64,000 nucleotides of DNA, taken from Nocardioides sambongensis. Its GTDB lineage: Bacteria; Actinomycetota; Actinomycetes; Propionibacteriales; Nocardioidaceae. Made by a program: the position numbers and the translations under genes. Below, in pieces: positions 1 to 64,000 of this stretch. How positions within the stretch are numbered: position 1 is the stretch's first letter; the number at the start of each line of letters is the position of its first letter. The DNA lies in the NCBI RefSeq assembly GCF_006494815.1, contig NZ_CP041091.1:496001-560000 (forward strand). The letters run 5' to 3'. The notes under the pieces were generated by a model that saw nothing but the letters and a program-made list of their open reading frames with translations, ran no database searches and had not been told where the DNA came from.

Positions 1-207
1 GTGCCCGAGCAGCAGCCGCTGACCACCGAGCCCTACGGGGTCGGTGTCGGCCCGGATGCCGCGGACCTCGCCGCCTTCGTCAACGCGGTGCTGGAGGACA
101 TGCGCTCCGACGGACGCTGGCAGCGGTCCTACCGCAAGTGGCTGGCGCCGTACCTGGCCGAGGACGCGACCCAGCCGCAACCCGTCCAGCCCTACCGGAG
201 CCGGTGA
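1..207 (+). CDS. ABC transporter solute-binding protein, C-terminal fragment
   Basis: Only the last 68 codons lie in the window; the gene is cut by the left edge, so the codon at base 1 is not its start. The fragment contains a lobe-closing helix and a Trp/Tyr-rich C-terminus (WQRSYRKWLAPYL) typical of family 3 amino-acid-binding proteins. In many actinobacteria a glutamine-binding protein (GlnH) lies just upstream of pknG, and PknG is linked there to glutamate/glutamine metabolism, which supports a GlnH-like role. The stop overlaps a possible GTG of the next gene, so it is probably the first visible cistron of the island. Identity rests mostly on context. Confidence 0.6.
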   Translation: MPEQQPLTTEPYGVGVGPDAADLAAFVNAVLEDMRSDGRWQRSYRKWLAPYLAEDATQPQPVQPYRSR

Positions 208-209
208 CG

Positions 210-1322
210 ATGGCGGGAACCGTCGCGCCTTCGGCGCCCGGCAAGCTCGGCGACGCGCTGGAGCCCGCCGCGATCCAGACCTACCTGGGCGAGCTCGACG
301 CCTGGCTGCGGGTACGACGCGACGAGCTCGACGAGCTCGACGCGGCCGCCCTCGGGGCCGGAAGGGGCGGGGAGCTGGCCGGCGACATGTCGCTGGCGCT
401 GGCGCTGTGGAAGGCGACCAGCGACCGCTACCAGCTGGTCTTCGCCACCTGGGACGGCGGACGGGTGCTGCGCCAGGAGCGGGAGCGGATCTCCGCGCTG
501 ATCTGGGGACGACTGGACGGGGCCACCGAGCTCCCCGGCGGGCTCGCCGTCTCGCTGCCCGAGGCCGGTCGGCTCTGCGACGCGCTCACCGGCCAGCTGC
601 GCACCCGGCTCTCCCTCGTGCCCGGCGCGGACGAGCAGGCCGCCCGGATCCGCGACCTGCGCGCCCAGCTGGAGCGGATCCGCGACCAGGTCGCGCTGGA
701 GCCGGCGAACCAGCGCGACGCCGCCGTGGCACGGCTCGCCGAGCTGATGTCGCGGTTGCAGGCGATCACCGCCAAGGCGGAGCGCGGCGGGGACGTCGGC
801 GGGATGCTCGGACCGTTCGAGGTGGAGGCCACCACCTTCGAGCGGGACCTGATCGTGGGCAACGCCCGCCGCCGCGACGCCCGGGACCAGGTGCTCTCCG
901 CCCGTGAGCTGCGCGCCGACCTGGAGCAGCGCGCCGCGGCCCTGGCCAAGCTCGCCGCCGCTTGCGTGGCCACCGTCGACCCAGCTCCGCGGTATGCGGT
1001 CCCCGACGTGGAAGCGCTCGGGCAGGTCCCGGTCACGCCCGACGAGATCGGCGGCTACCTGCACCGACTCGACCGGGTCTCGCAGGCGCTCGAGCTGGCC
1101 CAGCACGCCTACTCCGACGCGCTCGAGGAATACGCCCGGCTGGTCGGGCTGCTCGACGCGTTCGTGGCGAAGGCCCGTGCCGCCGGTGTCGCGGCCAACC
1201 CCGACCTGGTGGCCAGCGAGCAGCAGGCACGCGACCTGCTCGCCCGCCGCCCGGCGCCGATGGCGGTGGCCCGCCAGCTCGTCACCACCTACCAGACCTG
1301 GCTCGCGAAGGAGACTGCATGA
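210..1322 (+). CDS. Coiled-coil protein of the PknG island
   Basis: A 370-residue protein without signal peptide or membrane helix. It is dominated by heptad-like Leu/Ala/Arg/Glu helices (residues about 35-65, 145-190 and 225-260), suggesting a cytoplasmic coiled-coil scaffold. ATG 210 is used; GTG 204 overlaps the upstream stop (GTGA) and is an alternative. Its stop overlaps the ATG of pknG (ATGA), implying translational coupling. In Mycobacterium the corresponding position holds the membrane protein GlnX; this protein has no membrane segment, so it is not an obvious GlnX. No enzymatic motif was recognised; a structural or adaptor role in the kinase/phosphatase module is inference. Confidence 0.75.
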   Translation: MAGTVAPSAPGKLGDALEPAAIQTYLGELDAWLRVRRDELDELDAAALGAGRGGELAGDMSLALALWKATSDRYQLVFATWDGGRVLRQERERISALIWGRLDGATELPGGLAVSLPEAGRLCDALTGQLRTRLSLVPGADEQAARIRDLRAQLERIRDQVALEPANQRDAAVARLAELMSRLQAITAKAERGGDVGGMLGPFEVEATTFERDLIVGNARRRDARDQVLSARELRADLEQRAAALAKLAAACVATVDPAPRYAVPDVEALGQVPVTPDEIGGYLHRLDRVSQALELAQHAYSDALEEYARLVGLLDAFVAKARAAGVAANPDLVASEQQARDLLARRPAPMAVARQLVTTYQTWLAKETA

Positions 1323-3849
1323 GCACCCCAGGCAGCTGCACCCAGCCGGGCTGCGGCGGACAGATCCTGGACGGCTACTGCGACGTGTGCGGGATGCCGG
1401 GCACGGGCGGCGCCTCCAGCGGCATCGACACCGCCACGGTGGCGCCCACCGCGGCCGCGGGGAGCGGCGTCTCCCGGGCCGACCACGCCGAGATCGGCAC
1501 CGTCCCGGTCGCGCCCTCGCGGGCGGTCAACGGCACGCCGTGCGGTCAACCCGGCTGCAGCGGCTCGATCCTGGACGGCTACTGCGACGTCTGCGGCACG
1601 CCGGCCACCTCCAACGCGGCGGTCGCCGAGGCCAGCGCGCTGGCCACCGCCGCGCACGTGGGGCCCAGTCCCGTCCGCTGGCCGACGCCGATGCCTCGGT
1701 GGCGACCTCGGCCAGCCGCGTGCAGTCCGCCGCGATCGGCTCGCGGCGGGCCGGCCGGGACGGGTCGAGCGCCACGCGTCGTACCCGGGTGGGCTCGCAG
1801 CGGATGCGGGCGGCCCGTCTGGGCGCCGGCCTCACCTCGGTGCCGCCGGCCCCACCGGTGGACGCGGCCAAGGCGATCATGGCCGACCCGCAGGTGCCGG
1901 AGAACCGCCGCAACTGCGCGAAGTGCGGCAACGCGGTCGGCCGCAGCATCGAGGACCAGCCCGGCCGTGCGGAGGGCTTCTGCCCGCAGTGCGGCACCCA
2001 GTTCTCGTTCACGCCCAAGCTCGGCGCCGGCGACCTGGTCGCGAACCAGTACGAGGTCGCCGGGGCGCTCGCCCACGGTGGCCTGGGCTGGATCTACCTG
2101 GCCCGCGACCGCAACGTCTCCAACCGGTGGGTGGTGCTCAAGGGCCTGCTCAACGCCGGCGACCAGGACGCCCTCGCCGCGGCGATCGCCGAGCAGCAGT
2201 TCCTGGCGCAGGTCGAGCACCCGTCGATCGTCGAGATCTACAACTTCGTCACCCACGAGGGTGCCGGCTACATCGTGATGGAGTACGTCGGCGGCAAGTC
2301 GCTGAAGCAGATCCTCAAGCAGCGGATCGCCGCCAACCACGGGTCCTACGACCCGTTGCCGGTGGACCAGGCGCTCGCCTACATCCTCGAGCTGCTGCCG
2401 GCCTTCTCCTACCTGCACGACCTGGGCCTGGTCTACTGCGACTTCAAGCCGGACAACATGATCCAGGTCGGCGACGCGATGAAGCTGATCGACCTCGGCG
2501 GCGTGCGGCGGATCGACGACCAGGAGTCCGCGATCTACGGCACCGTCGGCTACCAGGCCCCGGAGGTGGCCGAGGTCGGCCCGTCGGTCGCCTCCGACAT
2601 CTACACGATCGGCCGCACCCTGGTGGTGCTGTGCATGGAGTTCCGCGGTTACCAGAGCACCTACCTGCACTCGCTGCCGCCGGTGGCGTCGACCCCGCTC
2701 TTCGTCGAGTACGACTCGCTGTACTGGCTGATCGCCAAGTGCTGTGCCCCGGACCCGGCGGACCGGTTCGCCTCGGTCGACGAGCTGCGCACCCAGGTGC
2801 TCGGCGTGCTGCGCGAGGTGGTCGCACGCGACCATCCGGGCACGTCGCTGACCAGCGCCGCGTCGGTGCACTTCGAGTCCCCGGCCACCGCCCGTCCGAT
2901 CGTCGAGTGGAGCCAGCTCCCGGAGCTGCGCGAGGACACCACCGACCCCCAGCACGCCTGGCTCTCCACGGTCGGCACCGACGACCCCGGCCAACGGCTG
3001 CGGGACCTCCAGGCGGCCCCGGTGGACTCCGCCGAGGTGTGGCTGGCCCGCGCCCGGGCCGCCCTCGAGCTCGGCAACAGCGTGCAGGCGCGGGCCTTCG
3101 CGGCCAGCCTGCTCTCCCAGGATCCGTGGGAGTGGCGGGCACTGTGGGTGGAGGGACTGGCGGCCGTGCAGGCCGACGACTTCGAGACCGCGAAGGCCTC
3201 GTTCAACGCGGTCTACCAGCAGGTCCCCGGCGAGCTCGCGCCCAAGCTGGCGCTGGCGTTCGCCTGCGAGCACGGCGGCCGGCCGGCCGTCGCGGAGAGC
3301 CTCTACCAGGTCTGCGCCACCACCGACGCGGCCTACGTGCCCTCCGCCGCCTTCGGTACGGCGCGGGTGCGGGCGGCCTCCGGGGACACCGCCGGTGCCG
3401 TCGCGGCGCTGGACCAGGTGCCGACCACGAGCCGCGGCTACACCGAGAGCCGACAGCAGCGTGCCGAGGTGCTGCTGGCCGGGAGCGCGCAGGACATCGC
3501 GGTCCTCGACCAGGCGATGCGCACCGTCGAGCGGGCGAGCATGGACAGCACCACCCAGCAGCGCTACGTCGTCCGGATCCTGACCGAGGCGCTGCCCGTA
3601 GTGAGCGGGACCCCGGGCCCCGGGACCACCGGTACTCCCGGGAGCGGCAGTGCCGGTGTCGGCGGGCCCGGCAGGAAGGACGGTCCACGGGGCGCGGGCT
3701 CGATCGGCTCGGTCGAGGCCACCGAGCAGGGGGTCCGCGACGGGTTGGAGGCGGCCTTGCGATCCTTGGCGCGCGACACCCCCGACCTGCACGAGCGCGT
3801 GGACCTGGTGAACCGGGCCAATGCGATCCGGAACTGGAGCCTGACATGA
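1319..3849 (+). CDS. pknG: PknG-type Ser/Thr protein kinase (one apparent frameshift)
   Basis: Soluble kinase with zinc-binding N-terminus and TPR C-terminus, about 843 residues if the frameshift is repaired. The N-terminus carries two near-identical knuckles ending in ILDGYCDVCG (near 1366 and 1570), then a rubredoxin-like pair CAKCG...FCPQCG (1915-1995). Kinase motifs follow: the Gly-rich loop, a VVLKG lysine (about 2135), YCDFKPDNM as catalytic loop (2434-2460) and DLG in place of DFG (2491), as in PknG. A TPR-like region runs from about 2990 to 3500. The frame changes in the GGGG at 1660-1663; one extra G joins both halves without loss, so a sequencing indel is likely. In mycobacteria PknG phosphorylates an FHA regulator (GarA) and controls glutamate metabolism; the FHA protein at 6387 is a candidate substrate. 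Overlaps the next gene by ATGA. Confidence 0.9.
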
Positions 3850-5111
3850 GCACGGTCTGCGCGGCCTGCGGCGCGACGGCGCCCGGCACCGCCCGCTTCT
3901 GCGAGAGCTGCGGCGCCCCGCTCGCCGGTGCCCCGGCGGCGCCCGCGCCGCCACCGGTCCGACCGGGGAGCGACGACCCGATGGGGGACGCGCCGATCAG
4001 CGCCCCCACCCGGATGCCGTCCGCGGCGCTCTCCGACCCGGTGCCGGCGATGACCCGACGGCCGTGTGCGGAGTGCGGGGGAGAGGTCGGCCCCGACCTC
4101 TACTGCATGGAGTGCGGGACGAAGGCGCCGAGCGAGCGGGACCACTTCCGTGAGCGCCCCGCCGCGTGGGTCGCGGGCGTCTGCGACCGCGGCATCACCC
4201 ACGCCCGCAACGAGGACGCGATGGCGCTGCTGGCCGGTGCGCGTCCCGGCTCCCGGGCGGTGCTCGTGGTGCTCGACGGCGTGTCGAACTCGATCGACTC
4301 CGACGTGGCCTCGCTGGCCGGGGCGCATGCGGCGCGCGACGTCCTCCGGATGCCGCTGCCCGTCGGGCTGGGCACCGAGGAGAGCCGTGCCGCGGCGGCA
4401 CGCAAGGTGTTCGACACCACCGTCCGGGCGGCCAACACCGCGATCGTGGCCACCACCGACCCGGACTCGCCGAATCCGGCGTCGGCGACGTTGGCGGTCG
4501 CCGTGGTCGAGGGGCAGCGGGTGCATGTCGCCAACATCGGCGACTCCCGTGCCTACTGGCTGCCCGACGTCGGCGACGGCGTCCAGCTCAGCACCGACGA
4601 CTCGCTCGCCCAGACCCAGATCGCGGCCGGAGCGCCGCGGGCGGTCGCCGAGGCCTCGCCGCAGGCGCACGCCATCACCAAGTGGCTGGGGCGGGACAGC
4701 CCGGACCTCACGCCACACCTGGTCACCCGCGACCTGGACGCCGCCGGCTGGGTGATGGTCTGCTCCGACGGACTGTGGAACTACGCCTCGGAGCCGGCCG
4801 ACCTGGCCGCCCAGGTGGCTGCGGCCGGCACCACCGACCCCGCCGAGCTGGCGATAGCCCTGGTCGGCTTCGCCCACGACTGCGGCGGACAGGACAACAT
4901 CACGGTGGCGCTGGCCCGGATCGAGCCGGCCGACGACGGGTCCGCCGCACCACCCGCGGTGGGCGTCGCCGCCGTCGGGCAGAATGCCGGGCAGACGGAG
5001 CAGTCCGGTGCCGGACCGGCCGACCCGGTGGTCGACGTACCCGACCGGACCGACGCCCCCGAGTTGCCCGAGTTGCCCGACCACTCCCAGGGAGGTCCCA
5101 GCGATGGCTGA
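3846..5111 (+). CDS. PP2C-family protein phosphatase with N-terminal zinc ribbons
   Basis: A 421-residue metal-dependent Ser/Thr phosphatase. The N-terminus holds two zinc ribbons: CAACG...FCESCG at residues about 5-25 and CAECG...YCMECG at about 75-97. The PP2C domain (about 105-360) has the metal-binding aspartates in LVVLDGVSNS and NIGDSRAYW, SDGLWNY, and the terminal GGQDNITVAL motif. A low-complexity acidic/Pro tail follows. It begins at ATG 3846, overlapping the kinase stop, and ends 8 nt inside the next gene. It is the natural partner that would reverse PknG phosphorylation; the shared ribbons suggest both enzymes dock on the same partner (inference). Confidence 0.88.
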   Translation: MSTVCAACGATAPGTARFCESCGAPLAGAPAAPAPPPVRPGSDDPMGDAPISAPTRMPSAALSDPVPAMTRRPCAECGGEVGPDLYCMECGTKAPSERDHFRERPAAWVAGVCDRGITHARNEDAMALLAGARPGSRAVLVVLDGVSNSIDSDVASLAGAHAARDVLRMPLPVGLGTEESRAAAARKVFDTTVRAANTAIVATTDPDSPNPASATLAVAVVEGQRVHVANIGDSRAYWLPDVGDGVQLSTDDSLAQTQIAAGAPRAVAEASPQAHAITKWLGRDSPDLTPHLVTRDLDAAGWVMVCSDGLWNYASEPADLAAQVAAAGTTDPAELAIALVGFAHDCGGQDNITVALARIEPADDGSAAPPAVGVAAVGQNAGQTEQSGAGPADPVVDVPDRTDAPELPELPDHSQGGPSDG

Positions 5112-6390
5112 GTTCACCGCCGCCGTCTACCAGAACGAGTTCCTGCCCGACGGTGGGACGGACGTGAACGCGATCGTGACGGTCAGCTGCACCGGCGCGG
5201 GCACCGCCGGGCAGGCGGGCTCGGGGGATGCCGGCGAGATCATCATCGTCGACACCTCCGGGTCGATGGGGCCGGCCACGATGGAGGCCGCCAAGGATGC
5301 GGCCAAGGCAGCGCTGGCCGAGATCGTCGACGGCACGTGGTTCGCGGTGATCGCCGGCGCGGACCGGGCGATGCTCGCCTACCCTCCGGTGACCTCCGGG
5401 CCGGGCATGGTCCAGATGGACAGCCGGGTCCGCAACCAGGCGATGTCGGCGATCGACCGCTTCGTCGGCAGCGGCGGCACGGCGATCAGCACCTGGCTCG
5501 ACCTCGCCGGGCAGCTCTTCAGCTCCGTCCCGAGCGTCTCGCAGCGCCACGTGCTGCTGCTGACCGACGGTGAGAACCGGGAGCGGCCGGGGCGCCTGGA
5601 CGACGCGATCAACCGGGCCACCGGCTACTTCCAGGCCGACTGCCGCGGTGCCGGGACCGACTGGCAGGTCGCCGAGATCCGCCGCATCGCCCAGGCCCTG
5701 CTCGGATCGGTCGACATCATCCCGCGCCCGGACCAGATGCGCGCGGAGTTCCAGGCGATCATGCGCAAGTCGATGTCGCGCGGGGTGGCGGACGCCAACC
5801 TCCGGGTCTGGACCCCGCAGGGCGCCCAGATCCTGTTCGTGCGGCAGGTGTCGCCGACGGTCGAGGACCTCACCGCGCGACGCACGCCGGTGAACCCGCT
5901 CACCGGCGACTACCCGACCGGTGCGTGGTCGGACGAGTCCCGCGACTACCACGTCGCGGTCCGGGTCGCCGCCAAGGCGGTCGGCCAGGAGCAGCTCGCC
6001 GCCCGGATCCAGCTCGCCCTCGGCGACGACATCGTCACCCAGGGACTGATCAAGGCCACCTGGTCCTCCAACTCCGAGCTGACCACCCGGATCGACCAGC
6101 AGGTCGCCCACTACACCGGGCAGACCGAGCTGGCCGCCGCGATCCAGGAGGGCCTGGCCGCGAAGGCGGCCGGCGACGAGGCCACCGCCACCACCAAGCT
6201 CGGACGCGCCGTCGCGCTGGCCGCCGCCACCGGGAACGCCGAGGCCACCACCAAGCTGCGCAAGGTCGTCGAGGTCGAGAACGAGGCGGACGGCACCGTG
6301 CGGCTGAGGCGCGCGGTGGACAAGGCCGACGAGATGGCGCTGGACACCGCGTCGACCAAGACCACGCGGATCCGCAAGGACCCAGCATGA
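5104..6390 (+). CDS. vWA domain protein (TerY-like)
   Basis: A 428-residue protein with a von Willebrand factor A domain at residues about 40-215. The MIDAS motif DTSGSM is intact and LLTDGEN is the conserved downstream strand, so it should bind a divalent metal and a protein ligand. No signal peptide or membrane helix is visible, so it is probably cytoplasmic. A C-terminal helical region (about 345-425) is rich in Ala, Lys and Thr. It overlaps its neighbours (8 nt upstream, ATGA downstream). A vWA protein with a kinase and a PP2C phosphatase recalls the TerY-P triad described for tellurite/stress systems; that analogy is inference from domain content. Confidence 0.85.
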   Translation: MAEFTAAVYQNEFLPDGGTDVNAIVTVSCTGAGTAGQAGSGDAGEIIIVDTSGSMGPATMEAAKDAAKAALAEIVDGTWFAVIAGADRAMLAYPPVTSGPGMVQMDSRVRNQAMSAIDRFVGSGGTAISTWLDLAGQLFSSVPSVSQRHVLLLTDGENRERPGRLDDAINRATGYFQADCRGAGTDWQVAEIRRIAQALLGSVDIIPRPDQMRAEFQAIMRKSMSRGVADANLRVWTPQGAQILFVRQVSPTVEDLTARRTPVNPLTGDYPTGAWSDESRDYHVAVRVAAKAVGQEQLAARIQLALGDDIVTQGLIKATWSSNSELTTRIDQQVAHYTGQTELAAAIQEGLAAKAAGDEATATTKLGRAVALAAATGNAEATTKLRKVVEVENEADGTVRLRRAVDKADEMALDTASTKTTRIRKDPA

Positions 6391-7208
6391 GCTCTGTCTG
6401 CCCGTCCGGGCACGACTCGTCCGCCGACGACTACTGCGATGTCTGCGGACTGCCGATCGACTCCTCGGCCGCGACCCCGGCCGACCCCGGTGCGCCCGCC
6501 GGAGGCGGGGCCGAGCAGGTCAGTGCCGCGGACACCGCCGCGACCGCGCCGGAGGAGGAGAGCGCGGACTGCCCCAACTGCCAGGCGGCCAACCCGCCCG
6601 ACGCGCTCTTCTGCGAGGCCTGCGGCTACGACTTCACCACCGGCACCATGCCGCGTCCGGTCGAGCCCGCGCCGCTCGACCTCTCCGTCTTCGGCATCCC
6701 CGACCCGTCGGCACCGGCCACACCGGTGGGGGAGACCGGGCAGGCCGGGCAGGCCGGCCAGGCCGGGACCCAGGACGCCCCCGAGCCGGTCGCGCCGCGA
6801 CTCGAGGCAGCCTGGGTGGCCGAGGTCTGGATCGATCCCGACTGGTACGACGAGCAGGACAGCGACGACCCGTTGCCCTCGGCCGGCGTGCCGGAGGTGG
6901 TCCCGATCCGCACCAGGTCGGTGCTCGTCGGACGGGCCTCCCGCAGCCGCGGCATCGACCCGGACATCGAGCTCGGCAGTGACACCGGGATCAGCCGCCG
7001 CCACTGCCAGCTCACCACCGACGGGACGCGTTGGTGGGTCGAGGACCTGGGCTCCTCCAACGGCACCTACGTGGGCGGCTCGATCGGCGCGCTGCCGGCG
7101 ATGCCGATCACGCCCGGCGAGAAGCGCGAGATCGCCCCGGACGAGCGGCTCTACCTCGGTGCCTGGACCCGGATCGTGGTCCGCCGCGCCCAACCCGGCG
7201 AGATCTGA
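6387..7208 (+). CDS. FHA domain protein with zinc knuckles
   Basis: A 273-residue phosphothreonine-binding protein. The N-terminus repeats the knuckle seen in PknG (CPSGH...YCDVCG, residues 4-21), then a second ribbon (CPNC...FCEACG, about 59-77). An Ala/Gln/Gly linker leads to a C-terminal FHA domain (about 175-265) with the signature residues: GR, the S of SRRH, and SSNGT, which contact phospho-Thr. It closes the island and starts by ATGA overlap. FHA proteins are classic PknG targets (GarA/OdhI), but those have a phosphorylatable N-terminal peptide and no zinc knuckles, so this is not a straightforward GarA. Confidence 0.87.
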   Translation: MSSVCPSGHDSSADDYCDVCGLPIDSSAATPADPGAPAGGGAEQVSAADTAATAPEEESADCPNCQAANPPDALFCEACGYDFTTGTMPRPVEPAPLDLSVFGIPDPSAPATPVGETGQAGQAGQAGTQDAPEPVAPRLEAAWVAEVWIDPDWYDEQDSDDPLPSAGVPEVVPIRTRSVLVGRASRSRGIDPDIELGSDTGISRRHCQLTTDGTRWWVEDLGSSNGTYVGGSIGALPAMPITPGEKREIAPDERLYLGAWTRIVVRRAQPGEI

Positions 7209-7292
7209 GGCGAGCCCGGCCCAGTCGCGCGCACCCGGGCCGGATCACCCGGTCGGACCCACCCGGGGCGCACGCGGCGGCGCGCGGAGGAC

Positions 7293-7862
7293 TCAGCGGC
7301 GGGTGGCCAGGATCAGCGCGGCGTCCGGCGCGGTCATCAGCTCCACGGCGGTGAACCGCTCGTCGGTCAGCCACCGCTCCCGCTGGATGTCGACCCGGCC
7401 GTCGGTGATCGGCGGCCACATCTGGCACGGCACGAAGTCGTCGAGGACGACCAGGCCGCCGGGCTCCACCAGCTCGGCCAGCCGGTCCACGTCCCCGGCG
7501 TCGGGGTTGCCGGAGTCCAGGAACAGCAGCGAGTAGGGACCCTTGTCCATCAGGGTGGACCAGTCCGCGGCGAGCACGTCGACCAACGGGTCGTCGGTGA
7601 AGATCTTCGCGGCCGCCCGGGCCAGCTTGGGGTCGAGCTCGGCGGTGATGATGCGTGCCTTGTCGTTGCGCACGCCTGAGCGCAGCCACGCGGTCCCGAC
7701 ACCGCAGCCGGTGCCGAACTCCGCCATGGTGCCCTCGCGGGTGGCCGCCAGCGCGGCGAGCAGGCGCCCGGTCTCGTTGCGGCAGAACGACACGTAGCCC
7801 GAGCGGCGCGACACGTCGAAGGCGCGCTGCACGACGGCAGGGAGGTCGGGGTTCGCGCTCAT
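7293..7862 (-). CDS. SAM-dependent O-methyltransferase-like protein
   Basis: A 189-residue class I methyltransferase on the minus strand. The SAM-binding motif EFGTGCGVGTAW lies at residues about 45-57, an acidic strand end TAELD at about 75, and LLFLDSG at about 115 corresponds to the active-site strand of small O-methyltransferases. The start at 7862 (MSANPDLP) follows from where similarity to the family begins. It is transcribed divergently from the leuB leader, so 7863-7960 holds both promoters. The substrate cannot be told. Confidence 0.7.
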   Translation of the reverse strand: MSANPDLPAVVQRAFDVSRRSGYVSFCRNETGRLLAALAATREGTMAEFGTGCGVGTAWLRSGVRNDKARIITAELDPKLARAAAKIFTDDPLVDVLAADWSTLMDKGPYSLLFLDSGNPDAGDVDRLAELVEPGGLVVLDDFVPCQMWPPITDGRVDIQRERWLTDERFTAVELMTAPDAALILATRR

Positions 7863-7945
7863 GCGGAGAGTCTTCCATCCTGGTACGAATGTCTCGACAT
7901 GCGAACACGTCGTGGAATTCGGCGGACAGCGGCCGGCGGACGTCG

Positions 7946-7960
7946 TACTGTCGTCGCACC
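7946..7960 (+). promoter_or_regulatory. Probable leaderless promoter of the leuB leader
   Basis: TACTGT at 7946-7951 ends 9 nt before the ATG at 7961, so RNA would begin at or just before the start codon. The same arrangement recurs at many starts in the window. No experimental start site is known. Confidence 0.4.
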
Positions 7961-8005
7961 ATGCGGAGCGCTCTTCTCGTAATCGTGCGCCGCGGCGGGG
8001 CCTGA
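7961..8005 (+). CDS. Leader peptide MRSALLVIVRRGGA (branched-chain attenuator)
   Basis: A 14-codon reading frame, ATG 7961 to TGA 8003-8005, with five consecutive branched-chain codons: Leu-Leu-Val-Ile-Val (7973-7987). Such short Leu/Val/Ile-rich leaders act in transcription attenuation of ilv and leu operons, including actinobacterial ilvB and leuA. The stop codon sits inside overlapping stems: CCGCGGCG (about 7990-7997) can pair with CGCCGCGG (about 8018-8025), enclosing GGCCT/AGGCC. The nearest branched-chain gene downstream is leuB at 8464. No T-rich intrinsic terminator is obvious before it, so the exact mechanism is open. Confidence 0.6.
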   Translation: MRSALLVIVRRGGA

Positions 8006-8269
8006 GAGAGGCCACCTCGCCGCGGTGTTCGTGGCGTTCCCACTCCGCGCGTGGCTTCTCCTCATCTGAATGAAGCCCCGGAGCTCACCTCCGCAGCGGG
8101 TCCCATCGGCCGGACCCCGCGCGACCCGCATCTCCGACGCAGTCGACCTCGTGCGATCCACGAGATGACGCCCCACCCGTTGCGGTGGGTCACCCCCGGG
8201 GCCGGCACCACCCCGGTTCGTCATCGAACCACCACCGATCAGCACGCATTCGACCCGAAGGACTTCACC
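8006..8269 (+). promoter_or_regulatory. Structured untranslated leader upstream of leuB
   Basis: The stretch between the leader peptide and the 60-codon gene is probably transcribed RNA. Besides the stem around 7990-8025 it can form GGGTCC/GGACCC (8098-8103 with 8112-8117), CTCGTG/CACGAG (about 8149-8165) and CCCACC/GGTGGG (about 8174-8191). None is followed by a T run. An AAGGA ribosome site lies about 8 nt before ATG 8270. It is compatible with attenuation or translational control; no known riboswitch class was recognised. Confidence 0.4.
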
Positions 8270-8452
8270 ATGTACGCGATGTACCCCGACTGGTCCGGCA
8301 CCGAGTGGGGCCCGGCCAAGCACGACCCCGAGCACCCCTTCCGTCGCGAGGCAGCCACCGGGCGTAACGCCCTGCAGGCCGCGTTCGGCGGCGGCAACGG
8401 CGCCGCGCTTGACCTGCGAGACGCGGACGAGAACCGCCCCGACGACAACTAA
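8270..8452 (+). CDS. Small protein of unknown function upstream of leuB
   Basis: A 60-residue frame starting [14 protein letters not shown], with an AAGGA-type ribosome site upstream. It ends 11 nt before the leuB start, so it is probably cotranscribed. The composition is acidic/polar with an aromatic N-terminus and a Gly/Asn/Asp-rich C-terminus ([21 protein letters not shown] in part). There is no signal peptide, membrane helix or known motif. It lies between the branched-chain leader and leuB, so it may be a small regulatory protein or a translated spacer; no function can be assigned. An in-frame ATG at 8165 would lengthen it but lacks a ribosome site. Confidence 0.5.
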
Positions 8453-8463
8453 CGTTTCCGACC

Positions 8464-9570
8464 ATGAACGACTCCTCCGCAGCCCCGTCCGGCACCCCCG
8501 TCACCAGCGGCCAGGTGTCCCTCGGTGTCATCCCCGGTGACGGCATCGGCCAGGAGGTGACCGCCGAGGCGCTGAAGGTCCTCGAGGTCGCCGCCCCGGA
8601 CGACGTGAAGTTCGCCCAGACGCGCTACGACCTCGGCGCCGAGCGCTACCTGCGGACCGGCGAGGTGCTCCCCGACAGCGTGCTGGAGGAGGTCCGCGGC
8701 CAGGACGCGCTGCTGCTCGGTGCGGTGGGCGGCAAGCCGAACGACCCGAACCTGCCGCCGGGCATCCTCGAGCGCGGCCTGCTGCTCAAGCTCCGCTTCG
8801 AGCTCGACCACTACGTCAACCTGCGCCCGTCCCGGCTGTTCCCGGGCTCGGTCTCCCCGCTCTCCGCCGAGGTGCTCGGCAAGGGTGAGGTCGACTTCGT
8901 GGTGGTCCGCGAGGGCACCGAGGGCCCCTACACCGGCAACGGCGGCGCGCTGCGCGTCGGCACCCCGGCCGAGGTCGCCACCGAGGTGTCGGTCAACACC
9001 GCCTTCGGCGTCGAGCGCGTGATCCGCGACGCCTTCGCGCGCGCCCAGCGGCGTCCCCGCAGGAAGCTCACCCTCGTCCACAAGACCAACGTGCTGGTCA
9101 ACGCCGGCTCGGTCTGGTGGCGGCTGTTCCAGGAGGTGGCCGCCGAGTACCCCGACGTCACCACCGACTACTGCCACATCGACGCGGTGATGATCTACCT
9201 GACCACCGACCCGCAGCGCTTCGACGTGATCGTCACCGACAACCTCTTCGGCGACATCATCACCGACCTGGCCGCCGCCATCAGCGGGGGCATCGGGCTG
9301 GCCGCCTCCGGCAACGTCAACCCGGACCGCACCGCTCCGTCGATGTTCGAGCCGGTGCACGGCTCGGCGCCCGACATCGCCGGCCAGCAGATCGCCGACC
9401 CGACCGCCGCGATCCTCTCCGGTGCGCTGCTCCTCGATCACCTCGGTCACCCCGCCGCCGCCCGTCGTATCGAGGAGGCCGTGCTGGCCGACCTCACCGC
9501 CCGGACCCCCGGCGTCCAGCGGAGCACCCCCGAGGTCGGCGACGCGATCGCTGCGCGAGTAGCCGGCTGA
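8464..9570 (+). CDS. leuB: 3-isopropylmalate dehydrogenase
   Basis: A 368-residue NAD-dependent decarboxylating dehydrogenase that oxidises 3-isopropylmalate in leucine synthesis and, with citramalate-derived substrate, 3-methylmalate toward 2-oxobutyrate. The Rossmann-like N-terminus [12 protein letters not shown], the substrate loop with conserved arginines ([20 protein letters not shown]), KTNVL, the metal-binding aspartates in [17 protein letters not shown] and the NAD-binding [12 protein letters not shown] are all present. Length is normal. The ATG lies 11 nt after the small 60-residue gene; a leader peptide with Leu/Val/Ile codons sits further upstream. Confidence 0.96.
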
Positions 9571-9575
9571 GGCGC

Positions 9576-9609
9576 TGCGGGTTTCACCGGCTGACCGGTG
9601 AAACCCGCA
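9576..9609 (+). terminator. Perfect 15-bp stem-loop after leuB
   Basis: TGCGGGTTTCACCGG pairs exactly with CCGGTGAAACCCGCA around a CTGA loop, starting 6 nt after the leuB stop. There is no T tail, as is common in GC-rich actinobacteria. It most likely ends or stabilises the leuB transcript before the separate ilvE promoter. Confidence 0.65.
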
Positions 9610-9636
9610 CGGCTCGATCCAGCGACACCCGAGGAC

Positions 9637-9649
9637 TAGATTCGTGACC
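9637..9649 (+). promoter_or_regulatory. ilvE -10 box, leaderless start
   Basis: TAGATT at 9637-9642 lies 7 nt before ATG 9650, the leaderless spacing seen elsewhere here. This favours ATG 9650 over GTG 9644, although a GAGGA at 9631 would serve GTG 9644. Confidence 0.4.
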
Positions 9650-10729
9650 ATGCAGATCACCACCACGCTCGCCGAGAACCCGACCGACGACGCTCGTCTG
9701 GCCGAGATCCTGGCCAACCCGGGCTTCGGCACCCACTTCTCCGACCACATGTTCACGGTGGAGTGGACCCCCGAGCGTGGGTGGTACGACGCCCGCATCA
9801 CGCCGTACGGACCGATCACCCTCGACCCGGCGGCCGCCGTCCTGCACTACGCGCAGGAGACCTTCGAAGGGATGAAGGCCTACCGCCACGCCGACGACTC
9901 GCTGTGGCTGTTCCGCCCGGAGGCCAACGCCGAGCGGATGGTGCGCTCCAGCCACCGGCTGGCGCTGCCGGTGCTGGAGGTCCCGGACTTCCTCCAGGCG
10001 GTCGAGGAGCTGGTCCGGGTCGACGCGCGCTGGGTGCCCGCCAACGCCGACGGCGGCGAGAAGAGTCTCTACCTGCGTCCGTTCATGTTCGCCTCGGAGA
10101 AGTTCCTCGGGGTGCGGCCGGCCCAGCACGTGACCTTCATGGTGATCAGCAGCCCCGCCGGGGCCTACTTCAAGGGCGGCGTCAAGCCGGTCACGCTCTG
10201 GCTGACCGAGGAGTACACCCGGGCCGGACGCGGCGGCATGGGCGCGGCGAAGACCGGTGGCAACTACGCCAGCTCCCTGGTCGCTCAGCAGGAGGCCAGC
10301 TCGCACGGCTGCGACCAGGTGGTCTTCCTCGACGCCCAGGAGGGGCGCTACGTCGAGGAGCTGGGCGGGATGAACATGTACTTCGTCTACGACGACGGCT
10401 CCATCGTCACCCCCGAGACCGGCACCATCCTCGAGGGCATCACCCGCTCCTCGATCATCGAGCTGGCCGAGAAGATGGGGCACCAGGTCACCCAGCGGCA
10501 GTTCGGGATCGACGAGTGGCGCGACGGGGTCGCGTCGGGCCGGATCACCGAGATCTTCGCCTGCGGCACCGCGGCCGTGGTCACCCCGGTCGGTGCGCTG
10601 AAGTCGGCGGCGGGCGACACCCCGGCCCCGGCCTCCCAGGACCTGACGATGCGGATCCGTGAGCAGCTCGTCGGCGTCCAGTTCGGCCGCAACGCGGACG
10701 CGTTCGGCTGGATGCACCGCGTCGACTGA
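9650..10729 (+). CDS. ilvE: Branched-chain amino-acid aminotransferase
   Basis: A 359-residue fold-type IV PLP enzyme that interconverts 2-oxo acids with Leu, Ile and Val using glutamate. The sequence has the ETFEGMKAYR motif, the lysine of AAKTGGNYA that forms the PLP Schiff base, VEELGGMNMYFV, and the C-terminal GTAAVVTPVG phosphate-binding loop. Length matches the class II (eukaryote-like) branch common in actinobacteria. It stands alone between a strong stem-loop and a kinase gene. With leuB and cimA nearby it completes the window's branched-chain set. Confidence 0.95.
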   Translation: MQITTTLAENPTDDARLAEILANPGFGTHFSDHMFTVEWTPERGWYDARITPYGPITLDPAAAVLHYAQETFEGMKAYRHADDSLWLFRPEANAERMVRSSHRLALPVLEVPDFLQAVEELVRVDARWVPANADGGEKSLYLRPFMFASEKFLGVRPAQHVTFMVISSPAGAYFKGGVKPVTLWLTEEYTRAGRGGMGAAKTGGNYASSLVAQQEASSHGCDQVVFLDAQEGRYVEELGGMNMYFVYDDGSIVTPETGTILEGITRSSIIELAEKMGHQVTQRQFGIDEWRDGVASGRITEIFACGTAAVVTPVGALKSAAGDTPAPASQDLTMRIREQLVGVQFGRNADAFGWMHRVD

Positions 10730-10810
10730 CCCGCGTGGCCGCGGGCCCGGCAGGGTGAGGCGTCCGCCACGACGCAGGCGCGGATGAGTCCGGACAGGGT
10801 GGCCGCTGGG

Positions 10811-10822
10811 TACTCTCAGGGC
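10811..10822 (+). promoter_or_regulatory. -10 box of the membrane kinase gene
   Basis: TACTCT (10811-10816) lies 6 nt before GTG 10823. The box sets the preferred start at GTG 10823 rather than ATG 10784. Confidence 0.4.
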
Positions 10823-12691
10823 GTGACCAGCCAGCCGCACGACGGACCGACCCGGGTCGGGGACTACACCCTGCTCACCCGTCTCGGCGAGGGCGGCATG
10901 GGCATCGTGCACCTGGCGCGCGGCGCCGACGGGCGGCGGGTGGCGCTGAAAGTGCTGCGCCCGCACGTCGTCGGCGACGCCGAGGCCCGGGCCCGGCTGG
11001 CGCGGGAGGTCGGCTCGCTGAGCCGCGTCCGCAGCCCGTGGGTCGCCGAGATCCTGGCCGCCGACCCCTGGGGCGAGATGCCCTACGTGGTCACCCGCTA
11101 CGTGCCCGGCCTCTCCCTGCACGACCACGTCCAGGAGGAGGGTCCGGTCGCCGACCGGGACCTGCTCTGGCTCGCCGGCTGCCTGGCCGAGGGCGTCGAG
11201 GCCGTGCACGCCGCTGGCGTCCTGCACCGCGACGTGAAGCCGTCGAACGTGCTGATGGAGGGGCGCACCCCGATCCTGATCGACTTCGGACTCGCCCGCG
11301 TCGCCGAGGATCCGCGTCTCACCCAGACCGGCTGGTTGCTGGGCACCCCCGGCTACCTCGCCCCCGAGATCCTGTACGGCGACGAGGCGACTCCCGCCGC
11401 CGACGTGCACGCCTGGGCGGCGACCGTCGCCTACGCGGCGACCGGGCAGGCGCCGTACGGGCGTGGTCCGGCGATGGCGATCATGGACCGTGCGCGCCGC
11501 GGGGAGCACGACCTCTCCGGCATCGACCGACCGTTGGCCGACGTGCTGGACGCGGCGCTGTCGCCCGACCCGCTCGAGCGACCCCTCCTCGAGGAGCTCC
11601 TCGCTTGGCTCCGACCGTTGAGCACCCGACCGTCCGACCCGCGGGTGCCGCCACCGGGCGGCGGCGTCCTGGGTGGCGTCGGCGAGCAGGTGGACGACGA
11701 CGACTTCACCCTGCCGCTGGCGTTGGCCGCGCAGGCGGGCGTGGTGGTGCCGCCGGTGCCCCCGGTTCCTGCCGGTGAGGTCGCCACGGCCACCCCGATC
11801 ACGGTGGTCGACCACGTGCGCCCGGGCGCGGTCGCCGCCGCACCGCCCGCGCCCCCGACGACGCCCGTGACGGCGCCGCCGGCCCCGGTCGGGGACGGGA
11901 CCGGCACCGAGCGCCTGGAATCCGAGCGCCCGGAGTCCGAGCGCCCGGAGTCCGAGCGCTGGTCATCCGCGGCGGACGGGCGCGAGGGCGCCCGCACCCA
12001 GGTGCTGGCCGATGGGTCGCGGGAGTGGCCACCGCCCCCGCCCCGGGACGGCGACGACGCGCTGTCCCGGATGGAGGAGCAGTGGGACCGGCAGTGGGAG
12101 GAGCCCGACGGTGCCGCGCGGACCGATGTGCCGGCACTGGAGCGGGTCCGTCGCGGTCTCGCGGTCACCGCGGGCGCGTTCGTCGTCGGCGCCGGGCTCG
12201 CGGCGGCCCCGTGGCTGACGCTGATCGGCGTGGTCGCGATGATCTGGCTGCTGCGCGCCGGCTCCCTGGCCAGCTCCGCGGTCGCCGGCCGACGGCAGGT
12301 CCGCGGCCGCAAGTGGCACGACGGGCTCGCCTGGGTCTTCTCCAGTCCGTGGCACCTGCTGCGGGCGACCACCGGCACGCTGGTGCTGACCGTGTGGAGC
12401 GCCGGCCTGGCCCTCGCCGCAGGACTGCTCTGCTACGCCTTCGCCCTCGACCTGCCGACGTCCCTGTTGGTCAGCGGCACCACGCTCGGTGTCGCGCTGT
12501 GGTCCGGTCCGGGCTCGGACCGCTTCCGTCGTCCGGTCGGTCGGGCGCTCTATCCGGCGACCGGGAGGCCGGTGGCGTGGCTGGTGCTGTGCGCCGCCCT
12601 GGTCGTGACCGGCTCGCTGCTGGCGATGGTCGCCGTCGGGCAGGGCACGTGGTGGGCTCCGGCCGACAGCGGCCCCTTCGGCCTGGGCTGA
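10823..12691 (+). CDS. Membrane-anchored Ser/Thr protein kinase
   Basis: A 622-residue Hanks-type kinase with the catalytic domain first. Motifs: GEGGMG loop (residues about 22-27), ALKVL lysine (about 43), HRDVKPSN (about 135), DFG (about 154) and GTPGYLAPE (about 175). A Pro-rich linker follows, containing three copies of a 15-bp repeat encoding Glu-Arg-Pro-Glu-Ser-like units (11909-11953). The C-terminal third holds about five hydrophobic segments (from about residue 440), so it is membrane-embedded rather than single-pass, and no PASTA sensor domain is present. It sits between ilvE and cimA without overlap. The signal sensed is unknown. Confidence 0.88.
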   Translation: MTSQPHDGPTRVGDYTLLTRLGEGGMGIVHLARGADGRRVALKVLRPHVVGDAEARARLAREVGSLSRVRSPWVAEILAADPWGEMPYVVTRYVPGLSLHDHVQEEGPVADRDLLWLAGCLAEGVEAVHAAGVLHRDVKPSNVLMEGRTPILIDFGLARVAEDPRLTQTGWLLGTPGYLAPEILYGDEATPAADVHAWAATVAYAATGQAPYGRGPAMAIMDRARRGEHDLSGIDRPLADVLDAALSPDPLERPLLEELLAWLRPLSTRPSDPRVPPPGGGVLGGVGEQVDDDDFTLPLALAAQAGVVVPPVPPVPAGEVATATPITVVDHVRPGAVAAAPPAPPTTPVTAPPAPVGDGTGTERLESERPESERPESERWSSAADGREGARTQVLADGSREWPPPPPRDGDDALSRMEEQWDRQWEEPDGAARTDVPALERVRRGLAVTAGAFVVGAGLAAAPWLTLIGVVAMIWLLRAGSLASSAVAGRRQVRGRKWHDGLAWVFSSPWHLLRATTGTLVLTVWSAGLALAAGLLCYAFALDLPTSLLVSGTTLGVALWSGPGSDRFRRPVGRALYPATGRPVAWLVLCAALVVTGSLLAMVAVGQGTWWAPADSGPFGLG

Positions 12692-12777
12692 CGCCGGAGC
12701 GCCTGCGTAGGCCGCACCTGAGCACGCGGGACCTGACCACGATGTGACGGGCTGCACCCCGTCCCCGGCGGACGTGG

Positions 12778-12789
12778 CACACTGGCGGC
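12778..12789 (+). promoter_or_regulatory. -10 box of the cimA leader
   Basis: CACACT (12778-12783) lies 6 nt before GTG 12790. A weak box by sequence, but at the same spacing as the other leaderless starts in this window. Confidence 0.3.
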
Positions 12790-12819
12790 GTGTCGCAGCA
12801 CCGCACCATCATTACCTAG
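12790..12819 (+). CDS. Leader peptide MSQHRTIIT with tandem Ile codons
   Basis: A 9-codon frame (GTG 12790, TAG 12817-12819) carrying adjacent isoleucine codons ATC ATT at 12808-12813, three codons before the stop. It precedes cimA, whose product opens the citramalate route to isoleucine. Its stop codon abuts a strong hairpin at 12819-12855, and a terminator-like stem with T-rich tail follows at 12856-12889. This is the layout of a classical attenuator in which a ribosome starved for Ile-tRNA stalls in the leader. The frame is short and could be chance; comparison with relatives would settle it. Confidence 0.55.
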   Translation: MSQHRTIIT

Positions 12820-12898
12820 CGCGTCGCCGCCGGGACCACCCCGGGAGCGACGCGCAGACCTCTCGTGCCCCGGGGGGTCTTTCTCATTTCCGGGGCAC
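12819..12898 (+). promoter_or_regulatory. Candidate cimA attenuator hairpins
   Basis: Three structures can form. Stem A: GCGCGTCGC (12819-12827) with GCGACGCGC (12847-12855), with an inner CCGGG/CCCGG. Terminator: AGACCTCTC (12856-12864) with GGGGGGTCT (12872-12880), two G-T pairs, followed by TTCTCATTT. Alternative stem B: GTGCCCCGG (12865-12873) with CCGGGGCAC (12890-12898), which uses the terminator's 3' arm and so excludes it. Mutually exclusive terminator and rival stem after an Ile-Ile leader suggest transcription attenuation. Pairings were read by eye. Confidence 0.5.
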
Positions 12899-12948
12899 GG
12901 AGCGGACCCCGGCACACCCACCACCAGCACCAGCGAGAGACGAACCCG

Positions 12949-14556
12949 ATGACGCAGCAGCCCCTGGACCTCCACGGCGCCTTCCACGTCTACGACACCA
13001 CCCTGCGCGACGGAGCGCAGCAGGAGGGGTTGAACCTCTCGGTGGCCGACAAGCTGGCGATCGCCCGCCAGCTCGACGGGCTCGGCGTGGGGTACATCGA
13101 AGGCGGGTGGCCGGGGTCGAACCCGAAGGACACCGAGTTCTTCCGGCGTGCGGCCACCGAGCTCGACCTCCGCCACGCGCGCCTGGCCGCCTTCGGCTCG
13201 ACCCGGCGCGCCGGCAGCACCGCCGCCGACGACCCGATGGTCGCGGCGCTGCGGGAGAGCGGCGCCCCGGTGGTCACCCTGGTCGCGAAGTCGCACGCGG
13301 GGCACGTGGAGAAGGCGCTGCGGACCACGCTGGAGGAGAACCTCGCGATGGTCCGGGACACGGTCGGCCACCTGCGCGCCGAGGGTCAGCAGGTCTTCCT
13401 CGACGCCGAGCACTTCTTCGACGGCTACCGCCTGGACCGCAGCTATGCGCTCGAGGTGCTGCGGACCGCCGCCGAGGCGGGCGCCGACGTGGTCGCGCTC
13501 TGCGACACCAACGGCGGGATGCTGCCCCCCTGGGTCTCGGACGTGGTCGACGACGTCATCTCCACCACCGGGGTCCGGGTCGGCATCCACTGCCACAACG
13601 ACACCGGGTGCGCCGTGGCGAACACGCTGGCCGCGGTCGACGCCGGCGCCAGCCACGTCCAGGGCTGCATCAACGGCTACGGCGAGCGCACCGGCAACGC
13701 CGACCTGGTCAACGTGGTGGCCAACCTCCAGCTCAAGCTCGACCGTCAGGTGCTGCCGCCCGGCCTGCTCCCCGAAGCCACCCGGATCGCCCACGCGGTC
13801 GCCGAGGTCACCAACTTCCCGCCCGCCTCACGCCAGCCGTACGTCGGCTCCTCGGCCTTCGCGCACAAGGCCGGACTGCACGCCAGCGCGATCAAGGTCG
13901 ACCCCGACCTCTACCAGCACATGGACCCGGCCGGCGTCGGCAACGACATGCGACTGCTGGTCTCCGAGATGGCCGGCCGCGCCTCCATCGAGCTCAAGGG
14001 CAAGGAGCTCGGCTTCGACCTCTCCGGCGACCCGGAGCTGGTCGCCCGGGTCACCGCACGGGTGAAGGAGATGGAGGCCCGCGGCTACACCTTCGAGGCC
14101 GCGGACGCCTCGTTCGAGCTGCTGCTGGTCGAGGAGGTCGAGGGCGCCCGTCCGACGTACTTCGACGTGGAGAGCTGGCGGGTGATCACCGAGACGCTGA
14201 CCCATGCCGCGCCGGGGGAGGAGGCGGTCTCCGAGGCGACCGTCAAGCTCGCCGCGGCCGACGTCCGCTACGTGGTGACCGGTGAGGGGAACGGACCGGT
14301 CAACGCCCTGGACCAGGCGTTGCGCTCGGCGATCGGGCAGGCCTATCCGGAGATCGCGAAGTTCGAGCTGATCGACTTCAAGGTCCGGATCCTCGATCAG
14401 GGTCACGGCACCGACGCGATCACCCGGGTGCTGATCGAGACCAGCGACGGCGAGGCCTCCTGGGTGACGGTCGGGGTCGGCGCGAACGTGATCGAGGCGT
14501 CCTGGGAGGCGCTCGCCGACAGCCTCACTTACGGGCTGCGCCGCCACCACGTCTGA
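12949..14556 (+). CDS. cimA: (R)-citramalate synthase
   Basis: A 535-residue enzyme condensing pyruvate and acetyl-CoA to citramalate, the first step of threonine-independent isoleucine synthesis. The HMG-CoA lyase-like TIM barrel begins YDTTLRDGAQQEGLNLS (catalytic Arg-Asp); GIHCHNDTGCAVAN carries the metal-binding histidines; GCINGYGERTGNADL follows. After a linker comes a C-terminal regulatory domain of LeuA type (about residues 400-520). GGWPGSNPKD and the overall length separate it from 2-isopropylmalate synthase. Downstream enzymes LeuCD and LeuB are also in the window. Confidence 0.92.
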   Translation: MTQQPLDLHGAFHVYDTTLRDGAQQEGLNLSVADKLAIARQLDGLGVGYIEGGWPGSNPKDTEFFRRAATELDLRHARLAAFGSTRRAGSTAADDPMVAALRESGAPVVTLVAKSHAGHVEKALRTTLEENLAMVRDTVGHLRAEGQQVFLDAEHFFDGYRLDRSYALEVLRTAAEAGADVVALCDTNGGMLPPWVSDVVDDVISTTGVRVGIHCHNDTGCAVANTLAAVDAGASHVQGCINGYGERTGNADLVNVVANLQLKLDRQVLPPGLLPEATRIAHAVAEVTNFPPASRQPYVGSSAFAHKAGLHASAIKVDPDLYQHMDPAGVGNDMRLLVSEMAGRASIELKGKELGFDLSGDPELVARVTARVKEMEARGYTFEAADASFELLLVEEVEGARPTYFDVESWRVITETLTHAAPGEEAVSEATVKLAAADVRYVVTGEGNGPVNALDQALRSAIGQAYPEIAKFELIDFKVRILDQGHGTDAITRVLIETSDGEASWVTVGVGANVIEASWEALADSLTYGLRRHHV

Positions 14557-14620
14557 CCCGGTCCGCCCGGGCCGGGCCGCGCCCGCTCGTCCGGCCGCTG
14601 GCCCACGGCCGTCCCGTGGC

Positions 14621-16627
14621 TCACGGCCAGCCGGCGGACGGACAGGACCCTCCGCTCCTCGGCCGCACCGTGAGCAGGGTGATCGAGCGGGCCGGGAAGC
14701 TGCGCACCGACGGCCCGCCGGTCCAGGTGCTGCGGTGCACCGGCCGGACCGAGGTGGGCCGCTTCCGGGCGTTCGCTGGCCGGGTGACCTCGCCCGGCGC
14801 GGACCGTAGCGTCCGGGTGACCACGCAGCTGGCCTTGGCGCGGTCCGGCATCGCCAGCCTGATCCGGGTCTCGCCCTGCCAGCGGGTGTTCACCACCAGC
14901 ATCGACCCCTGCGGTCCGTGCCGGGTGCCGGCGACGACCAGCGACTTCGGCACGCCGGTGACCTGCACCGGGGTCTGGCCGACCAGCTGCCGCACCAGGA
15001 ACTCCAGGTGGGCGGTGCCGGAGAGGACGTAGCGCCGGCCGAACCGCTCCAGCAGGGTGTCGAAGTTCGACACGTTGGAGATCCGGACGCCGGCGTTGAC
15101 CTGACCGACCAGCTCCACGCCGCGGAGCAGGTCCCCGAGGAACTCCAGCGAGCGGTGCCGCCCGCTGCTGTGGAAGCCGCCGAACTCGGTGACGGTCAGG
15201 AAGCGTTCCGCCGCGTCCTTGCGCCGGGAGTCGCGCATCGCGGCGGAGAGCGTGACCAGGCTGCCGTTGGTGGCGCGGCCGTCCTTCATGTAGGCGCGGT
15301 GCATCGCCTGAACCGCGGTCGAGCCGCTGATCGTGGCGTACTGGTGGACCGCGAGGCAGTCGTAGCCCCGGCCCGAGGACTCCATCAGGTCGACGAACGA
15401 CAGGGTCGGCCACGAGCTGCACACCGAGACGTCCACGCCGGGGACGCCCTGCAGGGCCCGGTAGAAGTCGGTGAAGCCGGGCATCCGGCCGGCGGCGTAC
15501 TCGATCCGCAGCGACCCCTTCGGTCGGGCGCCCTGCTTGCCGTCGCCGAACCGGATCCGGTCGTGCGCGGCGTTCAGGGTGAAGACGCGGGCCCGGGGTC
15601 CGGCGCCGGCGAGCGACTCCACGTAGCGCCAGGTCCGGCCGGCCACCCGGATCACCGGGACCCGCTTCAGCGAGATCGGCGCGTAGCGGGGCCGGTAGAC
15701 CTGACCGGCGCGGCCGTCGGCGCGCACCGGATGGGCCAGGTCGCACCCGGATGCCGGGTAGAGCCGGTCGTCCCCGGCGGTGCCCTGCTGGAACCGGATG
15801 CCGCCGCGGACGTAGTCCCGCAGCCGCTTGTCGAGCGGACCGGAACGCCAGTAGCGCTGGTCGTTCAGGTAGGGCTCGTTGCCGATCTCGACGGTGATCC
15901 GCCGCTGGCCGGTCGCCTTCGCGACCGCTCGGACGAACGCCCGCGCCCGGTCCGGGGTGGTGTTGATCATCGGGATCATCAGGTTGGTGGTGGAGCGCGC
16001 GTGGTCGGCGAACGCGGCCTGGGCACCGACCGTGTAGCCCGATCGGGCGGCCGGGATCGCGGTGAAGTGGGGGGCGGCGAAGCCACCGCTGGTCTGGCAG
16101 CCGACCTTGCTCATCGAGCGGCGGTAGTCGAAGAGGTTCGCGACCGTGCCGCCGGCGTACCGGATGCTGCGCAGTCCGGCGTCGGCGAGCAGGTCGGCGA
16201 CACGGGCGCGGACCCGCCCGCTGCCGGGGTCCCAGGCGCCGTCCGCGTCGTCGATCCAGCGGAGGTTGCCGCCGACGATGCCGGCGACGACCTTGCCGTG
16301 GCCCAGTCCCTCGCGGGTCAGCGTGACCGGGGCCGGTGCGAAGCGTCCGCGCGGTCCTCCGGGCTGGGGTGCGGCGGTCGACGGCACCAGGTCCTCCAGG
16401 CCCACGTCGTGGCGGCGGTCCCACAGGTTCCCGTCGTCATCGGTACGACGACCGCCCGCACCGTCGCCGGGCGCCGCAGGGTCCGCGGTGGGCCGGGGCG
16501 CCGTGCCGGGCGCCGCGCTGGTCCCGGCGGCGGTGAGCACGGCGGCGCCGAGGGCGAGCGTGACCAGGCCGATCAGGAGCAGGAGGGCCCGAGGGAGGCG
16601 GGGGAGAGCGCCCCGGGGTCGATGCAT
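14621..16627 (-). CDS. Secreted clan GH-A-like glycoside hydrolase
   Basis: A 668-residue protein with a signal peptide (basic MHRPRGALPRLPR, hydrophobic core, AAGTSAAPG). A TIM-barrel-like region has two diagnostic glutamates: EIGNEPYL (about residue 247), the Asn-Glu-Pro acid/base motif of clan GH-A, and TVTEFGGFHSSG (about residue 480), a plausible nucleophile. A beta-rich C-terminal region follows. It resembles GH39/GH51/GH79-type proteins in motif order but cannot be placed in one. Substrate unknown; an extracellular polysaccharide or glycoside role is inference. Convergent with cimA. Confidence 0.6.
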   Translation of the reverse strand: MHRPRGALPRLPRALLLLIGLVTLALGAAVLTAAGTSAAPGTAPRPTADPAAPGDGAGGRRTDDDGNLWDRRHDVGLEDLVPSTAAPQPGGPRGRFAPAPVTLTREGLGHGKVVAGIVGGNLRWIDDADGAWDPGSGRVRARVADLLADAGLRSIRYAGGTVANLFDYRRSMSKVGCQTSGGFAAPHFTAIPAARSGYTVGAQAAFADHARSTTNLMIPMINTTPDRARAFVRAVAKATGQRRITVEIGNEPYLNDQRYWRSGPLDKRLRDYVRGGIRFQQGTAGDDRLYPASGCDLAHPVRADGRAGQVYRPRYAPISLKRVPVIRVAGRTWRYVESLAGAGPRARVFTLNAAHDRIRFGDGKQGARPKGSLRIEYAAGRMPGFTDFYRALQGVPGVDVSVCSSWPTLSFVDLMESSGRGYDCLAVHQYATISGSTAVQAMHRAYMKDGRATNGSLVTLSAAMRDSRRKDAAERFLTVTEFGGFHSSGRHRSLEFLGDLLRGVELVGQVNAGVRISNVSNFDTLLERFGRRYVLSGTAHLEFLVRQLVGQTPVQVTGVPKSLVVAGTRHGPQGSMLVVNTRWQGETRIRLAMPDRAKASCVVTRTLRSAPGEVTRPANARKRPTSVRPVHRSTWTGGPSVRSFPARSITLLTVRPRSGGSCPSAGWP

Positions 16628-16718
16628 GGGCGCGACCGTAACCGGCCGCGGCCTCTGTTCCGGGGACCCGCACCGGCGAGCGGGGGAGTGTGTCCGGTCT
16701 GACGTCGCCCCGCGCTGC

Positions 16719-17345
16719 TCACGGAGCCGGAGCCGGTGCGGGTGCCGCGGTGACCACGCGGCGCGCGAAGTCCGTCCAGCTGGCGGCGAGCTGGTCGACG
16801 GTGCGCCGGTCGTGCTCGATCAGCTGACGCAGCGCGGGCACGGTGAGCGGCGCCATCAGCGCCATCGCCAGATACTGCAGGTCGCCGGCGACGCCCATCC
16901 TGCCGAGCAGGAAGCGCAGGTGCATGGTGGAGAAGCCGAGCACCGCACGGTTCGTCGCCCAGGTCTGGCCGGCCGCCTCGATCAGCGCCGCCTGAGTGAG
17001 GTTGGTCCGCATCCGGGACTCGCCGAAGGCGACCAGCCGGTCCCACGGGTCGGCGCCCGGCCCGAGCGGCGGCGGGCCGGAGATCACCGCCTCCTGCCAG
17101 GTGGTCTCGGCGTGGTCCAGCAGCGAGGCCATCATGCCCTCGCGACTGCCGAACCGACGGAAGACCGTGCCCTTGCCGACCCCGGCCCGGGTGGCGATGG
17201 CATCCATGGTGACCGCCTCCACGCCACGCTCGGCGACGAGTGCGGCCGCGGCGGTGAGCAGCGCCTCGCGGTTGCGGGCGGCGTCGCGGCGCACCGCAGG
17301 GGCCGAGGAGATCAGGGGCAGCGGGGTGGCCTCGAGGTCGGACAT
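16719..17345 (-). CDS. TetR-family transcriptional regulator
   Basis: A 208-residue regulator. The N-terminal helix-turn-helix (residues about 20-65) contains AVTMDAIATRAGVGKGTVFRRFGSREGM, the TetR signature. The C-terminal ligand domain ends in an Ala-Pro tail. Start ATG at 17345. It is divergent from a flavin reductase gene, with a 22-bp perfect palindrome between them, so it probably represses both. Ligand unknown, but this pairing is typical of quinone, oxidant or xenobiotic sensing. Confidence 0.88.
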   Translation of the reverse strand: MSDLEATPLPLISSAPAVRRDAARNREALLTAAAALVAERGVEAVTMDAIATRAGVGKGTVFRRFGSREGMMASLLDHAETTWQEAVISGPPPLGPGADPWDRLVAFGESRMRTNLTQAALIEAAGQTWATNRAVLGFSTMHLRFLLGRMGVAGDLQYLAMALMAPLTVPALRQLIEHDRRTVDQLAASWTDFARRVVTAAPAPAPAP

Positions 17346-17393
17346 GACGCAGATCACCCTAGTGGCGACGAACTCGGGGGAACGACCGGAATA

Positions 17394-17415
17394 GAAACGG
17401 ACCGCGGTCCGTTTC
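17394..17415. promoter_or_regulatory. 22-bp perfect palindrome, probable TetR operator
   Basis: Arms GAAACGGACCG and CGGTCCGTTTC meet without a spacer at 17404/17405. The right edge is 7 nt before the flavin reductase start and the left edge 48 nt before the TetR start. Length, symmetry and position fit a TetR-dimer site. Confidence 0.75.
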
Positions 17416-17422
17416 GATCGGC

Positions 17423-17976
17423 ATGACTGACACCACCCGCGTCGCCGTCCTGGTCGGCAGCCTCCGCACCGACTCCCTCAACCGTCGCATCGCCGAGGTG
17501 CTGCGCGACAACGCTCCCGAGGGTGTCGAGGTCGACATCATCGACGGTCTGCTCGACCGGATCCCGTTCTACAACGAGGACCTGGACGCGGGCAGCGCTC
17601 CGGAGGCGGCCGCCGAGCTGCGCACCCGGATCGCCGCGTCCGACCGCGTGCTCGCGGTGACCCCGGAGTACAACGGCACCATGCCGGCGGTCCTCAACAA
17701 CGCGATCGACTGGCTCTCCCGCCCCTACGGCGCCGGCGCCCTGGTGGGCAAGCCGTTCGGCGTCGTCGGTGCCACCCCGACCCCTACGGCGGCAAGTGGG
17801 CGCACGCCGACACCGTCCGCTCCGCGGGCATCGCCGGCGCGAGGGTCGTCGAGGACGTCACCGTCTCCCAGTCCGCGCTCGAGGTCGACCCGACCACGGA
17901 CCCCGAGGTCCGGGTGAAGCTTGTCGCCGCGCTGACCACGCTGGTCGAGGCGCCGGCGCAGGTCCCGGCCGCCTGA
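17423..17976 (+). CDS. NAD(P)H-dependent FMN reductase (one apparent frameshift)
   Basis: A flavodoxin-like reductase of about 184 residues after repair. The FMN phosphate-binding start VAVLVGSLRTDSLNRRIAE and the TPEYNGTMPAVLNNAIDWLSRP motif are those of the NADPH-dependent FMN reductase / azoreductase family. The frame breaks in CCCC at 17775-17778; one added C gives ATPDPYGGKWAHADT and an intact family C-terminus ending at 17976. It is divergent from a TetR gene with a palindrome in its promoter, suggesting induction by an electrophile or quinone. Confidence 0.8.
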
Positions 17977-18015
17977 CCAGGTCCTGGCCGGATCGGGGCG
18001 TCCGGTGCCGCCGGG

Positions 18016-18027
18016 TACGGTCGGACC
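18016..18027 (+). promoter_or_regulatory. -10 box of the amidase gene
   Basis: TACGGT (18016-18021) lies 6 nt before GTG 18028, indicating a leaderless start. Confidence 0.35.
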
Positions 18028-19451
18028 GTGGCCGACCTGCACGACCTGACCGCCCTGGAGCAGGGCGCCCTGATCCGCTCCGGTGAGCTCGACCCGGTCG
18101 AGCTCACCGAGCACTACCTCGAACGCGCCGCGCGTCTCCCGCAGGAGTACGTCGACGGCGCGTTCGCCTTCCGGGACGACGACGGCGCCCGTCGACGCGC
18201 GCGCGAGGTCGCCGCGGTCGGTCCGGTCGGCGACGGGGCCTCACCGCTGGCCGGGGTGCCCACGGCGATCAAGGACCTCAACCTCACCGCCGGCACCCCG
18301 ACCGCCTTCGGCTCGCCGGTCTTCGCCGGCCACGTCCCCGCCGTCTCCGACGCGGTCACCCTCGCCATCGAGGAGGCGGGGCTGGTCAGCCTCGGCAAGA
18401 CCGCCACGCCCGAGTTCGGGTCCCCCTGCTACACCGAGCCCGAGGGCCGCCCGCCGGCGGTGACCCCGTGGGACACCACCCGGATGGCGGGCGGCTCCTC
18501 CGGCGGCGCGGCCGCCGCGGTCGCCGCGGGCCTGGTCCCGGTCGCCCACGGCTCCGACGGCGGTGGCTCGATCCGGATCCCCGCCGCCTGCTGCGGCCTG
18601 GTCGGGCTCAAGCCCACCCGCGGCCGGATCAGCGGCTTCCCGATGTACGGCGACCCGGTCGGACTGTCCACCTCCGGGACGATCGCGCGGAGCGTGGCCG
18701 ACGCCGCGGCCCTGCTCGACGTGCTGGCCGGGCGCCGCGCCGGCGACCCGTCCTGGGCGCCGGAGCCGTCGGGCACCTTCCTCGACGCGGCGGGGCGCGA
18801 GCCCGGACGGCTGCGGATCGCCGTCTTCGACACCCCGGTCATCGCCGACGTGGACGTCGACCCCGCGGTCACCGCCGCGTTCGAGGAGACCTGTGCCCTG
18901 CTCGGCTCCCTCGGCCACGCGGTGGAAGGGGTCCCGGTGCCGATCCCACGGGACGCCGTGGGCGACTTCGAGACCTGCTGGGCGGTGCTGACCGCGCTCT
19001 CCACCACGCCGCTCGCCGCGGAGCAGCGCGCGCTGCTGCGCCCGCTGACCCGCTGGCTCGGCGAGCTCGGCGAGGCGGTGCCCGCCCCGAGTTCGGCCTG
19101 GCCATCGGCCGGCTGCGCCGGTTCGCGGCCGAGGCGCTCGTCGCGCTCGCGCCCTACGACGCGGTGCTGACGCCGACGCTGGCCACCGTGCCGCTGCCGG
19201 TCGGCGCCATCCGCGACGACGCCGACCCGGCTGCCGACTTCGCCGCGCAGAAGCGGTTCACGCCGTGGACCTCGGCCTGGAACGTCACCGGGATGCCCGC
19301 GGTCTCGCTGCCGCTGCACACCTCGCCGGAGGGGCTGCCGATCGGGATGATGCTGGCCGCGAGACCGGCCGAGGAGGAGCTGCTGGTCTCCCTGGCGGCG
19401 CAGATCGAGGCGGCCCTGCCGTGGAAGGACCGGCACCCGCCGCTGTGGTGA
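18028..19451 (+). CDS. Amidase-signature enzyme (one apparent frameshift)
   Basis: About 474 residues when repaired. The amidase signature is complete: AIKDLN (catalytic Lys), GSSGGAAAAVAAGLVPVAHGSDGGGSIRIPAACCGLVGLKP split here as GGSSGGAAAAVAAG and SDGGGSIRIPAACCG, holding the cis-Ser/Ser of the Ser-Ser-Lys triad. The frame breaks in CCCC at 19085-19088; restoring one C gives AVPAPEFGLAIGRLRRF and a normal C-terminus (PIGMMLAARPAEEELL). Family members hydrolyse amides, nitrile-derived amides or cyclic amides; GatA is less likely because no gatB or gatC adjoins. Possibly cotranscribed with nothing else. Confidence 0.85.
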
Positions 19452-19479
19452 GTGCGGCCCGGCCGGGTGCGGTCGGGTC

Positions 19480-19493
19480 TAGGGTGCTGCCTC
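19480..19493 (+). promoter_or_regulatory. -10 box of the GH67-like gene
   Basis: TAGGGT (19480-19485) lies 8 nt before GTG 19494; no ribosome-binding site is present between them. Confidence 0.35.
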
Positions 19494-22478
19494 GTGACGG
19501 CACGCCGGAGTCTCCAGGTGGCCGCGGTGCTGCTTTCGCTGGCGTTGCTCGGGGACTGCTCGCCACCGGGATCTCCTCCGCGCTGGGCATCCGGACCGAG
19601 GCCAAGGAGGTGCCGGTCGAGCAGCTCCGGGCCGCGCCGCCCCGAGCGGCGGTGCCGCCACCTCGGATCACCGGCGTGGACGTCGTACGGACGCTGCGGA
19701 CGCGGACCGCGGTCGCCGAGCTGAGGTCGGCGGTCGCCTCGGCCGAACGGACCCGCGGACGTGCCGACGTCACCGTCCGCTTCGGGGACGGCGACCCCGA
19801 CGACGACAGCTACCGGCTGGGCGGCACCGCGGCCCGGCTCCGGGTCCTCGCGCCGAGTGAGACCGGCGCCGTCCGCGGGCTCTACGACCTCGCCGCCGCG
19901 GCACGCGAGCGCCGACCACTCACCGAGCGCCTCGGCGAGCGGGTGACCTCACGCCTCTCGTTCCGGATGGTCGATCTCGGGGCGGCCGGCGTCGACGCCG
20001 ACCCCGAGCAGTGGCGCGGCGGGACCGACTACTCCCACTACTCACGCGCCTTCGAGGACGTGATCCTGCCGGAGGCGCCGTACGTCGACCGGGCGGCGCT
20101 CCCCGCAGCCCGACGCAGCGTGCTGCGCTACGTCCGCCACGAGCTGGCCGCGGGGTACAACGCGCTCGCGGTGCCCGGGTTCCTGGAGTACCTGACGTTC
20201 ACCGAGGTGCCCGAGATCTACGCCGACCATCCCGAGCACGTCGCCCGGGCCGAGGCGATGCGTGCGGCGTTCGGACCGATCTGGGAGCAGGTCGACCGGC
20301 TCGGGATGAAGGTCTACCTGCGCACCGACATGCTGATCCTGAGCGGCCCGCTGGAGGAGTACCTGACCGAGCGGTTCGGGCTCGACGCCGAGGACGAGCG
20401 GCTCTGGGACGTCTACCGGGCCGGGCTCGACGAGCTCTACGACCGGATGCCCCACCTGGCCGGCGTGGTGCTGCGGATCGGGGAGGGCGGCGACATCTAC
20501 AACCTGCCCGGGTGGGACTACTACTCCGAGATCACGGTGACCACGCCGGAGGCGGTCCGGGCGATGCTGACCGCCTTCACCGAGCAGGCCGAGCGGTCCT
20601 CGACGACCGTGATCTTCCGCACCTGGAGCGTCGGCGTGGGCGCGGTCGGCGCGATGCACACCGACCCCGACTCCTACCGGGAGGTGCTGGACGGGGTGGA
20701 CTCCCCGAACCTGGTGGTCTCCACGAAGTACAGCCTCGGCGACTACTACAGCTGGTTGCCGCTGAACGAGACACTCGAGATCGGCGATCAGCGGCGCATC
20801 GTGGAGTTCCAGAGCCGGCGTGAGTTCGAGGCGTTCGGCGCCGTCCCCAACGATCTCGCGGTGCTGCACCGGGCGGCGCTGCAGCGGTTCCTGGCCGCGA
20901 ACCCGCGGATCGAGGGCGTGTGGACCTGGACCCAGGACGGCGGACCTTGGCGGGCCGGGCCGATGTCGCTGATGCTCACCGACGGGTTCTGGCAGCTCTA
21001 CGACCTCAACTCGGCCACCACCGCGCGGCTGGCCCGCGACCCCGACGCCGATCCGGCGGAGCTGACCGCCGACTGGGCACGCCGCTGGTTCTCCACCGAT
21101 CCGGCCACGGTGCGGGCGATCGGCGAGACCATGGCGCTCTCCCGGGAGGCGGTCACCCACGGTCTCTACATCGACCGGTTCGCCGAGGTCCGGGGGTTCG
21201 CCCTGGGCCTGGAGCCGCCGCCGCAGATGTGGATCTTCGAGTGGGACATCCTCACCGGTGACAGCGCGGTGCTCGACGTGATCTATGCGATCGTCCGCGA
21301 CTCCGGCCCGGCCGGTGTCGCCGCGGCGATCGCGGACGGCGACCGGGCGGTGCGGACCGCCGCTCGGATGCGGGAGCTGATCGCGGGCACGGACCCGGCG
21401 CGCTACCGCGACCCTGCGCTGCGCAGCCAGCTCCTCGAGGCGCTCGACTACCAGGTCGACCTGTTCACCGTGCTCGGCGCCTACCGGGCGATGGTGCTGC
21501 GCCACGCGCAGTGGCTCGACACCGGCGAGGGCCGCGACCTCTGGGCGTTGGCGCGGGACGCCTTCGACCGGGCCGCCGCGCACCACGAGGAGCGGTACGG
21601 CGACGACGTCCGGCTGCCGGCGTACAACCTGACCGCCGCGCGGATCGGGGAGCAGCGCGCCGAGCGCGACCTGCCGATGGCATGGCTGGCGCGGTGGGGC
21701 CTGCTGGTGTTGGTGGGCGCCGTCGCGCTGACCGCGACCGGTCGGCGGATGGCACGCGCGGTGGCGACCCCGTGGTGTGACCCGGGCCCGGTGAACCGTT
21801 GGCTGGTGGCGCTGCTCCCGCTCGCCGCGGTGCTGTGGAGCCGGCTGGTGCTGACCTGGTTCCTCGCGCCGTCCCACCTGCTCCTGGTCGGGATCGGGTG
21901 GGTGGCGCTCGCGGCCGCCGTGCTGGTGACGCGCTCGTGGGGGTCGCGACGGTGGTCGCCGGCGCGGTGGTGCTGCGCTCGGTGCTGCTCCTCGCGGTGC
22001 TGGCCTGGCGGGGCCGGGGGGCTACTGGTTCGTGTTCTGGACCGAGCCGGGGTGGCGCACGGCCTACGTCGTCGTCTCGTTCGTGCTCTTCGGGTGGGTC
22101 CTGGCCAGCCTGGTGTGGGCCGCGTCGGCCGGTCTCGGCGTCCGCCGCGCGTGCGCGTTGCTGCTTGCCGTCGTCGGTGCGGTCCTGGTCGGCGTCGGCG
22201 CGCTGTTGGCGACCGTCGGCCTGGAGGCCGGGCTGGCCCGCTGGAACGACGAGCTCGCGCTGCTGCCGTGGGGGATGGCGCGGATCCTCGGCATCACCAC
22301 CTTCCTCGGCATCCCCGACGCGCTGCCGACGTGGCTGCTCGTCGCCGGCGCCGCGCTGCTGCTGGTGGCGGCGTGGATCACCGGGCGGCGAACCAGGACG
22401 CTGCGGCAGTCCGGAACCGGTCCGGATCCCAGGCGCCCGCGCCTTCCGGGATCCGGGTCAGGAGCGGTGTCCCGGTGA
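19494..22478 (+). CDS. GH67-like membrane protein (three apparent frameshifts)
   Basis: About 995 residues when repaired. The N-terminus has an uncleaved-signal-like hydrophobic helix (VAAVLLSLALLG). A beta-rich domain is followed by a large TIM-barrel-like region (about residues 180-600) with RIGEGGDIYNLPGWDYYSE and STKYSLGDYYSWLPLN, resembling alpha-glucuronidase-family (GH67) cores. The C-terminal quarter has several strongly hydrophobic segments, so the glycosidase-like domain is tethered to a polytopic membrane domain. Frame breaks: GGGG at 19551-19554, near 21931, and the G run ending 22020; one base added at each joins the protein. The end overlaps convergent bioD by 101 bp. Activity is unproven. 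Confidence 0.6.
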
Positions 22479-23097
22479 CCCGTGGCAGGTCCTCGAGGTT
22501 GCACCGCTCGGCGAGGCCGGGGGATGCGGGCCACGCCCCGATCACCAGGCCGGCCGGCTCGAACCCCGCAGCACGCAGGGTCGCGACGGTCAGCGTCGCG
22601 TGGTTCAGGGTGCCGAGGCCCGCCCGGCAGACCACGACGACGGACGGCTCGGCCTCGGCGTCGCGCAGGTGACGGGCCAGGTCGAGCAGGGTGCCGCCGG
22701 CGTCATCCAGGCGCACCAGCAGGCCGCCGGCCCCCTCCACCAGCAGGGTGTCGTGGTCGGTGGCCATCGCCAGGAGTCGGGCGGCGTGCTGGGCGATCGG
22801 AGGCAGCGCGACTCGCTCCAGTCGGGCGGCGGTGTCCGGGGCGAGCGGCGCGGCGAGCCGGGTCCACTCGTGCACCGAGCAGCCGGCCAGCCGGGCGACC
22901 TCCTCCACGTCCGGCGTCTCCGGCACCGCACCGGCCGCTGCGCCGGGCCCGCCTGGGCCCGCACCGATGCCGGTCTGCACCGGCTTGACCACCGCGGTCC
23001 GTGCGCCGCGGGCGAGCTCGGCGGCGGCGAGCGCGGCCGTGGTGACCGTCTTGCCGACGCCCGTGTCGGTCCCGGTCACCAGCACGATCCGGGTCAC
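22378..23097 (-). CDS. bioD: Dethiobiotin synthetase
   Basis: A 239-residue ATPase that closes the ureido ring of biotin from DAPA, CO2 and ATP. The P-loop GTDTGVGKT is at residues about 8-16, KPVQTG at about 36 and VEGAGGLLVRL at about 115, all family signatures. It starts at GTG 23097, overlapping the bioF stop (GTGA), and is the last gene of bioB-A-F-D. Its 3' end overlaps the convergent GH67-like gene by 101 bp. Confidence 0.95.
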   Translation of the reverse strand: MTRIVLVTGTDTGVGKTVTTAALAAAELARGARTAVVKPVQTGIGAGPGGPGAAAGAVPETPDVEEVARLAGCSVHEWTRLAAPLAPDTAARLERVALPPIAQHAARLLAMATDHDTLLVEGAGGLLVRLDDAGGTLLDLARHLRDAEAEPSVVVVCRAGLGTLNHATLTVATLRAAGFEPAGLVIGAWPASPGLAERCNLEDLPRVTGTPLLTRIPEGAGAWDPDRFRTAAASWFAAR

Positions 23098-24221
23098 CGG
23101 TGCTCCTCGACCAGACCGCGCAGCGTCCGGACCGCGCACTGCCACTCGTCCTCGGGCACGCCGGCGCTCGCGGTGATCCGCAGCCGGGAGATGCCGTCGG
23201 GCACCGAGGGCGGCCGGAAGCAGCCGACCCGGAGGCCGGCATCCAGCGCGGCGGCCTGCGCAGCGACCGCGGCGCCCGGCGAGGCCATCGGCACCGACAG
23301 CACCGCCCCCGCCGGTACGCCGACGCCGACCGCCTCCGCCACCTGCTCCACCCGGCGTCGTACTGTCGCGCCCAGGTCGGGGCGGGCGGTCATCTGCCGC
23401 AGCGCCTCCCGCGCCGCCGCGGCCGCCGGCGGCGCCAGCCCGGTGTCGAAGACGAACGGGCGGGCCCGGTTGACCAGGTGCTCGCGGACCGCCGACGGGC
23501 CGAGCACGGCACCGCCCTGGCTGGCCAGCGACTTGGAGAGGGTCGCGGTGAGCAGCACGTGGGGGAGGCCGGCCAGGCCGTGGCGGGCCACCAGCCCGGG
23601 CCCGTGCACGCCGAGGCCGTGCGCCTCGTCGACGACCAGCAGGGCGTCGTGCTCCGCGCAGACCGAGGCCAGTTCCGACAGCGGCGCCGCGTCGCCGAGC
23701 ACGGAGTAGACCGACTCGACCAGCACCAGGGCCCGCTCGCCGGCGCGGTCGGCCGCGGCCAGGGCGGCACGGACGGCGTCGACGTCGCTGTGCGGGACCA
23801 CCGTCAGGCCTGCGCGGGAGAGCCGGCACCCGTCGACCAGGGAGGCGTGCACGTGGGCGTCGGAGATGATCCGGGTGTCCCGGTCGGCCAGCGCGGCGAC
23901 CACGGCGAGGTTGGCGTGATAGCCGGTGGACAGCACCAGTGCGGCCGGCTGACCCGTCGCCGTGGCCAGCTCGTGCTCGAGCTCGGCGTGCAGGGTGAGG
24001 CTGCCGGTGACGAGTCGCGACGCGCCCGCGCCGCCGCCCCAGGTCAGCGCCGCCCGGGACGCCGCTGCGCGCACCGACGGGTCGCGCGCGAGGCCGAGGT
24101 AGTCGTTGCCGGCCAGGTCGACCAAGGGCTCCTCGGCGGCGCGCGGTCGCAGCCGACGGGTCAGTCCGGCTCGCTCCCGATCGTCGGCCTGCTGCGCCAG
24201 CCACCGCTGCCAGCGGCTCAC
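23094..24221 (-). CDS. bioF: 8-amino-7-oxononanoate synthase
   Basis: A 375-residue PLP enzyme of the alpha-oxoamine synthase family joining pimeloyl thioester and alanine. [16 protein letters not shown] N-terminus ([14 protein letters not shown]), [26 protein letters not shown] with the PLP-contacting Asp, and the Schiff-base lysine in [14 protein letters not shown] are visible. GTG 24221 overlaps the bioA stop by GTGA, and its own stop overlaps bioD, so the three genes are translationally coupled. Confidence 0.95.
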
Positions 24222-25537
24222 CCGGCACGCACCGCGGCGGCGATGCCGCCGGTGAGCAGGTCCAGCTCGGTCTCGGAGACCACGTAGGGCGGCATCGCGT
24301 AGACCAGGTCCCGGAACGGGCGCAGCCAGACCCCGGCGTCGAGTGCCGCCTCGGTCGCTGCGGGGACGTCGACCGGATGGTCGAGCTGGACCACGCCGAC
24401 AGCGCCCAGGGTGCGCACGTCCCGCACGCCGGGGAGGTCCCGGAGCGGGGCGAGGCCGGTGGCGAGGCGATCGCCGATCCGCCCCACGCGCCCGGCCCAG
24501 TCGTCGGCGATGAGCAGGTCGACCGATGCGCTCGCCACCGCGCAGGCGAGCGGGTTGGCCATGAAGGTCGGCCCGTGCATCACCACGCCGGAGTCGCTGC
24601 CGGCGATGCCGTGCGCCACGGCGTCGGTGGTGAGCACCGCGGCGAGGGTGAGGTAGCCGCCGGTCAGGGCCTTCCCGACACAGAGCAGGTCGGGGAGGAC
24701 CAGGTCGGCGGCGAAGAGCCGGCCGGTGCGACCGAAGCCGGTGGCGATCTCGTCGAAGACGAGCAGCAGCCCGTGCTCGTCGGCCACCTCGCGGAACGTC
24801 CGCAGACAGGCCGGCGGGTAGGGGTGCATGCCGCCGGCCCCCTGGAGCAGCGGCTCGACGACGATCCCGGCCAGCTCGTGGGCATGACGCGCGGCGAGGG
24901 TGCGGAACGCCGCGTCCCACCCGGCCACGGTCGCCGCGTCGGCATCGTGGCGTGGCGGCTGCGGCCCGAACACCTGCTGCGGCAGCACCGCGGACCACAT
25001 GCTGTGCATCCCGCCGACCGGGTCGGTCACCGACATGCAGTCGAACGTGTCGCCGTGATAGCCGCCGCGCACGGTCAGCATCCGGGTGCGCTCGGGGCGG
25101 GCGAGGCCCCGCTGATACTGCAGCACCATCTTCAGCGCCACCTCGACCGCCACCGAACCGGAGTCGGCCAGGAAGACCCGCTCCAGCGGGTCGGGGGTGA
25201 TCGCGACCAGACGACGTCCCAGCTCGACGGCGGGTCCGTGGGTCAGCCCGCCGAACATCACGTGGCTGAACCGGCCGGCCTGCTCGGCCAGTGCCCGGTC
25301 CAGCACCGGGTGCCGGTAGCCGTGGATCGCGGCCCACCACGACGACATCGCGTCGACCACCTCGCGGCCGTCGGCCAGCTCCAGCCGGGCGCCGCTCGCC
25401 CCGGTGACCAGACGCACCGGCGCCGGGTCGGTCATCGACGTGTAGGGATGCCACAGATGCGCCCGGTCGAAGGCGAGCAGGTCCTCGTCGGCGGTGGCGG
25501 GCGCTGCGCTGGTTGCCGGCGCGGGATGGGCGGACAT
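24218..25537 (-). CDS. bioA: Adenosylmethionine-8-amino-7-oxononanoate aminotransferase
   Basis: A 439-residue class III aminotransferase that uses SAM as amino donor to make [13 protein letters not shown] near residue 30 is the BioA-specific N-terminal motif. [28 protein letters not shown] (PLP-binding Asp) and the lysine of [17 protein letters not shown] complete the active site. The start codon lies 3 nt after the bioB stop, consistent with one transcript. Confidence 0.95.
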
Positions 25538-25540
25538 CGG

Positions 25541-26653
25541 TCAGGCGTTCGCCGACAGCGACGTGCCGGCGCCCCGCCGCCGGATCGCCGGCTGCTCGGA
25601 AGGTGCGGGCGGCGTCGTACCGGCGGGTGGGGCGGTGGACGAACCGGCGGGTGGGACGGTGTCGGTGCCGAGCACCACGAACCCGTTGTCGCGGATCATC
25701 GCCAGGTCCGCCTCGGCCGCCTGACCCTCCAAGGTCAGGTAGTCGCCGAGGAAGAGCGAGTTGGCCACCTGCAGCGCCAGCGCCTGCAGCGAGCGCAGGT
25801 GCATCTCGCGGCCGCCGGCGATCCGGACCTCCTTGTCCGGGCAGACGAAGCGCGCCATCGCCAGGATCTTCACGCACCGCAGGGGGGAGAGCTCCCAGGT
25901 GTTCTCGTAGGGAGTCCCGTCGAAGGGCATCAGGAAGTTGACCGGGATCGAGTCCGAGCCGAGCGCGGCCAGCGCGAACAGCGCCTCGACCAGCTGCTCG
26001 TCGCTCTCCCCGAGGCCGGCGATCAGTCCCGAGCAGGGGGAGAGGCCGGCGGCCTTGGCCCTGCCGATGGTGTCCACCCGGTCGTCGTAGGTGTGCGTCT
26101 GGACGATCTTGTCGTGGTGGGACTCGGCGGTGTTGATGTTGTGGTTGTAGGCGTCGACGCCGGCCGCCGCGAGCCGCTCCGCCTGGCCGTCGCGGAGCAG
26201 ACCGAGGCAGGCGCAGACCTCGACGTCGCCGTAGCTCTCCTTCAGTGCTTCGGTCATCTGCACGACCTTGTCGACGTCCCGGTCCGAGGGGCCGCGGCCG
26301 GAGGAGACCATGCAGACGCGGGTCGCGCCGCCGCGCAGTCCGGCCCCGGCCTGCGCGACCGTCTCCTCCGTCGTCAGCCAGGAGTACTTCAGGATCGGTG
26401 CCTGCGAGCCGAGCGCCTGGGAGCAGTAGTTGCAGTTCTCCGGGCAGAGCCCCGACTTCAGGTTGACCAGGTAGTTGACCTTCACCGTGTTGCCGAAGTG
26501 GGCCCGGCGCAGCCGCCCGGCGGCGGCCACCACGGCGAGCAGGTCGGCGTCGTCGGCCCGCAGCACGGCGAGAGCGTCGGCCTCGCTGGCGCGGCCCCCG
26601 TCCAGGATGCGATCGGCGAGCGCTTCGAACGGGCGGTCGGACGTGCTGGTCAT
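25541..26653 (-). CDS. bioB: Biotin synthase
   Basis: A 370-residue radical-SAM enzyme inserting sulfur into dethiobiotin. The [10 protein letters not shown] triad binds the 4Fe-4S cluster (about residue 70); further conserved motifs include GWGE-like [18 protein letters not shown] and AGGREMHLR. The C-terminus carries a Pro/Ala/Thr-rich extension of about 40 residues beyond the usual end (from VLGTDT). It is first in the bioB-A-F-D operon; ATG 26653 follows a 23-bp BioQ-like palindrome at 26682-26704, so it is probably repressed when biotin is plentiful. Confidence 0.95.
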
Positions 26654-26681
26654 TCGTGCTCCCTCGGATCGGCGGCGCGGC

Positions 26682-26704
26682 GTACCTGAACAGTGTTCAG
26701 GTAC
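26682..26704. promoter_or_regulatory. BioQ-type operator upstream of bioB
   Basis: Arms GTACCTGAAC and GTTCAGGTAC flank AGT; symmetry extends one more pair. The core TGAAC-N3-GTTCA matches the BioQ site known from corynebacteria and mycobacteria. It lies 29 nt upstream of the bioB start. The same core occurs at 28893-28905. Confidence 0.85.
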
Positions 26705-26798
26705 GCCGAGGGTAGCGGTCGCCGCGAGGCGTCGCGCGGGCTCGCCCGTCATCCGGACCGCCGCTCCGAGTGACCGGGCACCGGCCGGGGATCCGGCC

Positions 26799-26828
26799 GG
26801 ACGGGTCGGGTTCGGACGGGTCGGGTTC
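26799..26828. repeat. Two tandem copies of a 15-bp unit
   Basis: GGACGGGTCGGGTTC is repeated exactly at 26799-26813 and 26814-26828, just beyond the 3' end of bioN. No function is evident. Confidence 0.7.
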
Positions 26829-26840
26829 GGGCGGGACGCC

Positions 26841-27455
26841 TCAGTCGAGGTCGCCCAGGCCGCGGGCGTGCAGCGCGTCGCCGGTCTCCAGCGACCGGGC
26901 GACCATCCGGATCACGAAGGGGGAGAGGTAGGCCCGCGGGTGACGGCTCAGGCCGCGGGCGCGGGCGGCGTCACGGGTCTCCCGGGCGATGGTCAGGGTC
27001 CCGGGCAGCGCGCCGATCGCGAGACTGATCGCCAGGGCGACCCGCTCCGGGCGGACGCCGATCCGGCGCAGCGGCCCCAGCCAGCGCACCACCGCGTCCA
27101 GCATCGCGTTCACCGAGGTGGTCGTGGTCAGCACCACGGCGGCCAGGGAGAGCGCGACCAGGTCCAGCAGCGTCTCGATCGCCTTGCCGGGCCCGTACCA
27201 CCACCACTGCAGGCCGCCGGCGAAGAGCGCGATCAGCAGGACCGCACGCGTGGCTCGCGCCAGCGTGCGGACCCGGACCCGGGCCAGCGCGGCGAGCCCG
27301 AGCGCGACGAGCAGGAAGCCGGCAGCCGCCCACGGGTCGCGGACCAGGACCACCACCAGGCTGAAGACCGCCAGGCCGACGATCTTGACCCCCACCGGCA
27401 GCCGGTGCAGCACGGTGTCGCCCGGCTGGTGCGCGCCGAGCAGGATGTCGCTCAT
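26841..27455 (-). CDS. bioN: Biotin ECF transporter transmembrane (T) component
   Basis: A 204-residue EcfT-type membrane protein with about five hydrophobic segments. [14 protein letters not shown] is the Ala-Arg-Gly coupling-helix motif that contacts the ATPase; a second ARG occurs near the C-terminus ([11 protein letters not shown]). The start overlaps the bioM stop by ATGA. With BioM and BioY it forms a dedicated high-affinity biotin importer. Confidence 0.88.
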
Positions 27456-28192
27456 CGGTCCGCCCGGGTGACGTCGTCGGGGTCGCAGGCGGCGACCGAC
27501 GCCACGTAGTGCTCGACGGCGGCGTCCGCGTCGCCGTCGAAGACCACCTCGGCGTCCGCCACCACCAGCACCCGGTCGCACCGCCGGGCCAGGTCGAGGT
27601 CGTGGGTGACCAGCACCAGCTGCTGGTCGAGGGCGAACAGGCGGTCCGCCACGCGGCGGGTGTTGGCCAGGTCGAGCAGGGTGGTCGGCTCGTCGGCCAC
27701 CACCACCGAGGGCTCCACCGCCAGCACGCCGGCCAGCGCCAGCATCTGCTTCTGTCCGCCGGAGAGCGAGTGGACCGAGTCGTGGGCGTGGTCGCCGAGA
27801 CCGAACCCGGCGAGCACCTCCAGCGCCCGCTCCCGGCGTCGTCGGGTGGAGCGCTCGTGGCGTCGCAGTGAGAGCTCCACGTCCTCCACGCACGTCGGCA
27901 TCACCAGCTGGGAGGACGGGTCGGTGAAGCAGAACCCCACGGTGCGCCGCACGGCCGCGGCGTCGCGGCGCACGTCGAGCCCGTCGACCCGGACGGTGCC
28001 GGTGGTCGGCTCGACCAGTCCGTTCAGCATCCGGGCCAGAGTCGACTTGCCCGAGCCGTTGGCCCCGATCACCCCGATGCGCGACTCGGTCAGGGTCCGC
28101 GTCGTCGGCGCCAGGATGGTCCTGGTGCCGGTCCCCGCCGCACCGCTGAGCGGTACGACGACCCCTGCCCGGTCCAGCTCGATCCGTGCCAT
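27452..28192 (-). CDS. bioM: Biotin ECF transporter ATPase (A) component
   Basis: A 246-residue ABC ATPase. Walker A GANGSGKST (about residues 43-51), a Q-loop region in TDPSSQLVMP, the signature LSGGQKQ, Walker B VVVADEPT and the switch histidine in LVLVTHDLDLA are present. It lies 8 nt after bioY and overlaps bioN by 4 nt, the usual bioY-M-N order. It powers biotin uptake through BioN. Confidence 0.93.
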   Translation of the reverse strand: MARIELDRAGVVVPLSGAAGTGTRTILAPTTRTLTESRIGVIGANGSGKSTLARMLNGLVEPTTGTVRVDGLDVRRDAAAVRRTVGFCFTDPSSQLVMPTCVEDVELSLRRHERSTRRRRERALEVLAGFGLGDHAHDSVHSLSGGQKQMLALAGVLAVEPSVVVADEPTTLLDLANTRRVADRLFALDQQLVLVTHDLDLARRCDRVLVVADAEVVFDGDADAAVEHYVASVAACDPDDVTRADR

Positions 28193-28200
28193 CGCCGGAC

Positions 28201-28859
28201 CTACGGGCGCTGCAGCAGCTTGGGGAAGGCGCGGTGCACCTCGGCGGCGATGATCGCGACGAACGTCGTCTTGACCAGGTCGCCGAGCCAGAACGGCAGG
28301 TCGTACTGCAGTGCCTGGGAGAACGAGACGTCGAAGTAGAGCTTCATCCCCACGATGCCCATCGGGTGGATCACCAGGAAGCTGCCGGCGATCGAGCAGC
28401 AGAAGACGACGAGCGCACGGGTCCGCGCCCCCCGGGCGACGTAGGCGACCAGGAAGCCGGCCAGGGCCGCGGCGAAGGGGAAGGAGAGCAGGTAGCCGCC
28501 GCTCTCCCGGAAGAAGACGCCGATCCCGGAGGAGTGCTCGGCGAAGACCGGCAGGCCGATGATGCCGAGCAGCAGGTAGAGCGCCACCGCGAGGAACCCG
28601 CGGATCGGCCCGAGCAGGCAGCCGGTGAGCATCACCGCGAAGGTCTGCAGCGTGATCGGGACTCCGGAGCCCCCACCGGGATCGCGCCGATGTAGGCGCA
28701 CACGCAGATCAGCGCCGCGAAGCTGGCGATCAGGGCGAGGTCGGTGGTCGGGACGCTCCGGCCGGATCGGGTGTGATCGGGGGCGGCGTCCGCGGGGGCG
28801 GTCTCGGAGGGTGCGCTGGACGGGATGCTGGACGCGGTGCTGCGGGGTTCGATGGTCAC
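28201..28859 (-). CDS. bioY: Biotin ECF transporter substrate-binding (S) component (one apparent frameshift)
   Basis: A BioY-family membrane protein of about 219 residues after repair, with six hydrophobic segments. PITLQTFAVMLTGCLLGP is the conserved family motif. The frame breaks at CCCCC 28670-28674 (plus strand); one added base gives IGAIPVGGSGVPITLQTF, so a homopolymer error is likely. GTG 28859 is the start. Its promoter region faces bioQ and contains a TGAAC-N3-GTTCA operator. Confidence 0.88.
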
Positions 28860-28890
28860 GGGGGCCTCTCACAATGACGGGCCGCTCGAT

Positions 28891-28907
28891 CCTGAACGGC
28901 GTTCAGG
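28891..28907. promoter_or_regulatory. BioQ-type operator between bioY and bioQ
   Basis: CCTGAAC and GTTCAGG flank GGC, giving the same core as the bioB site. It lies between divergent starts (32 nt from each) and just before TAGCCT (28912-28917), a likely -10 for bioQ. One site can control the transporter and autoregulate the repressor. Confidence 0.85.
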
Positions 28908-28938
28908 TAGATAGCCTAGGACGACCAAGGAGGTGGCA

Positions 28939-29541
28939 GTGGCGCGGTACCGCAAGGTGGACGTCGTCGACCGGGCGATCGGGGTGCTCGACGACCGGGG
29001 GCTCGACGACCTCTCGATGCGCAACGTCGCGGCCGAGATGGGGGTGCGACCCAGCGCCCTCTACCACCACTTCGCCAGCAAGCAGGCGCTCCTCGACGCG
29101 GTCGCGGACCGGATCCTCGAGCTCGGCCGCCGGGCCACCGAGGTGGTCACCTGGGACGCCGAGCTGCGCCTGGTCGGCACCGAGCTGCGCGACGCGATGC
29201 TCGGCCGTCGCGACGGCGCGATCCTGATCGCCGGGGTGCACGCCCTGGGCGGCGGCGCCCGCGAGCCGCAGCGCCGGATGGAGGACGCCCTGCGGCGCGC
29301 CGGTGCCGATGAGCACCTGGCGCGGGTGGGCGCCCGCACGCTGCTGCACTTCGTCTTCGGCCACGTCGCCGAGGAGCAGATCCGCGCCCGCTCCGCGGAC
29401 GGGTCGCGGGCCGTGGGGGCCGACGCCGCCCCGCCCGGAGCAGAGGTCCCCGACGACTTCGCGGTCGGCCTGGGGCTGGTCCTGGGCGGACTGGTCACGG
29501 CCGTGCAACGCAACCGAGGGGCGAGAGCCGCCGCTCAGTAA
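28939..29541 (+). CDS. bioQ: TetR-family biotin repressor (BioQ-like)
   Basis: A 200-residue TetR regulator; the HTH contains LSMRNVAAEMGVRPSALYHHFASKQALLD. GTG 28939 is chosen because AAGGAGG (28927-28933) lies 5 nt upstream. Position opposite bioY with a BioQ palindrome in the shared promoter, and the same palindrome before bioB, support BioQ rather than a generic TetR. No BirA repressor domain was seen in the window. In known systems BioQ responds to biotin status through an indirect signal. Confidence 0.82.
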   Translation: MARYRKVDVVDRAIGVLDDRGLDDLSMRNVAAEMGVRPSALYHHFASKQALLDAVADRILELGRRATEVVTWDAELRLVGTELRDAMLGRRDGAILIAGVHALGGGAREPQRRMEDALRRAGADEHLARVGARTLLHFVFGHVAEEQIRARSADGSRAVGADAAPPGAEVPDDFAVGLGLVLGGLVTAVQRNRGARAAAQ

Positions 29542-29568
29542 ACTCGTTCGAAACATCCGGGAGGCACT

Positions 29569-31023
29569 GTGGACGACATGACCCAGAAGTCGACGACGCC
29601 GGTGACGGTGGTCCTCTTCGGCGCGACCGGAGACCTCTCGCGCCGCAAGCTGCTGCCGGGTCTGCTCCACCTCTTCCAGTCCGGCCTGCTCCGCGACCTC
29701 CAGGTCGTCGGCACCTCGCTGGACCCGCACACCGACGAGTCGTTCGTCCGGTTCGCCGCGGAGGCCGTGCACGAGTTCTCCGGCGACGACGGCGACATCG
29801 ACGGATGGCCGGAGTTCTCCAAGCGGCTCCACTGGGCGCCCGGCGCCGAGGGGGCTGCGGGCCTGCGGGCCGCGGTGGAGAAGGCGGAGGCCGGGTACGG
29901 CGACCCGTGCACCCGGCTGCACTACCTGAGCGTCCCGCCGAAGGCGGCGCTGTCGGTGGTGCAGACGCTGCAGGAGGCGGACCTGGTCCAGGGCAGCCGG
30001 ATCGTGATGGAGAAGCCGTTCGGCGTCGACCTGGAGTCGGCCCGCGCCCTCAACGGGCGGCTGCACGCCGTCTTCGACGAGTCGCAGATCTACCGGATCG
30101 ACCACTTCCTGGGCAAGGAGGCGGCCCAGAACATCCTGGCCTTCCGCTTCGCCAACGGCCTGTTCGAGCCGATCTGGCACCGCAACAACATCGACCACAT
30201 CCAGATCGACGTGCCCGAGGAGCTCGGCCTCGACCAGCGGGCCGACTTCTACGAGTCGACCGGGGCCTACCGGGACATGGTGGTCACCCACCTGTTCCAG
30301 GTGCTGGCCTTCACCGCGATGGAGCCGCCCACCTCGCTGACCCCCGACGCGATCCGCGACGAGAAGAACAAGGTGTTCCGCTCGATGGTGCCGATCGACC
30401 CGGCCGACGTGGTGCGGGGGCAGTACCAGGGCTACCGCGACATCCCCGGCGTGGCTCACGACTCCGAGACCGAGACCTTCATCGCGCTCAAGTGCTACGT
30501 CGACAACTGGCGCTGGGCCGGCGTCCCGTTCTACCTGCGCACCGGGAAGCGGATGGCCGAGGGGGCACGGATCATCTCGATCGCCTTCAAGGAGCCCCCG
30601 CGGTCGATGTTCCCGAAGCACTCTGGGGTCGGTGACCACGGTCCCGACCACCTGACCTTCGACCTGGCCGACCAGGCGAAGATGTCGCTCTCCTTCTACG
30701 GGAAGCGGCCGGGCCCCGGGATGCGCCTGGACAAGCTCTCCATGCAGTTCGCGATGACCGACACCAGCTGGGCCGGCTCGGTCCTCGAGGCCTACGAGCG
30801 GCTCATCTACGACGCCGCCCGCGGCGACCAGACGCTCTTCACCTCCGCCGACGGCATCGAACGGCTCTGGGAGGTCTCCGCGTCGCTGCTGGAGAGCCCG
30901 CCGGTGATCCGGCCCTACCGCCAGGGCAGCTGGGGGCCGAACCAGATCCACCAGCTGGTCGCGCCGTACGCCTGGCGGCTGCCGTTCGAGCGGGAGTGGC
31001 GGGACCCGGACTCGCTGGCCTGA
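29569..31023 (+). CDS. zwf: Glucose-6-phosphate 1-dehydrogenase
   Basis: A 484-residue enzyme opening the oxidative pentose phosphate pathway and supplying NADPH. FGATGDLSRRKL is the nucleotide-binding loop, VMEKPFG follows, and RIDHFLGKEAAQN holds the catalytic His and substrate-binding Lys. Length is standard. GTG 29569 has GGGAGG 4 nt upstream; ATG 29578 is an alternative. It follows bioQ by 27 nt on the same strand but is functionally separate. No opcA, tal or tkt neighbour is present, unlike the common actinobacterial cluster. Confidence 0.95.
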   Translation: MDDMTQKSTTPVTVVLFGATGDLSRRKLLPGLLHLFQSGLLRDLQVVGTSLDPHTDESFVRFAAEAVHEFSGDDGDIDGWPEFSKRLHWAPGAEGAAGLRAAVEKAEAGYGDPCTRLHYLSVPPKAALSVVQTLQEADLVQGSRIVMEKPFGVDLESARALNGRLHAVFDESQIYRIDHFLGKEAAQNILAFRFANGLFEPIWHRNNIDHIQIDVPEELGLDQRADFYESTGAYRDMVVTHLFQVLAFTAMEPPTSLTPDAIRDEKNKVFRSMVPIDPADVVRGQYQGYRDIPGVAHDSETETFIALKCYVDNWRWAGVPFYLRTGKRMAEGARIISIAFKEPPRSMFPKHSGVGDHGPDHLTFDLADQAKMSLSFYGKRPGPGMRLDKLSMQFAMTDTSWAGSVLEAYERLIYDAARGDQTLFTSADGIERLWEVSASLLESPPVIRPYRQGSWGPNQIHQLVAPYAWRLPFEREWRDPDSLA

Positions 31024-31149
31024 CCGGCCCACCCCGACCGGCTCCCTGCCGACCCGGCCCCACGCCGGGTGCGGGCCGGGTGCGAGTGACGCCGCTCCTC
31101 ACCGAATTCGGCGATGCCGTTGCGCCCGGACCGGGCGCACTCTCCACAC

Positions 31150-33691
31150 ATGCGCCTCCCACGAGCGGCGCTCGGGGCCGGAACCATCACCGTCCTGGTG
31201 GCATCGCTGATGCCCGTGCTGTTGTCAGGGGTCGGTGCGCACGCCGCCGACAACGACAGGAAGCCGCGGACCGGCACCGTCACCGTCACCGTCAAGGGAC
31301 CCGCCGGCGTGCCCGGTCTGGTCCGGCTGCGCTCGGGCACGAAGGTCCGGGCGGTGACCAAGAAGCCGGCCGGCACCGTCCGCACGGTCAAGGTCAAGCT
31401 GCCGCCCGGGCGGTGGTCGGTCACCGCGCCCCAGGTCGTCGACGACTCCGCGCTCTACACGGCCACGGTCAGCCGCCGGGCGGTCCGCGTCCGCGCCGGG
31501 CGGACGGCGGCGGTCGCCGTCACCTTCCGGCGCGCGCCCTCGGTCTCCGGGCTGCAGGTCGAGCGGATCGAGTCCGCGCTGGTCGGCCTGACCTGGACCG
31601 GCCCGGCCGGCGGGGCGTCGTACCTGGTCCGCCGGGGGACGGGGCGCAGCCTCCGGCCACCGTCACCGGGGGCACTGCGGTGCCGGTGAGCGGCACCACC
31701 GCGACCGCCGACGGGTTGGCGCCGGACACGACCTACGCCTTCTCGGTGTTCGCGCGCCGGGGCAGCGGGGGCTGGGTCGGACCGGTCTCGACGACGGTGA
31801 CCACACCGTCGGGGACCCCGGGGAGGAGGGTGCCGCGGTGGTGACCAATCCCGCGACGGTCACGGTGACCGACCCCGGCGAGGTCAGCACGACGGCGCTG
31901 AACGGTCGGCTGCGGACCACCATCCCGGCCGGGGTCACCCCGGTGGTCGGCCAGCCATGGATCCTTCCTCCGGCGCCCGGGATCGGCACCGGATACCTGG
32001 GCACCGTGGTGGCGCTCGCCGCCGACGGCAGGTCGGCGACGCTCGCCCCCGCCGGCCTCGCCGACGTCTTCGACTACGCCGACCTCGAGGTGCCCGACCT
32101 GGGCGCGGGGATCGACACCCTCGGCGGCCGCCGGGCGCGCGGCCGGGAGGCGGCGCCCGACGCGGTCGTCTCCTGCGGCGGGGGCGGCTCCGAGCGCTAC
32201 ACGATCGACCCCACGTTCGACCCGTTCGGACGGTTCTCCGCGAAGCTCGCGAAGTACAAGGTCCTCGGCAAGTCGATCCCGAAGGGGATGAGCTTCGACG
32301 CCGAGGTGGGCGTGGAGCTCGGGCTCAGCGCGACGGCCCAAGTCACCGCCGGCGCCTCCTGCGAGCTCGATCTCCCCAGCGTGCAGATGGCGTTCGCGAT
32401 CGGCCCGGTGCCGATGCTGTTCCTGGTCGAGCCCTCCGTCGGCGGCAGCGTGAGCGGCAGCCTCGACGTGCGCGGCCTGGGCTTCACCGCCCGGCTGGGC
32501 GCGTCCTTCGACGGCTACCTGGGGATCGGCGACGACGAGCTCGACGGCGACCTGATCGCCGACGGGGACCTCAGCGACCCGGTGGTGAGCGACGTCAGCG
32601 GCTCCCTCTCCCTGGGGGCCGGGGTCAGCGCCACCCTGGGGATCGGCAGCAGCAACAAGAAGGCCGGCGCCGTGATCGGCCTGACCGCGACGCTGACGCC
32701 GCTGGAGGTGTCGGCGGCGCCCTATCCCGGCGGCGGGACCTGCCTGGAGATCGTGGCGTCGCGCAGCGCCGACATCGTCGTCGAGGCCCGCGCCTGGCTG
32801 GGCAGCTGGGACCTCTCCCGGTCGGTGGCGGTGCCGGGACTCGACGGGAGCAGCGAGTACGCCGGCAGCCCGTGGCGGGTGCCGTCCGGGTGCGGGGGAC
32901 CGGCGGAGTACCGGATCGCCGAAGGCACCCTCGGGGTGGACTGGAGCTGGAGCGCGTCGTGCTCGAACGACCAGGGCGCGTGCGACGACGGGCCGGACTA
33001 CACCTCCACCTTCACCTCGAGCGAGACCAGCTCGGCGCGGCTGCACGTCGCCGATCCAGGGGAGTGGGGCACGCAGTACGACGACTACCCGACGTACCTG
33101 ACCGCGCCGATGGCCTTCGACTCGTGGAGCATGGACGCCACCACGACGCACCGCCAGTCCGGCTACGGCTGCAGCTGGACCTCCACCGACGAGACCGTCG
33201 GACCCGTCCAGTTCGGTGGGGCGTACTGGGAGAGCGCCGTGCAGGTGCAGGCCGGGAGCGAGGCGCCGCAGGTCGACCTGGGGGACTACTACTACTGGGG
33301 GAGCGAGAACCCGGAGGAGTGGACGTCGGGCTGGTGGTACTCCCTCGGGGCCTGGGACACCGACTTCTCCAACGAGTACCCACGCATCCGGGCCCGGTCG
33401 AGCTGGGCGAGCGGCGGGGACTGCGAGGGCACCGACAGCTACGAGTGGGACGTCAACCTGGAGTGGCTCACCCCCGGCTACTGGTGGAGCTGGCCCGAGG
33501 AGTCGCGGCGCTCCTCCCGCTCCTCGGTGGCGACTGAGCTGGAGGGCTGCACCGACGAGATCTGCCGGTGGCGGGTGGACGGCAGCGACACCCACCAGTA
33601 CCGGTCCGACTACGCCGACTGGGGCTACAGCGGGTCGGGCGCGGCGACGGTCACCTGGTCCTACGTGATCGAGCGCCGCGCCCTGGAGTAG
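31150..33691 (+). CDS. Large secreted protein with FN3-like domain, unknown function (two apparent frameshifts)
   Basis: About 847 residues after repair. A signal peptide (MRLPRAALGAG, hydrophobic core, GAHAAD) opens the protein. A beta-rich basic segment and a fibronectin type III-like domain follow (GLTWTGPAGGASYLVRR ... TTYAFSVFARRG). Next come a Gly/Asp-rich domain of repeated amphipathic strands (about residues 330-500) and an unusual C-terminus rich in Trp, Tyr, Ser, Asp and Glu, with cysteines suggesting disulfides. Frame breaks at GGGGG 31634-31638 and GGGG 31820-31823; one G at each restores continuity. No catalytic motif was recognised. Confidence 0.65.
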
Positions 33692-33703
33692 GCGCCCACC
33701 GGG

Positions 33704-33748
33704 CCTCCGCACCTGCGAGCCACCCCAGGGCGCTCGCGGGTGCGGAGG
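33704..33748. terminator. Bidirectional stem-loop between convergent genes
   Basis: CCTCCGCACC then GCGAGC pair with GCTCGC then GGTGCGGAGG, 17 pairs including one G-T, with an 11-nt loop. It sits 13 nt after the secreted-protein stop and 13 nt before the GH31 stop, so it can serve both strands. Confidence 0.75.
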
Positions 33749-33761
33749 TCGCCGACCTCGT

Positions 33762-36248
33762 TCAGTCGCAGGTGGTGACCCGGACCTCCCCGTCCGCCGG
33801 GACGGTGGCGGCGAACTGGAGGACCCGGCGGGCCGGGCGGTAGCTGAACGGCACCCGCTTGCCCCCGACCTCGACCCGGCACGGGGTCCACGTCCGGCCG
33901 ACACCGGCCAGCGTCGCCCGGAAGTCGTAGGTCCGGTCCTGGCTCGCCGCGAGTCCGAGGGTCCAGCCGTCCCGGGAGACCGTCGAGGTGTAGCTCTCGT
34001 CGGGGCCGAGGGTGCCGCGGGTCTCGCCGTTCCGGGGCGCGGCGAGGAGCACGCGGCGCTCGGCGTCGGTGAGGTCGACCAGACCCTCGACGTCCTCGCC
34101 GTACTCGCTGAGGGTGTCCACCGACCGGGGGAGCATCGGCACCACCGCACCGGCACGCAGGAAGAGCGGGATGGTGCTCAGCGGTGCCTTGGCCACCACG
34201 GTCCGCTGGCCGGCGGTGGCGGTCGTCCGGGTCAGCCTGAAGCTGCCGTCGTTCTTCAGCCGCCATGCGTCGGCGAGCTCGATCCACCGGCCGCGGGGCA
34301 GGTAGACCTTGCGGGTGCGGTCGCCGTCCTCGGTGACCGGCGCGACCAGGAGCGCCCGGCCGAACAGGTAGGAGTCGTCGGTCCGGACCGCCCTGGCGTC
34401 GCCGGGGTAGACCAGCGACAGGTGCCGCATGAGGGGGAGCCCGCGACCCTGGTACTCGTCCTGGCTGCCGGCCACGTAGGGGTAGAGCATCGTCCGCAGC
34501 CGGGCGTAGCGCTTCCAGATCGAGGCCACGGCAGGGTCGTCGACCTTGGGCGGCGTGGGCACGCCGATCTGGATGCCCCCGTTCTGCAGCCGCATCACGC
34601 CGGTGAAGGCGCCGTACTGGATCCAGCGGTTCAGCAGCTCGGTGGTGCGCTGGGGGTCACCCGGGAGGGTCATGAAGCCGCCGATGTCCGGGCCCCACAC
34701 GGAGACGCCCGTCGTCGCCATCGTCAGACCCTGGGTGACCGACGAGCTCAGTCCGTCGAAGCCCCAGGTGGTCGAGGGTCGCCGCCCCAGACGATCGAGG
34801 ACTCCTTGATGGCGTCGGTCCACCCGGAGCGGTTGAAGCGGAGCAGCGGCCTCGGCGCCTCCTCCTCGAACTCGCGGGCGGTGGCGTGGTACTGCTCGAC
34901 GTACCGGTTGTGCATCGTCGGTCCCGGCGTGCCGTCGTCGGAGACGGCGGAGTCGGGGGAGTACTCGCCGAAGTCCTCCATCCACCCGTCGTAGCCGTGG
35001 TCGACCGACTCCTGGAGCAGGTCCTTGAAGTACTCCCGACCGGCCTCGCCCGAGAAGTCGACCTGGGAGATCGTGAAGTGGCGGGCGGTGGAGTAGGGGT
35101 AGGTCAGGGGAGAGCCGTCGGGGTTCCGGCTGAAGGCCCCCGCCTCGACCCCTCGTCGTACGCCGGCTGGTAGTTGGTGCACACCATCGGGTTGAAGTAC
35201 GCCGTGGCCGCCACGCCGCGGTCATGGAGCGCCGTGGTGCGGGCCGTCTCCTTCACGGCGCCGTGGTCGTCCCCGCAGGGCAGGTAGTGCACGGACGTCT
35301 CCATCACCGACACCGGCACGCCCTGCGCGCGCTGCCGGTCCAGCTCGCCGGCCCAGTCGCTCGCGGCGGGCTGGAACCACGTGCCGTAGAGCGCCGGCGT
35401 GCTCGGCGCCGGCTGGCGGCCGACCGCCGCACTCATTCGGGCCAGCGCACGGGCGGGCGTCGGACCGCCGAAGACCCGGAGGTCGAGGCGGTCGGACTCG
35501 ACGATGAAGCGGTTCACGCCGCGGTGGTCGGCGGTGTCGAGCTCGAAGGAGCTGTCCTCGTCGTTGTCGACCAGCACGCCGTAGCCGGAGGTGGACAACA
35601 CCCACGGGACCGGGAAGTACGTCGAGTCCGGCCGGCTGCCCAGGCCCGGCGCCGGGACGAAGGTCTGCACGATGCGCGCCTGGTTGGCCGTGTACGGACC
35701 GTCCATGACCCGGTTCTCGACCTGGGTGCCACGGTGGTCGACGGCGTCGGACCGCTCACCGAGGCCGAGATAACGTTCGCCCTTTCCGGCCTCGAGATCG
35801 ATCGACACGCCGGTGATCCCCTCGCCCGGGTCTCCACGGCGAGCGCGAAGACGCCGTCCCCGGCGGGGGTGACACTCACGGTGGCTCCCAGGGCCGGGTC
35901 CTCGGTGCCGAGCTCCACCGCCCCGTCCTGGACGGCGACCACCCGGTCGGCGATCACCCGACCGTCCTCGGTGACCACGGCGATCGCCCCGTCGGAGACC
36001 GAGGAGAGCACGGCGCCGTCGGCGTCGGTGAACTCCACCTGCCACCCTCCGCCGACCGGCGCGTTCACCACGGCGTGCAGATACCCGGACTGCTGCTCGA
36101 TCGTCGCTGATCCGGGCGGCGCTGCGGAGGCGGCGGAGCCGTCGATGACGAGCAGGCCCCCCGCCATGGTGGCGCCGACGAGGCTGAGGCCCATGAGGGG
36201 GCCGACGAGGCGGCCGGCGCGGCGTCGGGCCTGTGAGGTGAGACACAT
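33762..36248 (-). CDS. Secreted GH31 alpha-glycosidase (three apparent frameshifts)
   Basis: About 829 residues after repair. A signal peptide (LMGLSLVGATMAGGLLVIDGSAASAAP) is followed by the GH31 N-terminal beta domain (RYLGLGERSD, PVPWVLSTSGYGVLVDN) and the TIM barrel. The nucleophile is the Asp of DGWMEDFGEY; SSIVWGGD carries the acid/base region; GGFM and LLNRWIQYGAFTGVMRLQN follow. The WMxDFGEY form recalls sulfoquinovosidase-type GH31 members as well as alpha-glucosidases, so specificity is open. Frame breaks lie near 35824-35830, at CCCC 35149-35152 and near 34777; a single added base at each joins the chain. Confidence 0.8.
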
Positions 36249-36380
36249 GCGGCGGATTGTTGCAGACGCCGCCGGTGGCCGGACAGCGAACCAGGGAAAA
36301 GGCTGGTCGTTGTCCGGCACGCGGCGGCGGTCGAGGAGGCGGAGCCCGGGCTCCGGGTGACGCCGGTGAGGTGTGAGCCT

Positions 36381-37490
36381 CTAGGGCCGGGCCTCGTAGA
36401 CGTTGTTGAACGGCGTCTCGGCGACCCGACGGAAGCGGGTGAACCCGGCATCGGTGACCACCTGCCGGATCGCCGCCTCCCCGGCCTGGGCACCCAGTGC
36501 GTAGCCACCCGCCTGGGAGACCGCGTTGGGAACGCAGAGGTAGGTCGAGAAGTTGTAGAAGACCCGCCCGACCGGGTTCAGGTTCGAGGTGACCGAGTCG
36601 CCGGCGGCCGGCTCCACGATCAGCCAGGTGCCGTCCGCGGCGAGCCCTTCGCGGACCCGGCGGGCCGCGGTGAGCGGGTCGCCCATGTCGTGCAGGCAGT
36701 CGAAGGTGGTCACCAGGTCGATCTCGCGGTCGGCGAGCTCCTGCGCGCTGGCCACCTGGAACCGGACCCGGTCGCCGACACCGGCGTCGGCAGCGCGTTC
36801 GCGGGCTGACTCGATGGAGCCCGCGTGCGGGTCGGACCCGACGAACCTGCTCTCCGGGAACGCCTCGGCCATCAGCAGGGTCGAGGCGCCATGACCGCAA
36901 CCCAGGTCGGCGACGGTGCCGCCGCGCCGCAGCTTGGCCTCGACGTCCTCCAGCGCGGGGAGCCACTCGGTGAGCAGGTGCATCAGGTAGCCGGGACGGA
37001 AGAACCGCTCGCAGCCGGTGAACACGTCGCCGTCGTGCTCACCCCAGCCGAAGCCGGCGCCGGTCCGGAACGAGTCCTCGATCTGCTGCTGCGCCTTCAA
37101 CGCACCCAGGGCGAGCTCGTAGGCGCCCGGCAGGAAGACCGGTCCGGACGGGTCGGTCAGGGCGAACGCCTGCTCCGGCGTCATCGAGTACGTCGACGTC
37201 GCGGCGTCGTACTCGACATACCCGCCGGCCGCCTGGCCGCGCAGCCACTCGTCGACGTGCCGGGGGTCGGTGCCGGTGGCCTCGGCGACCGTGCGGGCGT
37301 CACCGGGCTGTCGGGCCAGGGCGCGGTAGAGGCCGAGGCGGTCGCCGAGGACGACGTTGCCGGCGCCCATGGTGGCGCCCAGGTCGCCGACGAACCGGCC
37401 GACGAACGCCATCAGCGTGTCCATGTCGATCGCCGGGGTCTCGGTGTCGTGCTGTGCCGCCTCCTGGGCGGCGTGGTCGATCGTGGTCAT
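36381..37490 (-). CDS. SAM-dependent methyltransferase with N-terminal winged-helix domain
   Basis: A 369-residue protein. An N-terminal dimerisation/winged-helix-like region (residues about 20-110, LGLYRALARQPGDARTVAEATGTD) precedes a class I methyltransferase fold with VADLGCGHGASTLLMAE (about residue 185) and TTFDCLHDMGDP. This architecture is common in O-methyltransferases and in mycobacterial Rv-type transcription-linked methyltransferases. ATG 37490 is chosen at the start of homology. It is divergent from the hydrolase-glycosyltransferase gene, with a 9-bp inverted repeat between, suggesting shared control. Substrate unknown. Confidence 0.78.
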   Translation of the reverse strand: MTTIDHAAQEAAQHDTETPAIDMDTLMAFVGRFVGDLGATMGAGNVVLGDRLGLYRALARQPGDARTVAEATGTDPRHVDEWLRGQAAGGYVEYDAATSTYSMTPEQAFALTDPSGPVFLPGAYELALGALKAQQQIEDSFRTGAGFGWGEHDGDVFTGCERFFRPGYLMHLLTEWLPALEDVEAKLRRGGTVADLGCGHGASTLLMAEAFPESRFVGSDPHAGSIESARERAADAGVGDRVRFQVASAQELADREIDLVTTFDCLHDMGDPLTAARRVREGLAADGTWLIVEPAAGDSVTSNLNPVGRVFYNFSTYLCVPNAVSQAGGYALGAQAGEAAIRQVVTDAGFTRFRRVAETPFNNVYEARP

Positions 37491-37550
37491 CAGGGTCTCC
37501 CTGTCTCGGGCATCCAGGGTGGATGCTGGTGGGGGAACGGTGACCGGTGC

Positions 37551-37584
37551 CGGTTGCAGGCCGATTGCAACGGCGCTGCAACCG
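37551..37584. promoter_or_regulatory. Inverted repeat between divergent methyltransferase and fusion genes
   Basis: CGGTTGCAG (37551-37559) and CTGCAACCG (37576-37584) are exact inverted copies with a 16-nt spacer; another TTGCAA (37565-37570) lies inside. It occupies the 115-bp divergent promoter region and may be an operator for an unlinked regulator. Confidence 0.5.
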
Positions 37585-37605
37585 ACGTCGGTGAAGGTGG
37601 GAGCC

Positions 37606-39729
37606 ATGCGAGCCAGGGAGCCGGACCAGCAGGGATACGTCGAGCGCGACGGCCTGCGGATCGGCTACGAGACCTTCAACGACGCGGGCGCCGCCGGGCC
37701 GACGGTGGTGTTCGCGCCGATCGACCCGATCGTGCACAGCCGCGCCTGGAAGGCCCAGGTCCCCTACCTGGCCCAGCACTTCCGGGTGGTCACCATCGAC
37801 CCGCGCGGCAACGGCCGCTCGGACCGGCCCACCGATCCGGGCGCCTACGACGACGCCGCGTTCGTCGGCGACACGGTGGCGGTGATGGACGCCCTGCACG
37901 TCGAGCGCGCCGTGCTGGTCGGGATCTGCCTCAGCGCCTGGCAGGCCCTGCTGACGGCGTCGGCGCACCCCGACCGGGTGCTGGGAGTGGTCGCCGTCGC
38001 TCCGTGGATCCGCGACGAGACGCCACCGTTGCCCGATCGGCTGGCGGCGGTGGAACGCTTCGACGACGAGCTGGCCTCCTACGAGGGCTGGTTCACGATG
38101 AACCGGCACTACTGGCGGGACAACTGGCCGTCGTACGCGGCGTTCTTCTTCGCACAGATGCTCCCCGAGCCGCACTCGACCAAGCAGCTCGAGGACGTCG
38201 TCGGGTTCGCGTGTGAGACCGACGCCGCCTGCATGATCGCCGAGCACCACGCCGCGCGGTGGACCGAGGACCCCGACGAGGCGGCCGCCCTGCTGCGGGA
38301 GATCGACCGGCCGGTGCTGGTGATCCAGGGGACCGAGGACCGCTGCCAGCCGCAGGCGCGGATGCAGGGGCTGGCCGAGCTGACCGGGGCCGAGCACCTG
38401 GTCCTCGACGGAGCCGGTCACCTGCCGATGGCGCGCGATCCGGTGGTGATCAACCGTGCGATCAAGCGCTTCGTGGACCGGGTCACCCACGCGACGCCTC
38501 CGCCCCGGCGGTGGACCCGCCCGCGAGACCGGCGGCCCCGGGTGCTCTACCTGAGCTCGCCGATTGGGCTGGGGCACGTTCGGCGTGACCTGGCGATCGC
38601 GGACGCGATGCGGGAGCAGCGGCCCGACCTGGAGGTGCAGTGGCTGACCCAGTCGCCGGTCGTGGACTTCCTGGAACGGCGCGGCGAGCTGGTCCACCCG
38701 GCCTCACGGCTCCTGGCCAGCGAGTCGGGCCACTTCGAGGCGGAGGCCGGCGAGCACGATCTCCACGCGTTCGACGCGGTGCGTCGGATGGACGAGGTGC
38801 AGGTCAACAACTTCATGGTCTTCGACGACCTGGTCGAGCGGGAGGAGTTCGACCTCTGGGTCGGTGACGAGGCCTGGGACCTGGACCACTTCCTGCACGA
38901 GAATCCAGGGCTCAAGCGCGCGCCCTTCGTCTGGATGACCGACTTCGTCGGCTGGGTACCGATGGCGGACGGCGGTGACCGCGAGGAGTTCCTGACCTCC
39001 GACTACAACGCGGAGATGGTGGAGCACGTGGCCCGCTTCCCCGCCCTGCGGGACCGTTCGGTCTTCGTCGGCGACCCCGGCGACGTGGTCGACCTGCCCC
39101 TGGGGCCCGGGCTGCCCGGCATCCGCGAGTGGACGGAGGCGCACTACGACTTCACCGGCTACGTGATGGGCAGGAGACCGGACCCCTCCCGGCGCGCCGA
39201 GCTGCGGGATCGGCTCGGGTACGCCGACGACGAGGTCGTCTGCCTGGTCAGCGTCGGTGGCTCCGGGGTCGGCGCACCGCTGCTGCGACGTGTCGTCGCG
39301 GCCCACGCCGAGGCGGGGCGCCACATCGACGGTCTGCGGATGGTGGTGGTGACCGGGCCGCGGATCCCGCCCGAGTCGCTCGACGTCCCGCCCGGGGTGG
39401 AGGTCCACGGCTTCCTGCCCGACCTCGACCTGCACCACGCCGCCTGCGACGTGGCCGTGGTCCAGGGCGGGCTCGGCACGACCATGGAGCTGACCGCGGC
39501 AGGCCGCCCCTTCCTCTACTTCCCGCTCGCGCACCACTTCGAGCAGCAGGTGCACGTGCGGCACCGGCTGGAGCGGCACCGGGCGGGCCGCGCCCTGGAC
39601 TATCAAACGGCTGACCCCGGCCTGATCGCGGACGAGCTGGCCACTGCGCTGAGGACGCCGACCGACTACCTGCCGGTGCCGAGTGGCGGCGCCGACCGCG
39701 CGGCGCGGCTGGTCACCGAGCTGCTCTGA
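37606..39729 (+). CDS. Alpha/beta hydrolase fused to a glycosyltransferase
   Basis: A 707-residue two-domain protein. Residues about 1-295 are an alpha/beta hydrolase: DPRGNGRSDRP, the nucleophile elbow VLVGICLSAWQAL, VLVIQGTEDRCQP (acid) and GAGHLPM (His). The elbow reads Gly-Ile-Cys-Leu-Ser, so Cys occupies the usual Ser position. After an Arg/Pro linker, residues about 310-707 form a GT-B glycosyltransferase (PIGLGHVRRDLAIADAM; acceptor-sugar loop VVQGGLGTTMELTAAGRPFLYFP). No frame break separates the halves, so this is a true fusion. It is divergent from a methyltransferase; a natural-product or glycolipid tailoring role is inference. Confidence 0.82.
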   Translation: MRAREPDQQGYVERDGLRIGYETFNDAGAAGPTVVFAPIDPIVHSRAWKAQVPYLAQHFRVVTIDPRGNGRSDRPTDPGAYDDAAFVGDTVAVMDALHVERAVLVGICLSAWQALLTASAHPDRVLGVVAVAPWIRDETPPLPDRLAAVERFDDELASYEGWFTMNRHYWRDNWPSYAAFFFAQMLPEPHSTKQLEDVVGFACETDAACMIAEHHAARWTEDPDEAAALLREIDRPVLVIQGTEDRCQPQARMQGLAELTGAEHLVLDGAGHLPMARDPVVINRAIKRFVDRVTHATPPPRRWTRPRDRRPRVLYLSSPIGLGHVRRDLAIADAMREQRPDLEVQWLTQSPVVDFLERRGELVHPASRLLASESGHFEAEAGEHDLHAFDAVRRMDEVQVNNFMVFDDLVEREEFDLWVGDEAWDLDHFLHENPGLKRAPFVWMTDFVGWVPMADGGDREEFLTSDYNAEMVEHVARFPALRDRSVFVGDPGDVVDLPLGPGLPGIREWTEAHYDFTGYVMGRRPDPSRRAELRDRLGYADDEVVCLVSVGGSGVGAPLLRRVVAAHAEAGRHIDGLRMVVVTGPRIPPESLDVPPGVEVHGFLPDLDLHHAACDVAVVQGGLGTTMELTAAGRPFLYFPLAHHFEQQVHVRHRLERHRAGRALDYQTADPGLIADELATALRTPTDYLPVPSGGADRAARLVTELL

Positions 39730-39836
39730 GGGGATCCGGGTGCAGCCCGGTGAGCCGGGCCGTAGTGGTGTTGGCTCGTGGTGGTGGCTCGAGTCGGGGA
39801 GCGAGCCGATCTCGCTGGGGGGTTCGACCCTGTCTC

Positions 39837-41111
39837 TCAGGTTCGTCGGTGGTAGCGGTGGTCGCCGTTGGGGAGTCGGGTGGTGGTGTAGGTGGGGTCG
39901 TGTTCGCGGTGGTGGTGGAAGGAGCAGAGCAACACCCCGTCGGCGAGGTCGGTCTTCCCGCCTTTCGACCAGGGGTCCAGATGATGGGCCTCGCACCAGC
40001 GGGCTGGGATGGTGCAACCCTCGCCGCGACACGTCTTGTCCCGCAGCCGTAGCGCGGTGCGTTGGGCTGTGGTGAACAGCCGGCGGGATCTGCCGAGGTC
40101 GAGGACTTCGGACTTGCCGCCGAGGACGGCGGGGAGGATCTTGGCGGTGCAGGCCAGCCGGCGGGCTGCGTGGGCGCTGATCCGCTGCTCCCCGTCGGTG
40201 TCATGGCTGGGGTCGAGCAGCCCGGCCGTGCCGAGGTCGCGAGTGAGCTGGGTGTGGTCGATGGTGACGACCACGGTGGTGGCGTCCCCACCGTGGTCGG
40301 GCAGCTTCGCCGGGTCGAGGTGCTCCAACAGCGCCCCGAACGCGAGGCCGCGGGCGTGGTGCTGCGGCAGCCGCTCGGCGCCTGGGTCTTGTTGGCGGGG
40401 TGAGGTGAACGCATCCAAGTAGGTCGCAAGTCGTGCCGCGACCGGGTCGGGGACCAGGGCGGTGATCCGGGTCAGCCCGTCGCCCAGGGACCGGATCCGC
40501 AGGCTGGTCTTGGCGTGCGCGGCGGCCTCCAATGCGGCGAGGCGTTTGGCGTCTTCCTCTTCGGCGATCTCGGGGGCGACGACGTCGAGGATCCGGTCCG
40601 CGAGGCGGCGCAGCTCCCTCGGACCGAACCCACCCTCGGGCACGCCCTCACGTTCCCCGGTGCCGTACGCCACCAGATCGGCCTCAGCCCGCCGCCGCGC
40701 CTTGGTGTCGATCCGGGCCGGCAGGGCGTCCAGTCCGGTGGTGATCACCCGCGCCTGTTCCAGGGACAGTGCACCGCGGGCCATCGCCGCCCCCACCCGC
40801 GGCCAAGACTCGTCGATCGAGGTGGCGACCTTCGACTCCGCACGCAACCGGCCGGGGTCGGTGCCGGTCCGCAACGCCACCCACCCCGCGACATCCCGCG
40901 CCCCATGCGTCGAGGCGACATCGGCCGACGCGGCCAGGACCCGCATCCGCAGCTCCACGACCTGCGCCTCCAACGCGACCAACCCGCTCAGCAGCGCCTC
41001 GCGTTCGGGCATGGTGAGGAACCCGGGCTGACGCTCCGCGACCTCAGCCAACGCGTCTCGGCACGCCGCGACCGCCTCGCCCAGCGGGGTGCGGGTGCCG
41101 GTCAGCGACAT
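39837..41111 (-). CDS. DUF222/HNH endonuclease (13E12-repeat-family type)
   Basis: A 424-residue protein with a helical N-terminal DUF222 domain (residues about 20-320) and a C-terminal HNH nuclease: CRGEGCTIPARWCEAHHLDPW then LADGVLLCSFHHHREHD, with zinc-ligand cysteines and catalytic histidine. Such genes occur in multiple copies in actinobacteria, and in M. tuberculosis the 13E12 copies are LexA-controlled. Here a perfect SOS box lies 51 nt upstream. ATG 41111 has GGAAGG upstream. No phage or transposase neighbour is present, so it is a solitary DNA-damage-inducible nuclease or a domesticated element. Confidence 0.85.
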   Translation of the reverse strand: MSLTGTRTPLGEAVAACRDALAEVAERQPGFLTMPEREALLSGLVALEAQVVELRMRVLAASADVASTHGARDVAGWVALRTGTDPGRLRAESKVATSIDESWPRVGAAMARGALSLEQARVITTGLDALPARIDTKARRRAEADLVAYGTGEREGVPEGGFGPRELRRLADRILDVVAPEIAEEEDAKRLAALEAAAHAKTSLRIRSLGDGLTRITALVPDPVAARLATYLDAFTSPRQQDPGAERLPQHHARGLAFGALLEHLDPAKLPDHGGDATTVVVTIDHTQLTRDLGTAGLLDPSHDTDGEQRISAHAARRLACTAKILPAVLGGKSEVLDLGRSRRLFTTAQRTALRLRDKTCRGEGCTIPARWCEAHHLDPWSKGGKTDLADGVLLCSFHHHREHDPTYTTTRLPNGDHRYHRRT

Positions 41112-41406
41112 CGGGAGAACCTTCCGAGACAGGTGCAGCAGATGCCCTGATTCTACGCGAACTCGAACACCAGTTCGACCCCTGCCGAGAGGTTTGTGTA
41201 ACCGTTCTTGCAGGTCAGAGCCTGTTTTCCACAGTCGACCGGGTCCTGACTGGCTGGCCGTGGTGCTCGTGATGCTCGAGGGAGCCCGCTTCACTCGGGG
41301 CCACGCCGACAGCCCGCCCGCTTGTCGCGATGGGGTCGCCGAGCTCGCCGTGGTGCGGCAGCACCAGCAGCCGTAGCCGTCATTTCGAACCGCCCCGCGG
41401 TCCGGC
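41112..41406. other. 295-bp intergenic region
   Basis: The left half is the SOS-controlled promoter of the HNH gene. The right half follows the SARP regulator's stop; no gene or clear terminator was seen in it. Confidence 0.6.
41163..41178 (-). promoter_or_regulatory. LexA (SOS) box of the HNH gene
   Basis: TCGAACACCAGTTCGA is an exact match to the mycobacterial-type consensus TCGAAC-N4-GTTCGA. It overlaps the -35 position of a likely minus-strand promoter whose -10 is TAGAAT at 41155-41150, ideal for repression. Confidence 0.85.
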
Positions 41407-44400
41407 TCAGAGCCGGTCGGCCCGCGCCCGGATCGACGCCCACGACCCGGCCACCGCCGAGCTCAGGTCGTCCAGCCGGTGCCGGGCGAGCAGGTAGGCG
41501 TCCGCCCCGATCACCCAGGCGCCGCCCGCCGGGCACTGCACCGCGTCCAACCCGGCCCGCGCCGCTACGAGCTCGTCGGTCGATCCGGTCGCGGCGGCGA
41601 CCACGGCGCGGCAGACCAGGCCACCGGCCGCCGGCATCCGCGGGTCGGCCCCCGCCAGCCCGCTGCGGGCGATGGACTCGGCCTCCTCCCGGTCGCCGGT
41701 CTCGAGCAGGGTCGCCGCCAGCAGCCCGGCCGCCGTGGCGTGCCACCACGGGTGCAGCGCGGGCGAGGTCGCGGCCAGCGCTTCGCGACCGACGCGCCGG
41801 GCCGCGTCCGGGTCGCCGGCGAGGCGCGCGAACCAGGCGTCGTACGCGCGCAGGTAGCCGGCGTAGGCGCCGTAGCCGCTGCGCCGGTTGATCTGCGCCG
41901 CCTCCGCGACCGTCGCGTGCGCGTCCTCCCAGCGGTCCTCCGCGGCGGCGACGAAGGCGGACTCGAAGACGACCCACTGCAGCAGCCACTGGTCGCCGCT
42001 GGTCCGGACCAGCGACTCCAGCTCGGTCACCACGGTCCGCAACCGATCGGCGTCTCCGAGATGGAAGAGCACCGTCTTGAGGCCGTCCAGGGCACGGATC
42101 ACGCCGTCCCGGGACCGTGCCGCGCGCGCCCGCGCGAGACCTCGCTCCGCCTGGGCGAGCGCGGTCGCCAGGTGCAACCGGCCGGCTTCGAGGATCACCA
42201 TCCTGCCGGTGAAGTCGGCTTCGGCACGCCGGTCGCCGATCTCGGCCGCGATCGCCAGCCCGGCCTCCAGCGGCGCGGTCAGCTCGTCGGGGGGTAGGCG
42301 CAGCGCGACGGCGGCATCACCTCCGCGCGCTCGCAGCGCGGCCATCTCCAGGCGCCGGTCGCCGTCGGCGCGGGCGAGGTCGAGTGCGGCGTCGACGTCG
42401 GCCAAGACCCGTTCATACAGCGCTTGGGCGTCGTGGGCCGTGCTGCGCGCGAGGTGGGCACGCGCCCGGGTGGAGGCCGGGGCGGGGACGCCGAGCGCTC
42501 GGTCGAGCAGTTCGAGCGCGTCGTCCACGGCGGCGCGGCGCAGGGTGGACTCCCCGGCGAGCAGCCACCCGAGGGCCGCCCGCGAATCGTCCCCGGCGGC
42601 GTGGGCGTGTTCGGCCATCACCTCCGGCTGTTGTGCGGTCAGGTCGGCGGCCCGTCGGTGGTAGGCGACCGCCAGGGCAGGCGGCAGCGCATCGTGGACG
42701 CACACCTGGATCAGGTCATTGGCGAACTCGTACTGGTGGTCGCTGCGCAGCAGCAGGCAGACCCGGACCAGCTCCTCGCAGGCGCGGGTGGCGGCGACCT
42801 CGGAGGTCTCGGCGAGTGCGGCGACCTGCACCGGGTCGATCCGCCGGCGCAGCACGGAGGCGGTCTCGACGACCTGCCGCGTCGGCGGTTCGAGCCGCTC
42901 GACCCGGGCCAGCACGGCGGCGGCGAGGGACGCCGGCACACCGGTGTCGCCGTGGGCGAGAGCCCGCAACGACTCGACGACGCTCAACGCGTGACCCGCC
43001 GTCCGGGACATCACCTGGTCGGCGTGCACCGTCAGTCCGGCGCGTGCAGCCAGCGCCTCCACCGCCGACCGGGGGAGCGGACCAACCGGCAGCACCGTGG
43101 CGCGGTCGAGGAGGCCGGTGACGACGTGGTCCTCCTCCGCGCGCACCGCTGCGACGAGCAGCACGCTGACCCCGGCCAGCCTCCGGGCGAGGTAGCCGAG
43201 CAGGTCGATCGTCGCCGAGCCACCGTCGTGCAGGTCGTCGATGGTCAACAGGACCGGACGGTCGACCGACAGCCGGCGCAGCGCGGCGAGCACCGCCTCG
43301 TAGGCCCGCCGCCGCTGGTGCTCGGCCTCGATGGCGAGCGCCGGCCCCCGACCGACCAACGGAGCGAGGTCGGGGACCAGAGCGGTCCAGGCGGCCTCGT
43401 GGCCGGTGACCAGACCGACCAGGCGAGCCGCCGGGACCTCCGTCAGCACCGGCCGCAGCGCGTCCAGGAAGGGTTGCAGGAAGAGCGATCGCTCCACCGG
43501 GTGGCAGCGGCCGCCGAGGACCAGGCCCCCGGTGTCGCGGGCCAGCGCGACAGCGGCCTCCAGGAGCCGGGTCTTGCCGATCCCGGCCTCGCCCCGGACC
43601 AGCACCAGCCGTCCGGCCTCGGCATCGGCGAGACTCGCCCATGCCCGCTCGAGGACCGCGAGCTCATCGCCCCGCCCGACCAGCGCTGGCCCGGTCGGGT
43701 GTGCCCGACCGGTCGACTCGGGGGTGAGTGCCTGCTCCCGCAGCACTGCCGCGTGCAATGCCGCCGTCTCCTGGTCCGGCAGCGTGCCGAGCTCCTCGCG
43801 CAGACGCCGGAGGAGGTCGTCGTGCGCGGCCAGAGCGGCGCTGGGACGGCCGTCCGCGACCAGGGCCCGGATCAGGTCCCGCACCGCGCGCTCGTCGAGC
43901 GGGTCCGCCGCCACCGCGTCCGCGGCGACCGCGGCGGCCTGACCGGTCTCGAGCGGCAGCAGGGCCGCGGTCAGCCGGTGCCGCGCCGCGCGCCGCAGCT
44001 CGTCGGCCTCCCGGCGTACCGCCTGCACCCATGCCGCGTCCTCCTCGTCGACCAGGGCCGGTTGGTCGCCGAGCAGGTCCAGGGCGGCCCGGGCCGCGGT
44101 GGCGGCGAGCAGCGGCTCACCCGCGGCCTCCCGGCCGGCCGCCTCGGCGAGCAACCGCTCGGCCTCGTCGAGGTCGAGCGTCCAGCCGCCGTCGGGGTCC
44201 AGCCCGTAGGCGCCCGCACCGCCGACCAGTACGCCGGGGCCCAGCCGACGCCGCGCCCGGCTGACCAGGGTGGCGACGTTGGCCGCGGGGTCCACCGGCG
44301 CGGCCTCCGGCCAGAGCACCTCGACGATCCGGTCCAGCCCGATCGGGGCTCCCCGCCCGGCGGCCAGCAGCGCGATCAGGGTGCGCGCCTTCCGGGAGCC

Positions 44401-44475
44401 CAGCGCCTGCCCCCGCACGGCGCCCTCGTCGAGATCGATCGCGAGCGCGGAGGCCAGTCGGATCCGCACCGCCAT
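41407..44475 (-). CDS. Large SARP-type (BTAD + AAA/STAND) transcriptional regulator
   Basis: A 1022-residue regulator. An OmpR-like winged helix (residues about 1-90, SRKARTLIALLAAGRGAPIGLDRIVEVLW) is followed by a bacterial transcriptional activation domain (about 100-245), then an ATPase with Walker A VRGEAGIGKTRLL and Walker B VLLTIDDLHDGG, and a long TPR-like helical C-terminus. This is AfsR-like architecture, found in regulators of secondary metabolism or stress. No biosynthetic cluster is adjacent, although the methyltransferase and hydrolase-glycosyltransferase fusion are within 4 kb. ATG 44475 is the start. Confidence 0.85.
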   Translation of the reverse strand: MAVRIRLASALAIDLDEGAVRGQALGSRKARTLIALLAAGRGAPIGLDRIVEVLWPEAAPVDPAANVATLVSRARRRLGPGVLVGGAGAYGLDPDGGWTLDLDEAERLLAEAAGREAAGEPLLAATAARAALDLLGDQPALVDEEDAAWVQAVRREADELRRAARHRLTAALLPLETGQAAAVAADAVAADPLDERAVRDLIRALVADGRPSAALAAHDDLLRRLREELGTLPDQETAALHAAVLREQALTPESTGRAHPTGPALVGRGDELAVLERAWASLADAEAGRLVLVRGEAGIGKTRLLEAAVALARDTGGLVLGGRCHPVERSLFLQPFLDALRPVLTEVPAARLVGLVTGHEAAWTALVPDLAPLVGRGPALAIEAEHQRRRAYEAVLAALRRLSVDRPVLLTIDDLHDGGSATIDLLGYLARRLAGVSVLLVAAVRAEEDHVVTGLLDRATVLPVGPLPRSAVEALAARAGLTVHADQVMSRTAGHALSVVESLRALAHGDTGVPASLAAAVLARVERLEPPTRQVVETASVLRRRIDPVQVAALAETSEVAATRACEELVRVCLLLRSDHQYEFANDLIQVCVHDALPPALAVAYHRRAADLTAQQPEVMAEHAHAAGDDSRAALGWLLAGESTLRRAAVDDALELLDRALGVPAPASTRARAHLARSTAHDAQALYERVLADVDAALDLARADGDRRLEMAALRARGGDAAVALRLPPDELTAPLEAGLAIAAEIGDRRAEADFTGRMVILEAGRLHLATALAQAERGLARARAARSRDGVIRALDGLKTVLFHLGDADRLRTVVTELESLVRTSGDQWLLQWVVFESAFVAAAEDRWEDAHATVAEAAQINRRSGYGAYAGYLRAYDAWFARLAGDPDAARRVGREALAATSPALHPWWHATAAGLLAATLLETGDREEAESIARSGLAGADPRMPAAGGLVCRAVVAAATGSTDELVAARAGLDAVQCPAGGAWVIGADAYLLARHRLDDLSSAVAGSWASIRARADRL

Positions 44476-44557
44476 CCGGTCTCCTCTCCCGCCGGTCCCA
44501 TGCTGCCGCGCCGGAAGGGAGACGTACAGGTCCGCCCGTTCCCGCCTCCGCGTGAAT

Positions 44558-45438
44558 CTAGGCTGAGCCGGCGGCGGCGCCTCGCGGCCGTCCCGCACTC
44601 GCGAGGAGCAGGTCGCAGGCGCCGATCAGCCGCTCGCGCAGCACCGCGCCGCGCTCGGCGAACCCGCGCTGCTGCGCCACGTACTCCTGCTTGCCGTCGG
44701 GGTCTCGATCCGGATCGGGTCGAAACCCAGGTCGGTCAGGTCGTACGGCGCCGCCCGCATGTCCATCGTCCGGATCTCCCAGGCCAGCTCGAAGCAGTCG
44801 GCCACCAGATCGGAGGAGACCAGCGGGGAGAGCCGGAAGGCGTGCTTGTAGAGGTCCATCCCGGCGTGCAGGCAACCGGGCTGCTCGAAGTCGGCGCGGT
44901 CGTCGCGGCCGGGGGCGAGGACGTTGAGCGGCCGCGCCGGCTCGGTGAAGAAGCGGTAGGCGTCGAAGTGGGAGCACACCACGCGGTGGCGCTCCACCAC
45001 CTCGTCGGTCGCCGCCGAGCCCAGGCGCAGCGGCCAGGCGTTGTGCCGCAGCTGGTCCGCGGTCTGCCGGTAGACCATCGCCCACTCGTGCAGACCGAAG
45101 CAGCCCAGGTGCGGGCTCCGGCCGGCGGTGGCCGTCATCAGGTTCCGCAGCTGGCGCAGCAGACGGAGCCGGTCGACGAGGTGGGCCTCGGACACCGTGC
45201 CGGCGTCGTACCCGTTGAGGGCGTCGTACTCGGGGGCGTCGGCGAGGCCCACGCCGTACCCGGGGTGCCAGCGGCGGAGCTGTGCCGGCCGGAAGGAGTA
45301 GTAGGTGAAGAGGAAGTCGTGCACCGGGTGCCGGACCCTCGCCTCCCGGCGGGCCAGGTGCGGCGCGACGTAGGCGTCGATCCGGGCCGCGTGTGACGCG
45401 GCCCGCGCCTGCCAGTCCTCGCGCTGCAGCACCTCCAC
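44558..45438 (-). CDS. 3-methyladenine DNA glycosylase-like protein (one apparent frameshift)
   Basis: About 293 residues after repair. Sequence features HPVHDFLFTYYSFRPAQLRRWHPG and LGCFGLHEWAMVYR match an actinobacterial family commonly annotated as 3-methyladenine DNA glycosylase, but no helix-hairpin-helix motif or catalytic Asp of AlkA type is visible, so the name is tentative. The frame breaks at GGGG 44699-44702; one added base gives ETPDGKQEYVAQQRGF and a normal end. It is divergent from the FAH-family gene with only 32 nt between starts. Confidence 0.55.
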
Positions 45439-45458
45439 GGTCGACCAGGGTAGGTCGA

Positions 45459-45470
45459 TAGGCTGCGGGG
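45459..45470 (+). promoter_or_regulatory. -10 box of the FAH/gltX operon
   Basis: TAGGCT (45459-45464) lies 6 nt before GTG 45471. The promoter occupies the divergent gap with the glycosylase-like gene. Confidence 0.4.
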
Positions 45471-46283
45471 GTGCGCATCGCCAGATTCACCACGGGAGAA
45501 GAACCGACCTTCGGCGTGATCACCGGAGAGCTCGACGAATACGGGCAGCTCGGTGACGACGCCCGGGTCGTGGCGCTCGCCGGAGACCCCCTGTACGTCG
45601 GCGTCAAGCTGCTCGAGCAGGAGTACCGGCTGGACCAGGTGCGCCTGCTCGCGCCGGTGCTGCCACGCAGCAAGGTCGTCGGGATCGGCAAGAACTACGC
45701 CGCCCACGCGGCCGAGATGGACTCGGAGGTGCCGCCCGAGCCGTTGATGTTCCTCAAGCCGAACACCAGCGTGATCGGCCCGGGGGACACGATCTACTAC
45801 CCGCGTCAGTCCCAGCAGGTCGACTTCGAGGGCGAGGTCGCCGTGGTGATCGGGCGGATCTGCCGCGACGTCCCCGCCGAGAAGGCGACCGACGTCATCT
45901 ACGGCTACACGATCGCCAACGACGTCACCGCCCGCGACCTGCAACGCTCCGACGTCCAGTTCACCCGGGCCAAGGGGTTCGACTCCTTCTGCCCGCTCGG
46001 CCCCTGGATCGAGACCGACCTGGACCCGGCCGACTTCAGCGCCGGCCGCGCGGTCCAGACCTATCTCAACGGGGACCTGAAGCAGGACGGCACGACCGCC
46101 GACATGACCTACGACATCCCCGCCCTGATCGCGCATGTGTCGGCGGCGATGACGCTGCTGCCGGGCGACGTGATCCTCACCGGCACGCCGGAGGGCGTCG
46201 GACCGATGCAGATCGACGACGAGGTCGAGGTGTCCGTCGCCGGCCTCGGCTCGCTGACCAACAAGGTGGAAGCACGCGCATGA
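45471..46283 (+). CDS. Fumarylacetoacetate hydrolase-family protein
   Basis: A 270-residue enzyme of the FAH superfamily. [16 protein letters not shown], the metal-binding glutamates of [26 protein letters not shown] and [10 protein letters not shown] are intact. Members include 2-hydroxyhepta-2,4-diene-1,7-dioate isomerase, acylpyruvases and oxaloacetate decarboxylases; specificity is not visible. It overlaps gltX by ATGA, a conserved pairing in actinobacteria, which argues for a housekeeping (perhaps acylpyruvate/oxaloacetate clearing) role. Confidence 0.88.
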
Positions 46284-47779
46284 GTACCCCGACCAGTCCC
46301 ACCAGCACGCCGGTCCGGGTGCGGATGGCGCCGTCGCCGACCGGCAGCCCGCACGTCGGCCTGGTCCGCACCGCCCTGTTCAACTGGGCCTTCGCCCGGC
46401 ACCATGCCCGGCACGGCGCCGGTGGCACCTTCGTGTTCCGGATCGAGGACACCGACAAGGAGCGCAGCACCGCCGAGTCCTACGCGGCGATCATCGACCT
46501 GATGCGGTGGCTCGGTCTCGACTGGGACGAGGGCCCCGAGGTCGGCGGCCCGCACGGCCCCTACTTCCAGAGCGAGCGCACCGAGAAGTACGTCGACGCC
46601 CTCGCCCGCCTCCGCGACAGCAGCTACACCTACGACTGCTACTGCACCACCGAGGAGGCCACCGCGCGACGCAAGGCCGCCGGCTCCAAGGTGCAGGGGT
46701 ACGACGGCTTCTGCCGGGAGCTCACCGACGAGCAGGTCGCTGCGTTCCGCGCCGAGGGCCGCACCCCGATCGTCCGGTTCCGGATGCCCGACGGATCGAT
46801 CACCTGGGACGACCTGGTCCGCGGCGAGGTCACCTTCGAGACCGAGTTCGTGCCCGACTTCGCGCTCTGTCGCGCCAACGGTGATCCCCTCTACACCCTG
46901 GTCAACCCGGTGGACGACGCGCTGATGGAGATCACCCACGTGCTCCGCGGCGAGGACCTGCTCTCCTCCACGCCCCGCCAGATCGCGCTCTACGACGCCC
47001 TGAAGGAGGTCGGCATCGCCAAGGCGACGCCGGCGTTCGGCCACCTTCCCTACGTGATGGGGGAGGGCAACAAGAAGCTCTCCAAGCGCGACCCCGAGGC
47101 GCACGCGCTGGCCTACCGCGACGACGGCTTCCTGCCCGAGGGGCTGCTCAACTACCTGGCACTGCTCGGCTGGGCGATCGCGGCGGATCGCGACGTGTTC
47201 TCGCTCGAGGAGATGATCGACGCCTTCGAGATCGGTGACGTGAACCCCAACCCGGCCCGCTTCGACAAGAAGAAGGCCGACGCGATCAACGCCTCCCACC
47301 TGCGCACCCTCTCCACCGAGGAGATCACCCACCGCGCGCTGCCGTTCCTCAAGCGCGACGGCGTCGTCGGTGATCCGGTCAGCGACGCCGACGCGCAGCT
47401 GCTCGAGCTGGCGATGCCGCTGGTCGCCGAGCGGATCAACAAGCTGACCGAGGCCTCGGCGATGCTCGGCTTCCTCTTCGTGGACGAGGCCGACTTCACG
47501 GTGGACGAGGCGGACGGCGCGAAGATGCTCGACGAGAAGGGACGCGAGGTGGTCGCCGCCGCGGTGACCGCCCTCGAGGGCGTCTCCTCGTGGTCGACCG
47601 CGGAGATCCAGGACGCGCTGCAGGCCGCCCTCGTCGACGGGCTGGGGCTCAAGCCGCGGGTCGCGTTCGGTCCGGTCCGGGTGGCCGCGACCGGGCGCCG
47701 GGTCTCCCCGCCGCTCTTCGAGTCGATGGAGCTGTTGGGACGCGAGCGGAGCCTGGGCCGGCTGCGTCGTGCAGTCTGA
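46280..47779 (+). CDS. gltX: Glutamyl-tRNA synthetase
   Basis: A 499-residue class Ic synthetase charging tRNA-Glu. [19 protein letters not shown] contains the HIGH-type motif and [11 protein letters not shown] the KMSKS motif. It follows the FAH gene by ATGA overlap. tRNA-Gln and tRNA-Glu genes lie 1-1.7 kb downstream. If, as in most actinobacteria, no GlnRS exists, it would also misacylate tRNA-Gln for GatCAB amidation; that cannot be seen here. Confidence 0.97.
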
Positions 47780-48728
47780 GCCTGGTCGCTACCACCAGAT
47801 CCCGGGGCTGGCGGCCCCGGGCGTGTGGCGCCCGCTGGTCGGCGTGGTCCTGCTGGTCGTGCTGGTCTTCGGCGGCCAGCTGGTGCTCTCCACCGTCGTC
47901 GGGGTGATCCTGGTGCTCGGCGGTCTCGATGCCGAGACCGCCCTCGACCGGTTGGCCGGTGATCCGGTCACCCCGGTCTTTCTCGCCGTGGTCAACCTCG
48001 GCTGGGCCCTCGCGATCCCGGCCGTCTTCCTGGTGCTCTTCCTGCTCCACCGGCTGCGGCCCGGCTGGGCGGCGTCGGTGGCCGGCCGGATGCGGTGGCG
48101 CTGGTTGGCGGCCTGCCTGGGGATGGCCGTGGTGGCGCTGACCGCCACCGTGCTCGTCTCGACGTTCCTGCCCAGCCAGGGCGATGCCTCGGTGGAGGTC
48201 AGCGGCACCGCGAACGAGTGGAACGCCCAGATGCGGGACTTCGTGCTCGTCGTCCTGCTGCTCACTCCGCTCCAGGCGGCGGGGGAGGAGTATGCCTTCC
48301 GCGGCTACCTGACTCAGGCGATGGGCGGTCTCCTGGGACCGTTGGGCGATCGGGTCGCGGTGGTCGGCGCGGTCGTCGTACCGGCGTTCCTGTTCGCCTG
48401 CGCGCACGGACTGGGCCAGGACGTGCCGATCTTCTTCGACCGGTTCGCGTTCGGCCTCGTCGCCGGCATCCTGGTGCTGCTCACCGGCGGGCTCGAGGCC
48501 GGCATCGCGATGCACGTGCTCAACAACTTCCTGGCCTTCGGCCTGGCGCTGGCGTTCGGCGACATGACCGCGGCACTGACCCCGACGGACGGCACCTGGT
48601 GGAGCATCCCGGTGACCCTCACCCAGTCGTTGGCCTACCTCGGGGGGTGCTGGTGGATGGCCCGCCGGATGGGGGTCGCGGACCGCGGGAGGGTGCCCGT
48701 TTTGGAGCGGTCGGGCGCCCGCGTGTAG
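47769..48728 (+). CDS. CPBP-family intramembrane protease
   Basis: A 319-residue polytopic membrane protein. The CPBP (Abi) motifs are complete: [10 protein letters not shown] (Glu-Glu...Arg), FACAHGLG with the second His region, and [10 protein letters not shown] (His-x3-Asn), which form the metalloprotease site of Rce1-type enzymes. About seven hydrophobic segments. GTG 47769 overlaps the end of gltX by 11 nt, so it is translationally linked. Substrate unknown. Confidence 0.85.
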
Positions 48729-48731
48729 TGT
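48702..48731 (+). promoter_or_regulatory. Promoter of tRNA-Gln
   Basis: TTGGAG (48702-48707) and TAGTGT (48726-48731) are separated by 18 nt, about 70 nt before the mature tRNA. A GGTCGG/CCGACC stem can form in the 5' leader. Confidence 0.45.
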
Positions 48732-48803
48732 TCCTGGTCGGCCGGGGAGGTGCGAAAAGGCACTGATCCGACCACCCCAGGAGAGGTCTGCGGGCCCCTC
48801 CAT

Positions 48804-48878
48804 TGGTCTATGGTGTAATTGGCAGCACGACTGGTTCTGGTCCAGTTAGTCTAGGTTCGAGTCCTAGTAGACCAGCCA
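48804..48878 (+). tRNA. tRNA-Gln (anticodon CTG)
   Basis: TGGTCTA pairs with TAGACCA in the acceptor stem; G discriminator and encoded CCA follow (mature 48804-48875, CCA 48876-48878). The anticodon stem ACTGG/CCAGT encloses TTCTGGT, giving CTG, which reads CAG. The T arm contains GGTTCGAGTCC. Confidence 0.95.
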
Positions 48879-48882
48879 CACG

Positions 48883-48908
48883 GAGAGCCGGGCAGATGCC
48901 CGGCTCTC
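48883..48908 (+). terminator. Terminator after tRNA-Gln
   Basis: GAGAGCCGGGC pairs with GCCCGGCTCTC around an AGAT loop, 4 nt after the encoded CCA. Confidence 0.8.
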
Positions 48909-48985
48909 GTGCATTTCGCCGGTCCTCCGGGTGGTCCGGGCCCCGGCCGCTCGGGTCCGGTCGGGGTCAGGATGCCGCGGCCGGG

Positions 48986-49357
48986 TCAGGCGCCGCGTGC
49001 CGCTCCGAGCGCGGCCCTGATCATCGGGACCTGGAGCGGCAGCCGGGCCAGCGTCGCCACCTTCAACGCGGTGTTGTCCGTCCGCAGCGCGTCGGAGGCC
49101 ATCTGCGCGTTGGCGGGGAAGACGCCGACCAGCAGCGCAGCGCTGGCCAGCCCCGCCGCGCGGCGCGTGCGCGGCCACGCCAACCCGGCGGCACAGAGCA
49201 GTTCGGCGACGCCGCTGTAGACGATGACGTCACGGTGCGCCGGCACCCAGGCCGGCATCGTCGGCTCGAAGACCTGAGGACGGACGAGGTGCACGATCCC
49301 GCTGACCGTGAAGGCGCCGGCGACCAGCTTCGCAGTGCGGGTGAGGGGAGCTGTCAT
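48986..49357 (-). CDS. DoxX-like small membrane protein
   Basis: A 123-residue protein with about four hydrophobic helices. VSGIVHLVRPQVFEPTMPAWVP and YSGVAELLCAAGL match the DoxX-like family, small membrane proteins tied to redox or thiol stress in some actinobacteria. It lies alone on the minus strand between the two tRNA genes. Function unassigned. Confidence 0.75.
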   Translation of the reverse strand: MTAPLTRTAKLVAGAFTVSGIVHLVRPQVFEPTMPAWVPAHRDVIVYSGVAELLCAAGLAWPRTRRAAGLASAALLVGVFPANAQMASDALRTDNTALKVATLARLPLQVPMIRAALGAARGA

Positions 49358-49409
49358 GCCGGCATCGTAGGCGTGACCCAGCGAACACCACCCCGAGTGC
49401 CTGCCCGAT

Positions 49410-49438
49410 TTGGTGCGAACGGTCCGATCCCATAGAGT
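49410..49438 (+). promoter_or_regulatory. Promoter of tRNA-Glu
   Basis: TTGGTG (49410-49415) and TAGAGT (49433-49438) with a 17-nt spacer, 40 nt upstream of the mature tRNA. Confidence 0.5.
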
Positions 49439-49478
49439 TCACGTGCTGTCGGCGGGAGAAACACCCGCAGATCGCAGC

Positions 49479-49551
49479 GCCCCCGTTGTGTAGCGGCCTA
49501 GCACGCCGCCCTCTCAAGGCGGTAGCGCCGGTTCGAATCCGGTCGGGGGTA
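49479..49551 (+). tRNA. tRNA-Glu (anticodon CTC)
   Basis: The acceptor stem GCCCCCG pairs with CGGGGGT (one G-T pair), A discriminator. The anticodon stem CCGCC/GGCGG encloses CTCTCAA, giving CTC, which reads GAG. The T arm has GGTTCGAATCC. No CCA is encoded. Confidence 0.95.
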
Positions 49552-49692
49552 CAGATCAGAGAAGCGGTCCTGATCGGCGGAGACGCCGGCCGGGACCGCT
49601 TCTTCGTTTCCCCGGCGCAGCGCTCGCCGGTCTCGGCGCACGTGAGTGTGCGAAGATTCGGGCAACCGACCGAGAAAGTGAGTGGTCCAGCG

Positions 49693-50313
49693 ATGGCGTA
49701 CGTGAAGGCGGCGGACCGGTCCCGGCAGATCGTCGAGGCGGCACGGCAGGTGCTGATGCGCGAGGGGGTCAACGGCACCACCCTGCGGTTGGTCGCCCGG
49801 GAGGCGGGCATCCCCCAGGGCACGCTGCACTACGTCTTCCCCAGCAAGGAAGAGCTGCTGCACGCGGTGATCGAGGACGTCGCGACCGAGATCGCCGACG
49901 TGCTGCACGCCGCCGCGGAGACCGATCGCGGCCTCGAGCACGCGATCCGTGAGGGACTGACGACCTTCTGGCAGCGACTCGTCGCGCAGGACGTGCGCCT
50001 GCAGATCATGCAGTACGAGCTCGTCATCTGGGCGCTGCGAACCCCAGGACGGGAACAGTCCGCGCGTTGGCAGTTCGAGCGCTACTGCCGGATCGTCGCC
50101 GCGTGGTGCCAGGAGGCGGCGCAGCAGGCCGACGAGACCTGTGCGGTGCCGTTCGAGGTGCTGGCGCGGATGGTCGTCGCCGCCGTGGACGGGGTGATCC
50201 TGCAGTACGTCGGTGACCCGGACCCGGAGCGCGCCGAGCGCGACCTCGCCGTCGTCGTGGACATGCTGGTCGGGCTCGCGCAGCCGTCAACGGCCGTCGC
50301 GCAGTCGGCCTGA
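49693..50313 (+). CDS. TetR-family regulator of the amine oxidase operon
   Basis: A 206-residue TetR protein; HTH with TTLRLVAREAGIPQGTLHYVFPSKEELL. ATG 49693 is the first good start. It lies immediately upstream of, and co-directional with, the flavin oxidase operon, separated by 144 nt that contain two similar 22-bp operator-like elements. It is thus the likely local regulator. Ligand unknown; an amine is a reasonable guess. Confidence 0.88.
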   Translation: MAYVKAADRSRQIVEAARQVLMREGVNGTTLRLVAREAGIPQGTLHYVFPSKEELLHAVIEDVATEIADVLHAAAETDRGLEHAIREGLTTFWQRLVAQDVRLQIMQYELVIWALRTPGREQSARWQFERYCRIVAAWCQEAAQQADETCAVPFEVLARMVVAAVDGVILQYVGDPDPERAERDLAVVVDMLVGLAQPSTAVAQSA

Positions 50314-50351
50314 CGGCCCGCCCGGCGCTGGCGGAGCGCGCGGGCCAAGAA

Positions 50352-50373
50352 AAGTCGGTCGCTCGGCCGACTT
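50352..50373. promoter_or_regulatory. Operator-like element 1 (possible terminator of the TetR gene)
   Basis: AAGTCGG and CCGACTT form a perfect inverted repeat around 8 nt; a T run follows, so it could also terminate the TetR transcript. It shares its left half with the element at 50425. Confidence 0.55.
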
Positions 50374-50424
50374 TTTCTGCTTTTCCATTGTGTTGCGGCC
50401 CACATCGCGGCTACGGTCCCGAAT

Positions 50425-50446
50425 AAGTCGGTCAACCGAACAACTT
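50425..50446. promoter_or_regulatory. Operator-like element 2 before the amine oxidase
   Basis: It starts AAGTCGGTC and ends ACTT like element 1, in the same 22-bp length, with an imperfect dyad (GTCGGT/ACCGAAC). It lies 11 nt before the oxidase GTG. Two matched elements next to a TetR gene suggest autoregulation plus operon control. Confidence 0.6.
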
Positions 50447-50457
50447 TGGGAGTAGCA

Positions 50458-51810
50458 GTGGCAACAGATGTGGACGTCGTGATCGTCGGAGCCGGGCTCG
50501 CGGGCCTCGCAGCTGCTCGGCAGCTCATCGACGAGGGGCGGTCGGTCCGGGTCCTGGAGGCCCGTGAGCGCGTCGGTGGTCGCACCCGCGGTGGAGTCTT
50601 CGCAGACGGGACCCCGATCGAGATGGGTGGCCAGTGGGTCGGGCCGGGCCAGGACGTCGTCGTCGCCCTGTGCGAGGAGCTCGGCCTGACGATCTTCCCC
50701 AGCTACGACGAGGGCGAGGCGATCAGCTACTTCGACGGCGCCGCGGTCCGCTACGCCGATGACACCTTCGGTCTGCCCGAGGAGAGCGCTGTCGAGCTCG
50801 GCCGACTCTGGGACCTGGTGGACCAGGCGGCGGCCACGGTGCGCCTCGACGCGCCGTGGGAGACCCCGGACGCCGAGGAGCTGGACCGCGTCACCCTGGA
50901 CGCCTGGCTGGAGCGCCACGCCCAGGACGAGCTGGCCCTGAAGTTCTTCCGGCTGCTGATCCCGGCGCTCTACTCCGCCGAGGCCAACGAGATGTCGCTC
51001 CTGCACTTCCTGCGCCACGTCAAGGGTGGCGGATCGCTCTTCCGCATCGTCGCGACGACCGGAGGAGCGCAGGAGTCCCGGATCCAGGGTGGCAGCCACC
51101 AGATCGCCGAGCGGCTCGCGGAGGGCCTCGGCGATGTCGTGGAGCTCGGCCGGGTGGTGCACACCGTCCACCACGACCAGGACGGGGTGCGGGTGGAGCA
51201 CGACCACGGCTCGGTCTCGGCCCAGCACGCGATCATCACGCTTCCGCCGACCCTGGCAGGGCGGCTCCGCTACCAGCCCCAGCTGCCGGCGTCGCGCGAC
51301 CAGCTGACCCAGCAGATCCCGGCCGGATGGGTGATCAAGGTCCAGGTCCAGTACCCGACCCCGTTCTGGCGCGAGGAGGGCCTCAGCGGATTCACCACCA
51401 GCCTCGAGGACGACCTCGCCGTGGTGATGGACAACTCGCCCGCCGACGCCGCGTCGGGAGTCCTCGTCGGCTTCTTCGAGGGCGCCGCGGCACGCCGCGC
51501 GAACCGCCTCAGCCCGCAGGAGCGACGAGACCTGGTCACCCGCACCCTGGTGAAGTACTTCGGGGAGAAGGCGGCCGAGCCGATCGACTACCTGGAGGCG
51601 GACTGGGCCGAGGAGGAGTTCACCCGCGGCTGCTACGGAGGCCGCCTCGGTGCCGGTGTCTGGACCCAGTACGGACGCGCCCTCGCCGAGCCCGTGGGCC
51701 GGCTGCACTGGGCGGGCGGCGAGGTGGCCGAGGAGTGGAACAACTTCATGGACGGCGCCATCCGGTCCGGTCGGCGTGCTGCCCAGGAGATCGTCAAGGG
51801 CGATTCGTGA
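50458..51810 (+). CDS. Flavin-containing amine oxidase
   Basis: A 450-residue FAD oxidase. VVIVGAGLAGLAAARQL is the dinucleotide-binding loop; EARERVGGRTRGG and EMGGQWVGPGQ are monoamine-oxidase signatures; the C-terminal HWAGGEVAEEWNNFMDGAIRSG closes the FAD site. Such enzymes deaminate primary amines such as tyramine or putrescine. GTG 50458 has GGGAG upstream. Its stop overlaps the MFS gene start (GTGA), so uptake and oxidation are coupled. Confidence 0.9.
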   Translation: MATDVDVVIVGAGLAGLAAARQLIDEGRSVRVLEARERVGGRTRGGVFADGTPIEMGGQWVGPGQDVVVALCEELGLTIFPSYDEGEAISYFDGAAVRYADDTFGLPEESAVELGRLWDLVDQAAATVRLDAPWETPDAEELDRVTLDAWLERHAQDELALKFFRLLIPALYSAEANEMSLLHFLRHVKGGGSLFRIVATTGGAQESRIQGGSHQIAERLAEGLGDVVELGRVVHTVHHDQDGVRVEHDHGSVSAQHAIITLPPTLAGRLRYQPQLPASRDQLTQQIPAGWVIKVQVQYPTPFWREEGLSGFTTSLEDDLAVVMDNSPADAASGVLVGFFEGAAARRANRLSPQERRDLVTRTLVKYFGEKAAEPIDYLEADWAEEEFTRGCYGGRLGAGVWTQYGRALAEPVGRLHWAGGEVAEEWNNFMDGAIRSGRRAAQEIVKGDS

Positions 51811-53093
51811 GCACCGAAGGTCCGGCCGCGGGCGTCGCGGCCGAGCGCAGCGGACGATGGTCGGCGGTCGTCGCCTTCTGCCTGGCAGGGGCGGCGACCC
51901 AGATGGCCTGGCTCACCTTCGCGCCGGTGACCACGGTGGCCGCCGACCGGTACGGCGTCTCCGAGACCGCGATCGGCTGGCTGGCCAACGTGTTCGCGCT
52001 GACCTTCGTCCCGCTGGCGATCCCGGCCGGGATGCTGCTGGACCGCTACCTGCGCGGCACGCTGATCGTCGGGGCGCTCATCACCGCCCTCGGCGCCTGC
52101 CTCAGGCTGGGCGGAGACACCTACGCGTGGATGCTGCTCGGCAGCACGATCGCCTCCTTGGGGCAGCCGCTGGTGCTGACCGGCATCGCCGGACTGTGCC
52201 GGAACTACCTGCGGCCCAAGGACCGCGCCGTCGGCATCGCCGTCGCCACGGCCAGCGTGTGGGTCGGTTTCGTCGGCGCGTTCCTGGTCGGCGCTGCCTT
52301 CTCCGGTGCGGACGACCTTCCGGCGCTGCTGCGGTTCCACGCCGGCTTCGCCGTGGTCGCTGCGATCCTGCTGATCCTCGCGCTGCGTTCGGCGCCGCCG
52401 TTCGCACATCGTGTCGCGGCCGCCAGCGCGGCCGAGAGCTGGGCGAGCGTGAAGGCCGTCTGGGGCGACTCGCTGGTCCGCAGGCTCTGCCTGTTCGCGT
52501 TCGTCCCGTTCGGCAGCTTCATCGCCCTCACCACCTGGACCCAGAGTCTCTTGGACGACGCGGGCGTCTCCGTCGACGAGGTCGGCGTCATCCTGACCCT
52601 CTGCGTCGCAGCGGGCGTCGTCGGCACCGCGACCATCCCGGTGTGGGCCGCGCGGCACCGTCGTGAGGTCGCGGTCGGGATGGCCGGCAGCCTGGTGGCC
52701 GCGGTTGCGCTGCTGGTCCTCGCCCTCGCCCCCGGCTTCGGCACCGGTCTCGTCGTGCTCGGCATCGCCGGCCTGATGCTGCTGCCGATGCTCGCCATCG
52801 TCCTGGAGATGATCGAACGTCACGGCGGGGAGGCCGAAGGTGTCGCCTCCGGCCTGGTGTGGACGATGGGGAACCTCGGCGGGCTCGTGGTCACCGGGCT
52901 GATCGGGTTCACCCTCGGCAGTCCTGGGCTGTCGTTCGTGCTGCTCGCAGGCGTCACCCTGGTCGGCCTCCCACTGCTCGCCCGGATCCGAGGGCCGGTC
53001 GCCGCACGGGCGCAGCGCGCCGCGTCCGAAAGTGCTGCGCCAGCGGTGACAGCGGCAACCCAGGACCCCGAGAATGGCCGAGCATCCGTTTAG
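51807..53093 (+). CDS. MFS transporter
   Basis: A 428-residue major facilitator protein with about 12 hydrophobic segments. The loop 2-3 region DRYLRGTLIVG resembles the MFS motif A; a hydrophilic central loop lies near residue 210. It overlaps the amine oxidase gene and is followed 18 nt later by a DUF1254/1214 gene, so it probably carries that pathway's substrate or product. Confidence 0.88.
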   Translation: MSTEGPAAGVAAERSGRWSAVVAFCLAGAATQMAWLTFAPVTTVAADRYGVSETAIGWLANVFALTFVPLAIPAGMLLDRYLRGTLIVGALITALGACLRLGGDTYAWMLLGSTIASLGQPLVLTGIAGLCRNYLRPKDRAVGIAVATASVWVGFVGAFLVGAAFSGADDLPALLRFHAGFAVVAAILLILALRSAPPFAHRVAAASAAESWASVKAVWGDSLVRRLCLFAFVPFGSFIALTTWTQSLLDDAGVSVDEVGVILTLCVAAGVVGTATIPVWAARHRREVAVGMAGSLVAAVALLVLALAPGFGTGLVVLGIAGLMLLPMLAIVLEMIERHGGEAEGVASGLVWTMGNLGGLVVTGLIGFTLGSPGLSFVLLAGVTLVGLPLLARIRGPVAARAQRAASESAAPAVTAATQDPENGRASV

Positions 53094-53111
53094 GCCAGGA
53101 AAGGAAATTCC

Positions 53112-54059
53112 ATGTCGCAGACCGTGACGCCCGAGACCTATGTGCGTGCCGAGGTCGATGGTCGGTTCCGGCTCTTCCAGCAGCGGGCAGGGGGAGTGAA
53201 CGCGTTCTACCTCATCCCGCGTCCGGTGCCTGTCGACGAGCAGCCGGTGGTCCGGATGAACCGGGACACCCTCTACGGCGGCAGCGTGATCGACACCTCC
53301 GCCGGAGCCCGGGTCTTCATGCCCGAGGTCCCGGACGACCGTTACGCCTCGCTGTTCGTGATCGACAACGACCACTACGTGCTCGACGTCATCCGCGAGC
53401 CGGGCTGGCACGAGATCACCTCCGAGACCCGCTACTGCTGCGCGGTGCCGCGCGTCGAGCTCAAGGACATGCGCGACGAGGACGAGATCGCCCACGTCAG
53501 GGGGATCCTGGAGCAGTACAAGATCGAGGCGGGCAGCGCCGAGACCTTCGAGGCGCCGGACTGGGACTGGGACTCGATGTTCGCGTTGCGGGCGCAGTAC
53601 GAGCAGGAGTTCCGGACCTTCGCCCAGTACCCGGCCGACTGGATGGACAAGCGGGGCGCCGCGAACGACGCCACCCGGCACCTGGCTGCAGCCGGGGCTT
53701 GGGGTCTCTTCCCCGAGGACGAAGCCGTCTACATCAACTACACGGGTCCTCAGGATGCGTCGAAGGCCTACGTCGGGACGTACACGCCCCCGCCGTGCGA
53801 CGCCTTCTGGTCGATCGCGGTCTACGGCGAGGACGCGTTCTTCCACTCCATGAACGCCACGTTGTCCCCGGAGACGACGACGTTCAACGACGACGGCACC
53901 TTCACCGTCTACTTCGGCTCCGAGGAGCTCGTCGGGGACAAGCCGAACCGCCTCGACATCTCCGAGGGCTGGAACTTCCTGATGCGTGCGTACGAGCCCG
54001 GTGACGACGTACTCGCTCGCAAGTACGTGCTCCCGGAGGTCGCCGAGTACCGCGGGTGA
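53112..54059 (+). CDS. DUF1254/DUF1214 domain protein
   Basis: A 315-residue protein. VRMNRDTLYGGSVIDTSAGARVFMP is the DUF1254 core and the C-terminal FWSIAVYGEDAFF ... FTVYFGSEE is DUF1214-like. No signal peptide is visible, unlike many exported homologues. An AGGAAAGG-like ribosome site precedes ATG 53112. It is third in the amine oxidase-MFS operon. The biochemical role of this family is not established. Confidence 0.85.
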   Translation: MSQTVTPETYVRAEVDGRFRLFQQRAGGVNAFYLIPRPVPVDEQPVVRMNRDTLYGGSVIDTSAGARVFMPEVPDDRYASLFVIDNDHYVLDVIREPGWHEITSETRYCCAVPRVELKDMRDEDEIAHVRGILEQYKIEAGSAETFEAPDWDWDSMFALRAQYEQEFRTFAQYPADWMDKRGAANDATRHLAAAGAWGLFPEDEAVYINYTGPQDASKAYVGTYTPPPCDAFWSIAVYGEDAFFHSMNATLSPETTTFNDDGTFTVYFGSEELVGDKPNRLDISEGWNFLMRAYEPGDDVLARKYVLPEVAEYRG

Positions 54060-54086
54060 CCTCCGGCGGCAGTCCGCCGCCGAACC

Positions 54087-54122
54087 GACAGGCGGTCCTC
54101 CCGACGCGGGGGACCGTCTGTC
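54087..54122 (+). terminator. Terminator of the amine oxidase operon
   Basis: A 15-pair stem (with G-T wobbles) with arms beginning GACAG and ending CTGTC and a 6-nt loop, 28 nt after the DUF1254 stop. A smaller CGGCGG/CCGCCG stem precedes it at 54064-54079. Confidence 0.7.
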
Positions 54123-54280
54123 ATGTCGGGTGGGCGTCGCAACGCCTACCCGTAGGCCGGGCTTGCCGCGAGGTGGGCCGCCCGGCCGTCGGTCCGAGAG
54201 ACGGCCGGTCGGGGAGCGGCTGTGGCATCGCGGCTCACCCGACCGGCCGGCCGCTGCGGGTCTGCGCTCCCGCGCGGCGG

Positions 54281-54299
54281 TAAGGCAAGCCTCACCTAC
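54281..54299 (+). promoter_or_regulatory. Candidate DtxR/IdeR iron box
   Basis: TAAGGCAAGCCTCACCTAC agrees with the consensus TTAGGTTAGCCTAACCTAA at 14 of 19 positions, including the central AGCCT core. It overlaps TACATT (54297-54302), a plausible -10, which is where an iron repressor would act. The next genes are the short frame at 54328 and the Ada-AlkA gene. Confidence 0.5.
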
Positions 54300-54327
54300 A
54301 TTGTCGTGGATTGCCAGGGGAGTGCGC

Positions 54328-54423
54328 GTGATCTGTGTCTCACCGTCGTCGACCGTGCTCTCAGGGCCGTGTCCGATTCCCGCGAGAATCCCGCGCTCGG
54401 ACGCGGCAGGATGGAGGACATGA
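54328..54423 (+). CDS. Possible 31-codon upstream reading frame coupled to alkA
   Basis: GTG 54328 has GGGGAG 5 nt upstream, and the frame ends with TGA overlapping the alkA ATG as ATGA (54420-54423). The alkA start itself has no well-spaced ribosome site, so translational coupling is possible. The Ser/Pro-rich peptide resembles nothing known; it may be chance. Confidence 0.3.
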   Translation: MICVSPSSTVLSGPCPIPARIPRSDAAGWRT

Positions 54424-55946
54424 CCTCACTCGCGACCACCGCGGCGGCCCTCGACCCCGAGGCCTGCTACGCCGCGGTGCGTTCTCGGGATCGCCGCTTC
54501 GACGGCGTCTTCTACATCGCGGTCAGCACCACGGGGATCTACTGCCGTCCCTCCTGCCCGGCCCGCACGCCGGCTGCGGCGAACGTGACCTTCCATCGCA
54601 GCGCGGCGGCCGCCCAGGAGGCGGGCTACCGCGCGTGCAAGCGTTGCCTGCCCGACGCGGTCCCGGGGTCTCCGGACTGGGACGTGACGGCGACGGTCGC
54701 CGGTCGTGCGATGCGGCTGATCTCCGACGGGGTCGTCGACCGGGAGGGCGTGGACGGCCTCGCCGGCCGGCTGGGCTACAGCAACCGCCACCTCGGGCGG
54801 CTGCTGCGCGCCGAGCTGGGCGCCGGCCCGTTGGCACTCGCCCGGACGCAGCGCGCCCAGACCGCCCGCGTGCTGGTGGAGACGACCGAGCTCCCGTTCG
54901 CCGACATCGCGTTCGCCAGCGGTTTCAGGAGCGTGCGGCAGTTCAACGACACGCTGCGCGAGATCTACGCGACCACGCCCAGCGGGCTGCGGGGCCGCCG
55001 CGGCGCAGCGAGACGCCGCGAGAGCGGTTCGATCGCGCTGCGTCTGGCCGTTCGCGCGCCCTTCGCCGGTGTCGCCCTGGGTCGGTTCCTGGCGGTGCGG
55101 GCGGTCACCGGCGTCGAGCAGGTCGAGGTGGCGGCGGACCGTGTCGTCTACCGCCGCACCCTGCGTCTGCCGCACGCTCCCGGCGCGCTCCGCGTCGACC
55201 TGGTCGACGTGGCGGCGGGGGAGCCCGCGCAGCTCGACGTACGGCTCACCCTGACCGACCTCCGGGACACCGCGACCGCGCTCTCCCGTGCCCGGCGTCT
55301 GGTCGACGCCGACGCGGACCCGCTCGCGGTCGCCGAGCACCTCGCTCGCGACCCGGCGCTCGCGCCGCTGCTGGCTCGCCACCCCGGACTGCGGGTGCCG
55401 GGCCACGTGGACGGCGACGAGCTCGCCGTCCGGGCGGTTCTCGGCCAACAGGTCAGCGTCGCCGGCGCCCGCACGGTGGCCGGTCGGTTGGTCGCGGAGA
55501 CGGGCACGCCGTACGACAGCGGGGTCGAAGGGCTCACCCACCTCTTCCCCGATGCCGCCGCGATCGCGGACCTGGACCCCGCGTCGCTCCCGATGCCGCG
55601 GGCGCGCGGCCGGGCACTGACCGGACTGGCGGGGGCGCTGGCAGACGGGCGCGTGGTGCTCGACCGCGGCCCGGACCGCGATGAGGTACGACGCGCGCTG
55701 CTCGCGCTCCCCGGCATCGGGCCGTGGACCTCGGACTACATCGCACTGCGCGCGCTGGGCCACCCCGACGTCTTCCTGCCCACCGACGTCGGCGTGCGCC
55801 ACGCACTCGCCGCGCTGGGGGGCGCGTCGGACACCGCGCGGTGGGCGCCCTGGCGCTCCTACGCGCTGCTGCACCTGTGGACCTCGCTCGAGCCCGACCC
55901 GGGTCGAGCCCAGACGGAGAGGGCGAACACGACATGTGGACAGTGA
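54420..55946 (+). CDS. alkA: Ada-type/AlkA fusion: regulatory and DNA glycosylase protein
   Basis: A 508-residue three-part protein. Residues about 10-80 are an Ada-like methyl-phosphotriester domain with four zinc cysteines (YCRPSCPA ... CKRCLP); about 85-190 an AraC helix-turn-helix (VDGLAGRLGYSNRHLGRLL, FADIAFASGFRSVRQFN); about 200-495 an AlkA glycosylase with the helix-hairpin-helix LLALPGIGPWTSDYIALRAL and catalytic Asp in LPTDVGVRHAL. It can sense methylated phosphate, activate genes and excise 3-methyladenine. It overlaps ogt by 13 nt. Upstream region 54060-54419 carries a terminator and an iron-box-like site. Confidence 0.93.
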   Translation: MTSLATTAAALDPEACYAAVRSRDRRFDGVFYIAVSTTGIYCRPSCPARTPAAANVTFHRSAAAAQEAGYRACKRCLPDAVPGSPDWDVTATVAGRAMRLISDGVVDREGVDGLAGRLGYSNRHLGRLLRAELGAGPLALARTQRAQTARVLVETTELPFADIAFASGFRSVRQFNDTLREIYATTPSGLRGRRGAARRRESGSIALRLAVRAPFAGVALGRFLAVRAVTGVEQVEVAADRVVYRRTLRLPHAPGALRVDLVDVAAGEPAQLDVRLTLTDLRDTATALSRARRLVDADADPLAVAEHLARDPALAPLLARHPGLRVPGHVDGDELAVRAVLGQQVSVAGARTVAGRLVAETGTPYDSGVEGLTHLFPDAAAIADLDPASLPMPRARGRALTGLAGALADGRVVLDRGPDRDEVRRALLALPGIGPWTSDYIALRALGHPDVFLPTDVGVRHALAALGGASDTARWAPWRSYALLHLWTSLEPDPGRAQTERANTTCGQ

Positions 55947-56413
55947 CCGAGAGCCCGGTCGGGCCCCTGCGGATCGTGGCGCGCGACGGCGCCGTCACCG
56001 CGATCGAGTTCACCCCGTTCCGCGACGGGGACGGCCGACCTCGCGGCGACCGTGATGACGGGGCCGCCGTGCTGGTCGAGGCGGTCCGGCAGCTGGCGGA
56101 CTACTTCGCCGGCCGACGGACCACCTTCGACCTCCCGCTGGCTCCGGACGGCACCGACTGGCAGCGCGCGGTGTGGGACCAGCTCCGTGCGATCGGATAC
56201 GGCGAGACCGCTTCCTACGGGCAGATCGCCGCCCGGCTGGGGCGGTCGAACGCCGCGTCCCGCGCCGTCGGACTGGCCAACGGTGCGAACCCGATCCCGA
56301 TCGTCGTGCCGTGCCACCGGGTGATCGGCGCGAACGGCACGCTCACCGGTTACGCCGGTGGTCTCGACCGCAAGCAGCTGCTGCTCGAGCTCGAGCAGGA
56401 CGCCCTGTTCTAG
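55934..56413 (+). CDS. ogt: Methylated-DNA-[protein]-cysteine S-methyltransferase
   Basis: A 159-residue suicide repair protein removing O6-alkyl groups from guanine. The active-site motif IVVPCHRVIG is intact, GETASYGQIAARLGRSNAASRAVG is the DNA-binding helix-turn-helix, and GYAGGLDRKQLLLELE closes the protein. ATG 55934 lies inside the end of the Ada-AlkA gene, so the two are translationally coupled in one alkylation-response operon. It ends 22 nt from a convergent IclR gene. Confidence 0.95.
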   Translation: MWTVTESPVGPLRIVARDGAVTAIEFTPFRDGDGRPRGDRDDGAAVLVEAVRQLADYFAGRRTTFDLPLAPDGTDWQRAVWDQLRAIGYGETASYGQIAARLGRSNAASRAVGLANGANPIPIVVPCHRVIGANGTLTGYAGGLDRKQLLLELEQDALF

Positions 56414-56435
56414 GGGGTCTCCGGCGACCCGGCGC

Positions 56436-57158
56436 TCACTCCGCGGCGGCGCGGCGCAGCGACTCGGAGAGGCGCTCGGCGGCGGCCAGCACGGCGGGTG
56501 CGTGCATCCGGCCGGGCTGGCGCGTCAGGCGCTCCAGCGGACCGGAGACCGAGACCGCGGCGATCACCTTGCCGCCTGGCGACCGGACCGGGGCGGAGAC
56601 CGACGCGACGCCCTGCTCCCGCTCGCCGATCGACTGCGACCAGCCGCGGCGACGGATCGCGGAGAGCTCGGCGGCGGAGAACGCTGCGTTCTGCAGGCCC
56701 CGGTGGATCCGCTCGGGGTCGTCCCAGGCGAGCAGGACCTGCGCGGCCGAGCCCGCCCGCATCGTCAGCTGTGAGCCGACCGGAATGGTGTCGCGCAGGC
56801 CCGACGGGCGCTCCGCGGCGGCGACGCAGACACGGTGGTCACCCTGGCGTCGCCACAGCTGGGCGGACTCGCCGGTGATGTCGCGGAGGCGGGCCAGGAC
56901 GGGGCCGGCGGTGGCCAGCAGGCGGTCCTCGCCGGCGGCGGCGGACAGCTCGGCCAGTCGCGGACCGAGGACGAACCGTCCCTGCATGTCCCGGGCGACC
57001 AGTCGGTGGTGCTCCAGGGCGACCGCCAGGCGGTGCGCGGTCGGGCGTGCCAGGCCGGTGCCGGCCACCAGGCCGGCCAGGGTCGCGGGCCCCGACTCCA
57101 GGGCGGTGAGAACCAGCGCCGCCTTGTCGAGAACTCCGACTCCGCTCGAGTTGTCCAT
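56436..57158 (-). CDS. ndgR: IclR-family regulator (NdgR/LtbR-like)
   Basis: A 240-residue IclR protein: N-terminal winged helix ([41 protein letters not shown] shown in part) and a C-terminal effector domain. Its position divergent from leuCD is the hallmark of NdgR (Streptomyces) and LtbR (Corynebacterium), which control leucine and sulfur-amino-acid genes. ATG 57158 is 87 nt from the leuC start, so both promoters share that gap. Confidence 0.88.
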
Positions 57159-57245
57159 ATGGCAATACTGCCGTCTCAGATCATGGGATGCAAGGGGTAG
57201 AGTGGAACCCGCAGGTTCAACGACGTACGAAACGAGGAGCGAGTC
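57159..57245 (+). promoter_or_regulatory. Divergent ndgR/leuC promoter region
   Basis: TAGAGT at 57198-57203 is a likely -10 for leuC and GAGGAG at 57236-57241 its ribosome site. The imperfect dyad around TCTCAGATCATGGGAT (57174-57189) is a candidate NdgR site, but it is weak. Confidence 0.4.
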
Positions 57246-58658
57246 ATGGGCAAGACCCTGGCGGAGAAGGTGTGGGACGAGCACGTCGTCCGGTCGACCC
57301 CCGGAGAGCCGGACCTCCTCTACATCGACCTCCACCTCATCCACGAGGTGACCAGTCCGCAGGCCTTCGACGGCCTCCGCCTGGCCGGTCGCAAGGTCCG
57401 TCGGCCCGACCTCACCCTGGCCACCGAGGACCACAACGTGCCGACCCTCGACTGGGACAAGCCGATCGCCGACCCGGTCAGCAAGACGCAGGTCGACACC
57501 CTGCGGCGCAACGCCGAGGAGTTCGGCGTCCGGCTGCACCCGCTCGGCGACGTCGAGCAGGGCATCGTGCACGTGGTCGGCCCGCAGCTGGGCCTGACCC
57601 AGCCCGGGATGACGATCGTGTGCGGCGACTCGCACACCTCCACCCACGGCGCCTTCGGGGCGATCGCCTTCGGCATCGGCACCTCCGAGGTGGAGCACGT
57701 GCTGGCCACCCAGACCCTGCCCCAGGCCAAGCCCAGGACCATGGCCGTGACCGTCAACGGCAGCCTCCCCGAGGGCGTCACCGCGAAGGACCTGGTGCTC
57801 ACCCTGATCGCCCACACCGGCACCGGTGGTGGGCAGGGATACATCGTCGAATACCGTGGCCAGGCCATCGAGGAGCTCTCGATGGAGGGCCGGATGACGG
57901 TGTGCAACATGTCCATCGAGTGGGGTGCGAAGGCCGGCATGATCGCGCCCGACGACACCACCTTCGACTACATCGAGGGCAAGCCCGAGGCGCCGAAGGG
58001 CGCCGACTGGGACGCTGCCGTCGAGCACTGGCGCAGCCTGCGCACCGACGACGACGCCGTCTTCGACAAGGAGATCGTGCTCGACGCGGGCGAGATGACC
58101 CCCTTCGTCACCTGGGGCACCAACCCCGGCCAGGGAGTCCCGCTCGGCGCGAACGTGCCGGACCCGGCCGACTTCGAGGACGCCACCGACCAGCTCGCCA
58201 CCGAGAAGGCCCTGGAGTACATGGGTCTGACCGCCGGCACCCCGATGCGCGAGATCCAGGTCGACACGGTCTTCGTCGGCTCGTGCACCAACGGCCGGAT
58301 CGAGGACCTGCGGCTCGCCGCCGAGGTGATCGAGGGCCACCGGGTCGCCGAGGGCACCCGCCTGCTGGTCGTCCCCGGGTCGGTCCGGGTGCGGATGCAG
58401 GCAGAGGCCGAAGGTCTGGACAAGATCTTCCTCGCCGCCGGCGCGGAGTGGCGGGGAGCCGGGTGCTCGATGTGCCTCGGCATGAACCCCGACCAGCTCA
58501 CCCCCGGCGAGCGCAGCGCCTCCACCTCCAACCGCAACTTCGAAGGACGGCAGGGCAAGGGTGGGCGCACCCACCTGGTCTCGATCCCGGTCGCCGCGGC
58601 GACCGCGGTCCGCGGCACGCTGTCCTCGCCCGCCGACCTCGTGCCCGCAGGAGTCTGA
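57246..58658 (+). CDS. leuC: 3-isopropylmalate dehydratase, large subunit
   Basis: A 470-residue aconitase-family subunit isomerising 2- to 3-isopropylmalate and, in the citramalate route, citramalate to 3-methylmalate. [31 protein letters not shown] split by family motif, the Fe-S cysteine in GSCTNGR, and the pair in GCSMCLGMN bind the 4Fe-4S cluster. leuD follows after 2 nt. Divergent from NdgR, its probable activator. Confidence 0.96.
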
Positions 58659-58660
58659 CC

Positions 58661-59260
58661 ATGGACAAGTTCACCACCCACACCGGCGTCGGAGTCCCGC
58701 TGCGGCGCAGCAACGTCGACACCGACCAGATCATCCCGGCGGTCTACCTCAAGCGGGTCACCCGCACGGGGTTCGAGGACGGACTCTTCGCGGCCTGGCG
58801 CAACGACCCGGGCTTCGTGCTCAACGACCCCACCTATGCGCAGGGCTCCGTGCTCGTCGCAGGACCGGACTTCGGCACCGGGTCTTCGCGCGAGCACGCG
58901 GTCTGGGCGCTGCAGAACTACGGCTTCAAGGTCGTCATCTCGGCACGGTTCGCCGACATCTTCCGGGGCAACTCCGGCAAGGCCGGTCTGGTCGCGGCGC
59001 AGGTCGACGAGAAGGTCGTCCAGCGGCTGTGGACCTACCTGGAGGACAACCCCGGCGGCGAGATCACCGTCGACCTGGACGCCAAGACGGTCCGCACCGC
59101 CGACGGCTCGGTCGAGGACAGCTTCGACATCGACGACTACACGCGCTGGCGGCTGCTGGAGGGCCTGGACGACATCGGGATCACCCTCGGGCACGACGCC
59201 GACATCGCGTCGTACGAGAGCACACGACCGAACTGGAAGCCGGTGACGCAGCACGCCTGA
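58661..59260 (+). CDS. leuD: 3-isopropylmalate dehydratase, small subunit
   Basis: A 199-residue swivelling-domain partner of Leu[22 protein letters not shown] and [19 protein letters not shown] are family signatures binding the substrate backbone. It starts 2 nt after leuC and ends before a strong stem-loop. Confidence 0.96.
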
Positions 59261-59282
59261 TCGTCCACGGATCCCGCTACCA

Positions 59283-59317
59283 CGGGCCGTTCTCCGCATC
59301 ACGCGGAGGACGGCCCG
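59283..59317 (+). terminator. Terminator of leuCD
   Basis: CGGGCCGT then CTCCGC pair with GCGGAG then ACGGCCCG (one T-G pair between), loop ATCAC, 22 nt after the leuD stop. Confidence 0.8.
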
Positions 59318-59393
59318 CTGTGCATCTGTGGGGCGGATGATGCGCAGAAAGGCCCGAAACCCGCGAAAAAACGGGCGGATCGCGGCGTGGTGA

Positions 59394-59422
59394 TTGTGAC
59401 CACCGTCATTCCTGCCTAGCGT
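59394..59422 (+). promoter_or_regulatory. Promoter of the HU gene
   Basis: TTGTGA (59394-59399) and TAGCGT (59417-59422) with a 17-nt spacer, the best -35/-10 pair in the window, as expected for a highly expressed nucleoid protein. It leaves an untranslated leader of about 75 nt. Confidence 0.55.
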
Positions 59423-59506
59423 GCCACGGAAAGACCACGGGCTTTCCTGCCTCGGTCGCCAACAGCTCAGAGCGGCGGCGCCGCTGCTCCGGCGGAAGGA
59501 CAACCA

Positions 59507-60151
59507 GTGAACAAGACACAGTTGGTCGACGCGCTCGCCGAGCGTTTCGACGGGAACCGCAAGGCCGCGGCCAATGCGCTCGACGCTGTTCTCGACACCA
59601 TCACCCGCCAGGTCGCGAAGGGCGAGAAGGTCGCGATCACCGGGTTCGGATCGTTCGAGAAGGCGGTCCGCAACGCGCGCTACGTCCGCAACCCGCAGAC
59701 CGGCGAGCGGATCAAGACCAAGAAGAAGTCCGTTCCGAAGTTCACCGCCGGAGCCGATCTGAAGAACGTCATCTCCGGGGCCAAGAAGCTCCCGCCGGTG
59801 CCGAAGGCCGCGAAGAAGGCCGCCAGCGCGGCGACCGCTCCGGCCAAGGCCGCCGCCAAGAAGGTCACGGCGCCGGCGAAGAAGGCGACCAAGTCGGCGA
59901 CGAAGCCCGCGGCCAAGAAGGCGCCCGCGAAGACCGCGGCGAAGAAGGCGCCCGCGAAGAAGGCGCCGGCCAAGACCGCGGCGAAGAAGGCGCCCGCCAA
60001 GAAGGCGCCGGCCAAGACCGCGGCGAAGAAGGCGCCGGCCAAGAAGGCACCGGCCAAGACCGCAGCGAAGAAGGCCCCCGCCAAGACCGCAGCCAAGAAG
60101 GCACCGGCCAAGAAGTCGACCGCCAAGAAGTCGACCGCGAAGAAGTCCTGA
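59507..60151 (+). CDS. hupB: HU-type DNA-binding protein with histone H1-like tail
   Basis: A 214-residue nucleoid protein. Residues 1-90 are a full HU domain (MNKTQLVDALAERFDGN; GFGSFEKAVRNARYVRNPQTGERI). The remaining 120 residues are Lys-Ala-Pro repeats (KKAPAK units) like eukaryotic linker histone tails and mycobacterial HupB. GTG 59507 has GAAGGA upstream. The tail would bind DNA through lysines and may be acetylated, as in mycobacteria. It stands alone between two terminators. Confidence 0.95.
   Translation: MNKTQLVDALAERFDGNRKAAANALDAVLDTITRQVAKGEKVAITGFGSFEKAVRNARYVRNPQTGERIKTKKKSVPKFTAGADLKNVISGAKKLPPVPKAAKKAASAATAPAKAAAKKVTAPAKKATKSATKPAAKKAPAKTAAKKAPAKKAPAKTAAKKAPAKKAPAKTAAKKAPAKKAPAKTAAKKAPAKTAAKKAPAKKSTAKKSTAKKS
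59930..60110 (+). repeat. Tandem repeats in the HU tail
   Basis: Near-identical units of about 42 bp encode 14-residue AKKAPAKKAPAKTA blocks, at least three copies. Prone to slippage, so copy number may vary between strains. Confidence 0.75.
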
Positions 60152-60162
60152 CCCAGCCAGCA

Positions 60163-60194
60163 CGAACGGGCCGCCCCACGGGGTGGCCCGTTCG
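60163..60194. terminator. Stem-loop between hupB and convergent cofC
   Basis: CGAACGGGCC pairs with GGCCCGTTCG, extended inside by CCC/GGG. Positioned 11 nt after the hupB stop, usable on both strands. Confidence 0.75.
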
Positions 60195-60246
60195 CTGTCG
60201 TCAGGGGGCGATCAGTCTCGGCGGGACCGACCGCCCAGGTACGACG

Positions 60247-60870
60247 TCAGCGCGCCAGCGCCGCCCGCGTCGCCGGACCCACTCCCAGGTCGAGTGCCGC
60301 GGCCAGCGAGGCGGGGTCGTCGACGTCGCGGCGCAACGAGGGCAGCGCACCCGTGATCTCCTCGCATCCGTCGGCCCGGTGGGCCTGCGCCGAGCCGGGG
60401 CCGAAGCGGGGCGCGAACGAGGCAGCGGGTGCGGCGTACAGGACCGTGCCGGTGCCGTCGGCGTCGGCGAGGAAGCAGGCGGTCCCGTGGTGTTCGTCGA
60501 CCGCGGTCAGCGCCACGGCGAGATCGGTCGGGCGCAGTGACGGGATGTCGGCCAGGACGGCCACCGGGTGGAGCATCGGCCACCGGGTGCGGGCATCGGC
60601 GGCGGCCGCGCGCAATGCGGCGTTGAGCCCGGCCCCCGGATCCTCGGTGGTGTCGGCGCCCAGCGCTGCCAGGGACTCCGCGAAGGCCGGATCGTCGGTG
60701 GTCACCAGGACCCGGTCGACCCGATCGGTGACCAGGCAGGCGCGCACCAGGTCGGTGGCGAAGGCGGCCGCCAGCGCCGCGCGGTCGGGCACACCGACCA
60801 GGCGAGACTTGCCGGTGCCCGGGGACTTCACCGGGACCAGGACCACGAACCGCTGCGACACGTCCGGCAT
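60247..60870 (-). CDS. cofC: 2-phospho-L-lactate (phosphoenolpyruvate) guanylyltransferase
   Basis: A 207-residue nucleotidyltransferase of coenzyme F420 synthesis. LVPVKSPGTGKSRLVGVPDRAALAAAFATDL is shown in part by VPVKSPGTGKSRL; VAVLADIPSLRP is the metal/GTP strand and CFLADADGTGTVLY follows. It activates phosphoenolpyruvate (or phospholactate) for the F420 side chain, indicating an F420-using actinobacterium. ATG 60870 starts at the family N-terminus. Convergent with hupB and divergent from plsC. Confidence 0.9.
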   Translation of the reverse strand: MPDVSQRFVVLVPVKSPGTGKSRLVGVPDRAALAAAFATDLVRACLVTDRVDRVLVTTDDPAFAESLAALGADTTEDPGAGLNAALRAAAADARTRWPMLHPVAVLADIPSLRPTDLAVALTAVDEHHGTACFLADADGTGTVLYAAPAASFAPRFGPGSAQAHRADGCEEITGALPSLRRDVDDPASLAAALDLGVGPATRAALAR

Positions 60871-60940
60871 CCTCCCAGGCTCCCGGACCGGCTGTCCGAC
60901 CAGTCCGCGTGGCCGCACCGTGGCGTCGGTCACCGGGCGG

Positions 60941-60954
60941 TAGCCTGCATCCTC
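60941..60954 (+). promoter_or_regulatory. -10 box of the plsC-gpsA operon
   Basis: TAGCCT (60941-60946) lies 8 nt before GTG 60955; a leaderless start. Confidence 0.4.
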
Positions 60955-61704
60955 GTGACGGTACGAGACCTGACGGAGAAGCGAGGCTGGACGTTCAACG
61001 TCGCCGTGCCGATCGTGAAGCCGGTGCTGCTCGCTACCACCCGTCGGGAGTGGGTCAACGGGGAGGGGATCCCCGCGACGGGCGGCTTCATCCTCGCCCT
61101 CAACCACATCTCGCACCTGGACCCGTTGACCGCGGCACACCTGGTCTATGACCACGGACGGCTGCCGCGCTACCTCGCGAAGTCGGGCCTGTTCAAGAAC
61201 AAGGCGCTGGGGCACTTCCTGCGCGCGGCCGGCCAGATCCCGGTCGAGCGGGACTCCCGTGGCGCGGTGGGGGCGTACTCGGCCGCGGTGCAGGCCATCC
61301 GCGACGGCAAGTGCGTGGTGATCTACCCCGAGGCCACGATCACCCGGGACCCCGACATGTGGCCGATGCGCGGGAAGTCCGGCGCGGCGCGAATCGCGCT
61401 GGAGACCGGGTGCCCGGTGATCCCGGTGGGGCAGTGGGGCGCGCACGAGGTGCTGCCGCCGTACACGACGCGGCCGCACGTGGCGCCGCGGCACACCATC
61501 CGGATGCGGGTGGGGGAGCCGGTGCAGCTCGAGGACCTGGCCGCGCGCGAGCGGACCCCCGAGGTCGTCAACGAGGCGACCGACCGGATCCTCGCCGCGA
61601 TCACCCACCAGCTCGAGCTCATCCGGGGTGAGTCGGCCCCGGTCGAGCGCTACGACATGCGTCTGCACGGTGATCGCTTCAAGAAGAAGGACGGTGGAAA
61701 GTGA
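60955..61704 (+). CDS. plsC: 1-acyl-sn-glycerol-3-phosphate acyltransferase
   Basis: A 249-residue PlsC-family acyltransferase. NHISHLDPL is the catalytic His-x4-Asp motif, IPVERDSRG the acceptor-binding block, and VIYPEATITRD the third motif. A hydrophobic N-terminal segment suggests membrane association. It overlaps gpsA (GTGA), so glycerol-3-phosphate synthesis and acylation are cotranscribed for phospholipid production. Confidence 0.9.
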   Translation: MTVRDLTEKRGWTFNVAVPIVKPVLLATTRREWVNGEGIPATGGFILALNHISHLDPLTAAHLVYDHGRLPRYLAKSGLFKNKALGHFLRAAGQIPVERDSRGAVGAYSAAVQAIRDGKCVVIYPEATITRDPDMWPMRGKSGAARIALETGCPVIPVGQWGAHEVLPPYTTRPHVAPRHTIRMRVGEPVQLEDLAARERTPEVVNEATDRILAAITHQLELIRGESAPVERYDMRLHGDRFKKKDGGK

Positions 61705-62705
61705 GCGGAAAGGTCGCGGTGCTCGGCGCGGGCTCCTGGGGGACCGCGTTCTCGATCGTGCTCGCCGACGCGGGCAACGACGTGACGATCTGGGCCCGTC
61801 GCGAGGAGGTCGCGACCGGGATCAACGACACCCACGAGAACGCCGACTACCTCTCCGGAATCGAGCTGCCCCGCACGATCAGCGCCACCCACGACCCGCA
61901 ACGGGCGATGGAGGGGGCCGACATGGTGGTCCTCGCCGTCCCCTCCCAGTCGCTGCGGGACAACCTGCCCGACTTCGTGCCCTACCTGGAGCCCGACGCG
62001 GTGCTGGTCTCACTGATGAAGGGCATCGAGCTCGGCACCGGCAAGCGGATGTCGGAGGTGATCGCGGAGGTCGGTGGCATCGGGCCCGAGCGCGTCGCCG
62101 TCGTCAGCGGTCCCAACCTGGCTCGCGAGATCGCCCGCCGGGAGCCCGCCGCATCGGTGGTGGCCTGTGCCGACGAGGACGTCGCGGTCCGGCTGCAGCG
62201 GCGCTGCCACTCCCCGGCCTTCCGTCCCTACTCCAGCGTCGACGTGCTCGGCTGCGAGCTCGGCGGCGCCTACAAGAACGTGGTGGCGCTCTGCGTCGGG
62301 ATGGCCGTCGGACTCGGGTTCGGAGACAACACCACGGCCTCTCTGATCACCCGGGGCCTGGCCGAGACCGCGCGCCTGGCCATGCGGATGGGCGCCAACC
62401 CGCTCACCCTGATGGGACTCGCCGGCCTCGGCGACCTGGTCGCGACCTGCTCCTCGCCGCTGTCGCGCAACCGGACCTTCGGCGAACGGTTGGGCAAGGG
62501 CGAGACGGTCGAGGAGATCTACGCCTCGACCCGCCAGGTGGCCGAGGGGGCGAAGTCGTGCTCGTCGATCCGGGCGGTCGCCGAGCAGGCGGGGATCGAC
62601 GCGCCGATCGCGCAGCACGTCGACGACGTCGTCGCAGGACGCCTGAGCACCGGCGAGATGATGGAGCGGTTCATCGCGCGCGACACCAAGGCCGAGCTGG
62701 GCTGA
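61701..62705 (+). CDS. gpsA: NAD(P)-dependent glycerol-3-phosphate dehydrogenase
   Basis: A 334-residue enzyme reducing dihydroxyacetone phosphate for lipid synthesis. VLGAGSWGTAFS is the dinucleotide loop, VSLMKGIE and VSGPNLAREI line the active site, and the catalytic Lys is in GGAYKNVVAL. It starts at GTG 61701, overlapping plsC. Confidence 0.95.
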   Translation: MSGKVAVLGAGSWGTAFSIVLADAGNDVTIWARREEVATGINDTHENADYLSGIELPRTISATHDPQRAMEGADMVVLAVPSQSLRDNLPDFVPYLEPDAVLVSLMKGIELGTGKRMSEVIAEVGGIGPERVAVVSGPNLAREIARREPAASVVACADEDVAVRLQRRCHSPAFRPYSSVDVLGCELGGAYKNVVALCVGMAVGLGFGDNTTASLITRGLAETARLAMRMGANPLTLMGLAGLGDLVATCSSPLSRNRTFGERLGKGETVEEIYASTRQVAEGAKSCSSIRAVAEQAGIDAPIAQHVDDVVAGRLSTGEMMERFIARDTKAELG

Positions 62706-62734
62706 TCCTGGTCCTGGGCTGACCGCGTCGGCGC

Positions 62735-63859
62735 TCAGCGCGGCAGCTGGTCCAGCGCCTGCGCCAGGTCCGCCCAGAGGTCCTCGACGTCCTCGATCCC
62801 GACCGACATCCGCACCAGGCCCTCGGGGATGGTCGAGGCCTCGGTCTTCCACCGCCGCCTGCGCTCGAAGGTCGACTCGACGCCACCGAGTGAGGTGGCG
62901 TGGACCCACAGCGCCGTGCTGCGCACCAGCAGGTCGGCATGGTCGGCGGAGGCCAGCACCGGGGCCAGGATCGCCCCCATCCCGGGGTAGCGGACCTCCT
63001 CGATCGCCGGGTGATCGGCGAGCCGGCGGGCGAGCTCCTGCGCGTTCTGCTGAGCACGCTCCAGTCGCACCGGCAGCGTGCGCAGCCCGCGCAGCGCGAG
63101 CCACACCTCGAACGGGCCGGCCGAGTTGCCGACCATGTCCCGACGTGCCTTGAGAGCGCCGTAGATCTCATCGTCGTCGGTGACCAGCGCGCCGAGCAGG
63201 ACGTCGCTGTGCCCGGCGATGTACTTCGTCGCCGAGTGCAGCACGATGTCCGCGCCGAGCTCGAGCGGCTTCTGGAGCAGCGGTGTCGCGAAGGTGTTGT
63301 CCACGACCACCCGTACGCCGAGCTCACGGGCCGCCGCGGCGAGGCGGGGGATGTCGGCGACCTCGAGCGCGGGGTTGGTGGGGGACTCGATCCACAGCAA
63401 CGCGGTGTCCTCGTCCTCGGTCATCGCGGCGATCACCGCGTCGGTGTCGGAGATGTCGACCAGCGTCGAACGGAGCCGGCCGCGCATCTCGGCGTCCCCG
63501 AGCGCCACCAGGGAGCCCTGGTAGGCGTGGCGCGGCGCGATCACGGTGCCGCCGTCGCCGACCAGGTCGAGCAGCAGGCTGGCGGCCGCCATGCCCGAGC
63601 CGAAGGTCAGCGCCCGGCCACCCTCGAGCGCGCCCAGCGCCTCCTCGAAGGCGTCCCAGGTCGGGTTGCCGTAGCGCCCGTACTCCAGGTCTCCGGCGGC
63701 CACGTACGTCGACGCCATCGTGATCGGGGTGTTCAGCGGCTGGTCCGGGACGTGGCGCGGACGGCCGGCGGTGACCGCGACGGTGTTGGGCCGCAGGCCG
63801 TGATCGCGCTCGGTCGCGGGGGAGACGGACCGGGCGGTGTGGGGCGTCGGATCGGTCAT
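62735..63859 (-). CDS. Cystathionine gamma-synthase/lyase-family enzyme
   Basis: A 374-residue PLP enzyme of the trans-sulfuration family. YGRYGNPTWDAFEEALGALEGG, the PLP-binding DNTFATP, and Schiff-base lysine in LHSATKYIAGHSD are complete. Motifs do not separate gamma-synthase, gamma-lyase or methionine gamma-lyase activity. It is convergent with gpsA and divergent from ddl, interrupting what is often a gpsA-ddl run. Confidence 0.88.
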   Translation of the reverse strand: MTDPTPHTARSVSPATERDHGLRPNTVAVTAGRPRHVPDQPLNTPITMASTYVAAGDLEYGRYGNPTWDAFEEALGALEGGRALTFGSGMAAASLLLDLVGDGGTVIAPRHAYQGSLVALGDAEMRGRLRSTLVDISDTDAVIAAMTEDEDTALLWIESPTNPALEVADIPRLAAAARELGVRVVVDNTFATPLLQKPLELGADIVLHSATKYIAGHSDVLLGALVTDDDEIYGALKARRDMVGNSAGPFEVWLALRGLRTLPVRLERAQQNAQELARRLADHPAIEEVRYPGMGAILAPVLASADHADLLVRSTALWVHATSLGGVESTFERRRRWKTEASTIPEGLVRMSVGIEDVEDLWADLAQALDQLPR

Positions 63860-63869
63860 GGCACAACGG

Positions 63870-63883
63870 TAGGGTCTACCGCG
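63870..63883 (+). promoter_or_regulatory. -10 box of ddl
   Basis: TAGGGT (63870-63875) lies 8 nt before ATG 63884; leaderless arrangement. Confidence 0.4.
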
Positions 63884-64000
63884 ATGAACGAGACCACCGG
63901 ACCGACACCGGACCAGCGCACCCGGGTGGCGGTGGTGTTCGGCGGCCGCTCCACCGAGCACGCGATCTCCTGCGTCACCGCCGGGAGCGTGCTGACCGCG
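63884..64000 (+). CDS. ddl: D-alanine--D-alanine ligase, N-terminal fragment
   Basis: The first 39 codons are visible before the right edge. VAVVFGGRSTEHAISCVTAGSVL is the N-terminal ATP-grasp motif of Ddl (shown here by VVFGGRSTEHAISC). The complete enzyme joins two D-Ala for peptidoglycan. Position after gpsA is the usual actinobacterial arrangement. Confidence 0.9.
   Translation, partial: MNETTGPTPDQRTRVAVVFGGRSTEHAISCVTAGSVLTA

Follow-up and report, generated by a model that had tools for sequence, protein, structure and literature searches.

In Actinobacteria, several genes of branched-chain amino acid (BCAA) metabolism are controlled at the RNA level. Seliverstov et al. (2005) described leaders of trp, trpS, cys, ilvB and leuS, the LEU element of leuA, which is a pseudoknot without a terminator, and ileS T-boxes, which are tRNA-binding leaders; cimA and ilvA are not among the leaders described in the excerpted text (PMC1262725). 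In Streptomyces lividans, ilvBHC is preceded by the leader IlvL (MRTRILVLGKRVG; leader peptides are given up to the stop codon), which is reported to be leaderless and has the codons I-L-V-L, hairpins and a U tract (PMC8079986). The Streptomyces leuS leader LeuL2 (MRAVRLLLSEPR) is likewise leaderless, has Leu codons, a hairpin and a U tract, and controls an aminoacyl-tRNA synthetase by sensing Leu (PMC8079986); leuS attenuators were also described in PMC1262725. Table 4 of the S. lividans report contains eight leaders, none of them at cimA (PMC8079986). For ilvBNC of Corynebacterium glutamicum, a 'fast' attenuator was described whose short, near-leaderless leader has CUU and GUA as control codons; the bases of its antiterminator and terminator hairpins are adjacent, and the two hairpins share a GCC trinucleotide (PMC11857589). 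The ilvB-II motif, described for ilvB in the genus Corynebacterium, comprises a leader ORF with BCAA codons, two stems and a terminator (PMC10272879). For ilvB1 of Mycobacterium tuberculosis, with the codons LVVI, mutually exclusive structures were proposed, in which a ribosome that has reached the stop codon hides the antiterminator, while one stalled at the BCAA codons leaves it free (PMC13236596).

The element analyzed here, located upstream of the citramalate synthase gene cimA of Nocardioides sambongensis, is a real, widely conserved element of this known kind with the anatomy of an attenuator: a leader frame with Ile codons, a hairpin termed P1 and a terminator hairpin termed T. Like IlvL and LeuL2, it combines a predicted leaderless transcript with BCAA codons, hairpins and a T-rich tail; however, it precedes cimA and carries Ile codons, and its leader ends by TAG at the base of P1, whereas IlvL runs through the P1 arm (PMC8079986). 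It has the short leader and the adjacent hairpins of C. glutamicum ilvBNC, but shares no base between them in 110 of 115 elements of the genus, in contrast to the three-base overlap described there (PMC11857589). Compared by description, it has the parts of the ilvB-II motif, whose antiterminator, in contrast, is drawn with the P1 loop (PMC10272879), and its ribosome masking resembles that proposed for M. tuberculosis ilvB1, which differs in gene, codons and mutually exclusive structures (PMC13236596). With the LEU element and the ileS T-box it would have in common the control of BCAA genes at the RNA level (PMC1262725). No attenuator of cimA or ilvA in Actinobacteria was among the literature matches listed, which covered few subscription journals; cimA and an ilvA-like gene are apparently new attenuator targets.

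An Attenuator-Like Element Upstream of cimA

The window, i.e., the whole stretch of 64,000 nucleotides that was analyzed, comprises positions 496001-560000 of contig C1 of the 4.43 Mb genome (G000); coordinates refer to the window unless stated otherwise. The gene cimA (12949-14556, + strand) encodes a true citramalate synthase, with 634.3 bits for TIGR00977 (cut-off 450), and its product also carries the LeuA allosteric domain (LeuA_dimer). Citramalate synthase leads via 2-oxobutyrate to isoleucine. The genes leuB and ilvE, both above their family cut-offs, are located upstream, and a Ser/Thr kinase-like gene (10784-12691), for which all family matches were below curated cut-offs, lies between ilvE and cimA. 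A gene end GPFGL, similar to that of the kinase-like gene, is also found 5' of cimA in several relatives. The element occupies the interval between the kinase-like gene and cimA, and an intrinsic terminator is, as judged from sequence and covariation, present between its leader and cimA.

At the gathering score, no Rfam 15 family, including T-box, riboswitches and leaders, matched the element. The sole matches across the window were two tRNA genes (48804-48875 and 49479-49551). Searching Rfam with 12700-13000 gave no match even at an E value of 1, and 12 loci with the element gave 0 Rfam matches.

The gene cimA was found in 147 of 147 genomes of the genus searched, and 130 cimA upstream regions of the genus, this window's included, were compared (30 loci and 100 regions). 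The element was present in 115 of them, this one included. The remaining 15 cimA genes lacked it at that place, one of them (L110) being located at a contig end. The last 130 bases before cimA of L099 look like the fusion of promoter and terminator remnants that a deletion of the leader and P1 would leave.

Leader Reading Frame and Control Codons

The first-pass annotation of this DNA had pointed out a nine-codon frame with adjacent Ile codons, and this frame is present in the sequence as VSQHRTIIT at 12790-12819 (+ strand; GTG start, M at start). The control codons ATC ATT (Ile-Ile; codons -3 and -2) occupy 12808-12813 on the + strand, and P1 begins with the G (12819) of the TAG stop. A sequence scan at the locus yielded no sigma-70 consensus site. 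A promoter core TGG-CACACT (12775-12783, + strand), with the -10-like hexamer CACACT (CAnnnT) at 12778-12783, lies 6 nt 5' of the leader start codon and predicts a leaderless transcript, i.e., an mRNA start at or next to the leader GTG.

A search ignoring the frame found the motif TGnCAnnnT in 111 of the 115 genus elements. In all 111, a start codon follows 6-7 nt 3' of the motif, and the frame that it opens runs without interruption through the Ile codons to the stop, even though twelve different start-to-stop distances, ranging from 21 to 69 nt, occur. By chance, a start codon is expected at either of the two positions in 5.6% of cases, and the frame in one third. With 23 codons versus 9 in L089, the leader of L093 is 42 nt longer yet retains both its frame and the Ile-Ile-Ser-stop end, which looks like the result of an in-frame insertion.

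Codon -2 encodes Ile in all 115 genus elements, codon -3 in 103 and codon -4 in 81, and the leader stop is TAG in 114 of the 115. Codon -2 is ATT in 106 of 115, although ATT makes up 5 of the 397 Ile codons counted across 30 cimA genes, and none of 56 when cimA is counted together with the three upstream genes of the window. Judged by this usage, the control position is occupied by a rare codon.

Structure of Hairpins P1 and T

Hairpin P1, the proposed antiterminator, spans 12819-12855 on the + strand (arms 12819-12827 and 12847-12855). The terminator hairpin T (12856-12880, + strand; arms 12856-12865 and 12871-12880) adjoins it without a gap. T has 10 pairs, a loop of 5 and a T-rich tail; in 50 shuffles of the sequence, the mean number of such sites was 0.0. 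The leader RNA folded more stably than 200 of 200 shuffles (z -3.87).

Covariation was assessed in an alignment of 66 sequences, namely 42 from the genus plus 24 cimA leaders taken from contigs of named genomes, kept from 148 after leaving out L177, elements longer than 125 nt and near-identical ones. In this alignment, 91.7% of cells pair, compared with 40-54% in slid controls; the drawn structure is favored over its slid versions, since it was drawn by hand on the same alignment. Changes on both sides were observed for 12 of 20 pairs, i.e., 6 of 10 in P1 and 6 of 10 in T. Double-change cells numbered 112, compared with 23.1 in shuffles, and 0 of 500 shuffles reached any of the measures. The weak pairs are the outermost pair of T, which fails in 38 of 66 sequences, and the two innermost pairs of P1, which fail in 15-16. 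Both the strong stem and the terminator-like stem with T-rich tail noticed in the first-pass annotation are thus conserved with compensatory changes, and close relatives keep the frame and the Ile codons as well, contrary to the lack of conservation that had been named there as a refutation.

In 109 of the 115 genus elements, P1 and T lie 0-2 nt apart; the spacing is -1 or -2 nt in five and 3 nt in one; the arms of T were picked as best stems for this measurement, and full T pairing is there by construction. An adjacency of the C. glutamicum type (gap of -2 to 2 nt) is present in 114 of 115. P1 and T overlap in 5 of the 115 elements by at most 2 nt, and the shared boundary trinucleotide of the C. 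glutamicum type was found in none of the 115. Outside the genus set, 95 of 113 elements have a spacing of -2 to 2 nt and 16 one of 3-9 nt, T being not assigned in 2.

Occurrence of the Element Beyond the Genus

Beyond the genus, leader, P1 and T were found by pattern in 33 of 80 named cimA loci; some of the remaining 47 have little or no upstream DNA. The genera with the pattern include Kribbella, Nonomuraea, Amycolatopsis, Kutzneria, Pseudonocardia, Cellulomonas and Demequina. Outside the genus, the leader often reads on through the P1 arm, e.g., LIISRRAG and IIIAERAG, and in 26 of the 33 loci the start of P1 relative to the Ile codons is unchanged.

A covariance model, R1, was built from cimA elements only. 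It matched 140 of 197 class genomes and 72 of 90 genera, training genomes included, and 42 of 119 genomes of a phylum-wide draw that overlaps partly with the class set.

Control Codons Follow the Downstream Gene

In this genome, R1 gave three hits, which precede cimA, leuS and ilvB. The leuS element (L243; C1 1581869-1581940, - strand) has the leader VTTRTLLS, and its gene scored 906 bits for TIGR00396 (cut-off 548.4). The ilvB element (L244; C1 468203-468283, + strand), about 28 kb upstream of the window, has the leader MRHLLVRTGRAD, and its gene scored 760.8 bits for TIGR00118 (cut-off 538.35). There was no R1 hit at the ilvA of this genome, which is above the TIGR01127 cut-off.

In total, 80 R1 hits were examined, comprising 21 loci, 19 of 20 regions (L253, a duplicate of L225, was dropped) and 40 further regions; they were hand-picked from the strong part of the matches listed, the ilvB hit of this genome being the one weaker hit looked at. 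All 80 lie 5' of a BCAA gene: cimA in 46, ilvB in 19, an ilvA-like gene in 7, leuS in 6 and leuA in 2. The ilvA-like proteins match threonine ammonia-lyase families best, below the curated cut-offs.

The codons before P1 differ with the gene; the following figures are counts of sequences, not of independent events. In cimA leaders, Ile is found at codon -3 in 45 of 46 and at codon -2 in 42 of 46, and the ilvA-like leaders have Ile at codon -2 in 7 of 7. The ilvB leaders have Leu at codon -4 in 16 of 19, Val at codon -3 in 18 and Leu, Val or Ile at codon -2 in 18. Leu-Leu precedes P1 in 6 of 6 leuS and 2 of 2 leuA leaders. Since R1 was trained on Ile codons, the non-Ile codons were found against the bias of the model. 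The rare codons ATT, CTT and GTA recur at the control positions; in the leuS and ilvB genes of this genome, CTT is absent and GTA occurs once. This natural exchange of codons with the genes can be taken as strong comparative evidence that the leaders sense tRNA charging.

R1 also recovered described leaders. In the class genomes L344 and L345, it found before ilvB a leader letter-identical to S. lividans IlvL (MRTRILVLGKRVG), and the leuS leaders found include ends similar to that of LeuL2 (LLLTEPR). The published ilvB and leuS leaders, the cimA leader and the ilvA-like leader are versions of one RNA architecture without an Rfam 15 match.

Of the phylum-wide hits, 40 were fetched, 36 from other classes and 4 from class genomes. 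They precede ilvB (24), cimA (4), leuS (3), leuA (2) and leuB (2), with leuS assigned by the best tblastn match and leuA and leuB by family match of partial proteins; L312, L322, L337, L346 and L349 are without gene assignment. The codons follow the downstream gene in most of these 40 hits. Exceptions are L350, which precedes leuA without matching codons, and L343 (leuS), in which the codons are ambiguous. Outside the class, L327 and L334 are Ile-codon elements (VIIR) before a leuB-type gene, which scored 373 bits for NF002898 on partial proteins (cut-off 393).

An ilvA attenuator substituting for an absent cimA was considered for family f18 and rejected: cimA is present in all 14 genomes of the family. 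Seven of these 14 genomes have one of the ilvA-like elements examined here.

Ribosome Position and the Proposed Switch

The ribosome was modeled by masking the RNA to 12 nt past the first base of the A-site codon and folding the rest. The footprint used for masking is general knowledge. In folding before the 3' arm of T is made, P1 formed with at least 5 bp in 115, 112 and 44 of 115 elements when the ribosome was stalled at codons -4, -3 and -2, respectively, and in 1 of 115 when it was at the stop. With the ribosome at the stop and T complete, T formed with at least 6 bp in 109 of 115.

Of the 113 further elements, 107 have 80% or more of their P1 5' arm covered when the ribosome stands at the stop. 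The elements with less masking are L249, L265, L284 (stop deep inside large loop), L002 (frame mis-set), L225 and L276. Although the position of the stop codon varies, T was counted as masked in none of the 113, being not assigned in 2. Thus, in these computations P1 reads the position of the ribosome and, being present under starvation, would be an antiterminator.

Without a ribosome, P1 and T coexist in the minimum-energy fold in 115 of 115 elements. Therefore, pairing alone gives no exclusive switch, and exclusion of T would need to be steric or kinetic. By analogy, C. glutamicum ilvBNC as described in PMC11857589 can be regarded as the closest precedent for exclusion of this type.

We consider it likely that the element is a ribosome-mediated transcription attenuator tying cimA to isoleucyl-tRNA charging, and cimA is probably switched on only when isoleucine is short. 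The mRNA would start at or beside the GTG of the nine-codon leader. With plentiful isoleucine, a translating ribosome would reach the TAG, and its leading edge would cover the 5' arm of P1; with P1 masked, T would fold and RNA polymerase would stop before cimA. With Ile-tRNA in short supply, the ribosome would be held up at the Ile codons, which are separated from P1 by 5 nt; P1 would then fold, T would be hindered from closing and cimA would be transcribed. P1 is proposed to hinder the closing of T because it ends at the foot of T.

Several observations count against this course. P1 and T coexist in folds without a ribosome, as stated above; when the ribosome is placed on the last Ile codon, P1 forms in no more than the 44 elements given above before the T 3' arm is made; the abutment is not universal, as the 16 of 113 elements with gaps of 3-9 nt show; codon substitutions at S. 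coelicolor ilvB were reported to be without effect (as cited in PMC1262725); and the element is missing at 15 of the 130 cimA genes of the genus.

If this is correct, many Actinomycetota would control the citramalate route into isoleucine specifically by its product. A wider reading is proposed tentatively: a modular attenuator would operate across BCAA genes of Actinomycetota with only the control codons exchanged (Ile for cimA and ilvA-like genes, Leu-Val-Ile mixes for ilvB, Leu for leuS and leuA), and an abutting hairpin that shares no base with T would keep T open. Such abutment, possibly a new way of antitermination, would be an attenuation principle unlike mutually exclusive pairing. The element would also make the S. 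coelicolor ilvB paradox testable, as attention would shift from a classical antiterminator to P1 and the distance between P1 and T.

Alternative Explanations

P1 might instead act mainly as an RNA polymerase pause hairpin that synchronizes ribosome and polymerase, with read-through arising via another effect of the stalled ribosome. P1 is a very stable GC hairpin at a fixed place, it stands 3-9 nt from T in the 16 elements mentioned, and pausing at the first hairpin was proposed in C. glutamicum (PMC11857589). However, pausing accounts neither for the spacing of 0-2 nt between P1 and T in 109 of 115 elements nor for the masking of P1, but not of T, by a ribosome at the stop. As the main function it is judged unlikely, while pausing may be an additional role of P1.

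In a classical three-hairpin attenuator, P1 would be the anti-antiterminator, and a separate antiterminator would pair the T 5' arm with upstream RNA upon stalling. The order of parts is like that of the E. coli trp attenuator, and the pairs of T vary partly via G-U changes. For a ribosome placed at the last Ile codon, upstream pairing of the T 5' arm was slightly in excess (18 of 115 versus 8-14 in swapped controls), but not for one at the stop (12 of 115 versus 9-12), and it occurred in 0 of 115 for stalls at codons -4 and -3; a conserved partner of the T 5' arm was not found. Moreover, stalling does not open all of P1, because the control codons lie 5' of it. A classical antiterminator with the T 5' arm was rejected on these figures, and an attenuator of this design is improbable.

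A nascent-chain arrest peptide or a plain constitutive terminator, neither of which would sense tRNA charging, would fit the S. coelicolor ilvB substitutions. Yet the residues preceding the control codons are free to vary, whereas those codons themselves match the pathway to which the downstream gene belongs, and the rare codons ATT, CTT and GTA are found at the control positions, which makes this explanation very improbable.

The first-pass annotation had pointed, with support from the comparison, to an Ile leader with attenuator-type hairpins before cimA, but had drawn as its switch a rival stem downstream that excludes the terminator (12863-12900, + strand; 12863-12876 with 12887-12900). 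This stem does form 14 bp here, but it is private to this genome and not part of the conserved element, whose ribosome-sensitive part is P1; including this one, 10 of 115 elements have a stem of at least 8 bp there, with differing sequence, near the level of swapped controls (35 of 575). Since its 3' arm is moreover made only after the T tract, competition of this stem with T is the remotest of the explanations considered. In some relatives, a pairing of the T arm CTCTCG with GAGAGA before the cimA start was seen by eye, and some of the 10 long downstream stems are of this type; the clade with CTCCTG in T nevertheless keeps GAGAGA, and the pairing was set aside as improbable.
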